A stretch of 64,000 nt of DNA from Pyxidicoccus sp. MSG2. Its GTDB lineage: Bacteria > Myxococcota > Myxococcia > Myxococcales > Myxococcaceae. A program made the position numbers and the translations under genes. The stretch spans positions 5,022,001 through 5,086,000 of the forward strand of contig NZ_JAPNKC010000001.1 in NCBI RefSeq assembly GCF_026626705.1, in the 5' to 3' direction. Position 1 is the first letter of the stretch. Each line of letters starts with the position of its first letter. Shown one piece after another: positions 1 through 64,000 of the stretch. A model generated the notes under the pieces. The model did no database searches, was not told where the DNA came from, and worked only from the letters and a program-made list of their open reading frames with translations.

Positions 1-2
1 TT

Positions 3-1796
3 TCTCCGCTGGAGTGGCTGCGCTCCACGGTGGCGGCCCACCTGCGGTGGCTGGTGCTGGCGTGGGTGGCGGGCGTGGGGCTGTGCTCGGGGCGGATGAC
101 GGCCGAGTGGGTGAAGCTGCGCCGGCTCGCGGCCCGGGCCCGGCCCGCCCCCGTCGAGTGGCAGGAGCGGCTGGACGCGCTGGCGGCGCGGCTGGGTCTG
201 GGACGCGCGGTGCGGCTGCTCCAGTCGGCGTCGGTGGACGTGCCGGCGGCGGTGGGCTGGCTGTCCCCGGTGGTGCTGCTGCCGGTGTCCGCGCTGTCCG
301 GGCTGTCCACGCGCCAGCTGGAGATGGTGCTCGCGCACGAGCTGGCCCACATCCGTCGCCATGACTTCGCCGTGAATCTGGCGCAGGTGCTGGTGGAGAC
401 GCTCCTCTTCTACCACCCGGCCGTGCGCTGGGTGTCCCACGTCATCCGCGTGGAGCGTGAGCACTGCTGTGACGACGTCGCCGTGGGCGCCAGCGGTGGT
501 GCCCTCTCCTACGCCCGCGCACTGACGGCGCTGGAGGAGCTGCGCGTGCTGCCCACGGTGCAGGGCCCGGCGATGTCCGCACTGGGTGGCTCGCTGCCGG
601 AGCGCGTGCGCCGGCTCGTCACCACGCCCGCCGCGCGGTGCTCCTCGAAGTGGGTGGCCGGAGCGTCGGTGCTCACCCTGGCCAGCAGCCTCGCGGTGGC
701 CGCGCCGCTGACGTCGCTGGTGCTGGGACGCGCGGAGACGGAGCCGTCCTCCGAGACGATGTCCGCGGGCTCGCTCACGCAGGACCGCGAGGCTTCACGG
801 GGTGAGCCGCGCTCGGGGGTGACTGCCGCCCCGAGCGGTAGCGTCCGGGGGCTCCCCGCCGCTCCGCCCGCGCCCCCTGCTCCTCCCCAGGCCGTCCCCG
901 CCGCCCCGCCCGCGCCTCCCGCCGCCGGGGTCGCCTCCTCGGCGGTGAAGAATGCCCTCATCGCCCCGGTGGTCATCGCGCCGGTGCCGGGCGCCGTGGC
1001 CGCGGCGCCTGCTCCGGCGCCCGCCCCGAAGCCGAACCCGCGTGACTCCGACGACGACGATGGCGACGCGGACGAGCGCACGCAGGTGGGCGTGGGGCAG
1101 CCGCTCTCCGTGGACCAGCTGGTCGCGCTGAAGGTCGCGGGCGTCACGCCGGCCCGCGTGCAGGAGCTGGTGGCCATGGGCTACACGCCCACGGTGGCCA
1201 ATCTCGTCTCCATGGGCCACGCGGGCGTCACCCCCGAGTACGCGAAGGACATGAGCGCCCGCTTCGGCCGCAAGCTGGACGCGGATGACCTGGTGCAGAT
1301 GAAGCACCTGGGCGTCACCCCGGCGTACATCGAGGCGCTCAAGGCCGCGGGCTTCACCACCAACGACCCGGACGACCTGGTGCAGGCGCGTGCGGTGGGC
1401 GTCGACGAGGCCTACGTCCGCGAGCTGAAGAACGCCGGCTACACGGGCATGTCGCTGGAGGACATCTCCGAGCTGCGCGCGGTGGGCGTGGACGCCGGCT
1501 ACATCCAGGCCCTGGGCCAGCGCGGCCTGTCGAAGCTGGCCGCGGATGACCTGCAGCAACTGCGCGCCGTGGGCGTCACGCCCGAGTGGCTGGACCGCAT
1601 GCGCGAGGCCGGCGTGCAGACGAAGGACGCGGAGGAGCTGACGGAGCTGCGCGCCCTCGGCGTGGACCCGGCCTTCCTCCGTGAGCTGAGCGACGCCGGC
1701 CTGAAGGACCTCTCCGTCGACGAGCTGGTCCGCCTGCGCTCCGGCGGCGTGGACGCCGACTTCATCCGGAAGATGCGCGACTCGCGGCAGAAGTAG
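3..1796 (+). CDS. BlaR1-like M56 metallopeptidase with C-terminal 29-residue repeats (5' truncated)
   Basis: The frame is open to the window edge, so the true start lies upstream; the first internal GTG is at 30. The zinc site HELAHIRRHD lies about 103 residues after that GTG and is followed by EREHCCDDVAV, which supplies the third ligand of M56 peptidases. A hydrophobic segment follows at about residues 208-232. Next come an Ala/Pro-rich linker, an acidic run (DSDDDDGDADE) and about seven repeats of the form LxxLRxxGVxxxYIxxLxxAGY. In BlaR1/MecR1 the peptidase domain is cytoplasmic and the C-terminal domain is an outside sensor that triggers repressor cleavage. By analogy the repeats would be the extracytoplasmic sensor; that is inference. 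A BlaI/MecI-type repressor gene would be expected just upstream of the window. Confidence 0.88.
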   Translation, partial: SPLEWLRSTVAAHLRWLVLAWVAGVGLCSGRMTAEWVKLRRLAARARPAPVEWQERLDALAARLGLGRAVRLLQSASVDVPAAVGWLSPVVLLPVSALSGLSTRQLEMVLAHELAHIRRHDFAVNLAQVLVETLLFYHPAVRWVSHVIRVEREHCCDDVAVGASGGALSYARALTALEELRVLPTVQGPAMSALGGSLPERVRRLVTTPAARCSSKWVAGASVLTLASSLAVAAPLTSLVLGRAETEPSSETMSAGSLTQDREASRGEPRSGVTAAPSGSVRGLPAAPPAPPAPPQAVPAAPPAPPAAGVASSAVKNALIAPVVIAPVPGAVAAAPAPAPAPKPNPRDSDDDDGDADERTQVGVGQPLSVDQLVALKVAGVTPARVQELVAMGYTPTVANLVSMGHAGVTPEYAKDMSARFGRKLDADDLVQMKHLGVTPAYIEALKAAGFTTNDPDDLVQARAVGVDEAYVRELKNAGYTGMSLEDISELRAVGVDAGYIQALGQRGLSKLAADDLQQLRAVGVTPEWLDRMREAGVQTKDAEELTELRALGVDPAFLRELSDAGLKDLSVDELVRLRSGGVDADFIRKMRDSRQK

Positions 1797-1907
1797 GCCC
1801 GCGCGCCGTCCAGCAGTCCCCACCGTTCTCTCAATCTCCCCCACCCTCACGGCCGCGTCCCACCGGATGCGCGCCGCACGGGTGGGGTCTGTCCGAAGGA
1901 GCCCATC

Positions 1908-2978
1908 ATGCGTCGCCTGTCGTCCCTTCCCCTCGTGGCCGTGCTGCTCGCGGCCTTCTCCGCCACCGCGGCGCCCGAGCTGCGCGGCACCTGGACCGCC
2001 CAGCCCCGGAGCAACCGCGACGGCAAGGAGCTGCAGCTCCAGCTCCACCGCCAGGACGAGCACGGCCAGATGGGCTTCAGCGAGCCCCTGTCCGCCTTCC
2101 AGGGCCTGTCCACCAACGACGGCCCGGTGTCCTTCACGATGCCGCGCGAGGCCGGCACCTTCAGCTTCGAGGGCCAGTTCAAGGGCGGCGAGGGCGCGGG
2201 CCACTACCGCTTCGCTCCGAGCGACACCTACGCGAAGGCCATGGCCGGGCTGGGCTACCCGAAGCTGTCGCCGGAGGACCACTTCAAGCTCGCCGCCACG
2301 GACGTCACCACCACCCGCATCAAGGACCTGGCGGCCATTGGCTACAAGAACCTGTCGATGGACGAGCTGATGCAGGTGGGCATCTTCGACGTCACGCCCG
2401 CCTATGTGAGTGAGCTGGCGAAGGCCGGCTACCCGGGGCTGACGATGGAGCAGCTCGTGGCGGGCCGCATCCACGGTGTCGACGCGGCGCGGGTGCAGGG
2501 ACTGGCCTCGGCCGGCTTCACGAAGCTGGACTGGGACGACCTGCTGGCCATGTCCATCCACGGCGTCACGCCCGAGTTCATCAAGGAAGTGCGCGCCCTG
2601 GGCTTCAAGGACCTGGACGGCGACGAGATTGTCGCCTTCCGCATCCACGGCGTCACTCCGGCCTTCGTGAAGGAGATGCGCGACGCGGGCTTCAAGGACG
2701 TGGACGCCGACGGCTTCACCGCCTTCCGCATCCACGGCGTCACGCCCGCCTTCGTGAAGGAGATGCGCGAGCTGGGCTTCCCCAACATCACCGACGAGGA
2801 GCTCGTCGCCTTCCGCATCCACGGCGTCACCCCGGACTTCGTGAAGCGGATGCGCGCGGCGGGCTACACCCGCATCACCCCGGACGAGCTGGTGTCGCTG
2901 CGCATCCACGGCGTCGATGAGAACTTCATGCGCGCCATGTCGGGCACCGGGGACGGCGGGGCGGCGAAGAAGAAGTAG
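1908..2978 (+). CDS. Secreted protein with tandem 29-residue GVTP repeats
   Basis: This 356-aa protein starts at an ATG preceded by GAAGGAGCCCATC. It has a clear signal peptide ending near ATAA (about residue 22) and no lipobox. Residues about 23-105 form a beta-rich domain starting LRGTW. The rest is about eight 29-residue repeats with consensus GVTPxFVKEMRxAGFxxxxxDExxAFRIH. The same repeat, at the same period, forms the C-terminal part of the M56 peptidase gene 111 bp upstream, so the two probably work together, perhaps by repeat-to-repeat contact or as sensor and ligand. Several repeats are nearly identical at DNA level over the RIHGVTP codons (about 2640, 2727, 2814), which suggests recent duplication. 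Specific function unknown. Confidence 0.85.
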   Translation: MRRLSSLPLVAVLLAAFSATAAPELRGTWTAQPRSNRDGKELQLQLHRQDEHGQMGFSEPLSAFQGLSTNDGPVSFTMPREAGTFSFEGQFKGGEGAGHYRFAPSDTYAKAMAGLGYPKLSPEDHFKLAATDVTTTRIKDLAAIGYKNLSMDELMQVGIFDVTPAYVSELAKAGYPGLTMEQLVAGRIHGVDAARVQGLASAGFTKLDWDDLLAMSIHGVTPEFIKEVRALGFKDLDGDEIVAFRIHGVTPAFVKEMRDAGFKDVDADGFTAFRIHGVTPAFVKEMRELGFPNITDEELVAFRIHGVTPDFVKRMRAAGYTRITPDELVSLRIHGVDENFMRAMSGTGDGGAAKKK

Positions 2979-2986
2979 ACAGTGCG

Positions 2987-3019
2987 GCGGCGCCCGCTCC
3001 CGGGCTCAGTGGGCGCCGC
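2987..3019. terminator. GC-rich hairpin between convergent genes
   Basis: GCGGCGCCC at 2987-2995 pairs perfectly with GGGCGCCGC at 3011-3019 around a 15-nt loop. It sits just after the stop of the repeat protein and overlaps the end of the minus-strand gene, so it could end transcription from both sides. There is no T tract, so intrinsic termination is not certain. Confidence 0.5.
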
Positions 3020-3590
3020 AGGCATTGGTGATGGCGGTGCGGGCGCCATTCACTGCGGCGGAGTGGACGGACGTCAGCTCGCTGAACATCACCAGCCCGA
3101 CGCCCGGAAGGCCCGCGTCGGTGCCAGCGTCCGGGGGCCCCTGCCCATTCTGCTCGGCGGCCTGGGCCCAGGCCTCCGCGAGCCGGTCGATGCTCAGGTG
3201 GTAGCGCTGCACGGCGGCCCGGAGGCCCGCGTCCTGGATTTCGAGGGCACGCAGCCCCGCGCTGACCTCGCGCAACCGCCGTGAGTGGAGGACGATGGAC
3301 TCCGCGTCGCTGAAGTGGTCATGCAAGCCGTCCACGACGCGCACCTCCTCCATCACATGGGCCTGCACCGTGGCGCACTCGTCCTGCCTGCGCGGCTTGC
3401 ACGCGAGCGCCATCCCGAGACACAGGAGCCATCCCCGGGCTCCGAGGCCCCACGGCGAGCGAAGGCCGGCTCGCCCATGCCAGCCCGCGGGAGGAGATGA
3501 TTGCCATTGTCTGACGAAGTTGAAAGGCACCCGCCAACGCTGGCCGCGCGCGCCTTCCCTGTCAAATCCAGACATGCCAATGAGGAGCAT
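3006..3590 (-). CDS. Small predicted lipoprotein, start uncertain
   Basis: The frame carries a lipoprotein-like stretch GWLLCLGMALAC with the lipobox Cys codon near 3399-3401. About 130 helical, mostly hydrophilic residues follow, with a Pro/Asp/Ala patch (GPPDAGTDAG). The start is a problem: no ATG, GTG or TTG lies just before the hydrophobic core. Candidates are ATG 3590 (purine-rich GGAGGAGGA directly against it), ATG 3575 and GTG 3530, all giving an unusually long N-region. A misplaced start or a sequencing indel is possible. Family not recognised; it is convergent with the repeat protein and unrelated to it in sequence. Confidence 0.55.
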   Translation of the reverse strand: MLLIGMSGFDREGARGQRWRVPFNFVRQWQSSPPAGWHGRAGLRSPWGLGARGWLLCLGMALACKPRRQDECATVQAHVMEEVRVVDGLHDHFSDAESIVLHSRRLREVSAGLRALEIQDAGLRAAVQRYHLSIDRLAEAWAQAAEQNGQGPPDAGTDAGLPGVGLVMFSELTSVHSAAVNGARTAITNACGAH

Positions 3591-3864
3591 TCCTCCTCCA
3601 ACCGTCCTGAACCCTGACATGGCTCGCACCGGAAGCGCGGTCAGGGAGTGCAAGGCTTTGCGGCCCCGTGAAGCGGCCCGGGGCGAAGGCCTTGCGCGGG
3701 ACGGAGGCAGGGAAGCGGAGCGGAGGCGCGGGCCCGGCGCGGTGACTGCACGGCAGCGGGCACTCCGGGCGTTGTCCGGAGAACGAAGGGAGGGCAGGCG
3801 GCGTGCACGGACGCGGGTGCGGCAACAGCTTCCCCGCAGGTCGATGGTGGGGGTGGAGGGTCGA

Positions 3865-4278
3865 ATGTTCGCGCTTCGCTTTGCCTGCGCAGGGCTGCTG
3901 TTCCTGACGGCGTGTGCCTCATCCAACAAATCCGTGGCACCGGTCCGCGAGTCACGCGCCCCGGTGCGGGAGGGAGGCGCCTATGGCTTCGGACCGGAGG
4001 ACCCGGTCCGGGTGGGCTGGGGGAATGAGGGGATGATGGCCTTCCTCGAATTGCTCCGCGGCCCCGAGGGCCAGCGGGTGGCCTGGCGCCGCCTGGGCCC
4101 GAGCCAGGGGCTGGAGGTGTTCGAGGTGACGTACGAGGGCCTCGCCGCGCCCGTCCAGCTCTACCTGGACCCGCTCAACAGCGGCGCCATCCGCGCGCCC
4201 TCGGGCTTCAGCATCGAGGGCCTCACGTCCCGCGAGCCCCTGCCGCCCGAGGAGCGGCCCCAGGTCATCGAGCTGTAG
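3865..4278 (+). CDS. Small predicted lipoprotein
   Basis: This 137-aa protein starts at an ATG preceded by GGTGGAGGGTCGA, a good ribosome-binding site. The N-terminus MFALRFACAGLLFLTAC is a textbook lipoprotein signal, with the acylated Cys at residue 17. The mature part has a charged linker and then a compact domain (about residues 45-130, including AWRRLGPSQGLEVFEVTYEG). No recognised family. It lies divergent from the doubtful lipoprotein at 3006-3590 and convergent with the DUF885 gene, whose stop is 7 bp away. Confidence 0.72.
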   Translation: MFALRFACAGLLFLTACASSNKSVAPVRESRAPVREGGAYGFGPEDPVRVGWGNEGMMAFLELLRGPEGQRVAWRRLGPSQGLEVFEVTYEGLAAPVQLYLDPLNSGAIRAPSGFSIEGLTSREPLPPEERPQVIEL

Positions 4279-4285
4279 CCGCGAG

Positions 4286-6076
4286 TCACTCCAGCGACGG
4301 CGCGGTGTCCCCGGGGATGAGGACGCCGCGCGCGAGCGACACGGGCAGGCCGAGCCGCAGGAAGCGGTCGTGGAAGTCCTTCAGCACGAAGGGCTGCCCT
4401 TGCGCCTCCAGGTGGCGGCGGTAGTCCTCACGCAGCTTGAGTATCTGCATGCGTCCGACGGCGTAATAGAGGTACGTCGGGTTGGACGTGCCGCGCTCCA
4501 CCTCGCGCAGCGCGGGGAAGGGCTCGAAGTACGCAATCTCCGCGTAGCGCTTCGCCACGGCCTCCAGCGGCTCGCCGTAGACGTGGAGCGCCAGGGCCGC
4601 GTACCAGCGGGCGTGGCGCTGGAGCGCGCGGCGCAGCTGCCCCAGGCGGATGCGCGGGTCTCCGTCACCCAGGCCCTCGTCCACCATCATCTGCTCGGTG
4701 TAGTGGGCCCAACCCTCGACGACGGACGTGGGGGAGAAGACCTTGCGCACGTCGGTGGGAATCTTCGACTCGTAGAGCAGCTGCACGAAGTGGCCGGGGA
4801 TGGCCTCGTGCACGGAGATGCCGAGCAGGCCCGCGCGGTTGAAGTACGTCAGGTGCTGCGCCCGCTGCTCCGGCGTCCAGCCCGACTCCGCGGGGGTGAT
4901 GTTGTAGAAGGCCTCGGTGGCCTTCGTCTCGAAGGGGCCCGGCGTGTCCATGGACGCGAAGCCCAGCCGTGCGTACGGCGGCGTCTCGCGCACGGTGGGG
5001 AGCCGGTCGGACGGCAGCGTGAGGATGTTCCGCTCGCGCACGAAGCGCTGCAGCTCCACGAGCTGCGCGCGGGCGGTGGGGATGAGCTGGTCGGCGGTGG
5101 GGTGGTCCTTCACCAGCTCGGCCATCACCTGCTCGGGCGTCTTCTTCGGGTCCACCTTCGCGGCCTCGCGGGCGACCCAGGCCTTGTACTCGCGGATGGA
5201 GCGCTCGTTGATGTCGCGGAGCTGGTCCGCGCTCAGCGTCACGTGCTCCTCCAGCGCGAGCTTCTTCTCGAAGCGCTCGCGGCCCAGGCGGAAGTCGCCG
5301 TCCGCGCGGGGCAGCACCTCCTGCTCCAGCCAGGTGGCGAAGGACTCCAGGTGTTGCGCGGCCTCCTCGCGGGCGGCGGTGAAGGCCTCGCGCTCGGAGG
5401 CGTCCACCCGGGCGAAGCCCTGGGCCTCCATCGCCCGGGGCAGGTCCCCGCGCAGGTAGGACGCGATGCCCCGGGCATCGCGGTGGGAGAGCCGGGCCCA
5501 CAGCTTCGGCACGCCACGGAGGTTGGCCTTCGCCGCACCGAGCACGGCGGGGATGTGCGCCATGCGCGAGCGCAGGGAGTGCATCCGCTCGGCGACGGGG
5601 GCGAACTCGCGGGAGGAGAGGTTGGACAGGCTGCTGGCGATGAGGCCCACGTAGAAGCCGGGGTTGTTCTCCCAGGGACGCTGCTCCTCCAGTTCCGCGA
5701 GGTCCGCGCGGATGGCGTACTCCAGCACGCGCACGTCGACGGCGGAGTCTCCGGCGAGGGCGGCGCGGTCCAATGCGTCCAGTCGCGTGAGCCAGTCCTG
5801 GAGGGCCTTCGACTTGCGTGCCAGCGCGGCGGCGGAGACGTCCGGGAGGCGGGCGTCGTGCTGGTGGAAGCCGAGCGACGTGGCGCGCGTGGGGTTCGCC
5901 TCGAGGTACCAGTCGAGGTACTCGCGGGCGAGGCGGGTGTACGCGGCCTCGGCCGCGGACGAGGAAGCGGTGGACATGGCGGAGGTCTCCGGCACGGTTC
6001 GCGAGCGTGGGGCGCAGGCGGACACACAGGCCAGCAGGACGAGGGCGGAGCGCAAGAGCATGGGGGCTCGAAGCAT
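4286..6076 (-). CDS. DUF885 family lipoprotein, putative metallopeptidase
   Basis: This 596-aa protein has a lipoprotein signal ([15 protein letters not shown], lipobox VSAC at about 18-21). Full-length DUF885 architecture follows: a helical N-terminal part, [11 protein letters not shown] at about 422-432 with an HExxxGH zinc-binding motif, and [10 protein letters not shown] at about 453-462 with the third, glutamate ligand. DUF885 proteins have a thermolysin/carboxypeptidase-like helical fold and are assumed to be peptidases. The lipobox places this one on the periplasmic face of a membrane. An internal ATG at 6061 also gives a usable signal peptide. Substrate unknown. The gene stands alone, with a methyltransferase gene 54 bp upstream on the same strand. 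Confidence 0.87.
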
Positions 6077-6130
6077 GGCGGGGCCCTCAGTGTCGGCGCT
6101 CGGGAGCGATTCGGGAAGGGCGAACGGCGC

Positions 6131-7126
6131 TCAGAGGGAGTGGGCGTCTCGTGCCGCCGGAGTGGCGCACAGCACGGCGACGAGCGTCTCCTCACCCACG
6201 TCGAGGCCCACGTACCCCGGGTAGCGGCGCGGTTGCATCTGCGGGTGCGTGCCCAGGTCCAGGGTGGAGGGGACGTCGTCGCGCGAGAAGCCCGCGCGGG
6301 CGAGCCTGCGCCACCAGCCGCGCACGTGCTCGAACCGCTTCGAGCGGGAGTCGTCGGAGTCGTCGATGACGGCCTCGAGCTCGCGCACGAGGAAGCGCCG
6401 GATGGCGTCCCGGTCCTCCTGGGGGAGCGAGAGGCGGTCCATCAGCTGGAACGTGAGGCCGAAGTAGCGCCAGCCCTGACGGAAGCGCAGCTCCGGGTCC
6501 GAGGTGGAGACGTCCAGGCTGGGCTCGGTGAGCACGAGGGCCTTGGGCTCCAGCATGCGCAGCCGGCGCAGCACGCCGTCCCGGGCCTCCTCGCCGGCCG
6601 CCTTCCCGCGGACATGGTGCAGCGCGAAGGCCGAGTGCACGAGCAGCGTCCCGGGCATCGCCGCCACGAGGGGCCAGAAGGACGGGTCCAGCTCCTCCAC
6701 GAGCGAGTGGAAGGCCATGACGTGGACGTCGAGTCCGTAGGCCTGCGCGGCCTCGAGGAGGTTGTGCCTGGCGGTGCGGAGACTGACGGCATCGGGCTCG
6801 ACGGCGATGATGGTGAGGTGGCGGGGACGGTCCGCGCGAGCACCGAGTCGCCGCAGCAGGTCCACGCCCTGGCGTCCGGTGCCGGGGCCGATGTCGAGGA
6901 GCACGGCCTCGTCGAGGCCGGCGAGGTGGTGACACAGCCACTCATTGGCGATGTGTCCCGCCATGGCCACGGTGGGCAGCGCTTCCGAGACACGCTCCGC
7001 CAGCGCCTGACGCGAGCGCGTCTCTCCATGCCCCGCGAGCCCCGAGAGGAAGGACGTGAGACGTTGAAGGTTCTGGCTCAAGACGACGGTCCCCCCGTGG
7101 CTCATCCGAGAATACGAAGACTGACG
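6131..7126 (-). CDS. Bacterial GRAS-family SAM-dependent methyltransferase-like protein
   Basis: This protein is about 331 aa. Motif I LLDIGPGTGRQG (about 77-88) and the acidic end of strand 2 (IIAVEPD) mark a Rossmann methyltransferase. The rest follows the plant GRAS layout closely: hydrophobic LVHSAFALHHV, RDGVLRRLRMLEPKALVLTEP, SDPELRFRQGWRYFGLTFQLMDRLSLPQEDRDAIRRF (equivalent to the GRAS PFYRE region, read here in parts), HVRGWWRRLARAGF and a C-terminal YPGYVGLDVG. Bacterial GRAS proteins are known and are thought to methylate small molecules; plant ones lost the activity. The glycine-rich loop suggests SAM binding is kept. Start: ATG 7126 has AGGA just ahead; ATG 7105 and ATG 7189 are alternatives, the last overlapping the divergent gene. 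Confidence 0.75.
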   Translation of the reverse strand, partial: RQSSYSRMSHGGTVVLSQNLQRLTSFLSGLAGHGETRSRQALAERVSEALPTVAMAGHIANEWLCHHLAGLDEAVLLDIGPGTGRQGVDLLRRLGARADRPRHLTIIAVEPDAVSLRTARHNLLEAAQAYGLDVHVMAFHSLVEELDPSFWPLVAAMPGTLLVHSAFALHHVRGKAAGEEARDGVLRRLRMLEPKALVLTEPSLDVSTSDPELRFRQGWRYFGLTFQLMDRLSLPQEDRDAIRRFLVRELEAVIDDSDDSRSKRFEHVRGWWRRLARAGFSRDDVPSTLDLGTHPQMQPRRYPGYVGLDVGEETLVAVLCATPAARDAHSL

Positions 7127-7187
7127 CATTTCCTGGCTGACCGGGTACTGTGCCCCTGGAAAAACCGAGACGAGACAGGATGTGGCC

Positions 7188-7583
7188 ATGAAGGGGATGA
7201 CCTGTTGGGGTATCTCCGCCGGCCTGCTGCTGGCATGTGCCTCCGCGCCGTCGCAACGAGCAGGCGTCCTTCGGGATGGCTATCCACGCGAGCCGGGAAG
7301 CTTCTGCGCGCTGAACCCTGAAGGGTGCCCTCCAGCAGCCGCCTCTCCCTGGCGCGAGTCCGAAAAGGATTCCGAATCTCCAGCGAACAAGCAGACCTGC
7401 CTGGCTGCCTGTGATGCTGAAGGAGAAGTGCTCGCGGCATTTTGCCGACGGCTCCGGAATCCCAGAAGGCAGGCCCTGTGCTGGGGAGCAGCAGAGGGCT
7501 CCAAGCGCGCATGCCATGGCATGTGTTACGCCATCTACGAATGCGGTGACTCTGACGATTGCCCTGCGGAGGATGAACCATGA
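7188..7583 (+). CDS. Cysteine-rich small lipoprotein
   Basis: This protein is about 131 aa. The start ATG has AGGA 7 nt upstream; an in-frame GTG at 7182 is an alternative. The signal peptide ends in LLLACAS, a good lipobox. The mature region is rich in cysteines (SFCALNPEGC, QTCLAACDAEG, FCRRL, LCWGAAEG, ACHGMCYAIYECG, DDC), consistent with a disulfide-stabilised periplasmic or surface fold. Its stop overlaps the next start (ATGA at 7580-7583), so the two proteins are translationally coupled. It is divergent from the GRAS methyltransferase, with about 60 bp shared between them. Not assigned to a family. Confidence 0.75.
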   Translation: MKGMTCWGISAGLLLACASAPSQRAGVLRDGYPREPGSFCALNPEGCPPAAASPWRESEKDSESPANKQTCLAACDAEGEVLAAFCRRLRNPRRQALCWGAAEGSKRACHGMCYAIYECGDSDDCPAEDEP

Positions 7584-7996
7584 AGGACTGGCGCCCGCGG
7601 CTCTCCTCCATCAAGGACCCCATCGCTGAAGACTACTGGCACTACATGACCGAGGACGGGACTCAGCGGACCTCCCAGATCATCATTGGCCGACCCGCTC
7701 TCGCACCGGATGGGAAGACCTGGTACTGCCCCCTGTTCTTCGAGCACGTCGCCCGAGGCATCAAGTACTCCTACGGCGTCGGGCCCGTGGATGCGCTGAT
7801 GAACGCGATGTACTTCGTCCGCAGGCGCTTCTACGAGTTCGACGAAGTGACGCCTGGAGCGAAGCCTCCGCGGGCAAAGTCCCCTGCTGCCACCTCGAAA
7901 GGGCGTGTGAAGAAGCAGGCAGCGTCCTCCTCCGCCTCAAGACCTCGCGCGAAGAAGCGGGTGGCTTCGCGGAAACCCTCGCGTCAGCGGTCCTGA
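7580..7996 (+). CDS. Hypothetical protein with basic Ala/Lys/Arg tail
   Basis: This 138-aa protein starts inside the stop of the cysteine-rich lipoprotein gene. Residues about 30-95 form a compact domain (QIIIGRP, WYCPLFFEH, YSYGVGPVDALMNAMYFVRRRFYEF) that weakly resembles small DUF6968-type proteins; this is from memory and uncertain. Residues about 97-138 are a low-complexity Lys/Arg/Ser/Ala tail (KKQAASSSASRPRAKKR) like histone-H1-type DNA-binding tails common in high-GC bacteria. It has no signal peptide, so its partner would be exported while it stays in the cytoplasm. Expression is probably ended by the terminator at 8070-8107. Confidence 0.72.
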   Translation: MKDWRPRLSSIKDPIAEDYWHYMTEDGTQRTSQIIIGRPALAPDGKTWYCPLFFEHVARGIKYSYGVGPVDALMNAMYFVRRRFYEFDEVTPGAKPPRAKSPAATSKGRVKKQAASSSASRPRAKKRVASRKPSRQRS

Positions 7997-8330
7997 CGAG
8001 CCCCATCCCACCCCGCCCCCCTTCCCATCCGCCCCCGCCGTGTACAAATCCGGGAACTGTCGGGTGGCAGGGGGCGCCATGAGGGCCGGCTGGCGCCCCC
8101 GTTTTTCCCGCTCCCGGGGCAGCCGTGCGTCCTCCGACTGTACGACGCCGTGCATTTCTCCAGGCCCGTGCCGTCTGTTCCCGTGAAAAGTCTCTCTGCT
8201 GCCCCCGAAGCAGTCCCACAGCGTCTGGGACGTGCGAGCGGACCGAGGCTGAGCTAAGCGTCTGCTTGCTCCCCGGGCCCCGCACCGAGCCATCCGCCCG
8301 TGGCCTGCTCGCTGGAGGAGGTACCAAGCG
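7997..8330 (+). other. Intergenic region with terminator and AsmA leader
   Basis: This 334-bp gap has no credible gene. It holds the terminator at 8070-8107 and, nearer the AsmA-like gene, a GC-rich leader ending in GGAGGAGGTACCAAGCG before its ATG. I could not identify a confident promoter. Confidence 0.6.
8070..8107 (+). terminator. Rho-independent terminator
   Basis: GGGGGCGCCA at 8070-8079 pairs with TGGCGCCCCC at 8091-8100 as a 10-bp perfect stem with an 11-nt loop, followed by GTTTTT. This is a textbook intrinsic terminator for the two-gene unit ending at 7996. Confidence 0.88.
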
Positions 8331-11039
8331 ATGTCCAACACCGCCGTGCAGAAGAAGCGCCGCTGGCCCTACGTCCTGGGCGGCATCCTCGCGCTCCTCG
8401 TCATCATCGTCGCCGTCGCCCTCTGGCGGCTCGACGCCATCCTGCTCAAGACGGCCCGAGACCAGGCCGCCACGTACTCGCAGAAGCTCGGTCGCCCCAT
8501 CGAGATTGGCGACATCTCCACCAAGCTCTTCCCCACCATCGGCGCGGAAGTGGAGAACGTCACCGTCGGCCCCGCCGAGGGAGAAGAGCTCCCCCTCGCG
8601 CAGCTGGCCTCGATTGACATCCGCGTCGCCGCCGGCCCCCTGCTGTCCTCCAGCGGCAAGGACATCCAGGTGAAGAACGCCGAGGTGTCCGGCCTCACCG
8701 TCAACGTCGTCCGCTTCCCCGACGGCACCACCAACATCCAGCGCCTCATGAAGCGCCTGGAGGAGCAGTCCCCCAAGGAAGAGGAGAAGCCCGAGGAGGA
8801 ACAGCCCCCCACCGACCTCTCCGGCGTCCACGTCGAGCGCGCCGCCCTCACCGACGGCACCATCCGCTTCGTGGACCGCTCGGCGGGCGCCCAGGCCCGG
8901 GAGCTGGCCGTGAAGGACCTCGACATCGAGGTGAAGGATTTGCGCGTCGGCAAGCCGCTCGTCATCGACCTCGCCGCCGCCGTCCTCGCCGACAAGCAGA
9001 ACCTCAAGATTGCGGTCAACGCCGCGCCCCTGCCCCCCACCCTCATCCCCACGCCCGAGCGCGTGACGCTCAAGGCCGAGCGCATCGACCTCGCGCCCCT
9101 GGGCCCCTTCCTCCCTCCCGACGTGGGCCTCCAGGCCGGCACCGTGGACGCGGACTGGCAGGCGGACCTCGGCGGCGCGGTGCCCGGCGGCAAGGGCCCC
9201 ACGCGCCTCGTGGGTGTCGTCAAGGCGCTCGGCCTGCGCTTCGCCGGCGCGGAGGGCGGCAAGGCGCTCGACGTGGTGCTCGACACCGACGTGACGGGCG
9301 ACGTGGCCGTGGGTGACCTGGCGCTCGACAAGCTCAACCTGGACGTGGGCCCCGCGAGCCTCACCGGCAAGGGCCGCGTGAAGGGCCTGCTCACCGAGAA
9401 GCCCTCGGTGGAGGGCTTCGAGCTCTTGGGGAAGAACCTCGACCCGGCCGCCATCGCCGAGTACTACCCGCCGCTGCGCAAGCAGCTCAACGGCATGATT
9501 GCCGGCCCCATCGGCCTCGCGGTGCGCGGCAGCGGCACGCAGGACGCCCAGGCCATCGACATCGACGTGGACCTGACGCCCGTGCGACTGCGCGTGCCGG
9601 CCCAGCTCACCAAGGACGCGGGCGCGAGCATGAAGCTCACCTCCCGCCTCACCGGCGCGGCGGCCAGCGGCGGCGCACTTCGCTTCACCGCCGACGCCAA
9701 CCTGGACGGCGTGGACCTGCGCCCCGGCCTCCTCGTGAACAAGGCCCCCGGCCAGCGCATGCAGGTGAGCGCCGCCGGCACGTACACGCCGAGCAAGAGT
9801 GGCTCCGGCATGAAGGTGGACCTCCCGAAGCTCACGGCGAATCTGCTCGCGGACACCGTGACGGGCAGCGCGTCCTTCGCGCTCGCCGGCCAGGGCAAGA
9901 AGCAGACGACGACGTTCGCCGCGGACGTGAAGAGCCAGAAGCTGGACGCGGACGCGCTGCTGATGAACGAAGAGGAAGTCATGGCCCGCACGGGCGGCGC
10001 GCCGGTGCCCCCGCCGCCGGATGACCCGACGCGCTTCAACGGCTACCGCGGCGACATCCGCTTCGCGATTGGCGCCCTGCGCTACACGAAGATGGACCTG
10101 AGCAACGTGACGGGCGTGGTGAAGATGACCGACGACCTCATCACCGTGGAGAAGTTCTCCTCCGGCCTCTACGGCGGCAAGGTGACGGCGGACGGCACCA
10201 CCGTGCGCCTGGGCCCGCTGCCGGAGAAGCGCCCCTTCGACGCGAAGGTGAAGGTGGAGGGCGTGGAGATGGCCGAGGCCCTCACCCAGTTCACCCCGCA
10301 GAAGGTGATGACGGGCAAGTTCAACGGGAACGTGGACGTGAAGGGCGTGGGCTACACGCCGGACCAACTCCAGCAGACGCTGCTCGGCGCCATCAACGGC
10401 AACATCCTGGGCGGCACGCTGCTGGGCAAGGACCTGGTGGCCGCCGTGTCCGAGCCGCTCGCCAAGGCGCTGCCCTTCGCGGCCAAGAGCCTCAAGAGCG
10501 ACCAGGTGACGTCGCTCGGTGACAACCTGCCCTTCGGCGTGGAAATCAAGAACGGCGTGGCGCAGCTCGAGCGGCCCCTGTCGTGGACGCGGCCCGAGGC
10601 GGCGCTGAGCTTCAGCGGCGGCATCCGCCTGGATGGCACGCTGGATTTGACGGGCGGGGTGTCGCTGACGCCGTCCACGGTGAAGACGCTGACGCTCGGG
10701 AAGGTGACACCGCCGGAGGCCATCCCCGTGGGCATGAAGGTGACGGGCAAGGCGTGGAAGCCCGAGGTGACGGGCGTGGACGTGAAGCCGGCCGCGACGA
10801 CGATTGCGAAGCTGGCGGCCTCGTCGCTCGCGGGCAACCTGATTGGCGGCGAGCGCGGCAAGCAGGTGCAGGCCGTCATCGAGGGCGGTGAGGAGAAGGC
10901 CCGCGCCGAGGCCGAGGCGAAGAAGAAGGAGCTGGAGGAGAAGGCCGCCGCCGAGCGCGCCCGCCTGGAGGCCGAGGCCAAGAAGAAGGCCGAGGACGAA
11001 GCCAAGAAGCGCCTGCGCGGCATCTTCGGCGGGAAGTAG
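8331..11039 (+). CDS. AsmA family protein
   Basis: This 902-aa protein has an excellent ribosome-binding site (GGAGGAGGT) before the ATG. One N-terminal membrane helix (about residues 9-29) anchors a very long beta-rich periplasmic part. The early motif GRPIEIGDISTKLFPTIGAEVENV and the closing FTPQKVMTGKFNGNVDVKG and LSFSGGIRLDGTLDLTGGV blocks are typical of AsmA/TamB-like proteins, which form bridge-like lipid-transfer grooves between the membranes. The last 45 residues are an unusual charged coiled coil (AEAEAKKKELEEKAAAER) ending GIFGGK. The gene stands alone and is convergent with the cytochrome gene. The AsmA assignment is firm; the role in outer-membrane lipid balance is inferred from the family. 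Confidence 0.88.
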   Translation: MSNTAVQKKRRWPYVLGGILALLVIIVAVALWRLDAILLKTARDQAATYSQKLGRPIEIGDISTKLFPTIGAEVENVTVGPAEGEELPLAQLASIDIRVAAGPLLSSSGKDIQVKNAEVSGLTVNVVRFPDGTTNIQRLMKRLEEQSPKEEEKPEEEQPPTDLSGVHVERAALTDGTIRFVDRSAGAQARELAVKDLDIEVKDLRVGKPLVIDLAAAVLADKQNLKIAVNAAPLPPTLIPTPERVTLKAERIDLAPLGPFLPPDVGLQAGTVDADWQADLGGAVPGGKGPTRLVGVVKALGLRFAGAEGGKALDVVLDTDVTGDVAVGDLALDKLNLDVGPASLTGKGRVKGLLTEKPSVEGFELLGKNLDPAAIAEYYPPLRKQLNGMIAGPIGLAVRGSGTQDAQAIDIDVDLTPVRLRVPAQLTKDAGASMKLTSRLTGAAASGGALRFTADANLDGVDLRPGLLVNKAPGQRMQVSAAGTYTPSKSGSGMKVDLPKLTANLLADTVTGSASFALAGQGKKQTTTFAADVKSQKLDADALLMNEEEVMARTGGAPVPPPPDDPTRFNGYRGDIRFAIGALRYTKMDLSNVTGVVKMTDDLITVEKFSSGLYGGKVTADGTTVRLGPLPEKRPFDAKVKVEGVEMAEALTQFTPQKVMTGKFNGNVDVKGVGYTPDQLQQTLLGAINGNILGGTLLGKDLVAAVSEPLAKALPFAAKSLKSDQVTSLGDNLPFGVEIKNGVAQLERPLSWTRPEAALSFSGGIRLDGTLDLTGGVSLTPSTVKTLTLGKVTPPEAIPVGMKVTGKAWKPEVTGVDVKPAATTIAKLAASSLAGNLIGGERGKQVQAVIEGGEEKARAEAEAKKKELEEKAAAERARLEAEAKKKAEDEAKKRLRGIFGGK

Positions 11040-11102
11040 TCCACGTGCTCGGCGCTGGAGCCGGTCGCCACCGTGCGGCCGCTCCGGCGCGGTGCGGGAG
11101 CG

Positions 11103-11167
11103 TGCTGTTCGGAAATGTCGGGACATTTGCGGGCGCCGCGCAAAACCCCCGACATTTCCGAACAGGA
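11103..11167. repeat. Long hairpin with 18-bp perfect arms, half of it repeated at 63.9 kb
   Basis: CTGTTCGGAAATGTCGGG at 11105-11122 pairs perfectly with its complement at 11148-11165. The 25-nt loop contains a further TTTGCG/CGCAAA pairing around GGCGCCG, so nearly the whole segment can fold. It lies between two convergent genes and could terminate both. The right half (11139-11167, read on the minus strand) reappears base for base over 29 nt at 63897-63925, which marks it as a dispersed repeat and not only a terminator. Confidence 0.8.
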
Positions 11168-11263
11168 CGCCGCACAACCGGCTCCGGAGGCCCGCCCCGG
11201 CGCTGAGTCACCCTCCCCAGGCCTGAGCGGAGCAGTGCGTCGATGAGCGCGGCCCGAGGCGGG

Positions 11264-13372
11264 TCAGCGCGTGCCGCCGTCGCCCCTGCCCGGCCGGGGC
11301 TGTGAGTCGATGAACGCGGCCACGTCCCACGCCTCCTCCACCGTCAGCAACCCGCCCGAGCCCAGCGGCATGTTCGCGTGGACGAACGGCGCGGACAGGC
11401 TCGGGTTGCCCATCCCCGCCTGCGCGTTGAACGAGTTCGGCCCCCACAGCGCCGGCCGGTAGTACGTGCCGTCCGGGTAGCGCCCCTGCCCGTCGCTGCC
11501 GTGGCACACGGCGCACTTCTGCTGGAACACGCCCCGGCCCCGGCTCGCGTCTCCGGTGAGCGTCGGAATCGCCGGGTAGCCGCGCGGTGGCGTCTGTGTC
11601 CCGTGCCGCTCTGCCCACTGCTCGTCCAGCCACGTCATGTACGTGAGCAGCGCCTGCATGTCCGCGTTGCTGTCGCAGCTCCCCGTGCCGCCGTCGCCGG
11701 GCGTGCACAGCGCCTTCCCATTCTCACTGTGCTCGAAGCACGAGTTGATGCGCGCCTGCAGCGCCGGCCCGCCGTCATAGGCCTCGTGCATGCCCACCCA
11801 CCAGGCGGCATCCGGGTCTCTGCCCTCGCTCAGGTGGCAGCTCGCGCAGTGCAGCTTCGCGCGGGTGTATTGCGGCAGCAGTTCGTAGGTCTGTGCCGCG
11901 ATGGCCTGCCCGCGCAGCACCTGGGGCCAGTGCTCGCGGTCCCACTGCGTCTGGGGCGACTCCGGCGGCGGGAGCGTGGTCGAGGCGTCCGGCTTCGGCC
12001 ACGCGTTGTTCAGCGAGAAGGTGAAGTCCGCCGAGATGAACGCCTCCTGCTTCAGCGTCCGCGCCGTGGAGTGGCAGCCGATGCAGGTGGAGGTCTCCTG
12101 CACGAAGGTCTCCATGGTGGTGTTCGCCAGCACGGGCCGCGAGACACCGAACACCGTCGTCGGCTGTGGCGCCGCGTACGGCGAGGCCACCGGCACCTGC
12201 GTGTCCACCAACTCGTAGTGCTGGAAGACGGAGCCCGCGTCGGCGAGCGCCGCAATGAGGTCCTCGTTCAGCCGCACCACGTCGTCCTTGAACGCGGTGC
12301 CTGCGTCGCAGTCCGGCGCGGACGACGGAATCGGCGTCACCCGGACGACCTGGTTGGGCACTCCGGGCTTCGTCTGCCGGTTCGGTACGCAGTCCCGGCA
12401 CTTCGGGTCGAAGAAGGAGGCGGGCTGGCCCTCGGACTCGCGCACGTTGGCGCGCTGCTCGAAGGTGGACCACACCCACGCCGGGGCGCTGGGCGTCTTC
12501 TGCGTGACGTGGAAGCCCACGAGCCCCATGCGCTCGGGATGACAGCCCGTGAGCCGGCCGCCGTCCTCGCCGTCGCAGACGCACGCCGTCACCGTGTGGA
12601 AGTACGGCGCTTCCGCCGCGTCCACCGGGCGCCAGGCTGCCTTCACCAGGATGCCGCCGTTCGGGAAGGACACCAGCGTCGCGTCCACCTGCCGCCGCCC
12701 GTCATAGAGGCCGTTGTCCAGGATGTGCTCGAACATCGGCCGGTTCATCCGAATCTCGTAGCGCACCAGGTGCCCGCGCCGGTCCGTGAGCGTCGCCGGC
12801 AGCCGCCCGTCCGACGCCGCGGCCTGCAACGCGCTGTCCGTCACGTCGTCGATCTTCTCGTCGCGCGTCAGCAACTTCGTCGCGTCCGCGCCACACCCCG
12901 AGGGCAGTGGCTGCGTGTCATTCCATCCAGGCGGGCGGCGGCCGTCCGGCAGATAGACTTCGTATGTCTCCTTCCACGTCTCCCAGACGCGCGGGCCCGG
13001 CGCGCCCAGCGGCTTGCTCCGGTCCGGCACGCCGCGCTCCGTGTCGCTCGCGGGCCAGTTGAGCGCGATGAACTCCTGCCAGGAGAAGAGGTCCGCCGAG
13101 CGCTGCACGGTGGAGGCGGGCTCCTGTTGCACACCGCCCTGAAGGTCGGAGGGCAGGTAGCAGGACAACTGCGGCGGCGTCAGCGGCGTGCACGAAGCGC
13201 CGGTCAGCGCCACGCCCGCATCCGGATTCCAGCAGAGGACGGCTGCATGGGCCTGCGCGGTGCCCGGCGGGTGCTCGGGAGTCGCGGCCGGTGTGTTGCG
13301 CAGGCACGCGGCCGCCGCGCACAGCACGGCCACGGTGGCCAGGATGGACAGGCTGCGGTGGTTGCTCGGCAT
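11264..13372 (-). CDS. Multihaem c-type cytochrome lipoprotein
   Basis: This protein is about 702 aa. The ATG at 13372 follows GGAGGGGACG. The signal region SILATVAVLCAAAAC ends in a lipobox. Three CXXCH haem-attachment sites are visible: CIGCH, CASCH and a C-terminal CAVCH in the context KCAVCHGSDGQGRYPDGTYY, typical of a class I cytochrome c. The long central part (FSWQEFIALNWPA, WETWKETYEVYLP) matches a recurrent family of large periplasmic cytochrome proteins of unknown role. It probably transfers electrons on the periplasmic side. Another pair of Cys (CRDC) lacks the His and is not a haem site. It stands alone, back to back with the sulfide-module promoter region. Confidence 0.87.
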   Translation of the reverse strand: MPSNHRSLSILATVAVLCAAAACLRNTPAATPEHPPGTAQAHAAVLCWNPDAGVALTGASCTPLTPPQLSCYLPSDLQGGVQQEPASTVQRSADLFSWQEFIALNWPASDTERGVPDRSKPLGAPGPRVWETWKETYEVYLPDGRRPPGWNDTQPLPSGCGADATKLLTRDEKIDDVTDSALQAAASDGRLPATLTDRRGHLVRYEIRMNRPMFEHILDNGLYDGRRQVDATLVSFPNGGILVKAAWRPVDAAEAPYFHTVTACVCDGEDGGRLTGCHPERMGLVGFHVTQKTPSAPAWVWSTFEQRANVRESEGQPASFFDPKCRDCVPNRQTKPGVPNQVVRVTPIPSSAPDCDAGTAFKDDVVRLNEDLIAALADAGSVFQHYELVDTQVPVASPYAAPQPTTVFGVSRPVLANTTMETFVQETSTCIGCHSTARTLKQEAFISADFTFSLNNAWPKPDASTTLPPPESPQTQWDREHWPQVLRGQAIAAQTYELLPQYTRAKLHCASCHLSEGRDPDAAWWVGMHEAYDGGPALQARINSCFEHSENGKALCTPGDGGTGSCDSNADMQALLTYMTWLDEQWAERHGTQTPPRGYPAIPTLTGDASRGRGVFQQKCAVCHGSDGQGRYPDGTYYRPALWGPNSFNAQAGMGNPSLSAPFVHANMPLGSGGLLTVEEAWDVAAFIDSQPRPGRGDGGTR

Positions 13373-13486
13373 CGTCCCCTCCGTCCCGCGTCCGTGGGTG
13401 CGACTCCGCCCAGGCGCGGCTCCACCCGGGACAGTAGCCGAAACACCCACCCGGCCCTGCCTGCTTCAGCCTCGAAGCAGCCGGGC

Positions 13487-13521
13487 GTTTCTGAAACACC
13501 ATGAAACGCGGGAGAAACACC
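13487..13521 (+). promoter_or_regulatory. Candidate activator binding sites upstream of sqr
   Basis: A cluster of related words lies 70-100 bp before the sigma-54 start: TGAAACACC at 13492-13500, TGAAACG at 13502-13508 and AGAAACACC at 13513-13521. A further CGAAACACC lies at 13439-13447. The same word, as GGTGTTTCA, recurs upstream of the persulfide dioxygenase gene. The spacing fits an enhancer site for the sigma-54 activator encoded between the two promoters. Confidence 0.55.
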
Positions 13522-13563
13522 GTGTCACCCCGAGCACCGGGAGCCAACCCCGCAGGACGAGTG

Positions 13564-13579
13564 TGGCACGCCCCCTGCT
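13564..13579 (+). promoter_or_regulatory. Sigma-54 (-24/-12) promoter of the sulfide:quinone oxidoreductase gene
   Basis: TGGCACGCCCCCTGCT has the invariant GG-N10-GC spacing and a perfect -24 element. The predicted start is near 13590. That puts the TTG (13586) and ATG (13592) codons too close to the transcript start and supports ATG 13619, which has AGGAAG ahead of it. Confidence 0.75.
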
Positions 13580-13618
13580 AAGGCCTTGTTCATGTTTCAC
13601 GTTTCGCCAGGAAGCCCC

Positions 13619-14881
13619 ATGAACACGAGCGAGGATTGCGGCTGCGTGGACCCGGTGACCACGTCCATGTCCGGCGTCGCCTCGCGGCAGGAGCGCCACC
13701 GCGTGCTCATCATCGGCGGAGGGACGGCGGGCATCGCCGTGGCCGCCCGGCTCGCTCGCGCGGGGCAGAAGGACGTCGCCGTCCTGGAGCCCTCGAAGCA
13801 CCACTACTACCAGCCGCTCTGGACGCTGGTGGGCGCGGGTGAGGCCCGCGTCGAGGACTCCGTGCGCGACGAGGCGAGCCTCATCCCCCGGGGCGTGAAG
13901 TGGCTCCAGGACGCCGCCGTGGAAGTGGACCCGGTGCGCCAGGAGGTCCGCACCCGAGGGGGCCTGCGCATCGGCTACGACTTCCTCGTCGTCGCGCCCG
14001 GCATCCAGCTGGACTGGGACAAGGTCGCGGGCCTGCGCGAGGCGCTGGAGACGGAGCACGTCAGCAGCAACTATGACGTACGGCTCGCCCCGAAGACGTG
14101 GCAGCTCATCCAGCGCTTCCAGGGTGGCACCGCCCTCTTCACCCACCCGTCCACGCCGGTGAAGTGCGCCGGGGCGCCGCAGAAAATCATGTACCTGGCC
14201 GCGGACCACTTCCGCCGCACCGGCATCACCGAGCGCGCGCACGTGGTCTTCGGCTCGGGCGCCAAGACCCTCTTCGGCGTGAAGCCCTTCGCGGCCGTGC
14301 TGGAGGGCGTGGTGAAGCGCTATGGCATCGACGCGCGCTTCGAGCACAACCTCGTCGCCGTGGACGGCGCGAAGCGCGAGGCCACCTTCGAGACCTCCCA
14401 GAAGGAGCGCGTCACCGTCTCCTACGATTTGCTCCACGTCACGCCGCCACAGAGTGCGCCGGACTTCATCAAGCGCAGCCCGCTGTCGTGGCGCGAGGGC
14501 CCGTGCGCCGGGTGGGTGAAGGCGGACAAGTACACGCTCCAGCATCCGGACTTCCCCAACGTCTTCGCACTGGGCGACGCATCGGACCTGCCCACCAGCC
14601 GCACCGGAGCCGCCGTGCGCAAGCAGGCTCCCGTGTTGGTGGACAACCTGCTCGCTGTCATGGCCGGACAGCCGCTCCCCGGACGCTATGACGGCTACGC
14701 GTCCTGCCCGCTCACCACCGGGTACGGGAAGCTGCTGCTCGCCGAGTTCGATTACGACGGCAAGCCCACGCCGAGCTTCCCGCTCATCAACACGATTCAG
14801 GAGCGGCGCGACATGTGGCTGATGAAGAAGTACGGCCTGCCGCGCCTCTACTGGTCGCTGATGATGCGCGGGCTCGCTTGA
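13619..14881 (+). CDS. sqr: Sulfide:quinone oxidoreductase-like flavoprotein
   Basis: This protein is about 420 aa. The FAD-binding GGGTAGIAVAARLARAG lies near residues 29-45, followed by HHYYQPLWTLVGAG, the hallmark of sulfide:quinone oxidoreductases. Both candidate redox cysteines are present: VKCAGAPQKIMYLA and SCPLTTGYGKLL. The latter pattern points to the type II (mitochondrial-like) group. The enzyme would oxidise sulfide at the inner face of the membrane, pass electrons to quinone and make persulfide. An extra N-terminal segment (EDCGCVDP) has two more cysteines of unknown role. The start is set by the sigma-54 promoter. A sigma-54 activator follows 4 bp downstream, then persulfide dioxygenase, rhodanese and a sulfite-exporter-family gene. 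Confidence 0.88.
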   Translation: MNTSEDCGCVDPVTTSMSGVASRQERHRVLIIGGGTAGIAVAARLARAGQKDVAVLEPSKHHYYQPLWTLVGAGEARVEDSVRDEASLIPRGVKWLQDAAVEVDPVRQEVRTRGGLRIGYDFLVVAPGIQLDWDKVAGLREALETEHVSSNYDVRLAPKTWQLIQRFQGGTALFTHPSTPVKCAGAPQKIMYLAADHFRRTGITERAHVVFGSGAKTLFGVKPFAAVLEGVVKRYGIDARFEHNLVAVDGAKREATFETSQKERVTVSYDLLHVTPPQSAPDFIKRSPLSWREGPCAGWVKADKYTLQHPDFPNVFALGDASDLPTSRTGAAVRKQAPVLVDNLLAVMAGQPLPGRYDGYASCPLTTGYGKLLLAEFDYDGKPTPSFPLINTIQERRDMWLMKKYGLPRLYWSLMMRGLA

Positions 14882-14885
14882 GGAC

Positions 14886-16241
<1,356 letters not shown>

Positions 16242-16251
16242 GCGGGGACTG

Positions 16252-16271
16252 TTTCACCGCGGTGTTTCAGC
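16252..16271 (+). promoter_or_regulatory. Candidate activator binding site upstream of persulfide dioxygenase
   Basis: TGTTTCACCGCGGTGTTTCA contains TGTTTCA twice, 13 bp apart, around a CACCGCGGTG palindrome. GGTGTTTCA is the exact complement of TGAAACACC upstream of sqr. It lies about 190-210 bp before the predicted start at about 16463, a usual distance for a sigma-54 enhancer site. Confidence 0.55.
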
Positions 16272-16437
16272 CGTTACACCCGGCCACGCGCGGCACCGTG
16301 GGACGGTGGGCCGGACCGGCCGCTCCGCGCCCACGGGCGGGAGTCGCCGGAGACACGCACCTCCCTCTGGACGGAGCGCGTGTGTGGCTCGCGATGAAGG
16401 GTAGCCCTCGCGCCCCATCTCATGTCTTCTCCGTGTC

Positions 16438-16453
16438 TGGCACGGTGCTGGCA
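16438..16453 (+). promoter_or_regulatory. Sigma-54 (-24/-12) promoter of the persulfide dioxygenase operon
   Basis: TGGCACGGTGCTGGCA keeps the GG-N10-GC spacing and a perfect TGGCACG -24 box, like the sqr promoter. The predicted start is about 29 bp before the dioxygenase ATG at 16492. Confidence 0.75.
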
Positions 16454-16491
16454 ATCCGAGCACAGGACTCAACCCAAGCATGAGGTGGACC

Positions 16492-17190
16492 ATGCTGTTC
16501 CGGCAGCTCTTCGACGCCGAGAGCTCGACCTACACGTACCTGCTGGCGGACGAGGCCACGCGCGAGGCGGCACTCATCGACCCGGTGCTGGAGCAGGTGG
16601 AGCGTGACTTGCGGCTGGTGGAGGAGCTGGGGCTGAAGCTCGTCCTGGTGCTGGAGACGCACGTCCACGCCGACCACGTCACCGGCGCGGGCCTGCTGCG
16701 GGAGCGGACGGGCGCCACGGTGGTGGCCTCGGCACGGGGCGCGCCGTGTGTGGACAGGCAGGTGGCCCATGGGGACGGGGTGCACCTGGGCCACCTGGAG
16801 CTGAAGGTGCTGGAGACGCCGGGGCACACCGACGACAGCCTCAGCTACCTGTGCGAGGGCCGGCTCTTCACTGGTGACGCGCTGCTCATCCGCGCCACCG
16901 GGCGCACCGATTTCCAGAATGGCGACCCGGGCCAGCTCTACGACTCCATCACCGACCGCCTCTTCACCCTGCCCGAGGACACCGTGGTGCACCCGGGCCA
17001 CGACTACGCCGGCCACGCGCTGTCCACCATCGGCGAGGAGAAGCGCCACAACCCCCGCCTCGCCGGCAAGACGCGCGACGCCTTCATCGCGTTCATGAAG
17101 AGCCGCCAGCTCCCTCCCCCGAAGAAGCTGGACGTCGCGGTGCCCGCCAATCGCGCGTGCGGCCACACCGGGCCCCAGCCGAGGGTCTGA
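16492..17190 (+). CDS. Persulfide dioxygenase-like metallo-beta-lactamase-fold protein
   Basis: This 232-aa protein starts at an ATG preceded by GAGGTGGACC. Metal ligands are clear: HVHADH at about 57-62, PGHTDD, FTGDALLIRATGRTDFQNGDPGQLYDSI and VHPGHDYAG. The GRTDFQ...LYDSI region and the length are typical of ETHE1-type persulfide dioxygenases, which use iron and O2 to oxidise glutathione or other persulfide to sulfite. It would consume the product of the sulfide:quinone oxidoreductase. It probably forms an operon with the rhodanese and exporter downstream. An in-frame ATG at 16480 is possible but has no ribosome-binding site. Confidence 0.9.
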   Translation: MLFRQLFDAESSTYTYLLADEATREAALIDPVLEQVERDLRLVEELGLKLVLVLETHVHADHVTGAGLLRERTGATVVASARGAPCVDRQVAHGDGVHLGHLELKVLETPGHTDDSLSYLCEGRLFTGDALLIRATGRTDFQNGDPGQLYDSITDRLFTLPEDTVVHPGHDYAGHALSTIGEEKRHNPRLAGKTRDAFIAFMKSRQLPPPKKLDVAVPANRACGHTGPQPRV

Positions 17191-17319
17191 AGCCGCCGAG
17201 CAAGCAGGCCCTCCACGCCCGCGCGGGAGCGTGAATCCCGCGCCGCTCCTTCCGGCTCTCACCGGAAGGGGCACCGACCCTTCATCCACCACCGGCTCGC
17301 GCCTCTCCGAGGACGCGAG

Positions 17320-17937
17320 ATGGAGCCTCTCATGCCTACTCTCTACGACAGCGCCACTCCGAACCCCGCCGGCTACCGCGACGTGGACGTGCGCCAGCTC
17401 GCGGCGCTCCCCGCCACGGCCCACCTCCAGCGGGTGGACGTGCGCGAGCCCTCCGAGTTCGACGGCCTCCTCGGCCACCTCGACGGCGCGCGCCTCGTGC
17501 CGCTGGCCACCGTGCGGCACGCGGCCGCCGAGTGGCCGCTCGACGCGGACGTGCTGCTGGTGTGCCGCTCCGGGGGGCGCTCGGCGAAGGCGGCCGCGCA
17601 ACTGGTGGAGCTGGGCTTCACGCGGGTGATGAACCTGCGCGGCGGCATGCTCGCGTGGAACACCGTGGAGCTGCCCGTGGTGCGGCCGACGTCGGGCCCA
17701 CCGCCCGCGCTGACGCGGGTGCTCGATGAATTGCTCGTGGGCCTGCACCGCGCCATTGCTCCGGAGACACCCGCTCCCATCTACGGGCAGGGCCCGTCAC
17801 GGGAGGCACTGACCGCCCTGCTCGACACGCTCCAGGCCTCGCCCCCACGGACGGTCCGCGACACCGAGGGCTTCGAGCTACTGCTGCGAGAGTGCCGGGA
17901 TTTGCTCGCCGTCGCGCGGCCGGAGGGCCGGCATTGA
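17320..17937 (+). CDS. Rhodanese-domain sulfurtransferase with extra C-terminal domain
   Basis: This 205-aa protein has a rhodanese fold in residues about 20-115 with the active-site loop CRSGGRSA (catalytic Cys about 82) and the WNxxxLPV end. Residues about 120-205 form a separate helical domain not usual in single-domain rhodaneses (LTRVLDELLVGLHRAIAPE, FELLLRECRDLL). In sulfide modules rhodaneses move sulfane sulfur between persulfide and sulfite, making thiosulfate. The start has GAGGA upstream; ATG 17332 is an alternative. Its stop shares a base with the exporter start (TGATG), so translation is coupled. Confidence 0.85.
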   Translation: MEPLMPTLYDSATPNPAGYRDVDVRQLAALPATAHLQRVDVREPSEFDGLLGHLDGARLVPLATVRHAAAEWPLDADVLLVCRSGGRSAKAAAQLVELGFTRVMNLRGGMLAWNTVELPVVRPTSGPPPALTRVLDELLVGLHRAIAPETPAPIYGQGPSREALTALLDTLQASPPRTVRDTEGFELLLRECRDLLAVARPEGRH

Positions 17938-18806
17938 TGCTGTACGTGGGCATCGCCGCATCACTGCTCGTGGGGGTGTTGCTGGGGTTGCTCGGCGGTG
18001 GAGGCTCCATCCTCACCGTGCCGCTGCTGGTGTACGTGCTGGGCGTGGAGCCCCGGACGGCCATCGCCATGTCGCTGGTGGTGGTGGGCGTCACCAGCGC
18101 CAGCGGCGCCGTGCTCCATGCGCGGGCCGGACGGGTGCGGTGGCGCACGGCGCTCGTGTTCGGCGCGGGAGGCATGACCGGCGCATTCCTGGGCGGGCGA
18201 CTCAACCCGCTCCTCCCCGCCGCCGCGCTGCTGCTGCTCTTCGCGGGCATCATGGTCGCCGCCGCCACGGCGATGCTGCGTCGCAAGGAGGCGCCTCCCT
18301 CATCCGCGAGCACCGCCACTGCCGAGGAGCCCACGTTGCCGGTGGCGCGCATCCTCGCCCAGGGCCTCGCGGTGGGCCTGCTGTCGGGCCTGGTGGGCGC
18401 GGGCGGTGGCTTCCTCATCGTCCCCGCGCTGGCGCTGGTGGGACTGCCCACCCCGGTGGCCACCGCCACGTCGCTCGTGGTCATCGCCCTCCAGTGCGCC
18501 GCGGGCTTCGTGGGACACCTGGGCCACGTGCAGCTCCCGTGGGCCCTCACCGGCGCGGTGCTCGTGGCGGCGATGACGGGCAGCCTCGTGGGCGGGCGGC
18601 TCGCGGGGCGCGTGTCGCCGGCCTCGCTGCGCAGGGGCTTCGCCGTGTTCGTGCTCGCCACCGCCGCGTTCCTCCTGGTGGCGCAGGCGCCGGCCCCGAT
18701 GCGCGCCGCGCTGGCACAAGCGGGCGCCTGGCCATGGCTGGTGGCCGGCACCGGCGTGGGCCTGCCGCTGACGCTGTGGCGCCTGCACCTGGCCCGGCAG
18801 CGCTAG
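17937..18806 (+). CDS. TauE/SafE (TSUP) family anion exporter
   Basis: This 289-aa protein is almost entirely membrane helix, about eight segments in two repeated halves. The family glycine motifs are GLLGGGGSILTVPLLVYVLG near the N-terminus and GLVGAGGGFLIVPALALVGLP in the second half. TSUP proteins export sulfite or related organosulfur anions. Coupling to the rhodanese and position after a sulfite-producing dioxygenase make sulfite or thiosulfate the likely substrate. The start overlaps the rhodanese stop by one base, so the longer upstream extension of this frame is not real. Confidence 0.87.
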   Translation: MLYVGIAASLLVGVLLGLLGGGGSILTVPLLVYVLGVEPRTAIAMSLVVVGVTSASGAVLHARAGRVRWRTALVFGAGGMTGAFLGGRLNPLLPAAALLLLFAGIMVAAATAMLRRKEAPPSSASTATAEEPTLPVARILAQGLAVGLLSGLVGAGGGFLIVPALALVGLPTPVATATSLVVIALQCAAGFVGHLGHVQLPWALTGAVLVAAMTGSLVGGRLAGRVSPASLRRGFAVFVLATAAFLLVAQAPAPMRAALAQAGAWPWLVAGTGVGLPLTLWRLHLARQR

Positions 18807-18926
18807 GAGTGAGCAGTCCCTCCCCTCCTGTGCCAGGGCCGGGAGGGCCCGCCGTCCGCCGTTGAAGGCGACACCTCGGGCACCACAATCGTTGACCCGT
18901 GCCCGCGCCGCGCGGAGAGTCGCGGC

Positions 18927-20582
18927 ATGACGCTGAGACCCATCGCCGAAGTGGGCGCCGAGCTGGGCCTGTCCCAAGACCACGTGCTGCCCTGGGGCAC
19001 GAACCGCGCGAAGGTGTCGCTGGACGCGCTCGGGAAGCAGGGCGGGAAACAGGGCCGCCTGGTGCTCGTGTCCGCCATCAACCCCACGCCTCCGGGCGAG
19101 GGGAAGACCACCATGTCCGTGGCCCTGGCCATGGGCCTGCGCAAACGCGGGCGCCGCGCGGTGGCCGCCCTGCGCGAGCCGTCCCTGGGCCCCGTCTTCG
19201 GCGTGAAGGGCGGAGGCACCGGCGGCGGACAGGCCAGCCTGGAGCCCGCGGCCGACATCAACCTGCACTTCACCGGCGACCTGCACGCGATTACCAGCGC
19301 CAACAACCTGCTCGCCGCGCTGGTGGACAACGCCGTGTATTACGGCCAGCCGGTGGCCATCGACTCCACGCGCGTGCGCTGGCGGCGCGCCATGGACATG
19401 AATGACCGGTTCCTGCGCAACGTCATCGTCGGCCTGGGCGGCAAGGCGCACGGCGTGCCGCGCGAGGCCGCGTTCGACATCACCGCCGCCAGCGAGGTCA
19501 TGGCCATCCTCGCCCTGTCCGACGGGCTCAAGGACCTGGAGACGCGGCTGGCCCGCATCGTCGTGGGCCACTCGCCAGACGGCAAGCCGGTGCGCGCTCG
19601 GGACGTGGACGCGGCGGCGGCCATGGTGGCGGTGCTCAAGGACGCGCTCATGCCCAACCTCGTGCAGACGCGCGAGGGCGGACCGGCGCTGGTGCACGCG
19701 GGGCCCTTCGGCAACATCGCGCACGGGTGCAGCTCCGTGCTGGGCACGCGGATGGGCCTGGCCTACGCGGACGAGGTGGTGACGGAGGCCGGCTTCGGCT
19801 TCGACCTGGGCGCGGAGAAGTTCCTCGACATCAAGTGCCGGACCGCGGGCATCTGGCCCCGGGGCGTGATGCTGGTGGTGACGCTGCGCGCGCTGAAGCA
19901 CCACGGCGGTGCGGCCGCCGCGCGCGTCGCCGAGCCCGACCGCGAGGCGCTGGTGCGCGGCTTCGCCCACCTGGAGAAGCACCTGGAGTCGGTGGCGGCC
20001 TTCGGCCTGCCGGCCGTCATGTGCGTCAACCGCTTCCCGCAGGACACGGAGGCGGAGCTGGATGAATTGCGCGCCTTCGGCCGGGAGCGCGGCGTGGAGA
20101 TGGCCGTGTGCGAGGGCTTCTCGCGCGGCGGTGACGGCTCGCTGGAGCTGGCGGACCGCGTGCTGGAGATGCTGGACCGCACGGACGCCGCTCCGCCTCG
20201 TCCGCGCTTCCTCTACGAGCTGACACAGAGCCCCGAAGAGAAGGTCCGCGCGATTGCCCGCACGGTGTACGGCGCGGACGACGTGGCCTTCACGGCGGGG
20301 GCGATGAAGGACTTGCAGATGGTGCGCGAGCTGGGTGGCGCGGAGCTGCCGGTGTGCATGGCGAAGACGCACCTGTCGCTGTCGGATGACCCGGCGAAGC
20401 CGGGGCGGCCTCGCGGCTTCACGCTGACGGTGCGCGAGGTGCGGCTGTCCGCGGGCGCGGGCTTCATGGTGGCACTCACGGGCGACATCCTCACCATGCC
20501 CGGCCTGCCTCGCGAGCCTGCGGCCCGCCGCATCACCGTGCACGATGACGGCCGCATCACCGGGCTGATGCAGGGCGAATGA
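18927..20582 (+). CDS. fhs: Formate-tetrahydrofolate ligase
   Basis: This 551-aa protein is near the usual family length of about 555. The ATP loop TPPGEGKTT lies at about 52-60 and is followed by LREPSLGPVFGVKGGGTGGG, ITSANNLLAALVDN and CVNRFPQDTEAE, all diagnostic for Fhs. It makes 10-formyl-tetrahydrofolate from formate, ATP and THF in one-carbon metabolism. No folD or purU neighbour is seen, and a lipoprotein gene follows after 25 bp. The start is the first ATG after the intergenic region, about 120 bp from the sulfite-exporter-family gene. Confidence 0.95.
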   Translation: MTLRPIAEVGAELGLSQDHVLPWGTNRAKVSLDALGKQGGKQGRLVLVSAINPTPPGEGKTTMSVALAMGLRKRGRRAVAALREPSLGPVFGVKGGGTGGGQASLEPAADINLHFTGDLHAITSANNLLAALVDNAVYYGQPVAIDSTRVRWRRAMDMNDRFLRNVIVGLGGKAHGVPREAAFDITAASEVMAILALSDGLKDLETRLARIVVGHSPDGKPVRARDVDAAAAMVAVLKDALMPNLVQTREGGPALVHAGPFGNIAHGCSSVLGTRMGLAYADEVVTEAGFGFDLGAEKFLDIKCRTAGIWPRGVMLVVTLRALKHHGGAAAARVAEPDREALVRGFAHLEKHLESVAAFGLPAVMCVNRFPQDTEAELDELRAFGRERGVEMAVCEGFSRGGDGSLELADRVLEMLDRTDAAPPRPRFLYELTQSPEEKVRAIARTVYGADDVAFTAGAMKDLQMVRELGGAELPVCMAKTHLSLSDDPAKPGRPRGFTLTVREVRLSAGAGFMVALTGDILTMPGLPREPAARRITVHDDGRITGLMQGE

Positions 20583-20607
20583 GCTTGAAGACACCACGGA
20601 GGAAGTC

Positions 20608-21753
20608 ATGAAGCAGCAGCTCGCGGGAGCCGTTGTCCTCGTGTCACTGGTCACCACGGCCTGCGCCGGTCCGGGAGCTTCCGGACGCGCGCCGTCCACG
20701 GAGGAAGCACCCGCCGCCACGGCGAAGGCGGCGTTGTCACCGGCCGAGGCGCGCGAGTCGCTTCGCGCCGCCGAAGCCGCGCTGGCCGACGCGATGGCGA
20801 AGAAGGGGTCCGCGGAGGGCATCGCCGCGTCCGCCGCCCCAGATGCATTGCTGCTGCTGGAAGGGCAGTACACGCTGCGCGGTGTCGACGCCATCCGCGC
20901 GAAGCTCTCCGCCGAGCCGCTGGAGCGGGACGGCGTCCTCAGCGCGGAGGCCCTGGTCTGGGACGTGAGCGCGGACGGACGGATGGGGTACGCGGTGGGC
21001 CAGGTGCTGCTCGACTCGACGGGTGGCGCGGCGGGAGGTGCCGCGGCTCCAGGAGCGGCCGGAGCGACAGCAGCGCCCGGTGCCACAACCCCTCCCGCGC
21101 CCGGCGTCTCCTCTCCTGGAGCGCCCGCCGCACCTGGAGCCTCTGCCGCGCCAGCGGCCCCTGGAGCGCCCGGAGCGCCGCCCAAGATGAAGCCCGGCAA
21201 GCGCTACCAGCGCTACCTCACGGTGTGGACGCGGACGCCGGAAGGCCCGTGGCTGCTCGCGGCCGCCGTGCTCGGCAGGGCTCGCGGTCCGCTCGCCGTG
21301 CCGCCTTCCTTCTCGGCGGGGTCCACCGACACGGCGCCCATCGCGTCCGCGGCGTCCTCGGACGTGCTCGCGGAAGTGTTCGCCGCCGACTCCGCCTTCT
21401 CCGAGCAGTCCGCGCGCGACGGCATGGGCCAGGCCTTCGTCACCTGGGCCGCGCCCAACGCGGTGATTCCCGGCGGCCCCAGCGGCCTCTTCGGCCACGA
21501 GGCCATCAAGGAAGGCTACGGGCCCATCCCCCGAGAGGTGAGTCTGCGCTGGGAGCCGAAGCTCGGCGGCGCCGCCAGCTCGGGTGATATGGCCTACACC
21601 GTGGGCCGCGCCGTTTCCGTCTCACCTGGCCCGGACAAGAATCCGGAAACCCACTACGTGAAGTACCTCTCCGTCTGGCGCCGGCAGCCCGACGGCCAGT
21701 GGCGCTACGTCGCCGACAGCGGCAACGGCAACCCGGGCCCGGACGGCCCGTGA
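20608..21753 (+). CDS. Lipoprotein with two NTF2-like (SnoaL/DUF4440) domains
   Basis: This 381-aa protein has a GGAGGAAGTC ribosome-binding site. The signal ends LVTTAC (lipobox). Two halves share the cone-shaped NTF2-like pattern: AEAALADAMAKKGSAEGIAASAAPDALLLLEG...YQRYLTVWTRTPEGPWLLAA, and FAADSAFSEQSARDGMGQAFVTWAAPNAV...VKYLSVWRRQPDGQWRYVAD. The first domain is interrupted by about 50 residues of Ala/Pro/Gly repeats (APGA, APAAPG) between its strands. Such domains bind small ligands or act as enzymes; the function here is unknown. Only 25 bp separate it from fhs, so it may be co-transcribed. Confidence 0.8.
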   Translation: MKQQLAGAVVLVSLVTTACAGPGASGRAPSTEEAPAATAKAALSPAEARESLRAAEAALADAMAKKGSAEGIAASAAPDALLLLEGQYTLRGVDAIRAKLSAEPLERDGVLSAEALVWDVSADGRMGYAVGQVLLDSTGGAAGGAAAPGAAGATAAPGATTPPAPGVSSPGAPAAPGASAAPAAPGAPGAPPKMKPGKRYQRYLTVWTRTPEGPWLLAAAVLGRARGPLAVPPSFSAGSTDTAPIASAASSDVLAEVFAADSAFSEQSARDGMGQAFVTWAAPNAVIPGGPSGLFGHEAIKEGYGPIPREVSLRWEPKLGGAASSGDMAYTVGRAVSVSPGPDKNPETHYVKYLSVWRRQPDGQWRYVADSGNGNPGPDGP

Positions 21754-21790
21754 TTCGTCGGTAGCGCCCTTCAGAGCCCGAAGCAGGCCG

Positions 21791-21815
21791 GGGCGCCACC
21801 TCCACGGTGGCGCCC
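21791..21815. terminator. Bidirectional hairpin between convergent genes
   Basis: GGGCGCCACC at 21791-21800 pairs perfectly with GGTGGCGCCC at 21806-21815 across a 5-nt loop. It sits in the 82-bp gap between the convergent lipoprotein and chemoreceptor genes. There is no clear T tract. Confidence 0.75.
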
Positions 21816-21835
21816 TCACGGCCGCATTCAGCAGC

Positions 21836-23437
21836 TCAGACGCGGAACGTTGTCGACAGGTCCTTCAGCTGACCCAGCGACGTGTTGATGGACATCACGG
21901 CCTCCTCGGCCGTCATCGTCGCCGTCACCACGTCCGCCATCATCGTCGACAGCTGCGTCATCACCTCGGTCATCTGCGCGATGCCGGCGTTCTGCTGGGT
22001 GACGGAGGCGACAATCTGCCGGGCGGCCTGGCTGCTCTCCTGCACCACCGTGGTGATGTCCTTCAGCGTGTTCGCCGAAGAGAGCACCTGCTCGATGCCC
22101 TCCTCCATCTTCTGGCTGTCACCCTCCGCGATGGACACCGTCTGGCGGATGGCCTGGTTGATTTCGAGGAGAATCTTGCCGATGCGCTGCGTGCTCTGCA
22201 GCGACTGACCGCTGAGCGAGCGCATCTCGCGCGCCACCACCGCGAAGCCCCGGCCCTCCTCGCCCGCGCGCGCGGCTTCAATGGCCGCGTTCAGCGCCAG
22301 CACGTTGGACTGGTCCGCCAGGTCCTTCACGCTGCTGATGATTTCACCCGCGTGCACGGCCTGGTCGCTCAGGTGCGCGATGCTGCCCACCAGCGCGCCC
22401 ACCCGCTGGCGAATCTGCTGGAGCCCCTCTGCGCTCTGCTCAATCGACTGCTGGCCCGAGGAGCTGAACGCGTCCGCCTGCGCCGCCACCTTCAGCACCA
22501 TCTCCGCGCGGCTGGCCGCCATGCTGGACGTCTGCGCGATTTCGGCAATCGTGGTGCTCGCCTCGGTGAGGCTGCGGGACTGGTTGGTGAGGAAGTTCAC
22601 CTGGTCCTGGCTGGCCTGTGTCAGGCGCCCGGCCGCCGCGGACAGGTCCGTCACCACCGAGGCGATGGTGCTCGGCACGCTGCGCAGCCGGTCCACCATC
22701 ACCTTGAAGCCGCGCGCCAGCTCGCCCACCTCGTCCTGCGCGCTCGTGTCGATGGCCTGCGTGAGGTCACCCTCCTGCGCAATCCGCGTGGCCACCGCCG
22801 TCAGCTTGCCCACCGGCACCGTCACCTCGCGGTGCAGCCAGAGCGCCAGCAGCACCGTCAGGGTGATGCCCGCCACCACCAGCACGATGACCAGCACCTG
22901 CATGGTGATTTGCAGCCCCTTCAGCTCGTCGTACGCGACGCCGATGGTCTGCGCGTCCTCCTCCGCGGCCTGCTTGAACGCGCCGTGGAGCGACTGGTAG
23001 GCGGCCTCGAGCTTCGCGCGCGCGGCGTCCGCCTGCGCGTCACCCTTCACCGCGAGCGCCAGGGCCTGCTCGGCATCCGCCCAGTACGCCGTCAGCGCGC
23101 CCTTGAGCGCGTCGGCCCGCTCCACCTTCGCGCCCGACACCTCGCGCGCCAGGTCGAGCTTCACCTGCAGCTCCTTCAGCTCCGTGCGCAGCGGCTCCAG
23201 CCCGCCCTCCGCCTTGCGCGTCACCTCGGCCATGACGCCGCGGTGGAGCCCCGGGTAGCGGAGGTTCACCTCACGGCTCAGCTCGATGGTGGGCACGTGG
23301 GAGGAGTTGATGCGTTCGTACACACGGCCCGACAGCATGCCCAGCGTGACGAAGGCCACGAGGATGGCGACGAGGAACACGCCGGCCACCGCGGGCACCA
23401 CCATCATCTTCTGCATCAACTTCAGCTTCAGACGCAC
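21836..23437 (-). CDS. Methyl-accepting chemotaxis protein
   Basis: This 533-aa protein has a membrane helix at about 10-32, a periplasmic four-helix-bundle-like region (about 35-180) and a second helix at about 186-207. HAMP follows (REVTVPVGKLTAVATRIAQEGDLTQ), then a long cytoplasmic signalling coil. The hairpin tip reads IISSVKDLADQSNVLALNAAIEAARAGEEGRGFAVVAREMRSL, the conserved CheA/CheW contact region (shown in parts). It would feed a Che or Frz-like pathway for gliding or development. No che genes are adjacent, so it is an orphan receptor. The ATG is preceded by GGTAGGGAGGGCGCCC. Confidence 0.93.
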   Translation of the reverse strand: MRLKLKLMQKMMVVPAVAGVFLVAILVAFVTLGMLSGRVYERINSSHVPTIELSREVNLRYPGLHRGVMAEVTRKAEGGLEPLRTELKELQVKLDLAREVSGAKVERADALKGALTAYWADAEQALALAVKGDAQADAARAKLEAAYQSLHGAFKQAAEEDAQTIGVAYDELKGLQITMQVLVIVLVVAGITLTVLLALWLHREVTVPVGKLTAVATRIAQEGDLTQAIDTSAQDEVGELARGFKVMVDRLRSVPSTIASVVTDLSAAAGRLTQASQDQVNFLTNQSRSLTEASTTIAEIAQTSSMAASRAEMVLKVAAQADAFSSSGQQSIEQSAEGLQQIRQRVGALVGSIAHLSDQAVHAGEIISSVKDLADQSNVLALNAAIEAARAGEEGRGFAVVAREMRSLSGQSLQSTQRIGKILLEINQAIRQTVSIAEGDSQKMEEGIEQVLSSANTLKDITTVVQESSQAARQIVASVTQQNAGIAQMTEVMTQLSTMMADVVTATMTAEEAVMSINTSLGQLKDLSTTFRV

Positions 23438-23990
23438 CGGGCGCCCTCCCTACCGTGAGCGGTCCCCGGGCCTTCCAAGCTCTCGCCATTCCCGGCCAGA
23501 GCCCGGCAATTGAAGCGGGGCCCCGAGCAGGGCCTGCTGCGCCAGCACATGTCGCCTTCCTTCCGCGGGCCCCAAATGAGTGGGGCCCCCCGATGCCCGG
23601 GCGGACCGCTGATCCGCCGCGCGCCGTAGGATACCGGACTCAGCGCCCCGCTGCTAAGCCCCTACGCCCGGTACCACCCCGGGGGCACGTCAAGTCAAAG
23701 CGTCGTGGGGGGCCTCGCCTCCCGAAGCGGGGCGATCAGCCGGATGCGGCCAGGGCGTGGCACCCCCGCGACGGGGGTACGGGCAGGGTGGGGCTCCATC
23801 CGGCACCTGCTTCCGGGAGCGACCGTCGGGCGGGCAGCGCGGCGGCGGCTCCTCTGCCCGCCCGGCGGTCCGACAGGCTCGGGGCCGTCACGGCACGCCA
23901 TCGTCACCGGGGGGCTCGCGAGCCTCGGGCCTCGGGGACGGACGGCCGTGGGCCCCGGACCTCGACCCCGGCTCGCACCCACCGGAGGCT
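23438..23990. other. Long intergenic region without a credible gene
   Basis: This 553-bp stretch separates the chemoreceptor from the PTS IIA gene. Open frames cross it on both strands but read as Arg/Pro/Gly-rich shadow sequence without domains. Only the hairpin at 23567-23588 stands out. It may hold the chemoreceptor promoter or a small RNA; I see no firm evidence for either. Confidence 0.5.
23567..23588. terminator. GC-rich hairpin upstream of the chemoreceptor
   Basis: GGGCCCC at 23567-23573 pairs with GGGGCCC at 23582-23588 across AAATGAGT. It lies about 130 bp upstream of the chemoreceptor start. It could end transcripts from the PTS IIA gene further upstream on the minus strand or be a leader structure. 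No T tract. Confidence 0.35.
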
Positions 23991-24485
23991 TCACCTTGCC
24001 TGGGCCGCCTCCGCCCGTGAGGACACGAGGGCCTGCTCGGATTCCACCAGCAGTGCGTGGACCGCGGTGGCCGAGGGCGCCCGCAGCAGCGCTTCACGGA
24101 GGGATGCGGCGTGCAGCATCCCGGCGATGCGGGCCAGGACGTTGAGGTGCAGGCCCGCGGTGTCCGGCGGCGACACCAGCCCCACGAAGATGCGAATCAG
24201 CCCGTCCTCGGGCTCACCGAAGGCCAGCCCGCCCCGATGGAACCCCACGCAGGTGATGATGCCCGGCACCCGTGCAATCCGGCAGTGGGGGACGGCCACA
24301 CCGCCCACCATGGCCGTGCTGCCCAGCTGCTCACGCTCCAGCAGCCGCGCCGCCAGCTCCCGCACGGGCACCCCCGCGCGCGGCGCCAGCAACTCCGCCA
24401 GCTCCGCCAGCACCTCGTCCCGGTTGCGAGCCCGCAGCGACGGGCGGATGGCGTCCACTCCGAGAAAGTCCGTCCACCGCAACAT
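23991..24485 (-). CDS. PTS IIA domain protein (PtsN-like)
   Basis: This 164-aa protein is one PTS EIIA type-2 domain. The phosphorylatable His is about residue 67 in GGVAVPHCRI, followed by GLVSPPDTAGLHLNVLARIAGML, the second conserved block. Length and the lone domain match PtsN (EIIA-Ntr) proteins, which regulate targets such as potassium transport and stress pathways instead of importing sugar. EIIA-Ntr is known in other bacteria to act on KdpD or Trk; the kdp locus 5 kb away makes that worth noting but proves nothing. No HPr or EI gene is nearby. Confidence 0.85.
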   Translation of the reverse strand: MLRWTDFLGVDAIRPSLRARNRDEVLAELAELLAPRAGVPVRELAARLLEREQLGSTAMVGGVAVPHCRIARVPGIITCVGFHRGGLAFGEPEDGLIRIFVGLVSPPDTAGLHLNVLARIAGMLHAASLREALLRAPSATAVHALLVESEQALVSSRAEAAQAR

Positions 24486-24649
24486 GGCTTGCCTCCCGTG
24501 GCGGCGTCCGCCGCCCGTGCGAAAAGATGTGTCTCGGGCCTCCGCGCGGCACGCGTCTTCTCTGGAGCTCAGACGTCAGGTGCCGTCCGCTCACGCCCGA
24601 AGAGGACGATGCATGCGGCGAGCACGCGCGGGGTGAAGCGGTCCCCTCT

Positions 24650-25018
24650 TCAGCGGAGTGCACGCGTGCGCAGGCGGGCCTGCTCGAGGCAGGCGCCCTG
24701 GCACTCGGGGAAGAGCAGCAGGAAGCGAGCCTGGTCATGGCAGCGGTCGAGGAACGCGTCCGAGGGGTCTTTCAGACAGAGCTGCTCGAAGCCCTTCCAC
24801 GACTGCTGGAAGAGGGCCTCGCGGGCGGCCGGCTCCATCGAGTGGATGGCGCGACGCTCGGAGACCCACCACCCGGAGATGGCGAACAGCAGCGCGCCCA
24901 GCACGAGCGCCCCCAGCACGCCCGCCCCCCAGCGGCGGGACGGGCCGCGAGTCACCTCCCTTTCATTCGGGAGAGGGCTGCGTGTGGAGGGCTCGGATTC
25001 GACCAGATGGGGACGCAT
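24650..25018 (-). CDS. Small membrane protein with four-cysteine motif (copy 2)
   Basis: This 122-aa protein has one membrane helix (about 31-50, GAGVLGALVLGALLFAISGW). A short outside domain follows: RAIHSMEPAAREALFQQSWKGFEQLC, then C-x11-C-x12-C-x3-C ending LFPECQGAC. It is a paralogue of the protein at 25166-25558: same helix position, same (A)LFQxxxxx core and same FPEC..C end. The cysteines are on the non-cytoplasmic side, so disulfides are likely. Family unknown. The two copies lie in tandem on the minus strand about 150 bp apart. Confidence 0.68.
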   Translation of the reverse strand: MRPHLVESEPSTRSPLPNEREVTRGPSRRWGAGVLGALVLGALLFAISGWWVSERRAIHSMEPAAREALFQQSWKGFEQLCLKDPSDAFLDRCHDQARFLLLFPECQGACLEQARLRTRALR

Positions 25019-25165
25019 TCACCCCGTCCACAACGCAAGCCTCGTGCCGCGGGTACGGCCCCGGCTTCACGAGGGAGCTGCTCCCGACGGGTGTCCCGCG
25101 GCCGTGCAAACGGCAAGGACTGTCCGCCCGACGCCGTGCATCCTCCACGTCCCGCGAGGGTCCGC

Positions 25166-25558
25166 CTAGCGAGTGGGTTGCGGCAGCATCGGAGCGACCT
25201 CCTGCTTGCACGCCTCGTCGCATTCGGGGAAGCGGACGAGGAAGTCGGCCTGCTTCGCACAGCGTCCCTGGAAGGCCTTCTTCACGCCCGCGTCGCTCAG
25301 GCACATCAACCGGATGCTGTCTCGCGTCTCCTGGAACAAGGCCGCCCGCTGCGCGGGGGACATGGCGTTCAGGGCCCGGTTCTCTCCTCCCTGGAGGTAC
25401 AGCCACACCGCGCCGAGCACGAGCAGCACCACGCTCAGCACCACCACCTGGCGGACCCGCTTCTCCCCTTCCGAGGGCGGACGGTCCCTGGTGAAGATGT
25501 TGTCGTCGCCACCGTCTCCCGGCGGGGTGCCGCCGGCCATCATCCCATTCAGACGCAT
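25166..25558 (-). CDS. Small membrane protein with four-cysteine motif (copy 1)
   Basis: This 130-aa protein has a cytoplasmic N-terminus of about 37 residues (GGDDNIFTRDRPPSEGEKRVR). A helix follows at about 38-56 (VVVLSVVLLVLGAVWLYL), then an outside domain: NRALNAMSPAQRAALFQETRDSIRLMC with C-x13-C-x12-C-x3-C ending RFPECDEAC. It is paralogous to the downstream 122-aa protein, with a two-residue difference in the first cysteine spacing. The start is an ATG preceded by GGAGGGGT. Function unknown; the conserved cysteine frame implies a folded periplasmic domain. Confidence 0.7.
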   Translation of the reverse strand: MRLNGMMAGGTPPGDGGDDNIFTRDRPPSEGEKRVRQVVVLSVVLLVLGAVWLYLQGGENRALNAMSPAQRAALFQETRDSIRLMCLSDAGVKKAFQGRCAKQADFLVRFPECDEACKQEVAPMLPQPTR

Positions 25559-25780
25559 ACCCCTCCTGTTTCACTGCAACGCGGCGACCAAAGCCAGCAC
25601 GCTCCCTCCCGGGTGTGCACGAGCCGTCATCCGCCAGGGGATTGCGAACTGCAAGCACCGAGGCCCCGGCGGTTGCGAAGTGCGGTGTGCGCGGCGCGGG
25701 CGACACCGGGCTGCCCTCGGGAGCACCGCCGCCGTGCAGACCGCACGGCGGGGCGCGCGTCCTGCATCTAGGATTGACCC

Positions 25781-27175
<1,395 letters not shown>

Positions 27176-27353
27176 AGCGCCGCGGGCCCCGGGCAGGCAG
27201 ACCTTGGTCCGCTCGGTGGAATATCCGCGGAAAGGCCCCGTGCATCGGGGGTGGGGAGCATGCGAGGCCCCGCGCGCCCGTGCCAGTGATTGCGACGCCC
27301 AGCGGTCGTGCGGACGTTGGATGGGACAGGACCCCCAGACAAGGAGCGCATCC

Positions 27354-27821
27354 GTGGACGTCATTGACCTGTTGATTCAGCAGCACCGCGAGGTCGACGC
27401 GCTGTTCGAGGCCTTCCGGAATGCCCAGGACGACGCGAGCAGGAAGGAATTGTGCATCCAGCTCGCGGAGGCGCTCACGCTGCACTCCACGATTGAAGAG
27501 CGGTGGATCTACCCCGTCGCGCGCCGGGTGATTGGCGAGGACAAGATTCAGCACTCGGTGGACGAGCACGGCGAGATGAAGAGCATCATCGCCGACATGC
27601 TCCGCGCGCGGAACGACGTGAACGGGCTGGCGGCGAAGGTGGGTGAGTTGGAGAAGGTGGTGAAGGCCCACGTGGCCGACGAGGAGAAGAACGTGCTGCC
27701 GCAGTTCGGGCAGAAGGTGACCGAGAAGGAGATCGGCATGTCGTGTAACGACATCGTCCGCACCGCCTCCGCCGTCCGCCGCGAGGAGATGAACAAGCTG
27801 GAGGGACAGGCCAACGCCTGA
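27354..27821 (+). CDS. Hemerythrin-domain protein
   Basis: This 155-aa protein starts at a GTG preceded by AAGGAGCGCATCC. The four-helix hemerythrin pattern is present: LLIQQHREVDALF, LHSTIEERWIYP, DEHGEMKSIIADM and KAHVADEEKNVLPQF supply the His and Glu ligands of a di-iron site. This HHE-domain type is related to iron-sulfur repair and oxygen or NO handling, and is common as a stand-alone protein. It follows the NtrC-type regulator by 178 bp on the same strand; a regulatory link is possible but no sigma-54 site was found between them. Confidence 0.87.
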   Translation: MDVIDLLIQQHREVDALFEAFRNAQDDASRKELCIQLAEALTLHSTIEERWIYPVARRVIGEDKIQHSVDEHGEMKSIIADMLRARNDVNGLAAKVGELEKVVKAHVADEEKNVLPQFGQKVTEKEIGMSCNDIVRTASAVRREEMNKLEGQANA

Positions 27822-27869
27822 GGATCTGAGCGGCTCTAGAAGCCCCGGATTGCGCTTGAGACGGATGTC

Positions 27870-27888
27870 GTGGACTTTTCAAGTCCAC
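27870..27888. promoter_or_regulatory. Inverted repeat upstream of the antitoxin gene
   Basis: GTGGACTT-TTC-AAGTCCAC is a perfect 8-bp palindrome with a 3-nt centre, about 85 bp before the antitoxin ATG. It could be an operator for autoregulation, or a small terminator for the hemerythrin gene 50 bp upstream. Confidence 0.55.
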
Positions 27889-27892
27889 ACTG

Positions 27893-27929
27893 GGATGGGC
27901 ACTTGCAGTTGCGTCGTTTGTGCCCATCC
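27893..27929. promoter_or_regulatory. Second inverted repeat (operator candidate) of the toxin-antitoxin operon
   Basis: GGATGGGCAC at 27893-27902 pairs with GTGCCCATCC at 27920-27929 across 17 bp. A weak promoter-like pair, TTGCGT and TACAGC at 17-bp spacing, overlaps the right arm, so binding here would block transcription. Such operators are typical of autoregulated antitoxins. Confidence 0.55.
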
Positions 27930-27971
27930 TGTACAGCATGACTCATCCTGTTGAGCGCTCCCGGAGTTCCC

Positions 27972-28472
27972 ATGTCCCCGCCCGAGTCCGACGCTCCATC
28001 CACCGTGCTCGCGCATGTCTCGGAGCCCATCGCGGCAAATGAGGCAAGCCTGGGGCAGGTACAGCAGCTCGCGAAGCTCATCACCGAGACGCTTCAGGGC
28101 CAGGGCACCCAGCCGCGCTTCTCACTGCTTGGGCCCAACCACGAGGCGCTGCCGCTCCCCAGGGACGTGCTGACACTGCTCCAGCAACTCCTGGCCGTCC
28201 TGGCTTCGGGCGATGCCGTCTCCATCGTCCCCGTCCACAAAGAACTCACCACGCAGCAGGCCGCCAACCTGCTCAACGTGTCGCGCCAATACCTCGTGCA
28301 GCTCCTCGACGAGGGGAAGATTCCCTTCCACCGCACGGGCACGCACCGGCGCCTCCTCACCCAGGACGTGCTCGCCTACCGCACCAGGCGGGATGCGGAA
28401 CGCCGCGCCATCCTCACGGCGATGGTTCAGGAAACGCAGGAGGCAGGAGGCTACCCCGAACTCGAAGAGTAG
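27972..28472 (+). CDS. Excisionase-type HTH protein, probable antitoxin
   Basis: This protein is about 166 aa. The ATG follows GGAGTTCCC; an in-frame TTG lies at 27951. Residues about 90-140 are a MerR/excisionase-type winged helix (LTTQQAANLLNVSRQYLVQLLDEGKIPFHRTGTHRRL). The N-terminal 80 residues are helical with a Gln/Leu-rich segment, and the last 30 (RRDAERRAILTAMVQETQE) are helical and could cover the toxin. A PIN-domain gene follows 60 bp downstream on the same strand. The layout, with palindromes upstream, is that of a type II toxin-antitoxin operon; antitoxin activity is inferred. Confidence 0.82.
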   Translation: MSPPESDAPSTVLAHVSEPIAANEASLGQVQQLAKLITETLQGQGTQPRFSLLGPNHEALPLPRDVLTLLQQLLAVLASGDAVSIVPVHKELTTQQAANLLNVSRQYLVQLLDEGKIPFHRTGTHRRLLTQDVLAYRTRRDAERRAILTAMVQETQEAGGYPELEE

Positions 28473-28531
28473 TATCCTCGGCATGTGACCCGTGAGGTCA
28501 CCTCGCGGAGCAGCATGGAGCTGCACGTCGA

Positions 28532-29131
28532 GTGGTCGTCCTGAGCCCATCCGTGCTCCATGCCCCCTTCCCGGTCATCCTCGATGCGAACGTCCTCCTC
28601 CCGCTGGGCCTGTGCGACACGCTGCTGGGAGGGGCTGAAGCAGGGCTCATCCAGATCTACTGGACGGAGCACATCCTCGATGAGGTTCAACGCAACCTCG
28701 TGAAGGAGCTCGGTCTGACCGAACGCAACGCCGCCCGTCGTGTCGCGGCCATGCGAGGTGCGTTTCCCGAAGCGATGCTCACGGGCTACGAGTGGCTCAT
28801 CCCGGTCATGCGGAACCATCCGAAGGACCGGCATGTCCTGGCCGCGGCCGTGCACATCGGCGCGCAGACCATCGTCACGAGCAACCTGCGTGACTTCAAG
28901 GCCGAACACCTGCCGAAGCACATGCGAGCTCGAGCCCCGGACGTCTTCCTCCAGAACCTGTTGAGCCAGGCTCCAGAGGTCATGCTCGACGTGCTGCACC
29001 GTCAGGCCTCGAGGTTGAAGAACCCGCCCATTTCCTTCGAACGATTGCTGGATGGACTGGCCCGTTCCGTACCCGGGTTCATCAAGGAGGTTCGCGGCCT
29101 GCTGCCGCCTCCTCCCTTCACGCAGCAGTGA
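28532..29131 (+). CDS. PIN-domain protein, probable toxin ribonuclease
   Basis: This 199-aa protein has a PIN fold with acidic residues in ILDANVLLPLG (about 17-27), HILDEVQRNL, NHPKDRHVLAAAV and IVTSNLRDF, the PF13470-like order. A C-terminal extension of about 60 residues follows. PIN toxins cleave RNA using a metal held by these residues. The GTG start has GGAG about 10 nt upstream; the next in-frame codons also allow a slightly shorter form. It is the second gene after the HTH antitoxin and is convergent with the kdp-linked kinase, leaving only 15 bp between the two stops. Confidence 0.84.
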   Translation: MVVLSPSVLHAPFPVILDANVLLPLGLCDTLLGGAEAGLIQIYWTEHILDEVQRNLVKELGLTERNAARRVAAMRGAFPEAMLTGYEWLIPVMRNHPKDRHVLAAAVHIGAQTIVTSNLRDFKAEHLPKHMRARAPDVFLQNLLSQAPEVMLDVLHRQASRLKNPPISFERLLDGLARSVPGFIKEVRGLLPPPPFTQQ

Positions 29132-29146
29132 AGCGGACCTCTGCCC

Positions 29147-30982
29147 TCACACCGGCCCCGTCGGCTGCGGCAGGGTGAACCAGAACGTGCTGCCCTGCCC
29201 CGGCGCGCTCACCACGCCAATGTCCCCGCCGTGGGCCTGCACGATTTCCTTCGCAATCGACAGCCCCAGCCCGGCGCCGCCCGCGGGCGCGCCGGGCGCG
29301 CGGTAGAACTTCTCGAAGATGCGCGCCTGCTGCTCCGGGGCAATCCCCTCCCCGGTGTCCCGCACCTCGAAGCGCACCCGGCCGTCCTCGCGAGACACCC
29401 GCACCTCCACCTCGCCCCCCGCGGGCGTGTGCTTCACCCCGTTGCCCACCAGGTTTCCCAGCACCAGTCCCAGCCGGTCCGGGTCCACGTCCACCGTCTC
29501 CACGTCCAGCGCCACCCGCCGCGACAGCCTCACCCCGCGCTCCTCCGCCGCCGCCCGCTGCGCGTCCAGCGCCGCCTGCACCAATTCCTCCGCCGGCACC
29601 ACCCGCACCTCCAGCCGGAGCTGCCCCGCCTGGATGCGCGACAGGTCGAGCAGGTCATCCACGATGCCCTGCAGCCGCTCGCAGTCCTCGCGCGCCGCGG
29701 AGAGCAGGTCCGCCTGCTTCTCCGTCACCGGCCCCACCACGCCCTCCGCCACCAGGTGCACCGCCATGCGCAGCGACGTCAGCGGCGTGCGGAACTCGTG
29801 CGCCACCGTGGCCACCAAATCGTTCTTCAGCTCGTCGAAGCGCCGCAGCCGCGTCACGTCCTGGAGGATGACGGTGGCGCCCACCACCTCGCCCGTCTCG
29901 CCGTACACCGGGCTGCCCCGGGGCAGCAGCCACCTGTCGCCTTCCGGCAGCGCCACCCGCACCGCCTCCTCGTAGCCCCTCGGTTGATACGCGCCCCGCC
30001 CGCCCAGCACGTACGCGCGCACCCGCTCCAGCACCTCGCGCGCCTCGGGCGCCACGCGCCCCAACACGTCCCCACCCTCCTCCAGCGACAGCCGCAGCAC
30101 GTCCTCCGCCGAGCGGTTGACGTTGAGCAACCCGCCCCCCGCGCCGAACACCACCACCGGGTCCGGCAGGCTGTCGATGGCCGCCTGCGACGCGGACTGC
30201 GCCTGGAGCAGCTCGCCCAGGCTGCTCTGCCGGTACTGCTGGAGCGCCTCCGCCATGGCGTTGAAGTCCTGGCCCAGCTGCGCGATTTCGTCCTTCCCCC
30301 CCACCACCGCCCGCGCCGCGTAGTCCCCCTTGCCCAGCCGCCGCACCGCCTGCGACAGCACCGACACCGGCCGCAGCGCCCGGTGCGTCAGCGACGTGGA
30401 CGCGAACAACCCCATCACGAAGGCCGCCAGCACCACCGTCACCATCAGCGTGTTCACCCGGCTGCTCTGCCGCCGCAGCGCCTCGCTCTTGCGCACCATG
30501 GCGTCCTGGTTCAGCGCGAGAATCGCCGCCGCCGCCGCCTTCGCCTCGCTGAAGGCCGGCCCCAGCGCCTGGAAGTACGCCCCGCGCGCGGCCTCCGGGG
30601 TGGGCAGCGCGAGGAAGGCGTCGTACTCCGTCACGTACCGCCGCCACGCCTCGACCATGCGGCGGGTGGCCTCACCCTCGCCCGCCTCCGTGACGTTGCC
30701 CTCCTGCACCCGCAGCTCCTCGGACAGTACCGGCCGCTGCGCTGCCTGCTGCGCCACGCCCCGCTCGCGCTCGCCCGCGACGATGAAGAGCGCGGCGCTG
30801 TCCATGCGCTCCAGTTGCTCCGTCATCCGCTGCATGGCCAGCACGCTGCGGTAGTTGTCCTGGAGGATTTCCTGACCCGAGCGTCCCAGGCGCGACAGCG
30901 TGGCGACAGCCACCACGCCCACCAGCACCAGGGCCAGCGCCAGCGGCGCCTGCGCCAGCAACAACCGCTCCCGCAGCGTCAT
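29147..30982 (-). CDS. Membrane sensor histidine kinase at the end of the kdp operon
   Basis: This protein is about 611 aa. Two membrane helices (about 8-28 and 165-187) flank a helical periplasmic domain, followed by HAMP (HRALRPVSVLSQAV), a PAS domain (AAIDSLPDPVVVFGAGG), HisKA (VATVAHEFRTPLTSLRM) and HATPase (GNLVGNGVKHTPAGG, DTGEGIAPEQQ, GAGLGLSIAKEIV). The architecture resembles KinB-type kinases, not the C-terminal half of KdpD, which has four helices and a GAF domain. Its ATG overlaps the stop of the KdpD N-terminal gene by 4 bp, so the two are made together and probably act as one split sensor. No kdpE-like regulator follows. Confidence 0.9.
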   Translation of the reverse strand: MTLRERLLLAQAPLALALVLVGVVAVATLSRLGRSGQEILQDNYRSVLAMQRMTEQLERMDSAALFIVAGERERGVAQQAAQRPVLSEELRVQEGNVTEAGEGEATRRMVEAWRRYVTEYDAFLALPTPEAARGAYFQALGPAFSEAKAAAAAILALNQDAMVRKSEALRRQSSRVNTLMVTVVLAAFVMGLFASTSLTHRALRPVSVLSQAVRRLGKGDYAARAVVGGKDEIAQLGQDFNAMAEALQQYRQSSLGELLQAQSASQAAIDSLPDPVVVFGAGGGLLNVNRSAEDVLRLSLEEGGDVLGRVAPEAREVLERVRAYVLGGRGAYQPRGYEEAVRVALPEGDRWLLPRGSPVYGETGEVVGATVILQDVTRLRRFDELKNDLVATVAHEFRTPLTSLRMAVHLVAEGVVGPVTEKQADLLSAAREDCERLQGIVDDLLDLSRIQAGQLRLEVRVVPAEELVQAALDAQRAAAEERGVRLSRRVALDVETVDVDPDRLGLVLGNLVGNGVKHTPAGGEVEVRVSREDGRVRFEVRDTGEGIAPEQQARIFEKFYRAPGAPAGGAGLGLSIAKEIVQAHGGDIGVVSAPGQGSTFWFTLPQPTGPV

Positions 30983-32142
30983 GGGCGGCGCTCCTCCTGC
31001 GGCGACTCGAAGGACACCACGTGGATGTCGAAGCCCTCGCCCTCGCGCAACAGGCGCATATCCGCCGCCCGCCCCAGCAGCCGCCTCCACCACGGCTGGT
31101 GCGAGCGCCCGACGATGATGTGCCCCACTCCGTGCGAGCGCGCGAAGTCGAGAATCGCCTCCACCGGGTCCTTCGAGCGCAGCCGCACCACCTCCGCGCC
31201 CAGCTCCTTCGCCTTCTCGATGTTGGCCAGCAGGTGCCGCTGCGCCTCCGAGTCGATGAGGTGCGGGGCCTCGCGCGGCGTCTCCACGTAGACGACGAAC
31301 CAGTCCGTGTTGAGCCGGCCCGCCATGCGCGAGCCCCGCCGCAGCAGCGTGGCCGCGCGCGGCGGGTAGCTGGAGAGGGCCACCAGCACGCGGCCCCACG
31401 CCGCGCCCTTCTGCTGGGAATCGTCCCCCTCGCGAGGCGACTGCCCCGAGGTGGCGCGGTCCAGGCTCTCCGCCACCTCGCGCAGCGCCAGCTCTCGCAG
31501 CGTGGACAGGTTCTCGCCCTTGAAGAAGCGCTCCAGCGCGTGGGGCACCTTGTCCTCCGCGTAGATTTTGCCCGCCTTGAGCCGCTCGTGCAGGTCCTCC
31601 ACCGCCAGGTCCAGGTTCACCACCTGGTCGGCGTCCTTGAGGAAGCTGTCCGGGAGCGTCTCGCGCACGGTGACGCCGGTGGTGCGCTCCACCAGGTCAT
31701 TGAGGCTCTCCAGGTGCTGCACGTTGAAGGCGCCAATGACGTTGATGCCCGCGTCCAGCAACTCCTGCACGTCCTGGTAGCGCTTGCGGTGGCGGCACAC
31801 GGGGAGGTTGGTGTGGGCCAGCTCGTCCACCACCGCCACCTGGGGCCTGCGCGCGAGCACCGCGTCCAGGTCCATCTCCTCCACGGTGACGTCGCGGTAG
31901 GTGTACGGCTTGCGCGGCACCACCTCCAGGCCGTCCACCAGCGCCTGCGTCTCCTTGCGGCCGTGCGTCTCCACGAAGCCGAGCACCACGTCCACCCCGC
32001 GCCGCTTCAGCGCGTGCGCCTCCTCCAGCATGCGGTACGTCTTGCCCACGCCGGCCGCGAAGCCGATGTAGAGCTTGAGCCGGCCGCGCCGGCCCCGCTC
32101 CACCAGCTCCAGGAAGTCCTCCGCGCGCGTGCGCCGCGTCAT
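30979..32142 (-). CDS. KdpD N-terminal half (KdpD domain plus Usp domain), no kinase
   Basis: This 387-aa protein starts with the KdpD sensor domain: LKLYIGFAAGVGKTYRMLEEA (Walker-A-like loop), DVVLGFVETHGR, VDELAHTNLPVCRHRKRYQDVQELLDAGI and FNVQHLESLNDLVE. A universal-stress domain follows (about 235-375, ending GHIIVGRSHQPWWRRLLG), and the protein stops there. Full KdpD continues with four membrane helices and a kinase; here these are replaced by the next gene, joined by an ATGA overlap. The start ATG follows GAGGGTGACG. Such short KdpD proteins are known in several phyla and bind ATP and c-di-AMP-type ligands in some species; that role is not shown here. Confidence 0.92.
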   Translation of the reverse strand: MTRRTRAEDFLELVERGRRGRLKLYIGFAAGVGKTYRMLEEAHALKRRGVDVVLGFVETHGRKETQALVDGLEVVPRKPYTYRDVTVEEMDLDAVLARRPQVAVVDELAHTNLPVCRHRKRYQDVQELLDAGINVIGAFNVQHLESLNDLVERTTGVTVRETLPDSFLKDADQVVNLDLAVEDLHERLKAGKIYAEDKVPHALERFFKGENLSTLRELALREVAESLDRATSGQSPREGDDSQQKGAAWGRVLVALSSYPPRAATLLRRGSRMAGRLNTDWFVVYVETPREAPHLIDSEAQRHLLANIEKAKELGAEVVRLRSKDPVEAILDFARSHGVGHIIVGRSHQPWWRRLLGRAADMRLLREGEGFDIHVVSFESPQEERRP

Positions 32143-32224
32143 CGTCACCCTCGGGCCCCACGGAGCAAGGCCGGGCCGAGGATGCCCGCGAGGCGGGCGG
32201 AATGCATGGAAAGACGCGTCCGGC

Positions 32225-32878
32225 TCACCGCGCCCCCGGCCCCACGGGAGCCGGGGCCCCTCCAACATCCGCGCCCGTCCCGCCCGAGGGCACCGCCGAC
32301 AGCCGGCCGAACTGCCGGTCCATGGCCAGGTTCAACAGCAGCACGTTGACGCGCGGCTCGCCCAGCACGCCCAGGGTGCGCCCCTCCACGTGCGAGTCCA
32401 GCAGCGCCAGCACCCGCTCGGGTGCCACGCCGCGCGCCTTCGCCACCCGGGGCGCCTGCCAGCGCACCGCCTCCGGGGACAGGTGCGGGTCCAGGCCGGA
32501 CGCGGAGGCGGTGACGAGCTCCGCCGGCACCAGCCCCGGCGCGTCCGGGTTCTCCAGGCGCAGGCGCTCGGCGTCGGTGGCCACGCGGTCCTTCAGCTTC
32601 TGCGACGTCGGCCCCAGGTTGCTGCCCGAGGACGCCGCGCCGTCGTAGCCGCTGCCGGCGGCGGACGGGCGCGGCTGGAAGTAGCCCGCGCGGGTGAAGC
32701 CCTGGGCGATGAGGCCGCTGCCCACCACGCGGCCCTGCTCGTCCTTCACCAGCGAGCCGTTGGCCTCGCCGGGGAAGAGCAGCTGCGCCACTCCGGTGAC
32801 TGCCAGCGGGTACAGCACGCCCGTGAGCACCAACGTGACGACGCAGGCGCGCAGGGCGGTGACGAGTGCGGAGACCAT
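32225..32878 (-). CDS. kdpC: Potassium-transporting ATPase subunit C
   Basis: This 217-aa protein has one N-terminal helix ([29 protein letters not shown]) and then the conserved periplasmic part: [43 protein letters not shown] (read in parts), [14 protein letters not shown] and [16 protein letters not shown]. KdpC stabilises the KdpA-KdpB complex and tunes ATP affinity. A Pro/Gly/Ala-rich tail of about 25 residues extends past the usual end. It starts 12 bp after the kdpB stop. Confidence 0.95.
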
Positions 32879-32890
32879 GATGGATTCCTT

Positions 32891-34951
<2,061 letters not shown>

Positions 34952-34953
34952 GG

Positions 34954-36675
34954 TCAGTAGACCTTTCCGGCCCCGGCGAGGAAGTGCTCGACGATGGGAC
35001 CGAGGGAGAGGGCGGGAAAGAACGTGAGCGCGCCGACGATGAGGACCACGCTCACCAGCAAGCCGGTGAAGAGGGTGCCGTTGGTGGGGAAGGTGCCCGG
35101 GCCGGCCGGGACGACCTTCTTGCCCACCATCGAGCCGGCGATGGCCAGCGCCGGCACAATCATCAGGAAGCGGCCGCCGAGCATCGCCACGCCCAGGGTG
35201 ATGTTCCAGAAGGGCGTGTTGGCGTTGAGGCCCGCGAAGGCGCTGCCGTTGTTGGCCGTGCCGCTGGTGTATGCGTAGAGGATTTCCGCCAGGCCGTGCG
35301 GCCCCGCGTTGTTGAGCGAGGACACACCCTGCGGAATCACCGCCGCCACCGCCGACAGCCCGAGGATGAAGAGCGGGAAGATGAGCACGTACAGCATGGC
35401 GAGCTTCATCTCCTTCGCCTCTATCTTCTTGCCCAGGTACTCGGGCGTGCGGCCCACCATGAGACCGGCGATGAAGACGGACAGCACGACCATGATGAGG
35501 ATGCCGTAGAGGCCGGCGCCCACCCCGCCGAAGATGACCTCGCCCAGCTGCATGTTGACGAGCGGCACCAGGCCGCCCAGCGGGTTGAAGCTGTCGTGCA
35601 TGGCGTTGACGGCGCCGCACGACGCGTCCGTCGTCACGGTGGCGAAGAGGGTGGAGGCCGCGACGCCGTAGCGCACCTCCTTGCCCTCCAGGTTTCCGTC
35701 CCGCGCCACCTGCGCCACGGAGGCCACGGCCGCGTTGGGCTGGGACTCGGCGGCGTAGGCGGCGGCCGCGCCCGCGAAGAAGAGGACGGACATGGCCGCG
35801 AAGAGGGCCCAGCCCTGCTTCGTGTCACCCGCCATCTTCCCGTACGTGTACGTGAGGGCGGCGGGGATGGCGAAGATGGAGAGCATCTGCACCAGGTTGG
35901 TGAGCGGCGTGGGGTTCTCGAAGGGGTGGGCGCTGTTGGCGTTGAAGAAGCCGCCGCCGTTGGTGCCCAGCATCTTGATGGCCTCCTGCGAGGCCACCGG
36001 GCCCATGGCCAGCGTCTGCTTGCCGCCCTCCAGCGTCACCAGGTCCTGGTACGCGGAGAAGTTCTGCAGCACGCCCTGGGACACCAGGAAGAGCGCGTAG
36101 ACGAAGCAGATGGGCAGCAGCACGTAGAGGGTGCCGCGGATGAGGTCCACCCAGAAGTTGCCCAGCGTCTTCTGCCCCGCCGGGCCCGGCCGGCGGGTGA
36201 AGCCGCGCGCGAGCGCCAGCGCCACGCCGATGCCGGCCGCCGCGGAGGTGAAGTTGTGCCACGCCAGCCCGGCCATCTGGCTGAGGTAGCTCATGGTGGA
36301 CTCACCCGCGTACGACTGCCAGTTGGTGTTGGTGGTGAAGCTGGCGGCCGTGTTGAAGGCCAGCTCCGGCCCCACCGCTGGCAGGCCCCGCGGGTTGAGC
36401 GGCAGCACGTGCTGCAGGCGTTGGATGGCGTAGGTGATGAGGACGCCGAAGAGGCTGAAGGCCAGCAGCGCCACGGAGTACTCCACCCAGGTCTGCTCAC
36501 GCCGCTCCGCCGCGCCGCACAGGCGCAGCAGGCCGCGCTCCACGGGCCCCAGCACGCGGGGCAGGGGCTGCGTGTCCCCCTCGAAGACGCGGAAGAGGTA
36601 CGTGCCCAGCGGCTTCGTCACCGCGAGCACCAGTCCGAAGAACAGCAGGATCTGCAACCAACCGATGAGAGTCAT
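34954..36675 (-). CDS. kdpA: Potassium-transporting ATPase subunit A
   Basis: This 573-aa protein has about ten membrane helices. Selectivity-filter-like loops are recognisable: [30 protein letters not shown], and [29 protein letters not shown] (read in parts). KdpA is the channel-like subunit that selects K+. It starts 9 bp after the kdpF stop and ends 2 bp before kdpB, so the genes are one tight operon. Confidence 0.97.
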
Positions 36676-36684
36676 GGCATGCCC

Positions 36685-36774
36685 CTAGAACCGCTCCGGG
36701 CGGAGCAGGGCGTAGACGAGGTAGACGGTGAGCAGCACGGACAGCAGCGCGCCGGCGGCGTATTCGAAAGTCAT
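36685..36774 (-). CDS. kdpF: KdpF small subunit
   Basis: This 29-aa peptide begins MTFEYAAGALLSVLL and ends YALLRPERF. It is a single hydrophobic helix with the family-typical Tyr/Leu-rich end and C-terminal RPERF. KdpF stabilises the KdpABC complex in the membrane. It lies 9 bp before kdpA. Confidence 0.88.
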   Translation of the reverse strand: MTFEYAAGALLSVLLTVYLVYALLRPERF

Positions 36775-36784
36775 TGCGGGTGCC

Positions 36785-36865
36785 TCACAGGCGCTCGCAG
36801 CCGTGGGTGTAGGCCCACGCGAGCGCGAAGAAACCGACGGTGACGAGGACGAGGACGAGGTCCAT
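36785..36865 (-). CDS. 26-aa membrane peptide at the start of the kdp operon
   Basis: The peptide starts MDLVLVLVTVGFFALAWAY and ends HGCERL. It is one helix with a short polar C-terminus, 10 bp before kdpF. I recall small peptides with a similar FFALxWxY...CERL pattern upstream of kdpF or kdpA in other bacteria, so it is probably real and part of or near the Kdp complex. Function unknown. Confidence 0.68.
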   Translation of the reverse strand: MDLVLVLVTVGFFALAWAYTHGCERL

Positions 36866-36885
36866 TCAGGGCTCCGTTGAGCACG

Positions 36886-36903
36886 ACGCGGCCCGAGCCG
36901 CGT
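36886..36903. promoter_or_regulatory. Hairpin between the porin and kdp genes
   Basis: ACGCGGC at 36886-36892 pairs with GCCGCGT at 36897-36903 around CCGA. It lies between the porin stop and the first kdp peptide on the minus strand. It may reduce read-through from the porin or stabilise a processed end. No T tract on the minus strand. Confidence 0.4.
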
Positions 36904-36911
36904 GGAAGGGG

Positions 36912-38027
36912 TCAGAAGTACGCGACGGCTCCGAGCACCACGAGCGTCTCGGCGTCCTCGAGGACGGGTGAGCCGTCGACCTCCGTGTCTCGGCCGGAGA
37001 AGACGTCCTGCGTGGAGCGGTCGTGCCGGGCCTCCAGCTTGAGGGTGAGGTGGTCCGCGGGCTTCACCTCGAGGGTGAGGGTGCCCCCCGTGAGCGTCTG
37101 GGCCACACCGGTGATGAGGCCGTCGTCGTCGCGGTAGGCCTCCACGCGCGCGGCCACGGCCACCGGCTCGGAGAGCTGCACGCGGACGTTGAGCCCGGCG
37201 GCGTACCAGAGCGCCGAGTCGCCTCCGGGGACGTCCTGGGTGCCCACGTCCGCGGTGGCCGCGAGGCTGAAGGCGTCCGTCACCTTGTAGGTGGCCACCC
37301 CGTCCGCGAAGAGGCGCAGTCCGTCGCTGCCTTCGGCGCCCTCGTTGCCGACGAAGGTATTGAAGGCCGCGGACAGGCGGTCGCCTGAATAGGCCACCTG
37401 GGTGCCCAGTGCCTTGCCGTGGTTGTTCTCGCCAAGCGTCTGCCAGCCGTTGATGAGGTGGAGCTGCGCGCTCCAGGCGTCATTGAACTTCCACGTGCCC
37501 TTGAGGCCCGCCTGGTAGTAGGGCGACAGCTCGCCCATCCACGAGCGCGTGTACGTCCAGTTGAGCTGCGACTGGAACGACTCCAGGCCGATATGGCTGG
37601 GGTAGAGACCGGCCTCCAGCGTCAGCGGGCCGGTGGCGTAGGACAGCGAGGCCTGCTGGAGGAAGCGCCACACGTCCGGGCCCACCGCGGTGCCCTCCGG
37701 CTCCGCGGCGTGCAGCACGTCCATGGCGGTGCCGAAGCCCAGCAGGACGCGGAGCCCCACGGGTGCCGGGTCCACGCTCACGCCCAGCGAGGCGAGGTTG
37801 ATGGACGCCTCGTTGTGGCGCTTCGCCGTGGTGCCCGTGCCGGGAATGAAGTTGGCCGAGTCCACGGGCCGGTTGAAGTTGTAGCCGTAGTAGGTATCGA
37901 CGCCGCCCTCGAGCTTCAGGCGGGAGAGGAAGCCTGGCGCCTCGGGCTCGGCGGCTTGCTGGGCAGCCGGCTCCGATTGGGTGAGCAGCATGGAGACGAG
38001 GACGGACGAAAGTTCGGAGGACGGCAT
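36912..38027 (-). CDS. Outer-membrane beta-barrel porin upstream of kdp
   Basis: This 371-aa protein starts at an ATG preceded by CCGGAGACCGCC. A short signal-like segment (LSSVLVSMLLTQSEPAAQQ) leads into alternating hydrophobic/polar strands ending VVLGAVAYF, the aromatic C-terminal residue needed for barrel assembly. Features such as YYGYNFNRP, FGTAMDVLHAAEP, GLYPSHIGLESFQSQLNWTYTRS (in parts) and KGTWKFNDAW fit the BBP2/porin group seen next to kdp in other proteobacteria. It may let K+ pass the outer membrane. It is the first gene of the kdp-oriented run. Confidence 0.85.
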   Translation of the reverse strand: MPSSELSSVLVSMLLTQSEPAAQQAAEPEAPGFLSRLKLEGGVDTYYGYNFNRPVDSANFIPGTGTTAKRHNEASINLASLGVSVDPAPVGLRVLLGFGTAMDVLHAAEPEGTAVGPDVWRFLQQASLSYATGPLTLEAGLYPSHIGLESFQSQLNWTYTRSWMGELSPYYQAGLKGTWKFNDAWSAQLHLINGWQTLGENNHGKALGTQVAYSGDRLSAAFNTFVGNEGAEGSDGLRLFADGVATYKVTDAFSLAATADVGTQDVPGGDSALWYAAGLNVRVQLSEPVAVAARVEAYRDDDGLITGVAQTLTGGTLTLEVKPADHLTLKLEARHDRSTQDVFSGRDTEVDGSPVLEDAETLVVLGAVAYF

Positions 38028-38214
38028 GGCGGTCTCCGGGAGATGAGCACTCGCCGTACCAACTCGGGCCGCACGCGAAGCTAGGAGTTCCAGGAGGTTG
38101 CGGACATCCGCCGTCAACGCGGGTTGCAGTCTGCATGACGGCCCCGTGGGGCTCGTGCAGGTTGAAAACCCGGCGCTCCTGCCGCGGCGTGAGCTGCCTT
38201 CTCGTCGGGTGCCG

Positions 38215-38985
38215 CTACCTGCGAATGATGATGGCGGCGTTCGAAACGTCGAGTCGCTTGAGCGGTTTGACGCCTGGAGGCCTGGACGTCCCCAGAGGTG
38301 ACAGGGTGACGTCGCTGAGCTCGAGTCGGCTCAATGCGTCCGCGAACCGTTCCGTCACGACCACCACGGTTTGAGCGTCCTCCAGCCTGAACACGTCCAG
38401 GTCATCGGGTAGCGATGTCGGGTCCAGCCAGCGATGCGTTGGCAGGTGCCAATCGTCTCGCCCACAAACAGCGCAGGGGTCGGACCGCTCTGGCGGCAGG
38501 CAGTCGGGGTGCAGTCGTCCCCGTGGGAGCACCTGCAGCTCCGCAACACGGAGCGAGGGAGGGCGACGAAAGTGGGGCCAGACGGGCACAATGCCGCGCA
38601 GCTCCAGCAGAACCTGGAGGGCATCCTCACGGACGAGCAAGTCGTCCATCTCCAACGTGAGAGGGCCCCACTTGCCACGCGTCGAGCCTTCCAGTGGGCC
38701 GAACGCTGTACCTGGCTCCAGAAGGGCTCCAGGCGGGCAGTACGGCCGAACGAGTTCCCGGAGGCGCGAAAACTCCTCGAACGGCGCCGGGCGGTGCTTC
38801 CGCAGCTCTCTGGCCTCCTTGAGCTCTGAGAGGTCCACCGCCGGATAGGCGAGGCCGCCGGACCAGGTTGCTCGGCAACCCGGGCAAGTCTCCAGTCCCG
38901 GCAGAGACCAGCGTCGCCTTGCGCGGTAGGTGGCGCTCCAGCGGCCCTCGGCGGCGGCGCGCGTCAGCTCGTAGAATCGGCTCAT
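38215..38985 (-). CDS. Double-CXXCG-motif protein, SitI6-like immunity protein
   Basis: This 256-aa protein starts MSRFYELTRAAAEG. It has a first CPGC motif at about 34-37 and a second, CAVCG, near residue 180, followed by THRWLDP and ending in a paired-strand region (FRLEDAQTVVVVTERFADAL). This matches the myxobacterial paralogous double-CXXCG family, whose characterised member SitI6 protects against the lipoprotein toxin SitA6. The first motif reads CPGCR instead of CPGCG. The cysteines probably bind zinc. It overlaps the end of the upstream toxin gene by 4 bp, as expected for a toxin-immunity pair. Immunity function is inferred. Confidence 0.85.
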   Translation of the reverse strand: MSRFYELTRAAAEGRWSATYRARRRWSLPGLETCPGCRATWSGGLAYPAVDLSELKEARELRKHRPAPFEEFSRLRELVRPYCPPGALLEPGTAFGPLEGSTRGKWGPLTLEMDDLLVREDALQVLLELRGIVPVWPHFRRPPSLRVAELQVLPRGRLHPDCLPPERSDPCAVCGRDDWHLPTHRWLDPTSLPDDLDVFRLEDAQTVVVVTERFADALSRLELSDVTLSPLGTSRPPGVKPLKRLDVSNAAIIIRR

Positions 38986-39671
38986 GGGGACGGCAGCGGG
39001 GGGAGCGCCTGCCAGTAGGTGATGGGCAGGCCCCATAGGTTGTACTTCTGGATGAGGTACGAGGCGAACTCGAAGTGTTCGCGCTTACTGGCCTTCCATC
39101 GGGTCCGCTTTCGCCAATCCTTCCACTCAGTGTTCCAGGGGCCTCTATCCGCCTCCTTGTGCAGGCGCGCATGCACGCCCGCATCGATGACCAGCACCCA
39201 CTCGTGAACGTTGATGCCCTTGTCGGTGAAGTAGTCCGTCAGAGCCTGGGGGAAGATGTGGTGCCGCTCATGCGGTCGCTTCCGCCATTCGTCCAGGCGT
39301 CGCTCGAACTCCTTTTGGCTGGGCAGTTCCTCCGGGCGGTGCCACTGGAAGACCAGCACCGGCAGCGCGTCACCGGGGAGCTCCTGGCTACTGCCCCAGT
39401 TGCGCTGGCTGTTCGCCGGCGGGCGCACAGCCGCCACTCCGCGGGTTCGTACGATTCGGCCTGGCGCGAGGTCTTCGCAGCGGTAGAGGCCACACCCCGC
39501 CGCCGTGCAGGCGGGCGTCAGGCACCTGTCGTCGGCGGCGTCCTCGCACTCGCCATCGCTGGCGTCGGCCGCCTCCCACGTAGCGGTGGAGCCATACAGG
39601 TCTGCATGGCCCGGCGTGGTCGCACATGCCTGCAACCCTGCGAGGACCAGCAGCAGCCAGCAACTCCGCAT
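38982..39671 (-). CDS. DUF2380 lipoprotein, SitA6-like polymorphic toxin
   Basis: This 229-aa protein has the signal MRSCWLLLVLAGLQAC with its lipobox Cys at residue 16. A cysteine-rich linker (ECEDAADDRCLTPACTAAGCGLYRC) follows. The toxin domain contains ERHHIFPQAL (about 135-144), KGINVHEW, DAGVHARLHKEADRGPWN (about 163-180) and EWKDWR. This is the TIGR02269/DUF2380 family that includes SitA6. Sit toxins pass between myxobacterial cells by TraAB-dependent outer-membrane exchange and kill siblings without the matching immunity protein. The HHIFP...H..LH layout looks like an HNH-type nuclease core; that is inference. The ATG follows GGGAGAACCGA. Confidence 0.87.
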   Translation of the reverse strand: MRSCWLLLVLAGLQACATTPGHADLYGSTATWEAADASDGECEDAADDRCLTPACTAAGCGLYRCEDLAPGRIVRTRGVAAVRPPANSQRNWGSSQELPGDALPVLVFQWHRPEELPSQKEFERRLDEWRKRPHERHHIFPQALTDYFTDKGINVHEWVLVIDAGVHARLHKEADRGPWNTEWKDWRKRTRWKASKREHFEFASYLIQKYNLWGLPITYWQALPPLPSP

Positions 39672-39852
39672 TCGGTTCTCCCGGTGACGTTCCGACATCT
39701 TGCCGGTAGGTCTCGGGGCACTGCATCGTGGGAGTCCCGTAGGGGCGTAAGCCTTTGGTCCTGCCCAGGTCGTGGTCGAGCGCCGCGTGCCGCACGGTGC
39801 GCGGCATGTCCATGAGGCTACGTCGGTTCCCACCGGGGAGTGCCGTTCAGCC

Positions 39853-41250
39853 TCAATCCCCGGTGAGGTCCGACAGCTCCACGATGAACGTGGCTCCGTT
39901 CCCGGGCTCACTCTCGACGCGGATGACGCCACCGTGGGCCTCTACGACCTGCCGGCTTATCCAGAGCCCAAGCCCGAGCCCGCCATAGTTGCGTGAGGAC
40001 ACGGCGCGCTCGAACCGGTCGAAGATGCGCGCCTGGTCCTTGAGCGGGATGCCAATGCCGTGGTCCCGCACGGACAGCCGCGCGCGGCTCCGGCTCGTGC
40101 TCACCCCCACCTCCACGGGACTGCCAGCGCCATACTTGAGCGCGTTGGAGAGCAGGTTCGCCATCACCTGCTCGAGACGGAACCGGTCCCACCGTCCCGT
40201 CACGCGCGGCTCCAGGTTCATCTGGAGCTGGCACTGCGCCTGGGCCACCGTTTCAGTGGAACGTTCCAGCACCTCGTGCACGAGCGCTGACAGGTCGCAC
40301 TCCTCCAGCCGCAGCGTGAGCCGACCCGCGCTGAGACGCGCAACATCCAGCAACTCATCCGTGAGCGTGGTGAGCCGCGCTGTCTGCCGCCGCGCCCTTC
40401 CCAGCTTCTCCTTCAGCGGCTCGTCCCCCCGCTCCTGCGCCATGACCAGGAGGGAGTGGACCTGGAGCTGGAGCGCGGTGAGTGGCGTCTTCAGCTCGTG
40501 CCCGGCGATGGACAGGAAGTCATCGCGCAGCTTCAGCGCCTCCAACAACTCCTTCTCGACGCGCTTGCGATGCTCGATTTCTGCTTCGAGCGCCTGGGCA
40601 CGCTGCTGGAGGTCGGAGACCTCGCGCAGGCGGGCATTGGCGGACTCGGCGCATGAATACTTCTCGGTGGGGACGACATGGGAGTGCGCGGAACAGACGG
40701 CCTGGAACGCCCGCGCATCTTCCTGCGTGCGGAAGTTTCCCATCGAGTAGGCGCACAGCAGGCTGAAGGAGTGCTCCTTGCCGAGCTCGTTCCACTGCTC
40801 CTCCAGCAGGAGCGCGGCCCGCGGGTTTCCGTCCTTCCAGAGCAGGTCCACCATCTCGCCGTAGGCACGGACACACGCCTCCCCGGCACCCCGATGGGTC
40901 TGCTGGAGGACCGGCCCGAGGACGCTCTTGAGCCGATTCCAGTCGGGCAGCCCCTCCACCATGAAGCCGTTGAGCGTCCTGCGCGCGTCGAGGAGGACGA
41001 GCCGCCCCTCCTCGCAGCTGCGCTCCACGTCGACGCCCCGGGCCTTCAACCGCTGCGCGAAGCTCGTCCGGTGGGCCTCCGTGGCGATGACGACCGCGGG
41101 TTCTCCGAGCTGGAACCCCGCGTCGAGGAACTGGACCACCACGTCTGAGAGGAACGCGGAGTCCTCGTAGAACTGGACGACATGTTTTGCAGCGGCCCGC
41201 CGCGGATGCTGCCCCTGGTCGTGTGCTGAACTTCCAGGTGCGGAGGTCAT
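39853..41250 (-). CDS. MEDS-domain sensor histidine kinase
   Basis: This 465-aa soluble protein has an N-terminal MEDS domain (about 23-190: HVVQFYEDSAFLSDVVVQFL, GEPAVVIATEAHR, AGEACVRAYGEMVDLLW). A short coiled coil follows, then HisKA (DDFLSIAGHELKTPLTAL) and HATPase (MANLLSNALKYGAGSP, DHGIGIPLKDQ, GLGLGLWISRQVV). MEDS domains occur in DcmR-type regulators and in many kinases and probably bind small organic ligands. No receiver gene is adjacent. AAGGTT lies ahead of the ATG. It lies about 180 bp upstream of the Sit toxin gene on the same strand; a functional link is unproven. Confidence 0.9.
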   Translation of the reverse strand: MTSAPGSSAHDQGQHPRRAAAKHVVQFYEDSAFLSDVVVQFLDAGFQLGEPAVVIATEAHRTSFAQRLKARGVDVERSCEEGRLVLLDARRTLNGFMVEGLPDWNRLKSVLGPVLQQTHRGAGEACVRAYGEMVDLLWKDGNPRAALLLEEQWNELGKEHSFSLLCAYSMGNFRTQEDARAFQAVCSAHSHVVPTEKYSCAESANARLREVSDLQQRAQALEAEIEHRKRVEKELLEALKLRDDFLSIAGHELKTPLTALQLQVHSLLVMAQERGDEPLKEKLGRARRQTARLTTLTDELLDVARLSAGRLTLRLEECDLSALVHEVLERSTETVAQAQCQLQMNLEPRVTGRWDRFRLEQVMANLLSNALKYGAGSPVEVGVSTSRSRARLSVRDHGIGIPLKDQARIFDRFERAVSSRNYGGLGLGLWISRQVVEAHGGVIRVESEPGNGATFIVELSDLTGD

Positions 41251-41418
41251 GTCGCAACCTTACCGCCGGGAGATGGCCGCTCATCCCCTCCGCGTCCCTT
41301 TTGCCGTCCGGCAACGGAGGCACGGACACTTTTCAGCCGTCAGGTTCAAGCGCTGTTGGTCATCCGACGCTGAAGTGCCCTGGAGACAGAGCAGCGCTCA
41401 CAGGCCCGGACCCGCCGC

Positions 41419-44019
41419 TCACTCCACCGTCTGCGCCTGCGACGCGCTCACGCCGTCCCCCGTCACCGACACCGTGACAGCCCCCGCCTGCGCGGCGCGG
41501 AAGTAGAACACCGCCTCCTGGTGCGGCGCCTCCAGCCGCACTTCCGCCCCCGCTCCCGAAGCCGGCAGCGCCTGCGTACACGCCGCGTCCGCGTAGAACG
41601 TCACCCCCGCCGTGCCCTGCGCCACCAGCGCGGGCGCCGCCAGCGCGGACAGGTTGCCCACCGTGTCCTGGCTCTGCACCACCAACGCCCCCGAGCACGT
41701 CCCCGTCGCCACCGTCTGCGCCGCCGTCAGGAAGGCCACGCGCGACGCCGTCCCCGCCACCACGTCCACGTCGAAGGTCGCCCCCGGCGACGTCGCCCGG
41801 TCATACCCCGCGCCACTGATGTGATTGCGGCTGATGAGGTTGCCACCGCCGTAGTCCGAGATGGCCGCCTGGTACGGATACACATTCGTCAGCGCCGCGC
41901 TGCTCAGCGTGTTGTCCACCACCTGGATGTTCGTGGACTCCGGCAGCGGCCCGCCGTCCGCCGCCGCCTGCGACAGGTTGATGCCCACGTCGTTGTCCTC
42001 CACCGTGTTGCCCCGGACGACGACATCCCGGCTCAGCGGCACGCCGAAGTACGGCCCGCCCACCACCAGGATTCCGGAGGCCACATAGCCCGGCCCGCTG
42101 TACGCGTTGCCCGTCACCGTGTTGCCCGTCACGCGTCCCGTCGCACCGGAGCTCACCTGGATGCCATTGCGCGCAATCGCCGCCACCGGCCCGCCGCCCT
42201 CCACCGTGTTCGCCTCCACCCTCAGGTCCACCCTGCCCGAGCCCAGGATGCCCACCTTCTGGTAGCCCGCCACCCGGTTGCGCAGCACGTCCACGCGCAC
42301 CACCGAGGCTGCATCCAACGCGTTGCGCACCTCGATGGCCGTGCCCTCCTGGCACCCGCCATTGCCGCCCTGCTGGTGCAGGTCCATCACCTCGCAGTCG
42401 ACGATGGAGCCGCTCGCGCCCTCCAGCCGGATGCCGCTCAGCGCGTTGGCACCGTCGTCACACTTCCCCGCCCCCGTCAGCGCGCGCCCTTCCACCTTCA
42501 CACCCCGCACGTCCGCCGACGTGCCCCGGTTGCGCAGCACCGCGCCCAGGTAGCGCGCTCCTTCCGGGTCCACCGCCGTGAGCACGTGCCCCGCCCCATC
42601 GAACGTGTACCCGTCCGGGATGAACACCGTCCCCTCCGTGGTGCAGTCCGACCGCAGCGTCACCTTCGCGTCCTCCAGTGTCACGTCGCACGGCGGGTGC
42701 TGGCCACACCGCCCACCGCCCCACTCCACCGTGAAGGTGTGCGAGTCACTCAGCCCCGACCTGTTCGTGACGGTGAGCTGCACCGTGGGCACCACGTCCG
42801 ACGGCAGGCAGGACAGCGCGGCCCAGTCCACCTCACCCGTGCCCCCCGACTTCGCCGGAGGCCCCAGCAGCCCCGTGTTCGTCGTCCACGTGAAGGTGAG
42901 CGGCTCGTGCTGCGGGTCCTCCGCCGTGGCCAGGAGCCGCACCAGGTCGCCCGCCACGGCCCCCGGCGAGGACTGCGAGGTCGACACGATGACCGGCGGC
43001 AGCTTGCGCACCACGCACAGCTCCACCGTGCCCTCGCGCTCGCCGCCGAACCCGTCCCGCACCGAGAGCGTCAGCGTGCAGTTGTTGCACGTCCCCGCCG
43101 GCAGCGCGGTGGGCGTGAAGCTCGCCCGGGCCGCCGTCGCGTCGTCGAAGGTGCCCTCGCACGAGGCCTTCCACTCGAGGCTGAGCGCATCCCCATCTTC
43201 GTCCACGCTCACCGACTGGAGCGACACCGGGCTGCCCTCGCTCACCTCCGGCGACGGCTCCGCCGCCAGCTCCGCCAGCGAGGGCCAGCGGTTGAAGACG
43301 GCCTGCGCGTCCACCATCCCGCCCCCACGGTCCACGCCCACCGCGAAGTCCAGCGTCGCCGCCGCGCCGTGCGAGTCCGTCACCTGGAGCGTCAGCGTGA
43401 CGGCCCCCGGCTCCACCGGCGCCGTCCACACCGGAGTGGAAGACGTATCGCTGGAGAAGCTCCCGCCCGTGGCCCGCCACGCGTACGACAGCGCGTCCGC
43501 CGTGTTCGGGTCATGCGCGACGGCGCGCAGGGTCAGCTCCGCTCCCGGCTTCACCCCCGGCGCCGAGGCCACCACCGCGTCGATGAAGGGCGCCGCGTTG
43601 CCCGCGGGCTCGCCCGGGGACGTCGCCTGTGGCACCAGCACGAGCAGCTCCGAGTGGTGCCGCTCCAGCGCCACTTCGGAGACCTGCGCCAGCGCCACCG
43701 TGCCGCCCTGCGCGTCGAACACCGCCGCCGCCACCGTGGCGCCCGCGCCCGAGCGCACCCCGCGCAGCCCGCCCTGCCACTGCGTGCCCTCGCCGGACAG
43801 CTCCTGGGTGACGGGCGTGCCTCCGGCGGGCGTCGCCGTGGCCACCACGCGCGACACCGAGGCCACCGGCAGCGAGCGCGGAAGCGCCACCACCACCCGC
43901 GCCGACGCGGACGGCTCCAGGTCGATGGGAGTCGTATCCTCCAGGTGGCAGCCCGCCATCGTGGCCAGCACCCAGGCGCCCGCCAGCAGGGTCAGGCGCG
44001 TCGTGTCGACTCGGTGCAT
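41419..44019 (-). CDS. Large lipoprotein with Ig/PKD-like and parallel beta-helix regions
   Basis: This protein is about 866 aa. The signal MHRVDTTRLTLLAGAWVLATMAGC ends in lipobox MAGC; a second ATG 6 bp upstream (44025) is also possible. Residues about 130-430 contain repeated Ig/PKD-like modules (LTLRAVAHDPNTADALSYAW, VTLTLQVTDSHGAAATLDF, CTLTLSVRDGFGG). Residues about 480-760 form a right-handed parallel beta-helix with NxV/GNTV-type turns (VTGNTVTGNAYSG, VVRGNTVEDNDVG, VVDNTLSSAALTN), as in polysaccharide-degrading or cell-surface proteins. The C-terminus is beta-rich. It is probably displayed on the outer membrane. It is divergent from the cytochrome b gene, with about 240 bp between. 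Confidence 0.8.
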   Translation of the reverse strand: MHRVDTTRLTLLAGAWVLATMAGCHLEDTTPIDLEPSASARVVVALPRSLPVASVSRVVATATPAGGTPVTQELSGEGTQWQGGLRGVRSGAGATVAAAVFDAQGGTVALAQVSEVALERHHSELLVLVPQATSPGEPAGNAAPFIDAVVASAPGVKPGAELTLRAVAHDPNTADALSYAWRATGGSFSSDTSSTPVWTAPVEPGAVTLTLQVTDSHGAAATLDFAVGVDRGGGMVDAQAVFNRWPSLAELAAEPSPEVSEGSPVSLQSVSVDEDGDALSLEWKASCEGTFDDATAARASFTPTALPAGTCNNCTLTLSVRDGFGGEREGTVELCVVRKLPPVIVSTSQSSPGAVAGDLVRLLATAEDPQHEPLTFTWTTNTGLLGPPAKSGGTGEVDWAALSCLPSDVVPTVQLTVTNRSGLSDSHTFTVEWGGGRCGQHPPCDVTLEDAKVTLRSDCTTEGTVFIPDGYTFDGAGHVLTAVDPEGARYLGAVLRNRGTSADVRGVKVEGRALTGAGKCDDGANALSGIRLEGASGSIVDCEVMDLHQQGGNGGCQEGTAIEVRNALDAASVVRVDVLRNRVAGYQKVGILGSGRVDLRVEANTVEGGGPVAAIARNGIQVSSGATGRVTGNTVTGNAYSGPGYVASGILVVGGPYFGVPLSRDVVVRGNTVEDNDVGINLSQAAADGGPLPESTNIQVVDNTLSSAALTNVYPYQAAISDYGGGNLISRNHISGAGYDRATSPGATFDVDVVAGTASRVAFLTAAQTVATGTCSGALVVQSQDTVGNLSALAAPALVAQGTAGVTFYADAACTQALPASGAGAEVRLEAPHQEAVFYFRAAQAGAVTVSVTGDGVSASQAQTVE

Positions 44020-44260
44020 GTGCATGTCCTCTGTGCGGAGGGGCAAGCCCGCAAAATACCGGCAAGTCCCCATCGTCCCAAGCAACCGCCCTCCGCTGCG
44101 AACGCGCCAGCCCGCTCTCCGGCGTGGCGCCCTCCAGAGCAACACGGGCGTCGGGTGCAGGACGCACGTGAAGCCCCGGCGTCCGCTATCGGTCGGTGCG
44201 CTCCCAGCCGCGCTTGCTGGCGCCGACGCATGCGGGCGCGCGGTGCTCTCCTGGGCCGCC

Positions 44261-44920
44261 GTGCACGCCCCAGAACATCGCCGGCCGCAGCCGTGGCCCA
44301 TCCGCGTGAGTCATTGGCTCAACGTGCCGCTGCTCGTCATCATGGCGGCCAGCGGCCTGCAGATTCTCGCCGCGTACCCCATGCAGGGCCCACAGGGCCG
44401 GCCGTACGGCTGGTATCCCTTCCAGGGCATGACGCCGCCGGAGTGGAGCCGGCTCGGAGACTGGCTCGCTGGCGCCCGTCACTGGCACTTCGCCTTCGGC
44501 TGGTTCCTCGCCCTCAACGGCGCGGCGTACGTGCTCTACCTCGCCATCAGCGGGGAGTGGCGCCGCCGCCTCTTCCTGCCCCGTCGAGACCTGCGCAACG
44601 CGCTCGACACACTCGCCTTCTACGTGCGCCTGCGCAAACACGCCCCCGAGCAGGGGCTCTACAACGGCCTCCAGCGGCTGGCCTACACGGGCACGCTGGT
44701 GCTGGGCACCCTCTCCCTCCTCACCGGCCTGGTGCTCTACAAGCCCGTGCAGCTCGGGGCGCTCACCCGCCTGTTCGGCGGCTACGATTCGGCGCGCGCG
44801 CTCCACCTCATCGTGCTCGCGGCGTTCGTCCTCTTCACCGTGGGCCACATCGTCCTGGTGCTGCTCCACCCGCGCACGCTGGGGGAGATGGTGACGGGCG
44901 GGAGGAAACCGGATGCGTAG
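44261..44920 (+). CDS. Cytochrome b561-like membrane subunit
   Basis: This protein is about 219 aa. The core PWPIRVSHWLNVPLLVIMAASGLQIL starts four or five membrane helices with paired His residues (HWLN, RHWHFAFGW, ARALHLIV, TVGHIVLVLLHP) suited to bind two b haems. The upstream part of the open frame is shadow sequence; GTG 44261 gives a sensible N-terminus, but GTG 44243 is possible and neither has a strong ribosome-binding site. It overlaps the next gene by 8 bp. Together they resemble a membrane quinone/haem unit that exchanges electrons with a periplasmic molybdopterin enzyme. Confidence 0.83.
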   Translation: MHAPEHRRPQPWPIRVSHWLNVPLLVIMAASGLQILAAYPMQGPQGRPYGWYPFQGMTPPEWSRLGDWLAGARHWHFAFGWFLALNGAAYVLYLAISGEWRRRLFLPRRDLRNALDTLAFYVRLRKHAPEQGLYNGLQRLAYTGTLVLGTLSLLTGLVLYKPVQLGALTRLFGGYDSARALHLIVLAAFVLFTVGHIVLVLLHPRTLGEMVTGGRKPDA

Positions 44921-45605
44921 GCTCATCACCCGGCGCACCGTCCTGCTGGGCGCCGCGGCGCTCACCACCAGCGCGTGCGACAGCAGCCGCCCCCGCGAAG
45001 GCTTCCTCGGCGCCATGGAGCGCTTCAACGCGCGCTTCCAGTCCTCCCTCTTCGATGAGGATCAGCTCGCGCCCGAGTTGCCGCCGTCGGAAGCCACGCC
45101 GCCCGGCGCCTTCCCGCAATACTTCATCTCCGACGCCGTGCCGCTCGCCCCCGCGGGCTGGGCCCTCAAGGTGGGCGGCCTGGTACAGCGCCCGGGCGTC
45201 ATCTCCCTGGAGGATCTGCAGCGCCTGCCGCGCACGGAGTACCGCATCCGCCACCACTGCGTGGAGGGCTGGAGCGCGGTGGCGTCCTGGCATGGCGTGC
45301 GCCTGAGAGACCTCGCCGGGCACGTGGGCGCGGACCCTCGCGCGGGCTACGTGGAGTTCCGCTCGTTCGACGCGGGCTACTACTCGTCGTGGGACAGGCC
45401 GAGCGCCTTCCACGCGCAGACGATTCTGGCCTACGGGATGAACGGGCAGCCGCTGCTTCCGGAGCATGGCGCGCCGCTGCGCCTCTACTCGGGGGTGAAG
45501 CTCGGCTACAAGATGGTGAAGTACCTCACCGAGGTGAGCTTCCTGCCCGAGCCCACCGGGGGCTACTGGGAGGACCGCGGCTACGAGTGGTACGCGGGCG
45601 TGTAG
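44913..45605 (+). CDS. Sulfite-oxidase-fold molybdopterin oxidoreductase
   Basis: This 230-aa protein has an N-terminus MRRLITRRTVLLGAAALTTSAC combining a twin-Arg pattern with a lipobox-like Cys. The molybdenum-ligand Cys is in RHHCVEGWSAVASWHG (about 112), followed by FRSFDAGYYSSWD, LAYGMNGQPLLPEHGAPLRL and KLGYKMVKYLTEV, all characteristic of the SuoX/MsrP fold. Enzymes of this type oxidise sulfite or reduce methionine sulfoxides; the substrate here cannot be told. Overlap with the cytochrome b gene implies a two-subunit complex like MsrPQ but with a different membrane partner. Confidence 0.88.
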   Translation: MRRLITRRTVLLGAAALTTSACDSSRPREGFLGAMERFNARFQSSLFDEDQLAPELPPSEATPPGAFPQYFISDAVPLAPAGWALKVGGLVQRPGVISLEDLQRLPRTEYRIRHHCVEGWSAVASWHGVRLRDLAGHVGADPRAGYVEFRSFDAGYYSSWDRPSAFHAQTILAYGMNGQPLLPEHGAPLRLYSGVKLGYKMVKYLTEVSFLPEPTGGYWEDRGYEWYAGV

Positions 45606-45612
45606 CGCCCGT

Positions 45613-46047
45613 TCACGCCTTGCTGGGCGTGAAGCTTCCGCCGAAGGGCGAGAAGCCCCGCTTGCGCAGCGCCTCGCGCTCGGCCTGCAGCGCGGCGAGG
45701 GCCTCGTCGCGCGTGGAGTAGTGGTTCACCGCCGCGCCGTTGATGGCCCCGCTGGTGAGCACGAACATGCGCGTCATCTCGTCCCCGCCGAAGCGGTACG
45801 AGCGGTGCGTGTAGCGTTCGAGCACCTCGCGCCGCTCCTTGCCGAAGACGCGCCCGGCGGTGAACTTCACCACCAGCCCGTCCAGGTTGATGAGCAGGTC
45901 CACCTTCCCCGGGTACTTCGAGAACTGCTCCTCCACCTCGCGCCGCCAGCGGAGGACATCCGCCTCGTTGCTCAGGATGCAGTCGGTGAAGTGCGCGGTG
46001 ACGACGTCGTGCTGCGCGTCGTACTCGAAGTTCATGCTCCAGGCCAT
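45613..46047 (-). CDS. Hypothetical cytoplasmic protein
   Basis: This 144-aa protein has an alpha/beta pattern (MNFEYDAQHDVVTAHF, VDLLINLDGLVVKFTAGRVFGKERREVLERY, TRMFVLTSGAINGAAVNHYSTRDEALAAL, read in parts) that recalls SpoIIAA/STAS-like folds with an AWLxxE-like end, but no conserved phospho-Ser site is evident and I do not assign it. It is convergent with the oxidoreductase gene (7-bp gap) and follows the hydrolase gene by 31 bp on the minus strand, probably as one transcript. Confidence 0.68.
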   Translation of the reverse strand: MAWSMNFEYDAQHDVVTAHFTDCILSNEADVLRWRREVEEQFSKYPGKVDLLINLDGLVVKFTAGRVFGKERREVLERYTHRSYRFGGDEMTRMFVLTSGAINGAAVNHYSTRDEALAALQAEREALRKRGFSPFGGSFTPSKA

Positions 46048-46078
46048 CGTGCTGCCTCCTGCAATGCCTTGGATGCCG

Positions 46079-46867
46079 CTATGCCGGCGAGGAGCCGGCG
46101 AGGAAGGCGGTCAGCATCGCCGCGGCCTCCACGGGGCGCTCCACCTGCGGGTAGTGGCCGGGGCCCGGCAGGTACGCCAGGCGCGCGCGGCGGATGGGTT
46201 TCACGACGGCTTCGCGCAGGAAGTCGGGCGGCAGGAAGGCGTCGTCCGTCGCCACCACCAGCGTGGGCGCCGTAATCGCGGAGAGCTTGTCGGCGAAGCC
46301 GCCCTTCGTCCACGCGTCGAAGATGTTCTCAATCGCCGGCGCGGACGTGTTCGCCGCGTCCTTCAGCATCGTCTCGAGGATGTCCGTGCCGCCGAGCAGC
46401 TTGCAGGACAGGTTGATGATGGTCGTCTGCTTCTCGCGGTTGCCCGCCGACGTGCGGAACAGCCCCGCCGCGTCCGGAGGCAGCGGCAGGCCCGCCGCCG
46501 GCACCGGGTTGAGCAGCATCAGCGCCTCCACCCGCGAGGGCTCCTGCGCCGCCACCCACTGCGCCAGCTGGCCACCCATGCTGTGGCCCACCACCGAGAA
46601 GCGCTTCGCACCGGCCGCGTCCGCCACCGCGAGCACGTCCTGCGCGAGCCCCTGCAGCGTGTAGCCCCCGGTCGGCTTCCCCGACTGGCCCGTGCCACGG
46701 CTGTCCGGAATCACCAGGCGCAGCCCCGTCAGGTCCATCCGCTCGACCAGCGAGTTCCACACCGCGCCGGACACCATCCACCCGTGCACCAGCACCACCG
46801 TGCGCGGACCCTCACCGATGACGCGATAGTGCAGCGAAGTCCCGTCAGATGCGGAAGTCGTGGGCAT
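46079..46867 (-). CDS. Alpha/beta-fold hydrolase
   Basis: This 262-aa protein has an oxyanion-hole motif HGWMVSG (about 28), DSRGTGQSGKP, nucleophile Ser in VVGHSMGGQ (about 93), a helical cap (about 130-195), acid DDAF and His in GPGHYPQVERP near the C-terminus. The triad is complete. The substrate is open; the family includes esterases, haloperoxidase-like enzymes and C-C hydrolases. The start ATG follows GAGGAGGCTGC. No signal peptide. Confidence 0.88.
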   Translation of the reverse strand: MPTTSASDGTSLHYRVIGEGPRTVVLVHGWMVSGAVWNSLVERMDLTGLRLVIPDSRGTGQSGKPTGGYTLQGLAQDVLAVADAAGAKRFSVVGHSMGGQLAQWVAAQEPSRVEALMLLNPVPAAGLPLPPDAAGLFRTSAGNREKQTTIINLSCKLLGGTDILETMLKDAANTSAPAIENIFDAWTKGGFADKLSAITAPTLVVATDDAFLPPDFLREAVVKPIRRARLAYLPGPGHYPQVERPVEAAAMLTAFLAGSSPA

Positions 46868-47060
46868 GCAGCCTCCTCTGAGCAAAAGGATAAAGCAGTG
46901 CGGGAGAAATGTGCAGGACTGAAAGCAAGCCACGAGCTTGAGACATGCGCCATGGAGGCCCATGTAGGAGCGCGCGCGGAGTGAAGAACTCCCTCACCGG
47001 GCTGACGGGAGGACGGGCGTCGTGGTGGTGAAGGGCCGCTCTGGCAGACTCCGCGCCCTC

Positions 47061-47807
47061 ATGGCGGATGAACGGGACGGGACGGGCGGCGCTCCGGTGG
47101 AGCCCCGGCGCACGGTGTACTGCGAGGACGCACTCGCGTGGCTTTCGGCGCGGCCGGTGCTGGAGGGGTGCTCGGCCATCGCCTCGCTGCCGGACGTGTC
47201 CGAGTTCCCCTCGCTCACGCTCGCGGAATGGAAGGCGTGGTTCCAGCGCGCGGCGGGGCTCGTCATCTCGCGCGTGCCGGCGGACGGCGTGGCGCTCTTC
47301 TACCAGACGGACGTGAAACAGGACGGCGTCTGGGTGGACAAGGGCTACCTGGTGGCGCGCGCGGCGGAGGAGGCCGGGTGTGAGTTGCTCTTCCACAAGG
47401 TGGTGTGTCGCCGGCAGCCGGGGACGGTGACGTTCGGCCGGCCCGCATACTCGCACCTGCTGGCCTTCTCGCGGGGCGTGCGTGTGGACCTGGGGAAGTC
47501 CACCGCGGACGTGCTGCCCGACGCGGGCGAGGTGACGTGGACGCGCGGCATGGGCGTGGAGGCGTGCCTCGTCGCATGCCGCTTCATCCTGGAGCACACC
47601 GCCACGCGCACCGTGGTGGACCCGTTCTGCGGCCACGGCACCGTGCTCGCCGTGGCCAATGCGCTCGGGCTGGACGCGGTGGGCGTGGAGCTCAGTCGCA
47701 AGCGGGCTCGCAAGGCGCGCAACCTGCGCGGCGAGTGGACGGGTGGGAAGCTGGTGCTCGCCGGGGCGGGCGGGACGGGCGCGCCGGAGGACTCCGGCGG
47801 GGAGTGA
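47061..47807 (+). CDS. DNA-methylase-like SAM-dependent methyltransferase
   Basis: This protein is about 248 aa. The order is permuted as in beta-class amino-methyltransferases: a SLPD catalytic-type motif at about 43 (AIASLPDVSEFP, in place of DPPY or SPPY), then FTRP-like region, then SAM-binding VDPFCGHGTVLAVANALGLDAVGVELS near residue 190-215. It could methylate DNA, RNA or a small molecule; the unusual catalytic motif makes a typical restriction-modification role unlikely. No restriction gene is nearby. The start is uncertain: GTG 47022 would add 13 residues. Confidence 0.78.
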   Translation: MADERDGTGGAPVEPRRTVYCEDALAWLSARPVLEGCSAIASLPDVSEFPSLTLAEWKAWFQRAAGLVISRVPADGVALFYQTDVKQDGVWVDKGYLVARAAEEAGCELLFHKVVCRRQPGTVTFGRPAYSHLLAFSRGVRVDLGKSTADVLPDAGEVTWTRGMGVEACLVACRFILEHTATRTVVDPFCGHGTVLAVANALGLDAVGVELSRKRARKARNLRGEWTGGKLVLAGAGGTGAPEDSGGE

Positions 47808-47848
47808 GCGACCCGGCTCGGTTCGCCAGCTCGCCGTCGTGTCGAGGC

Positions 47849-48616
47849 CTACTTCACCGCGCGGGCCGTCCGGGCCTCGTCGCCCTGCGTCGCGGTGAAG
47901 GGCAGCGCGTCATGGCTCGGAGTGGACAGCTCGCGGGCGACGGCCGCCTCCAGCTCTCCGATGAAGGCGCCGAAGAGGCGCTCCTCCAGCGCGAGCGCTT
48001 CGTCCAGCGAGGCGCCTACAGCGGTGAGGCGTGCCACGCACGCGTCCTCGATGGTGCGCCGGTGGCTCTGCTCCTCGGTGACGACGCGGCCCAGTTCCTC
48101 ACGCACGCCGGGGTGGCGCGAGGCGGCCTTGTAGAGCGGGTAGAGCACCATGGCCCGCCGCTCAATCGCCGTCGTGGTGAGCAGGTAGTGGAGGTACATG
48201 TCCGGCGCGCCCGTGTAGGCCGTGGCCCAGGTGGCCAGCTCGTGGTCCAGCGCCTGGAAGTAGCGGCCCGCGGCCTCCGGGCAGAGGAAGGCCGTGATTT
48301 CGGCGCCGGCCACCTCCGCCGACAGGCGCTTGAAGGCGAAGGCGTGGCGCGTCTCGTCCGCGAGGTGACCGAGCACCTCCAGCGAAGGATGCCGGTCCGC
48401 AACGGTGCGTGAAATCTTCCGCGCTCCGATGAACTCCATGAGGGACACGGTGTGCAGCCAGCGCGCTTCGAGCTGCGGTATCTGGGCAATCTGGCGGAGC
48501 ACGGCCTGGATTCGGTCTCGCATGGCGCCGCCGTGTAGCGCGCCGGGCGTCAGCGTGCGAGCACGAAGACGCTCGGCCGGATGCACGGGGGAGGGCGCGG
48601 GCGTGGCGGAAGACAC
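47849..48616 (-). CDS. Ferritin-like di-iron protein
   Basis: This protein is up to 255 aa. Two ExxH motifs (DETRH about 87-91 and EEQSH about 181-185) plus Glu in LMEFIG (about 61) and IERRAM (about 152) give the four-helix di-iron carboxylate signature. Helices are long and the core is Tyr/His rich (PDMYLHYLLTTTAIERR). The substrate or role (oxygenase, oxidase or iron handling) is unknown. The GTG at 48616 lies 22 bp after the exporter stop; ATG 48523 would remove 31 Pro/Ala-rich residues and may be the real start. Confidence 0.72.
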   Translation of the reverse strand: MSSATPAPSPVHPAERLRARTLTPGALHGGAMRDRIQAVLRQIAQIPQLEARWLHTVSLMEFIGARKISRTVADRHPSLEVLGHLADETRHAFAFKRLSAEVAGAEITAFLCPEAAGRYFQALDHELATWATAYTGAPDMYLHYLLTTTAIERRAMVLYPLYKAASRHPGVREELGRVVTEEQSHRRTIEDACVARLTAVGASLDEALALEERLFGAFIGELEAAVARELSTPSHDALPFTATQGDEARTARAVK

Positions 48617-48638
48617 GCAGTGAGCGGGTGCTACCGGC

Positions 48639-49514
48639 TCACGATGCCGCCGCCGGCCGTGACGTCGCCGCGCTGCCCGCGGACGCGAGGATGACGCAGC
48701 CGATGGCCACCCACTGCAACACGGTGAGCTGCTCGCGGAGGAACAGCAGCCCCGCCAGCGCCGCGAGCGCCGGCTCCAGGCTCATCAGGATGCCGAACGT
48801 CCGCGTCGGCAGCGCCTTCAGCGCAATCATCTCCAGCGAGTAGGGCAGCGCGCTCGACAGCACCGCCACGCCCAGCGCCACCGGCCACAGCGACACGTTC
48901 AGCAGCTCCCGCCCCGCGTGCGCCACGCCGAACGGAAAGGCCAGCAACGCCGCCGTCACCATCCCCAGCGACGTCGCCGTGCCGCCGTGCACCGCCGCGC
49001 CGGCCCGCTGCCCGAAGAGGATGTACAGCGCCCAGCACATGCCCGCGACCAGCGCCAACACCACGCCCACCGGGTCCAACGCCTGGGACGCCTCCGACAG
49101 CGGGAGAATCAGCAGGATGCCCGCCACCGCGAGCAGCGCCCACACGAAGTCCAGGGCCCTGCGCGTCGCCAGCAACGCCACCGCGAGCGGGCCCGTGAAT
49201 TCGATGGCCACCGCGATGCCCAGCGGAATCCGCTCCAGCGCCAGGTAGAACGTCAGGTTCATCACGCCCAGCGCCGCGCCGTACACCATGACGACGCGCA
49301 GCTCGCGGCCGGTGAGCTTCGTCCGCCACGGACGCCAGACGGCCAGCAATATCAGCGCGGCGAAGGCCAGCCGCAGCGCCGTGGCCCCCTGCGCGCCGAC
49401 GGCGGGAAACATCCCCTTCGCCAGCGAGGCTCCGAACTGGATGGTGCTCATCGCCGCCAGCACCGCCAGCACCGCCATGCCTACCGGGCCAGTCTTCGTC
49501 CTCGTTCCAGACAT
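48639..49514 (-). CDS. EamA-family exporter (RhtA-like)
   Basis: This 291-aa protein has ten predicted helices in two EamA halves (GASLAKGMFPAVGAQGATALRL, FYLALERIPLGIAVAIEFTGPL, ALPYSLEMIALKALPTRTFGILMSLEPALAALAGLL, read in parts). The last block matches RhtA-type threonine/homoserine exporters. The start at 49514 skips a shadow N-terminal extension. It shares a transcript with the ferritin-like gene 22 bp downstream. Confidence 0.88.
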   Translation of the reverse strand: MSGTRTKTGPVGMAVLAVLAAMSTIQFGASLAKGMFPAVGAQGATALRLAFAALILLAVWRPWRTKLTGRELRVVMVYGAALGVMNLTFYLALERIPLGIAVAIEFTGPLAVALLATRRALDFVWALLAVAGILLILPLSEASQALDPVGVVLALVAGMCWALYILFGQRAGAAVHGGTATSLGMVTAALLAFPFGVAHAGRELLNVSLWPVALGVAVLSSALPYSLEMIALKALPTRTFGILMSLEPALAALAGLLFLREQLTVLQWVAIGCVILASAGSAATSRPAAAS

Positions 49515-49792
49515 GCGCGGCGCACCTTCGCACGCAGACAGCGCGCGCCCTACGCCCATCCGTCACCCGGCCGCGCCCGCGAAGTCACCCCGCCCCTGTC
49601 CACTGCCGGGCACCCACCTGCCCTCGGGGGCAGCACCAGGCCGCTGGACAACAGTCCCCTGACTCATGGGTTTGACGCGACTCGCGTGGGACCGCTTAGC
49701 TCGCCGTCAGGAGAAAGTGCGGTGGTCGGCGCTGCATGGCACCGCGAGGCAACATCCACGTCGGTGACTGGTTCCCGGGGGGGGCGACCAGC

Positions 49793-50608
49793 ATGAGGCC
49801 TCAAGAAGGATTGTTTCATTCACCCGGCGACTTCAGCGCCCTGGCCGTCTGGCGGTTGAGCCGCTCCAGCGCCGCGTCGCAGGTGCGTGAGGCCGCCGCC
49901 GATGCCTACGCGGAGCTGCGCCGCGCCGGTGACATCCAGGCCGTGCTCGCCTTCGACGCCTCACTCGTGTGCCTCCATGCCGAAGCGGAGGCAGGCCCGC
50001 CGCTGCTCCCCCGCGTCACCGCCCACGCGCGCTTTCCCTCCACCCAGGCCCAGGTGCTGGTGCAGCTCGCCGCCCGCACCCGCGAGCGCCTCCGCTGGGC
50101 CCTGCGCCTCACCGCCGCCCGCGTCGCCGGAGTCCTCGTCCCCGAGGAGGAGGTCCTCGGCGGCCGCATCGGCGAGGGGCTCGAGCCACTGGGCCTCCGC
50201 GACTCGGGCCGCGCGCCCTCCCGCGACGAGGTGCGCAGGAGCGCCATCGTCGCCTCCGGCCCGCTGTCCGGCGCCGCGTGGGTGCTCTACCTGCGCTTCC
50301 AGCAGGACGTGCCCCGCCCGCGCATGCGCCTGGTGCGCGACGCTCCCGAGGACGCGCGCGACGCGTCCGCCCTTGGAGACTTCATCCACCGGGGCTTCCC
50401 CTTCCAGCAGGCCGGCGGGGCGGGACTGGCCTTCCTCGCCGCCTCCTCGGACCCGACGCGCTTCCACCCCGCGCTCGACACAATGCTCCGCACGCCCCAC
50501 GTGTCGCCGCGCCTCGCCACACCCGTGGGAGGGGGTTTGTACCTTGCACCCTCGCGGGACTGGCTCCAGGACGTCAGCGGAGACCCATTGCGCGAGGCCG
50601 CGTCATGA
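49793..50608 (+). CDS. DyP-peroxidase-like protein lacking the haem histidine
   Basis: This 271-aa protein follows the order of DyP peroxidases: GLEPLGLRDSGRAP (degenerate GxxDG loop, Asp kept), SAIVASGPLSGAAWVLYLRFQQDV (the GSYLVVR strand), DAPEDARDASALGDFIHRGFPF (the haem His-Ile-Arg...RRGYPY region), GLAFLAASSDPTRFHPALDTML and TPVGGGLYLAPS. The proximal His expected in the HIR motif is not visible; the sequence reads DARDAS there. It may therefore not bind haem as usual. A further ATG at 49736 would add 19 residues. It is first of five genes joined by overlapping ATGA codons. The DyP call is from pattern only and moderate. Confidence 0.65.
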   Translation: MRPQEGLFHSPGDFSALAVWRLSRSSAASQVREAAADAYAELRRAGDIQAVLAFDASLVCLHAEAEAGPPLLPRVTAHARFPSTQAQVLVQLAARTRERLRWALRLTAARVAGVLVPEEEVLGGRIGEGLEPLGLRDSGRAPSRDEVRRSAIVASGPLSGAAWVLYLRFQQDVPRPRMRLVRDAPEDARDASALGDFIHRGFPFQQAGGAGLAFLAASSDPTRFHPALDTMLRTPHVSPRLATPVGGGLYLAPSRDWLQDVSGDPLREAAS

Positions 50609-51027
50609 CAGCCCCGGAGGCGGACGCATGGGCGGGGAGGCGACTCGGGCCGGGCGAAACATGTACAACCACGATGGGGGCCTGGAGACGGGCCCGGGGG
50701 GGAATCTCAGTGGACGGCAACGACACCACCAACACACCTCGCATCGTCAACGTCACCGTGGCCAGCTCGATGGGCGCGTACCTGCTGCGCACCCAGGAAC
50801 TGGGAGCGGTGGAGGGACCGGAGGGCTCACTCGCGCTCCACCCGGCGCTGCAGCCGGTGCTGGAGGCGCTGCACCACGTCCTCGCCGGAGGCGAGGTGGC
50901 GGTGCACGTGCTGCGCAGCGGCAACCCGGACATCGTCGCGGAGCTGGACCGCCGGGCGGCGTACGCCACCCAGGAAGCCAACATCCTCAACAGGGTCTCC
51001 GGCTCCTCCCTCACCACCACGGTATGA
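50605..51027 (+). CDS. Small conserved-looking protein in the five-gene operon
   Basis: This protein is 140 aa if it starts at the ATG overlapping the previous stop. A GTG at 50710, preceded by GGGGGGGAATCTCA, would give 105 aa and removes an unconvincing Arg/Gly/Thr-rich N-terminus. The core reads RIVNVTVASSMGAYLLRTQELGAV, LALHPALQPVLEALHHVL, AVHVLRSGNPDIVAELDRRAAYATQEANILNRVSG, mostly helical and soluble. Family unknown. Its stop overlaps the kinase start, so it is made in step with the kinase and could be its sensor partner or target; that is inference. Confidence 0.65.
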   Translation: MTAPEADAWAGRRLGPGETCTTTMGAWRRARGGISVDGNDTTNTPRIVNVTVASSMGAYLLRTQELGAVEGPEGSLALHPALQPVLEALHHVLAGGEVAVHVLRSGNPDIVAELDRRAAYATQEANILNRVSGSSLTTTV

Positions 51028-52373
51028 GCGCTCGCAACACCGTCACGGCCGCCTTCCGCCGGTGGACCCGCTCCCAGGACGCGGCCGAAGTGCTGGCCGC
51101 CGCGGGCGTGGGCCCCTGGCTGGGTCTCACCGTCTTCGTGGTGGGCCTGCTGGCCGTGGCGGCGTGGGCGCCGGGCGCGCGGCTGTTCTTCGGCATTCCC
51201 TTCGGCACCGCGCTGCTGTGCGCCGCGCCCATGCTGGCCAGCGGCCTGCTCTTCTCCGCTGTCCACCGGCGCCGCCGCCGAATCGAGCCGTGGGGCTGGC
51301 TGTGGCTCGCCCTCGGCGTGGCCACCGTGCACTTCTTCGTGGCCGCCCTCATGGCGCTGTCCGCGCGGCCGGGCGCCGCCGTCCTCGCGTCCCTCTTCCT
51401 CTTCACCACCGCCTTCCACGGCCGGCTGCACCGCGTGACGCCGCGCCAGCCCTTCCTCGCCCTGGGCACCGCGGTGGCGCTGCTCGCCGCATTCCAGCTG
51501 CGGGTGAGCGACGAGCACCTGGCCCTCTTCGGCGTCATCGGCCCCGCGGCGCTCGCCGCGCAGCTCTACCTGGGCACCTTCGCCGTGCAGCATGACCGGG
51601 CCCGCGCGGACGCGGAGCGCCTGCGCGCCGCCGTGCACGCGCAACTGCTGGAGCAGCAGGAGCGCGACGTGGGCCGGCTGTCCCAGGCGCTGGGGGAAAT
51701 CCTCGGCTACCACCATGACCTGGACAACGCGCTCCTGTCGGCGGGCAGCGCGGCGGACATGCTCACCGTCATGGGCGTGCAGCGGGGCGCGCTGGGCCGC
51801 ATGGAGTTCGAGGAGCTGGTGAAGAAGCTCCACGAGAGCCTCGCGCAGATAAAGGAGATGGTGACGGAGATTCGCGCCAAGGGCCGGCGCTACGCGGGCG
51901 CCGAGCCGGAGCCGGTGGAGCTGCCTCCGCTGCTGGAGGCGGTGCAGGTCAGCGTGGGCCTGCGCTTCCCGGACGTGGACATCCAGGTGGAGGTGGAGGC
52001 GGAGAAGGACGCGCCCCTGAGGGCCCTCATGCGCGGCGGCGCGTCCACCCTGCGCCGGGTGGTGGAGAACCTGGTGCTCAACGCCTGCGAAGGAGACGGC
52101 GAGCAGAGCGCCGCGGAGGTGCGCATCCGCGCGCGCGTGGAGCCGCTCAGCGGACGGCTGGAGGTCGTCATCATCGACGACGGGCCGGGCTTCCAGACCG
52201 CGCGCCTCACCGGCCCCACCGAGGAGCTGTACACCACCAAGCAGCAGGGCACCGGGCTGGGCCTCTACACCAGCGAGTGCCTGCTGCGCGCCAGCGGCGG
52301 CATGCTGCACCGGCAGAACGCGCCCGGCGGCGGCGCCCTGCTGCGCATGCTCATTCCAAGGGAGTACCGATGA
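51024..52373 (+). CDS. Membrane histidine kinase with HDxxN-type H-box
   Basis: This 449-aa protein has about five or six membrane helices in residues 30-190 without a large periplasmic loop. A coiled coil follows, then the H-box GEILGYHHDLDNALLSAG (His-Asp-x-x-Asn type). HATPase motifs are ENLVLNACEGDGEQ, IIDDGPGF and GTGLGLYTSECLL. The multi-helix sensor suggests it reads the membrane or quinone state. No receiver domain or response regulator lies in the operon. It starts in the stop of the small protein and ends in the start of the isoprenyl-synthase-like gene, both ATGA. Confidence 0.88.
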   Translation: MSARNTVTAAFRRWTRSQDAAEVLAAAGVGPWLGLTVFVVGLLAVAAWAPGARLFFGIPFGTALLCAAPMLASGLLFSAVHRRRRRIEPWGWLWLALGVATVHFFVAALMALSARPGAAVLASLFLFTTAFHGRLHRVTPRQPFLALGTAVALLAAFQLRVSDEHLALFGVIGPAALAAQLYLGTFAVQHDRARADAERLRAAVHAQLLEQQERDVGRLSQALGEILGYHHDLDNALLSAGSAADMLTVMGVQRGALGRMEFEELVKKLHESLAQIKEMVTEIRAKGRRYAGAEPEPVELPPLLEAVQVSVGLRFPDVDIQVEVEAEKDAPLRALMRGGASTLRRVVENLVLNACEGDGEQSAAEVRIRARVEPLSGRLEVVIIDDGPGFQTARLTGPTEELYTTKQQGTGLGLYTSECLLRASGGMLHRQNAPGGGALLRMLIPREYR

Positions 52374-53107
52374 GCGGCGGGGCCCTGTACCAGGAATCAC
52401 TGCGACTGCTGCGGCGGCTGGAGCTGCCGGAGGTGTCCGAGCGCGACGTGCTCGCCGCGCTGGAGGCGGCCCAGCCCGGGCCCCTGCCCCTCTTCTACGA
52501 GGCGGGCGCCGAGGCCGGGCTGCCCCGGGACATCCTGCTGGCGCGCGGCGCGGGACTGTTCTTCAGCTTCTGCGCGGGCAACCTCGCGGACGACCTCATC
52601 GACGGCGACTGCACCTACCACGAGGCGCCGCTGCGCGTGGGCCCGTGCGTGCAGTTCCTCCTGCAGAACCTGGCCTTCGCCACGCTCGCGGGAGAACAGG
52701 CGCGGGTGCCCGCGCCCGCGCTGGCGGAGGCCGCGCTCATGCTGGCGAAGGCGGCGGGCCCCCAGGCGCTGGAGGTCCGCGCGCGCGAGTGGACGGCGCC
52801 GTTGTTCCGCCAGGTGGCCGAGGGCATCGCCGGCCAGCAGTGGGCGGCGTACCTGCGCGTGCTGTGGGCGGGCACGGTGCTGGAGGAGCGCGCGGCGGTG
52901 GCGGGCCGGGCACTGGGCGTGGCCGCCCACGTGGTGGAGGACATCCGCTCGCGCGACGCGCGCTTCACCAGCATGCCGCGCGAGGACCGCAACGTGGTGG
53001 TGGGCTGGGCCCGCACCGCCACCGAGTCACTTCGGCGGCAGGACCTGCGCTGCCTGGATGCGGCGCTGCGCCGCATCGAACCGATTCTCCCGGAGGTGGA
53101 GTCATGA
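52370..53107 (+). CDS. Isoprenyl-diphosphate-synthase-like protein
   Basis: This 245-aa protein is helical and begins like class I isoprenoid enzymes, with an Asp-rich motif LADDLIDGD (about 80-88) that matches the first DDxxD. The second Asp-rich motif is altered (HVVEDIRSRDAR near 200-211), and the protein is about 60-100 residues shorter than typical chain-elongating synthases. It may bind a prenyl diphosphate without elongating it, act as a terpene cyclase-like enzyme, or be regulatory. The ATGA overlap on both sides ties it to the kinase and the methyltransferase. Confidence 0.78.
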   Translation: MSGGALYQESLRLLRRLELPEVSERDVLAALEAAQPGPLPLFYEAGAEAGLPRDILLARGAGLFFSFCAGNLADDLIDGDCTYHEAPLRVGPCVQFLLQNLAFATLAGEQARVPAPALAEAALMLAKAAGPQALEVRAREWTAPLFRQVAEGIAGQQWAAYLRVLWAGTVLEERAAVAGRALGVAAHVVEDIRSRDARFTSMPREDRNVVVGWARTATESLRRQDLRCLDAALRRIEPILPEVES

Positions 53108-53979
53108 GGGCCGAAGCCCCGAAGGTCGACGCGTGGCGTGAAGAGGTGGCCGGGTACTACGACGAGAAGACGGAGCGCATCCTCCGGCGGTACGGGCCGG
53201 GGCCGCGCGTGCACTACCACGCCGGGCTGGTGGACGCGGTGCCGCCGCCCGGCTCGCCGGAGGACGTGGTGCGCGCGCAGGTGCACGGCGCGCAGGAGTC
53301 GCTGCTCGCGGAGCTGGCGCGCGCGGTGGGCCGCTTCCCCGACGGCGGCGAGGTGCTGGACGTGGGCTGCGGCCTGGGCGGCGGCGCGCTGTACTGGGCG
53401 GCCGAGCACCGCGCGAGGGTGACGGCGGTGACGAACGTGCCCTCGCACGTGGAGCTGGTGCGGGGCTTCGCGGAGACCGCGGGCCTGGGCGCACGGGTGC
53501 GGCCGCTCTTGTGTGACGCGCTCGCGGTGCCGGGCCGCGCATGCTTCGACGCGGTGGTGGCGGTGGAGAGCGCGTGCTACCTGCCACGCGCCGACTGGTT
53601 CCGCCGCGTGCGCGCGCTGCTCAAGCCCCGGGGCGTGGTGGCCATCGCCGACTGCTTCCTCGGCCGGCCCGAGGCGGCGGTGCCCTTCGACCGGTACTGG
53701 CGCACGCGCATCGGCTCCATGGCCGAGTACCTGTCGGCCGCGCACGCCGCGGGGCTGGAGTTGGAGGTGCGCGACGACGTGTCCGCGCGCGTGGTGGGCT
53801 TCTGGTCCCTCACGCTGGAGTTGCTGGCGCACGAGCGGGCGCACCTCGGCGGCCCGTACCCTTCGCGTGGCGCCTCCTTCGCGGGGCGCGAGTCCAGCCG
53901 CGAGCACCTGCGGCTCCAGCAGGCGCTGATGGATGGCGGACTGGAGTACGCGCTGCTCGTGCTCCGCCGCGTGGGGTGA
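53104..53979 (+). CDS. SAM-dependent small-molecule methyltransferase
   Basis: This 291-aa protein has a start VAGYYDEKTERILRRYGPGPRVHYHAGL and then motif I VLDVGCGLGGGALYWA (about 84-99), CDALAVPG and VVAVESACYLPRADWFRRV, as in the SAM fold of geranyl-diphosphate C-methyltransferases and tocopherol-type enzymes. A YYDEK...YGPGxxxHYH N-terminus is shared by several natural-product methyltransferases. Next to the isoprenyl-synthase-like gene it suggests methylation of a prenyl or terpenoid compound, though that is inference. It is the last of the five coupled genes. Confidence 0.85.
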   Translation: MRAEAPKVDAWREEVAGYYDEKTERILRRYGPGPRVHYHAGLVDAVPPPGSPEDVVRAQVHGAQESLLAELARAVGRFPDGGEVLDVGCGLGGGALYWAAEHRARVTAVTNVPSHVELVRGFAETAGLGARVRPLLCDALAVPGRACFDAVVAVESACYLPRADWFRRVRALLKPRGVVAIADCFLGRPEAAVPFDRYWRTRIGSMAEYLSAAHAAGLELEVRDDVSARVVGFWSLTLELLAHERAHLGGPYPSRGASFAGRESSREHLRLQQALMDGGLEYALLVLRRVG

Positions 53980-54121
53980 GCCGCTCGAACCCCGTGAGAT
54001 GACAGGCTCGCCTGCCCGGCCGCTGACGGTCCGAGCAGCGGGCATCCAGGCCGCGAGGACAGGTGCCGCAGAGCGTCAGCGCCCCCAGCCTTTGGCCAGT
54101 CATCTCATGGGAGGCGTCTCG

Positions 54122-54379
54122 ATGAAGACTTTCAAGCGATGGATGGTGCTGGGCACGGTGGCGGCGGCCATGACGGTGGCGGCCTGCCGGGAGAAGAACC
54201 GCGAGCAGGAAGGCGCGGGCATGGAGGGCACGGGTGGCTCGGGCTCCAGCGTCATGGAAGGCGAGGGCCAGGGCACCGGCGGCAGCGGCAAGATGAAGAA
54301 GGCGGATGCCGGCACGAAGATGGACGCGGGCACCGGTGGCTCCGGCAGCGTGGACACGGTTCCTGAAGACACCGAGTAG
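54122..54379 (+). CDS. Small lipoprotein with GTGGSG repeats
   Basis: This 85-aa protein starts at an ATG preceded by GGAGGCGTCTCG. The signal ends AAMTVAAC. The mature 65 residues are low complexity: GTGGSG occurs three times (MEGTGGSGSS, GQGTGGSGKM, AGTGGSGSV), with Lys/Asp/Glu around. It is probably an unstructured tether on a membrane. No family. It stands alone, 142 bp after the methyltransferase gene. Confidence 0.72.
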   Translation: MKTFKRWMVLGTVAAAMTVAACREKNREQEGAGMEGTGGSGSSVMEGEGQGTGGSGKMKKADAGTKMDAGTGGSGSVDTVPEDTE

Positions 54380-54451
54380 TCATTCGCTCGCAACGGCATG
54401 AAGGCGCCGGGTTCCGGGAAGCGCCCGGGACCCGGCGCCGCATGCGTGCGT

Positions 54452-55588
54452 CTACAGCAGCGGCGTCAGCGCGGCGAGCAGCCGGTCCACGTCCTCCGGC
54501 GTGTTGTAGAGGTGCGGCGACACGCGCAGGTTCTCCCCGCGCACGCTGACGTGGAGGTCCTGCGCCGCCAGTCGCTGCGCCACCCCGGGCGCGTACCCGC
54601 CCCGGCGCCGCAGGCCGATGAGGTGCCCCACGCGGTGCGCCTCGGGCGTGACTTCCAGCCGCAACCCGGTTGCACCCCGGGCGATGCGCTCCGTCAGCAC
54701 GCGCAGCGTGCGCTGGATTTCGTCCACGCCCCAGTCCAGCAACTGGGCCAGCCCGGCCGCGGCCATGGGCACCAACTGGAAGTTGCTGCGCTCGCCCACG
54801 TCGAAGCGGCGCGCGCCGGGCTGGTACGCGTCGCGGTAGTCCACCAGCCGGGCGAAGTCCTCGCTGCCCTGGCGCATCAGCCAGTTGTGCTCCAGCGGCT
54901 GGCCCTCGCGGTGCTGGGGCGCCACGTAGAGGTAGCCCTGGCTGTAGGGCCCCATCAGCCACTTGTAGCCGGCGACCACGAGGAAGTCCGGCCGCACGGT
55001 GCCCACGTCGAAGGGCAGCGCGCCCACCGACTGTGTGCCGTCCACCGCCAGCGCGGCGCCCACCTCGCGCGCCCGCTCGCCCACGCGCACCAGGTCCACC
55101 CACGCGCCGTCCGTCCAATGGCAGTGCGGCACCGCCACCACCGCGCAGCGAGAGTCCACCTGCGCCAGCACCGCGCGCGTCCAGTCGCCGTCCGCCGGGC
55201 GCGCCACGGTGAGGACTTCGGCGCCCGCGCGCCGCGCCGCCTCGTGCCACGGGTAGAAGTTGGAGGGGAACTCCCCCGCCAGCACCACGATGCGCTGGCC
55301 CTCGCGCACGCGCACGTTGGCCGCCGCCACCCCCATGCCGTAGCTGGCCGACGGCACCAGCGCCACGCCGTCCGCGTCCGCGCCGACCAGGCGGGCGAAG
55401 AGCCCCCGCAGCGCTTCCGAGTGGGTGAAGAAGTCCGCCGACGTCAGGCGCCAGGGCTGCGCCTTCATCCCCAGCGCCGCCTCGCCCGCCGCGCGCACCG
55501 AGCGCAGCTGCGGGGACATGTACGCGCAGTTGAGGTACGTGACGCCGTCGGGAATCTCGAACAGGTGTCGCTGGCCAGGCAGGGGCAT
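54452..55588 (-). CDS. Class V aminotransferase-fold PLP enzyme
   Basis: This 378-aa protein has YLNCAYMSPQ near the N-terminus, ALVPSASYGMGVAAANV, VPHCHWTDGAWVDL, AVDGTQSVGALPFDV and VAGYKWLMGPYSQGYLYV, which contains the Schiff-base Lys (about 221). The set fits cysteine-desulfurase/isopenicillin-epimerase-like enzymes of PF00266. No active-site Cys typical of NifS/SufS is seen in the C-terminal part, so a desulfurase is less likely than an epimerase, transaminase or lyase. Divergent from the regulatory-domain protein with 100 bp between. Confidence 0.9.
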   Translation of the reverse strand: MPLPGQRHLFEIPDGVTYLNCAYMSPQLRSVRAAGEAALGMKAQPWRLTSADFFTHSEALRGLFARLVGADADGVALVPSASYGMGVAAANVRVREGQRIVVLAGEFPSNFYPWHEAARRAGAEVLTVARPADGDWTRAVLAQVDSRCAVVAVPHCHWTDGAWVDLVRVGERAREVGAALAVDGTQSVGALPFDVGTVRPDFLVVAGYKWLMGPYSQGYLYVAPQHREGQPLEHNWLMRQGSEDFARLVDYRDAYQPGARRFDVGERSNFQLVPMAAAGLAQLLDWGVDEIQRTLRVLTERIARGATGLRLEVTPEAHRVGHLIGLRRRGGYAPGVAQRLAAQDLHVSVRGENLRVSPHLYNTPEDVDRLLAALTPLL

Positions 55589-55688
55589 GGTGGCGGGAGT
55601 CTACGGCCGCGCGGCTCGGAGAGTGGCGCTTTCGGTGGGCCGTCGCATGGCCCTGCTATCGTGTCGCCGCGACTGGAGGCGCTCGAGC

Positions 55689-58600
55689 ATGCGTCGGTGG
55701 ATAGCGGGTTGGGTCATCGCCGGGGCGCTCGTGCTCGGAGTCCTCGGGCTGCTTCGCGCGGCCGGGAGCCCCGACACGTCCGCCCCGGAGCAGGCCGCGC
55801 CCTCCACCGTCATCCCGCGCGCGTCCCGTGCCTCCGCCGTCGCAGCTTCGCAGCGCCCCGGCGCGGGCCTGCGCATCCGCGGCACGGTGGTGGACACGCA
55901 CGGTGCGCCCGTGGCCGGGGCGCGCGTCTCCGCCTCGTGGCCGGAGCCCGGGCAGACGCTCTCCGAGCTGCCCTGCCCCGAAGGCGCGGTGGAGCCCTAC
56001 GAGGACCCGAGGGACCCGAGCACCCGGGGCCGGAAGCTCCCCGAGTGCATGAGTCATGTCACCGCCCTCGTCCTGGAGCTCGTGGGCGCGCGCGAGGGCG
56101 AAGCCCCCGTCTACGCCGAGGCCACCACCGGCGCGGAAGGAACGTTCCTTCTCGACGCGCTGCCCGAAGGCCCGCTGACGCTCTGGGCGCTCGGTGAGCA
56201 CGGCGCGGTGATGCGCGCCGGCATCCCCGCCGGCTCCGAAGGCGTGGAGCTGGTGCTGGACGAGGGCCTCACGCTGGAGGCCACCGTCGCAGGCGACGAC
56301 GGCGCGCCGCTCGCCGGCGCCACGGTGACGGTGCTCAACGCGTGGCACACGCGCTTCTTCGACACCACCACCGGCGCGGACGGACGCTTCCGCGTGGGCC
56401 CGCTGCCGTACGGCGGCTACTTCGCCTTCGTCGCGAAGGACGGCTGGCTGCCGGCGCTGGAGGAGCTCGGCCGGGAAGAGCAGGAGGTGACGCTCCACCG
56501 TCCGAGCCGGCTCTCCGGCCGGGTGCTCTCCGAGGGCGCGCCCGTCCCCGGCATCGAGGTGCGCGTGACGTCTGGCGAGGACCTCCCCGGCGGCACCGCG
56601 CGGAGCCTCACCACGGACGCGCAGGGCCGCTTCTCCCTCGTGCTCCCCGCCGGCCCGCACGTGCTCAGCGCCTCGCGCGACGGCCGCTACGCGCTCGCCC
56701 ATGTGACGGCGGGCACCGGGCCGGCGGAGGTGGTGCTGGAGCTGGGCAGCGCGCTCCACGTCGAGGGCCGCGTGTCCGACGACGCGGGGCGGCCGGTGGC
56801 CGGGGCGCGGGTCATCGCGAGCTCGCGCAGCCCCTCCGAAGCGGACCTGGAGGCCCTCACCGGCGCGGATGGGAACTACCGCCTGGGCCCGGTGGAGCCC
56901 GGCCCCTGGCGCTTCCGGGTGGAGGCGGCCGGGTACCTCGACCTGCGGGAGGACGCGGTGCGCACGCTCGGCGCGGCCCCGGAGCGGCTGGACTTCACGC
57001 TCACCCGCGCGGCCTCCGTCACCGGGCGCGTCACCGATGCGGAAGGCCATCCCCTGCCGGACCTCCAGCTCACCTTCCTGCGCCCCGGCAACGCAAAGAC
57101 TCCCGGAGAGGGCGAGCCGCAGGAGGGGGCCTGGACGGACGCGGAGGGACGCTTCGTCCTGGACGCGGATGCGCCAGGGAACTACCGCATCGAGGTCACC
57201 GACGCGCCCTTCCTCGACGCGACCTTCCCCGTCCGCGCGCCCTCGCAAGACGTGCACCTCACGTTGCACGCGGGCGCGTCGGTGGAGGGGAGCGTAGCGG
57301 ACGCCCACGGCCTGCTGATGGAGGACTTCCTCGTGGAGCTGCAGGACCCGGAGGGACGTGAGGAGCTGCCCTCGCGGCGCGTTGCCTTCACCGATGCGAA
57401 GGGGCACTTCCTCCTCCAGGGCGTGAAGCCCGGCCGCTACCTGCTGCTCGCCTCATCCGAGGAGCGGGCCCTCACCCGCCGGGCCTGGCGCGAGGTGGAG
57501 CTGCGCGACGGCGCGCGGACGCAGGTGGAGCTGCGGGTGGAGCCGGAGCGCACCCTGTCCGGCCTCGTGGTGGACGGCACGGGCACACCCGTGAAGGCCG
57601 CCTTCGTCCGTGCCCATCCGCCCCAGGAGGACGCACCGGCCTGGAAGAGGGAGGGCCGGCACAGCCGCCATGGGCCGCCAGCGGGCGTCGCGACGGACGC
57701 GGACGGGCGCTTCACCATACGCGGGCTGACGGAGGCCGCGTACGACGTGCGCATCGCGAAGGCGGGCCATGAGCTCGACACCGTGCGCTCGACGGGTGGG
57801 CTCGCCGGGACGGACAAGGACTCGCTGCGCGTCGGCGCTGACACGGCCGAGGTGCGCGTCGTCCTGGCGCGCCAGCCGCACGTCGTCGGGCGGCTCATGG
57901 ACCCCGACGGCGCACCCGTTCGCGCCTTCCGGATGAACGGTCAGCCCGTGGAGGACGCGGAGGGAGCCTTCGCCCTGCCCATGGAGTACCTGGGGGAAAC
58001 GGGGCTCGTCTTCGAGGCCGACGGCCTTGCCCCTCGGGTGCTTCCCGTGAAGCCGCGCCAGGAAGGGGGGGACCTGGACCTGGGCGTACTGCGGATGAGC
58101 CGGGGCCGCACGCTGCGCGGCCGGGTGGTGGACGCCGAGACGGCCTGGCCCGTCCCCTTCGCCCAGCTCATGCTCACCCCCCGGTCCTCCAACCCGGAGG
58201 AACACGCCCCCACCCTGCCCGTCGAGGGTGCCGGAGAGGACGGCACCTTCACGCTGTCCCACCTGGACCCGGACACCTTCACCCTCACCGTGAACCGTCC
58301 GGGCTACCGGCAACTGCGGCTCACCGTGAGCTCCGACCAGGAGGAGGTGACCCTCCGCCTGGAGCCGGGCGCCCGGGTGGAGGTGTCGGTGAAGGACCGG
58401 CAGGGCCGCCTCCGCGCCGCGCGGGTGCAGTTCCGTGGGGACTCGGGCAGCTTCGAATCCGTGTTCGTCGAGAAGGGCCAGCACGTCCAGCGCGGCCTGG
58501 AGCCGGGGCCCTACACGGTGCGGGTGGAAGCGGAGGATGAGCGCCTCCCCGTCTTCCTCCCCCAGCGTGTGGTGGTGCCCGCGCGGGGCCTGCTCCAGGT

Positions 58601-58922
58601 CCCCTTCCAGGAGCAGGAGGGTGGCATCACGGTGAAGCTGAGCGTGCCGGGCGGCACCAGCTCGTACATCATGCTGTGCCCCGGCGGCATGCCTCCGCCC
58701 TCGCGCAAGGCGGAGGTGGCCCGCGTGTTCGGACAGTCGCACCCGGGAGAGCAGAACGGAGACGACGCCACCTTCCAGCACGTGCCCCCGGGTCCAGCCA
58801 CTGTCGTCTTCATTCATCCCTACGAGTCCACGCGGTACCACTGGGAGCAGCTCGACATCCCCGAGACGGGCACGCTGTCCCGTGTGCTGTCCCCGGTGTG
58901 GCGCACGTTCGACGCGGACTGA
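55689..58922 (+). CDS. Large membrane-anchored protein with tandem carboxypeptidase-regulatory-like domains
   Basis: This 1077-aa protein has an N-terminal helix (WIAGWVIAGALVLGVLGLLRAAG) that acts as signal anchor, then about nine beta-sandwich modules of the CarboxypepD_reg type. Each follows GxVxDxxGxPVxGARVxxxxxxxxxxxTGxDGxFxLxxLxPGxYxLxxxAxG, e.g. IRGTVVDTHGAPVAGARV, VEGRVSDDAGRPVAGARV, LSGLVVDGTGTPVKAAF, LRGRVVDAETAWPVPFA. No catalytic domain is seen. The GGAGG 10 nt upstream supports the ATG. Such arrays act as surface or periplasmic stalks; the partner is unknown. Confidence 0.85.
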   Translation: MRRWIAGWVIAGALVLGVLGLLRAAGSPDTSAPEQAAPSTVIPRASRASAVAASQRPGAGLRIRGTVVDTHGAPVAGARVSASWPEPGQTLSELPCPEGAVEPYEDPRDPSTRGRKLPECMSHVTALVLELVGAREGEAPVYAEATTGAEGTFLLDALPEGPLTLWALGEHGAVMRAGIPAGSEGVELVLDEGLTLEATVAGDDGAPLAGATVTVLNAWHTRFFDTTTGADGRFRVGPLPYGGYFAFVAKDGWLPALEELGREEQEVTLHRPSRLSGRVLSEGAPVPGIEVRVTSGEDLPGGTARSLTTDAQGRFSLVLPAGPHVLSASRDGRYALAHVTAGTGPAEVVLELGSALHVEGRVSDDAGRPVAGARVIASSRSPSEADLEALTGADGNYRLGPVEPGPWRFRVEAAGYLDLREDAVRTLGAAPERLDFTLTRAASVTGRVTDAEGHPLPDLQLTFLRPGNAKTPGEGEPQEGAWTDAEGRFVLDADAPGNYRIEVTDAPFLDATFPVRAPSQDVHLTLHAGASVEGSVADAHGLLMEDFLVELQDPEGREELPSRRVAFTDAKGHFLLQGVKPGRYLLLASSEERALTRRAWREVELRDGARTQVELRVEPERTLSGLVVDGTGTPVKAAFVRAHPPQEDAPAWKREGRHSRHGPPAGVATDADGRFTIRGLTEAAYDVRIAKAGHELDTVRSTGGLAGTDKDSLRVGADTAEVRVVLARQPHVVGRLMDPDGAPVRAFRMNGQPVEDAEGAFALPMEYLGETGLVFEADGLAPRVLPVKPRQEGGDLDLGVLRMSRGRTLRGRVVDAETAWPVPFAQLMLTPRSSNPEEHAPTLPVEGAGEDGTFTLSHLDPDTFTLTVNRPGYRQLRLTVSSDQEEVTLRLEPGARVEVSVKDRQGRLRAARVQFRGDSGSFESVFVEKGQHVQRGLEPGPYTVRVEAEDERLPVFLPQRVVVPARGLLQVPFQEQEGGITVKLSVPGGTSSYIMLCPGGMPPPSRKAEVARVFGQSHPGEQNGDDATFQHVPPGPATVVFIHPYESTRYHWEQLDIPETGTLSRVLSPVWRTFDAD

Positions 58923-59125
58923 CCTCCGGCGGAGTCCTTCCACGGGGGTGCCGCCCCACGGCCCGGGTTGGCCCCTTCACGGGGGAGCTGTCACCCCGTC
59001 TACACCTGGTATGGCAGTCAGCCGACGCCGCCTCGTCGCCAAGGGCAGGTCGCTGTCCTCCAGCCATCGGCGCCGGGCCGGAAAATCGGGCCCTCGCACC
59101 GCTTCGGGTACGGTGGGAGGCGTCC

Positions 59126-60379
59126 ATGCCCTTCAAGTTCGTCCATGCCGCCGACCTGCACCTGGACACGCCGTTTCGGGGGGTGGCCGCGCCGGGGCCC
59201 CTTCCCGGCCGCTTCCAGGAATCCACCTTCCGCGCGCTCACTCGCATCGTCGACCTGTGCCTCCGCGAGCGCGTGGCCTTCCTGCTGCTCGCGGGAGATT
59301 TGTTCGACGTGAAGGACCGCTCGGTGCGCGCGCGACTCGCGCTGCGCCGCGAGCTGGCCCGGCTGGACACCGCGGGCATCCAGTCCTTCATCGTCCACGG
59401 CAACCACGACCCGCTGAGCGGCGACACCGGGACGCTGGGCCTGCCCGCGTCCGTGAAGGTGTTCGGCCCGGACTGGGAGGAGACGGACGTGGTGCGCGAG
59501 GGCCGCCACCTGTGCCGGGTGCAGGGCATCTCCTACCCCGACGTGGAGGTGCGGGAGGATTTGTCCTCGCGCTTCCGCCGCACCGGTGACGGCTTCAGCG
59601 TGGGGCTCCTGCACGCCAACCTCGGCGGCGCGGAGGGCCACGCCAACTACGCGCCGTGCACGGCGGCGGGCCTGGGCGCGCGCGGGCTGGACTACTGGGC
59701 GCTGGGCCACGTGCACACGCGGGCCGAGCATGCGCTCCCCGGTGGCGGCGTGGCGGTGTACCCGGGCAACCCGCAGGGCCGGCATGCCCACGAGTCCGGC
59801 GAGCGAGGCTGCGTGCTGGTGGAGGTGGAGGACGGCGGCACGCGGCGGCGCTTCGTGCCGGTGGACGGCGTGCGCTGGCACAAGCTGGAGCTGCCGCTGT
59901 CCGGCGTGGGCACGCTGGACGGGCTGGTGTCCACGGCGCTGGAGGCGGTGGAGGCTCGGTGCGCGTCGGAGCTGGACGGGCACGCGGTGCGGCTCACCCT
60001 CACCGGCCGTGGCCCGCTGCACCGCGAGCTGGCGCGGCCCGGCGCGCTGGCGCAGGTGGAGACGGACTTGCGCGAGCGCCTGGCCCAAGGCCATCCACCC
60101 GTGCTGCTGGAGTCGCTGCGGGACGGCACCCGTCCGGAGCTGGACGTGGAGGCGCTGCGCGCGGCGGGCGGCTTCTCGCGCACGCTGCTGGACGAGGCGC
60201 GCTTCCTCGCGGAGAGCCCGGAGGAGCTGGCGCGACTGTGGGAGCAGGAAGCGCTGGGCAGCCTGGGCCAGCGGCTGAAGCGGCTGGGCGTGGACGTGCT
60301 GGCGACGCCGCGTCCGGAGTGGGTCGTCGGAGCGGGACTGCACGGGGCGGAGTCGCTGCACGAGGAGGACGCGTCATGA
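59126..60379 (+). CDS. SbcD/YhaO-like metallophosphoesterase
   Basis: This 417-aa protein starts at an ATG preceded by GGGAGGCGTCC. Calcineurin-like motifs are DLHLDTPF (about 10), LLLAGDLFD (about 53), VHGNHDP (about 91) and GHVHTR (about 195), forming a two-metal nuclease site as in SbcD/Mre11 and the YhaO-type exonuclease group. A C-terminal helical and capping region follows. It overlaps the ATPase start by ATGA. It is a nuclease for DNA ends or recombination intermediates together with the ATPase; the specific repair role is inferred from the pair. Confidence 0.88.
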   Translation: MPFKFVHAADLHLDTPFRGVAAPGPLPGRFQESTFRALTRIVDLCLRERVAFLLLAGDLFDVKDRSVRARLALRRELARLDTAGIQSFIVHGNHDPLSGDTGTLGLPASVKVFGPDWEETDVVREGRHLCRVQGISYPDVEVREDLSSRFRRTGDGFSVGLLHANLGGAEGHANYAPCTAAGLGARGLDYWALGHVHTRAEHALPGGGVAVYPGNPQGRHAHESGERGCVLVEVEDGGTRRRFVPVDGVRWHKLELPLSGVGTLDGLVSTALEAVEARCASELDGHAVRLTLTGRGPLHRELARPGALAQVETDLRERLAQGHPPVLLESLRDGTRPELDVEALRAAGGFSRTLLDEARFLAESPEELARLWEQEALGSLGQRLKRLGVDVLATPRPEWVVGAGLHGAESLHEEDAS

Positions 60380-63300
60380 AGCCAGGGCTGCGCATCGACG
60401 GGTTGCGCGTGCAGGGCTTCGGCCGCTTCTCCCAGCTCCACCGCGAGCTGGGGCCGGGGATGCACCTGCTGTACGGACCCAACGAGGCGGGCAAGAGCAC
60501 GCTGCTCGCCTTCCTGCGCAGCATGCTGTTCGGCTTCGAGAAGAACGGACACCCGGAGCGCTACGAGCCCCGGGACGGCGGCACCTTCGGCGGCGAGCTG
60601 CGGCTGACGACGGAAGTGGGGCCGCTGCTGGTGCGGCGCGTGGCGGCGAGCCGGAAGTCCAAGGGCGAGCCCACGGTGCTGGGGCCGGACGGGCAGCCCC
60701 TGCCATGGGAGCGCGTGCAGGACGCGCTGGGCCACGTGTCGCGCGAGCTGTTCTTCGACGTCTTCGCCTTCCGCCTGGAAGAGCTGGCCGGCTTCGAGCG
60801 ACTCACCGAGCAGCGCGGCGCCTCCGAGGCCCTCGTCGCCGCGAGCATGCGCGGCGCGCGAAGGCTGCCGGAGGTGGTGGCGCAGTTGGAGAAGCGCGCG
60901 GGCGGCCTCTACAAACCGAACGGGCAGACGCCGCTGTTGAACGAGGCGCTGCGGGCCCTGGAGGACGTGCAGGCCCGCTTGCGCGAGGCGGGAGACCGGC
61001 CGGCGCGGTACTTCACGGAGAAGGAGCGGCTGGCCGCGCGAAGTGAAGAGCAGCGCGTGCTGGAGGCGGAACTGCACGACGCGGGCCGCGAGCTGGAGCG
61101 GCTCGGGCGACTGGAGGCGGCGCTGGCGGACGTGTCGGCTCTCGCGGAGGCCCGGGCGGAGCTGGCGTCGCTGCCCGAGCTGGAGCACTTCCCCGAAGGC
61201 GGCGAGGCCCGGCTGGAGGACGCGCTGCACCGGCGCAGGAGCTACCGCGCGGAAGGGGCGCGGCTTGCGGAGAAGCTCTCCACGGTGGACGCGGGGCTGG
61301 AGCGGCTGGACGCGCCGTCTCCCGTGCGTGGGCGGGAGGAGGCGCTGCACCTGGCGCTGGCCGCGTACACGGAGCGCTCGGGGTTGTTGCGGGCACTGCC
61401 CGCGCGGCGCGCGGCGGTGGAGGAGAAGCGCCGGCAGGTGGAGCGCGAGCTGCGCGAGCTGGGGCTGCCGGTGGATGGGCCCGGGCTGCTGGCTTTGGAT
61501 TTGAGCGCGAGCGTGCGCGCGGCGCTGGAGGAGCTGGCCACTCGGCTCACGGCGGTGGAGACGGAGCGCCGCGAGGCCACGGGCGCGCGGATGCGGGCGC
61601 GCTCGGAGCGGGAGCGACTGGACGGCGCGGTCGTGCGCGCGCGCGCGGAGCTGGCGGGGCTGCCGGACTTGCGGCCCGCACAGGTGCGCCAGCAGCAGTC
61701 CGGCCTGGGTCGGCTGCGCGGGGTCCGCGGTGAGCTGGACCGGCTGGGCGAGCAGCGCGCCGAGCTGCGGCGACAGTTCGAGAGCGCCCGCGCGCAGGGA
61801 GAACCGACTCCGGTGGAGGTGGTGCTGCCCATGTGGTGGGTACCCGCCGTCGCGGGAGTGACGGTGGCGCTCGCGGTGGTGGCGTGGCTGCTGGCGGGGA
61901 CGGCGGCCGGGGCGCTGAGTCTCGTGGGCGGCCTGCTGCTGACGGGCGTGCTGGAGGTGGTGAGGCGCCGCGTGGAGGCCGCGCGCGACGCGGGACTGGA
62001 GGCACATGCGGCGCGGCAGCGCGGGAGGCAGCAGGAGGAGGAACGGCTGCGCTCGGCGATGGCGGGGCTGGCGGCGCGAGAGGAATTGCTGCACCGGGAT
62101 TTGCTGTCCGCGGCGGCGGAGTCCTGCATGACGCCGGTGGCGACGGCGTCGGACGTGGCGGCACGGGAGGCCCTGCTGGCGGAAGCGCTGGAGCAGGCGG
62201 GGCGGCGCGAGGTGCTCCTGCGAGATGAGGAGAAGCTCCGGGAGGTGCATGGCGCGGCGGTGCTCGAGGAGCAGCGCGCGGAGGAGACGCTGCGCGAGGC
62301 CGAGGCGCGACACGGGACGCTCGCGACGGAGCTGGCGGCGCACCTGTCCGCGCGGCACTTCCCCGCCACGCTCCCGGCGTCGGCGGCCCTGACGTTGTGG
62401 CGGGATGCGGCGGCGCTCCGGCAGCGGCTGCTGGACGTGGGCACGGAGGAGGCGGCACTCGCGGTGGATGAGCGGGCCTGCGCGCCCGTGGCCCTCAAGC
62501 TCTGGGAGGAGGCCGAGGCGGCGGGACTTGCTTCGGGATTGGTGGCCTCGGAAGCAGCGCGGGTGGCGGTGGAGTGGTCCACCGGCACCCCGCGGCCCAT
62601 GACGGCGGCACCGTCTTCGAGCGCACGGGAGAGCGTGGCGAAGCGTGCAACCGCCATCATGGCGACGCTCCCGCCGGGCGCCTTGGAGACTGTCGCCGCG
62701 CGAGTCGCCGCCGCGCTGGAGACGGCACGCGAGGAGACCGCCGAGCGCCGGGTCCTGGAGGAGAGCCGCCGCGAGCTGCTCGCGGAGAAGGCCCGGCTGG
62801 ACGGCCTGTCCCATGAGGAGGAGCTGGCGCTCGCGCTGCTGCTGGCCGAGGGCGGCGGCACCCACGAGGAGTCCTTCCGCCGCCGCGCAGCACAGGCCCG
62901 CCGCTACGCCGAGCTCACGCACCGGGCACGCGAGCTGTCCCAGCGAATCGAAGCACGCACCGGCCTGACGGAGGCCCACGTGCGCGACGCCCTCCGCGAA
63001 GTGGGCGGAGAGGAAGGACTGCACGCCTCACTGGGCACCCGGCGCGCGAGGCACACCGAGGCCCAGGAGCGGAACAAGGCGGTGCTCACGGAGCTGGGCG
63101 CCCTCAGCAATCAGCTCGAAGCCTGGGAGAACGACGACGAGCTGGCGCGGCTCCGCATCGAGGAGGAAGCGCTGCGCGCCCGCGTCGCGGAGCTGGCCAC
63201 GCGCTACGCCGCCGACCGGCTGACGCTGGCCCTGCTCGCCCGAGCCCGACGCCGCTTCGAGGAGGAGCAGCAGCCACGCGTGGTGCAGCTCGCCTCCGAG

Positions 63301-63714
63301 CACTTCGCCGCCCTCACCCAGGGCCGCTACCGCCGCGTCTTCATCCCCACAGGCGAGGAGCGCGAGCTGCGCGTGGGAGACGGCGAGCGCGACTGGAGCG
63401 CGGCACAGCTCTCGCGGGGCACCCGGGAGCAGCTCTACCTCGCCTTCCGGCTCGCGGTGGTGCGCGACTTCGGGGAGACGCGCGGCGCGCTGCCGCTCAT
63501 CGTGGACGACGTGCTGGTGAACTTCGACCCGGAGCGGGCCCGTGGCGCCATCCGCCTGCTGGCCCGGCTCTCCACGCAGCACCAGGTGATTGCCTTCACC
63601 TGCCACCCCTGGCTGCGCGAGGCCTTCGCGGCCGAGGGCGCTCGGGTGCAGGAACTGGACTCCACCATGAGCACTGTGCAGCCCGTCCCCGTCCCCGAGC
63701 TCCAGGCCGGCTGA
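60376..63714 (+). CDS. YhaN/SbcC-like coiled-coil ATPase
   Basis: This 1112-aa protein has Walker A LLYGPNEAGKSTLLAF (about 34-49), then very long Ala/Glu/Arg/Leu coiled coils. A central membrane-like segment (about 480-525: WWVPAVAGVTVALAVVAWLLAG, LVGGLLLTGVLEVV) is a marker of YhaN relatives and absent from SbcC. Signature QLSRGTREQLYLAFRLAVVRD and Walker B LPLIVDDVLVNFD near the C-terminus complete an ABC-type head, followed by FTCHP. It would hold DNA or act at the membrane with the phosphoesterase made from the overlapping gene. The extended upstream frame is shadow; ATG 60376 in the ATGA overlap is the start. Confidence 0.9.
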   Translation: MKPGLRIDGLRVQGFGRFSQLHRELGPGMHLLYGPNEAGKSTLLAFLRSMLFGFEKNGHPERYEPRDGGTFGGELRLTTEVGPLLVRRVAASRKSKGEPTVLGPDGQPLPWERVQDALGHVSRELFFDVFAFRLEELAGFERLTEQRGASEALVAASMRGARRLPEVVAQLEKRAGGLYKPNGQTPLLNEALRALEDVQARLREAGDRPARYFTEKERLAARSEEQRVLEAELHDAGRELERLGRLEAALADVSALAEARAELASLPELEHFPEGGEARLEDALHRRRSYRAEGARLAEKLSTVDAGLERLDAPSPVRGREEALHLALAAYTERSGLLRALPARRAAVEEKRRQVERELRELGLPVDGPGLLALDLSASVRAALEELATRLTAVETERREATGARMRARSERERLDGAVVRARAELAGLPDLRPAQVRQQQSGLGRLRGVRGELDRLGEQRAELRRQFESARAQGEPTPVEVVLPMWWVPAVAGVTVALAVVAWLLAGTAAGALSLVGGLLLTGVLEVVRRRVEAARDAGLEAHAARQRGRQQEEERLRSAMAGLAAREELLHRDLLSAAAESCMTPVATASDVAAREALLAEALEQAGRREVLLRDEEKLREVHGAAVLEEQRAEETLREAEARHGTLATELAAHLSARHFPATLPASAALTLWRDAAALRQRLLDVGTEEAALAVDERACAPVALKLWEEAEAAGLASGLVASEAARVAVEWSTGTPRPMTAAPSSSARESVAKRATAIMATLPPGALETVAARVAAALETAREETAERRVLEESRRELLAEKARLDGLSHEEELALALLLAEGGGTHEESFRRRAAQARRYAELTHRARELSQRIEARTGLTEAHVRDALREVGGEEGLHASLGTRRARHTEAQERNKAVLTELGALSNQLEAWENDDELARLRIEEEALRARVAELATRYAADRLTLALLARARRRFEEEQQPRVVQLASEHFAALTQGRYRRVFIPTGEERELRVGDGERDWSAAQLSRGTREQLYLAFRLAVVRDFGETRGALPLIVDDVLVNFDPERARGAIRLLARLSTQHQVIAFTCHPWLREAFAAEGARVQELDSTMSTVQPVPVPELQAG

Positions 63715-63896
63715 CGGACGCCACGGGGACGCGCCGCGTGTCCGAGCGCGGCGTCTCGTAGCCAACGCGTGTCGCGCGCGTCCGCCGCGACCACCCGGTC
63801 CCTGCGCAACAGCGACTCGAACCCGCCTGCATGCCGTAGCTCCGGCCCGGTGCTGCCGTCCTCCGGGGAGGTGGGGTCCGACGGCGCGAGAGACCG

Positions 63897-63925
63897 TCCT
63901 GTTCGGAAATGTCGGGGGTTTTGCG
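63897..63925 (+). repeat. Second copy of the TTCGGAAATGTCGGG repeat
   Basis: This 29-nt stretch is identical to the minus strand of 11139-11167, the right half of the long hairpin. Here it sits inside another, shorter inverted repeat: GAGACCG at 63890-63896 and CGGTCTC at 63929-63935. It lies in the 286-bp gap after the YhaN-like gene, where I see no gene up to the window end. Confidence 0.85.
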
Positions 63926-64000
63926 GGGCGGTCTCAACCGGTGAACGCACCAGTCGGGATGCACGGCATAGCGGCGTGCATCCGGGGAGGTGTCCGGTGC

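Follow-up and report, generated by a model that had tools for sequence, protein, structure and literature searches.

A BlaR1-like M56 peptidase and a secreted protein with a common repeat framework probably form one cell-envelope sensing unit in soil bacteria

The stretch of 64,000 nucleotides from Pyxidicoccus sp. MSG2 analyzed here (the window) opens within the gene of an M56 (BlaR1-like) peptidase, which is followed by the gene of a secreted protein, SEC, with the same repeat framework. Gene order, domain architecture, natural fusions and an exact operator common in cis and in trans tie the two together. Since SEC contains the same repeat and is apparently controlled by the same genetic switch, M56 and SEC probably form one cell-envelope sensing unit, which occurs in soil bacteria of several phyla. 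On balance, we favor the view that the locus is a self-regulating envelope-sensing unit of the BlaR1/BlaI type, in which a solenoid on M56 stands in for the penicillin-binding sensor, while SEC serves as a regulated output and also as a functional partner.

Architecture of the M56 peptidase

The whole M56 gene (L004:5596-7797) encodes 733 amino acids and starts 406 bases before the window, where the following parts were located:

3..1796, + strand: M56 (BlaR1-like) peptidase gene, 3' part (PF05569, E 6.6e-26 in Pfam for the window part)
336..350, + strand: HELAH zinc-binding motif of the M56 protease (position 248 of the full protein)
654..728, + strand: presumed last transmembrane segment of M56 (hydropathy peak, residues 354-378 of the full protein)
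1140..1793, + strand: M56 repeat array, seven units (28-29 residues each) plus a partial one at the C-terminus (period analysis)

The protease domain is present in the full gene (PF05569, E 5.7e-26 in Pfam), HELAH is followed by REHCCDD at position 288 of the full protein, and the H, E, H, E and D residues of the protease were invariant in 23 of 23 aligned sequences. No penicillin-binding or beta-lactamase family was detected in M56 among the Pfam matches listed (E <= 10 for the window part and E <= 0.001 for the full gene), and the NCBIfam model blaR1_generic scored 72.3 bits where 400 are required, with its match confined to the protease part. In line with the earlier note, which had proposed a system different from beta-lactam sensing, neither Pfam nor NCBIfam revealed a penicillin-binding sensor domain in M56. 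The M56 fragment had no solved structure related by sequence at E <= 0.01; for a fused relative (L051), the top PDB fold was that of S. aureus BlaR1 (8exq, E 2.9e-06).

In the model of a fused relative, the exported domains come after the last transmembrane helix, and the M56 repeat region is likewise presumed to lie outside the cytoplasm, beyond the last transmembrane segment. In the M56 of the window, this segment and the array are separated by a further hydrophobic stretch rich in proline (residues 453-473), and were that stretch to cross the membrane, the array would lie on the inner side; only a single such hydrophobic segment is present in 77 of the 83 testable M56-repeat ORFs.

The secreted partner

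SEC comprises the following parts:

1908..2978, + strand: SEC gene, 356 amino acids, with signal peptide, beta-domain and repeat solenoid (sequence, model)
1908..1973, + strand: SEC signal peptide with an AxA-type end (sequence)
1980..2219, + strand: SEC beta-domain, six strands, residues 25-104 (model mean pLDDT 93; profile search)
2223..2942, + strand: alpha-solenoid of SEC, made of about eight 29-residue units with two helices each (period analysis, model)

A hydrophobic segment precedes the beta-domain in 93 of 100 SEC proteins. The beta-domain had no Pfam match, and a profile search identified it as the domain found fused to M56 in other phyla. No solved relative of SEC was found by sequence (best E 0.96), and a fold search returned one designed nanocage (E 6.1e-04), followed by a match at E 0.024. 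A second fold comparison aligned SEC with TALE and MTERF superhelices at Z scores of 6.1 to 7.8 and an rmsd of 5 to 12 A, within the background that the tool states for helical repeats; these middling scores neither establish nor exclude a known fold.

Period, frame and junctions of the repeat

Both proteins carry their repeats in tandem, each unit consisting of two helices. The best period was 29 in both repeat regions, with lag-29 identities of 67/207 in M56 and 100/223 in SEC. The period scores (0.32 and 0.45, respectively) exceeded the maxima obtained with 2,000 shuffles of each region (0.18 and 0.15), and since 0 of 2,000 reached either score, a chance repeat was ruled out. The proposal that units measure exactly 29 residues in both genes holds for the best period but not for every unit, as one M56 unit has 28 residues. 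Similarly, the proposed match between the two repeats extends to period and frame, which are identical, whereas the consensus differs, for example at the unit junctions. There, three residues in the window pair are mostly RIH in SEC and RAV, RAL, KHL, GHA or RSG in M56, and the pattern [RK][IV]H was found at 70% of 365 SEC junctions vs. 4% of 387 junctions in partner M56 proteins.

A search of the own genome with SEC at E <= 10 yielded three matches, all of them within the M56 and SEC genes. In the repeat parts of M56 and SEC, no match in Pfam or NCBIfam exceeded its cut-off, and known repeat or helix-hairpin families were rejected as below the Pfam curated cut-offs (Decapeptide, 23.4 of 45 bits; HHH_5, at most 20.5 of 27; UBA, 14.9 of 22.4). 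For a contig scan, the profile alignments A2 and A3 proved too heterogeneous.

The earlier note had read the repeat as the mark of a homotypic receptor-ligand contact, in which SEC docks array-to-array on M56 and thereby switches the protease. The identical framework and period of the arrays, the occurrence of beta-domain and array fused to M56, and the correlation between the repeat-unit numbers of partners (rho 0.55 in 64 pairs, confounded by descent) are consistent with such a contact. However, both arrays are acidic on average (-2.9 and -2.3 per 100 residues), charge complementarity between them was looked for and not seen, the junction signatures differ, and SEC occurs in many places without a repeat-bearing M56. 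We consider a direct contact of this type rather unlikely. SEC as a ligand is one option among several, and a regulated output, a co-receptor or a negative regulator would fit equally well.

Apparent operon and candidate operators

The blaI gene (Penicillinase_R, E 1.1e-25, 90.6 bits with 22.6 needed) lies upstream of M56 and overlaps its start by 4 bases. SEC starts 111 bases after M56, and no promoter- or terminator-like site was found in this gap; blaI, M56 and SEC apparently form one operon. Its promoter (TTGACA-16-TAATAT) is overlaid by two palindromes 22 bases apart: TACGAACGGGTTCGTA lies within the promoter spacer and extends two bases into the second hexamer, and TACGAAGACCTTCGTT extends two bases into the first. 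As palindromes conserved at the blaI promoter, they are candidate BlaI operators. Among the sites listed, they were the sole operator sites at 0-1 mismatch in the own genome, and this restriction to the blaI-M56-SEC operon argues against control of a beta-lactamase or resistant penicillin-binding protein there, but in two relatives a PF00144 hydrolase does lie behind the exact tandem operator.

The exact tandem operator occurred 69 times in 96 family genomes, 59 times at blaI-M56 operons, five times at SEC genes located elsewhere, three times before a DUF5916 gene (G005, G115 and G116) and twice before a PF00144 (beta-lactamase-family) hydrolase (G033 and G108). The unlinked SEC ORF starts 34-46 bases after the operator (G133, G134, G135, G137 and G139), and a second SEC, with an operator pair of its own, is present in the more distant G076. 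In G110, the exact tandem operator precedes a blaI-M56 pair in which SLT and M23 peptidoglycan-hydrolase domains are part of M56. The exact pattern is absent from the repeat-positive G127 and G150, and one perfect but solitary site in G033 falls inside a kinase ORF and was left out of the targets. Sites outside the operon were few in Bacteroidota and the reversed-pattern control was higher in three of six genomes; we therefore claim no regulon in that phylum.

Pairing of M56 and SEC across genomes

SEC adjoins M56 on the same strand in 66 of the 86 repeat-bearing M56 ORFs that were read, and in 13 others an SEC-type beta-domain and repeats are fused to the M56 C-terminus. Fused chains occur in Bacteroidota, Zixibacteria and some Acidobacteriota; one of the 13 is also accompanied by SEC, and none was seen with the other 12 in the stretch read. 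Neither SEC nor a beta-domain was present in seven ORFs, two of which are cut by a contig or locus end and five of which are uncut. Adjacency, fusion and the same operator in trans uphold the earlier proposal that the two genes belong together.

The repeat was also met in ECF-sigma, SHOCT-like and response-regulator settings, in line with the idea that it is a general exported protein-interaction solenoid, duplicated within the operon, and that M56 and SEC are functionally unlinked. We regard this as very unlikely, because adjacency or fusion in 79 of 86 M56-repeat ORFs from several phyla, together with the own operator of SEC genes located elsewhere, would hardly be expected unless joint action were selected for.

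In 36 places (five of them at contig edges), SEC was encountered with no repeat-bearing M56 in the stretch read, sometimes close to ECF sigma factors, which indicates that SEC function does not require M56, and 14 of 23 fetched Bacteroidota places held a repeat protein with neither a beta-domain nor an M56 alongside. A repeat widespread in unrelated proteins and unpaired with M56, which the earlier note had named as evidence against its reading, was thus observed in part; however, the 36 places hold the same SEC family and not unrelated secreted proteins.

A further explanation is that SEC and M56 never touch, and that their solenoids are due to a common envelope molecule which each of them binds, SEC being the effector that removes or shields it and so ends the signal. 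A ligand common to sensor and induced enzyme is a feature of classical systems, and the BlaR1 sensor domain resembles a beta-lactamase; the presence of SEC behind a BlaI-type operator in cis and in trans, and its occurrence alone in other lineages, would agree with this parallel. On the other hand, the two proteins differ in the junction signature, which is a candidate binding surface, and the SEC part probably serves as a sensor in fused chains, since 12 of the 13 lack a separate SEC in the stretch read. We see this explanation as a serious possibility, although not as a probable one.

Proposed mechanism

For the self-regulating unit that we favor, the DNA suggests a resting state in which BlaI would occupy the two operators covering the promoter. 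Following the BlaR1 paradigm, an envelope signal would act on the M56 solenoid, alone or with SEC bound, and render the protease active, whereupon BlaI would be cut, the operon expressed and SEC made; BlaI cleavage and binding are assumed here by analogy with S. aureus BlaR1. SEC may then act with the M56 sensor on the same target or, possibly through direct contact, on the sensor itself, either as a co-receptor or as an arm that captures or neutralizes the signal and resets the switch. The ligand would most likely be a cell-wall or outer-membrane feature.

A more far-reaching model, which we find doubtful, combines the M56 and SEC solenoids, placed end to end or side by side, in a single periplasmic device, an undescribed two-part sensor in several phyla. 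The SEC beta-domain would read an envelope feature (cell-wall state or spacing) and BlaI proteolysis would report it; SEC would have been exchanged between M56-BlaI and ECF-sigma transducers, and its parts fused with M56 in Bacteroidota, Zixibacteria and some Acidobacteriota.

Comparison with known systems

As in the BlaR1/MecR1-BlaI/MecI systems of S. aureus and B. licheniformis, the gene of a membrane zinc protease (M56) whose C-terminal sensor is extracytoplasmic is adjoined by one for a BlaI/MecI-type repressor, and palindromic candidate operators lie over the promoter. In contrast to BlaR1/MecR1, M56 has a repeat solenoid and no penicillin-binding sensor domain was found in it, and the co-controlled gene encodes a secreted solenoid protein rather than a beta-lactamase or PBP2a. 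CpxP and RseB are secreted regulators that bind their own membrane sensor, and the locus resembles these envelope-stress circuits in that an exported protein, which may bind the sensor, is part of its output. Their folds, however, are unrelated, whereas here the sensor and the exported protein have a common repeat and fusions exist.

To our knowledge, nearly all work on BlaR1-type proteases concerns their role as beta-lactam sensors, and little has been learned about what their many relatives in environmental bacteria sense. Among the matches listed in the literature searched on BlaR1/BlaI and M56 peptidases, the available portions of the sources contained no description of an M56-repeat/SEC system. 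The locus represents a conserved BlaR1-type variant in which the candidate operator is conserved too and the secreted partner is defined; nature also provides fused chains, as well as partner genes that are unlinked yet lie behind the same operator. In lab strains of Myxococcus it opens two questions to direct testing, namely what non-antibiotic BlaR1 relatives sense and whether the exported protein, once induced, acts back on the sensor.

SEC is also a member of gene groups in which it comes after an ECF sigma factor and a HEAT protein (L165 and L104), with DUF4097 in addition in L165. These groups are like the present one in containing SEC, but their transducer would be the sigma factor, unlike in M56-BlaI. 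At another locus (L191), one M56 chain combines DUF4097, HEAT and repeat units.

Layout of the locus and the repeat arrays

The M56 gene is cut by the window start, and the surrounding stretch (L004, in which base 6002 is window base 1) was taken from the same genome. The genes follow the order FA_hydroxylase gene, blaI, M56 and the gene of the secreted partner (SEC):

L004 5186-5599: blaI, Penicillinase_R repressor
L004 5596-7797: M56, BlaR1-like membrane zinc protease, 733 aa
window 1908-2978: SEC, 356 aa

The M56 protein carries a HELAH motif, and no penicillin sensor was found in it. In line with the earlier note, which had described a 29-residue repeat common to M56 and SEC, a period of 29 was recovered from both arrays and none of 2,000 shuffles came close. 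The repeat unit consists of two short helices. The SEC model (mean pLDDT 93, 38 sequences) comprises a six-stranded beta-domain (residues 25-104) and then a regular alpha-solenoid up to residue 345. A hydrophobic segment precedes the beta-domain in 93 of 100 SEC proteins, and a lipobox-like motif occurs in 2.

Hydropathy peaks of the window's M56 start at residues 11-21, 44, 216, 354-360 and 453-455, and the repeats set in at residue 516. The peak at 354 marks the last membrane segment, which is conserved. The peak at 453 belongs to an unusual, proline-rich hydrophobic stretch (L004:6952-7014, window 951-1013) between that segment and the array. Among the 86 ORFs encoding an M56 with repeats (M56-repeat), 83 were testable for topology and 3 were not. 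Since a single hydrophobic segment separates the post-protease-motif region from the array in 77 of the 83, the array is placed, by prediction, outside the cytoplasm; three ORFs have none, two have two (the window's M56 and L064) and one, an over-long ORF call, has three.

The motif [RK][IV]H was found at 70% of 365 SEC junctions vs. 4% of 387 junctions in partner M56 arrays, where KVQ, KIQ, RVQ and RAV prevail. Its frequency was 55% of 195 junctions in SEC without M56, 33% of 89 in fused chains and 10% of 39 in M56 arrays not belonging to the 64 pairs. The arrays of SEC and M56 have a framework in common, yet have become specialised.

Pairing of M56-repeat with SEC

Named genome contigs, when scanned with a typed consensus, yielded 79 loci. 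Most belong to Acidobacteria and Myxococcota, the others to Bacteroidota, Rhodothermia, Alphaproteobacteria, Chloroflexi, Gemmatimonadota, Zixibacteria, Eisenbacteria, Calditrichaeota and Krumholzibacteriota. Together with the window's own (80 loci), BlaI, M56-repeat and SEC co-occurred in 53, and five more had M56-repeat and SEC, with BlaI not found within the locus. In another five (Aquimarina L098, Parafilimonas L105, Bacteroidetes L107, Neolewinella L110 and Zixibacteria L051), the M56 protease continues in the same chain into the SEC beta-domain and a repeat array, and a SEC gene was not seen. In the model of the L051 fusion (mean pLDDT 79, beta-domain lower), the last membrane helix is immediately followed by the beta-domain and solenoid; the best PDB matches of L051 are Staphylococcus aureus BlaR1 structures.

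To lower the bias of the consensus scan, 60 further places were fetched from the genome surveys: all 30 in 28 non-centre genomes of Acidobacteriota, all 7 in non-centre genomes of Gemmatimonadota and 23 from Bacteroidota (22 of the 42 genomes besides G195 and G208, plus another place in G208). The 22 are a selection and no random draw: genomes with the best scores or longest frames, and in addition 11 with frames of ~230-270 residues. An M56-repeat gene was present in 21 of the 60: 12 of 30 in Acidobacteriota, 0 of 7 in Gemmatimonadota and 9 of 23 in Bacteroidota, the last rate being too high because the 20 omitted genomes are mostly of the short-frame kind.

In the pooled sets, SEC accompanies 66 of the 86 M56-repeat ORFs. 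Of the remaining ORFs, 13 are fused (one, L181, additionally has SEC genes) and 7 have neither, two of them (L111, L155) being cut by an end. SEC starts -4 to 209 bases from the M56 end in 63 of the 66 pairs; the other three show a larger overlap stemming from the first-start-codon ORF call. Across 57 loci, inter-partner distances correlated between M56 and the SEC beta-domain (r 0.84), M56 and BlaI (r 0.94) and BlaI and the SEC beta-domain (r 0.74), as expected for genes inherited together.

Some findings do not suit a simple receptor-ligand pair: SEC is also present at 36 places where the stretch read holds no repeat-bearing M56. Five of the 36 lie at contig edges (L049, L072, L087, L103, L171); three of these (L049, L072, L103) have a truncated ORF with repeats ahead of SEC, probably the tail of an M56. 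Elsewhere, SEC follows ECF sigma, HEAT and DUF4097 genes in an apparent operon (L165:3356-6925), ECF sigma and HEAT genes (L104), DUF4097 (L161), or ECF sigma and two small genes (L178), while L191:1448-4972 encodes M56, DUF4097, HEAT and repeats as a single 1,174-residue chain; the same parts therefore occur with two kinds of transducer.

Bacteroidota proteins of ~230 residues (L192:4775-5458, L201:4868-5569) have an N-terminal-proximal hydrophobic segment and few divergent repeat units, and adjoin response-regulator genes. Two Chloroflexi proteins (L077:3806-4567, L068:3803-4432) join a SHOCT-like N-terminus to the repeat; no beta-domain was found in them.

A candidate tandem operator and the genes behind it

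Within 150 bases before to 40 after the BlaI start, TACGAA-N4-TTCGTA (≤1 mismatch) was present in 45 of 77 M56 loci and in none of 20 rounds of shuffled controls; 44 of the 45 have a second copy (≤2 mismatches) 20-22 bases off, and TACTAAT-N2-ATTAGTA (≤1 mismatch) replaces the pattern in 8 of the 77, all Bacteroidota. As the loci are related, these counts are not independent. In the window's genome (13.3 Mb), both sites cover the promoter TTGACA-16-TAATAT and are the only ones with 0-1 mismatch among the matches listed; at ≤2 mismatches, 70 forward matches were obtained vs. 38 for the reversed pattern.

The exact tandem pattern occurred 69 times in 61 of 96 family genomes, vs. zero for the reversed-pattern control, and some repeat-positive genomes (e.g., G127, G150) are without it. 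All 69 sites were assigned: 59 to blaI-M56 operons, 5 to unlinked SEC, 3 to DUF5916 proteins and 2 to PF00144 serine hydrolases. Thirty-three of the 59 were read directly (L004, L221, L224, L233, L235, L275, L276, L277 and 25 of the 30 loci L238-L267) and 26 were assigned from where the site lies with respect to matches of SEC or the repeat; among these 26, the operons of G001 and G015 are presumed split because site and SEC lie on different contigs.

Genes outside blaI-M56 operons behind the exact tandem operator
Unlinked SEC: G133, G134, G135, G137, G139
PF00144 serine hydrolase: G033, G108
DUF5916 protein: G115 and G116 (both at 141 bases), G005 (at 306 bases)

An M56-repeat gene lies elsewhere in G133, G134, G135 and G139 (the one in G139 lacks the exact tandem pattern), and was not located in G137. 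The operators in front of unlinked SEC genes thus suggest that SEC stands behind the same kind of candidate switch even off-locus. The remaining genes behind the candidate operator would suggest a link with the cell wall and outer envelope; the CBM9 match in the operator-linked DUF5916 proteins is marginal. In G110, one of the 59, M56 has SLT and M23 domains and repeats are absent.

The blaI-M56 pair of the same family in which the exact tandem operator goes with an M56 having SLT and M23 peptidoglycan-hydrolase domains in place of repeats lies at L272:2938-5323. In G135, a PF00144 beta-lactamase-family gene (L220:1770-3026), with no operator before it, lies ~1.8 kb ahead of the unlinked SEC gene. 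DUF5916 or CBM9 proteins also occur near repeat loci of other phyla (L109:4714-6966, L051:5717-6907), comparable to those behind the operator in G005, G115 and G116.

Proposed mechanism

Gene order, the operators as sequence, the exact operator common in trans and the fusion were read at the sequence level, and the SEC signal peptide also counts among the directly shown features. According to passages of PMC9834060, the extracellular sensor of S. aureus BlaR1 controls its cytoplasmic protease, and BlaR1 cuts BlaI directly. By analogy, M56 and BlaI may form the same relay from sensor to protease to BlaI cleavage, in which SEC would act as a partner of the M56 sensor or as its feedback arm, and the putative input would come from the wall or envelope. 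The homotypic SEC-M56 contact that the earlier note saw as controlling the peptidase is a possibility.

Distribution across genomes

Repeats were detected in 28 of 61 genomes (the window's own and 60 relatives), 64 of 195 in the phylum sample, 44 of 296 Bacteroidota, 29 of 199 Acidobacteriota, 8 of 121 Gemmatimonadota and 1 of 240 in the class of an alphaproteobacterium. The last four counts take in genomes already known as positive (G195 and G208, G198, G203, G200), and the rates are not strictly comparable since queries and cut-offs differ (0.001 for relatives and phylum, 1e-06 for Bacteroidota, 1e-08 for the remaining three). In 16 chosen positive genomes, matches were confined to one place each, save one genome with two.

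Downstream in the window, and outside the system, lies a DUF885 gene (4286-6076, minus strand). Positions 6131-7189 encode a bacterial GRAS-domain protein (PF03514, E 7.1e-25), of a family best known from plants.
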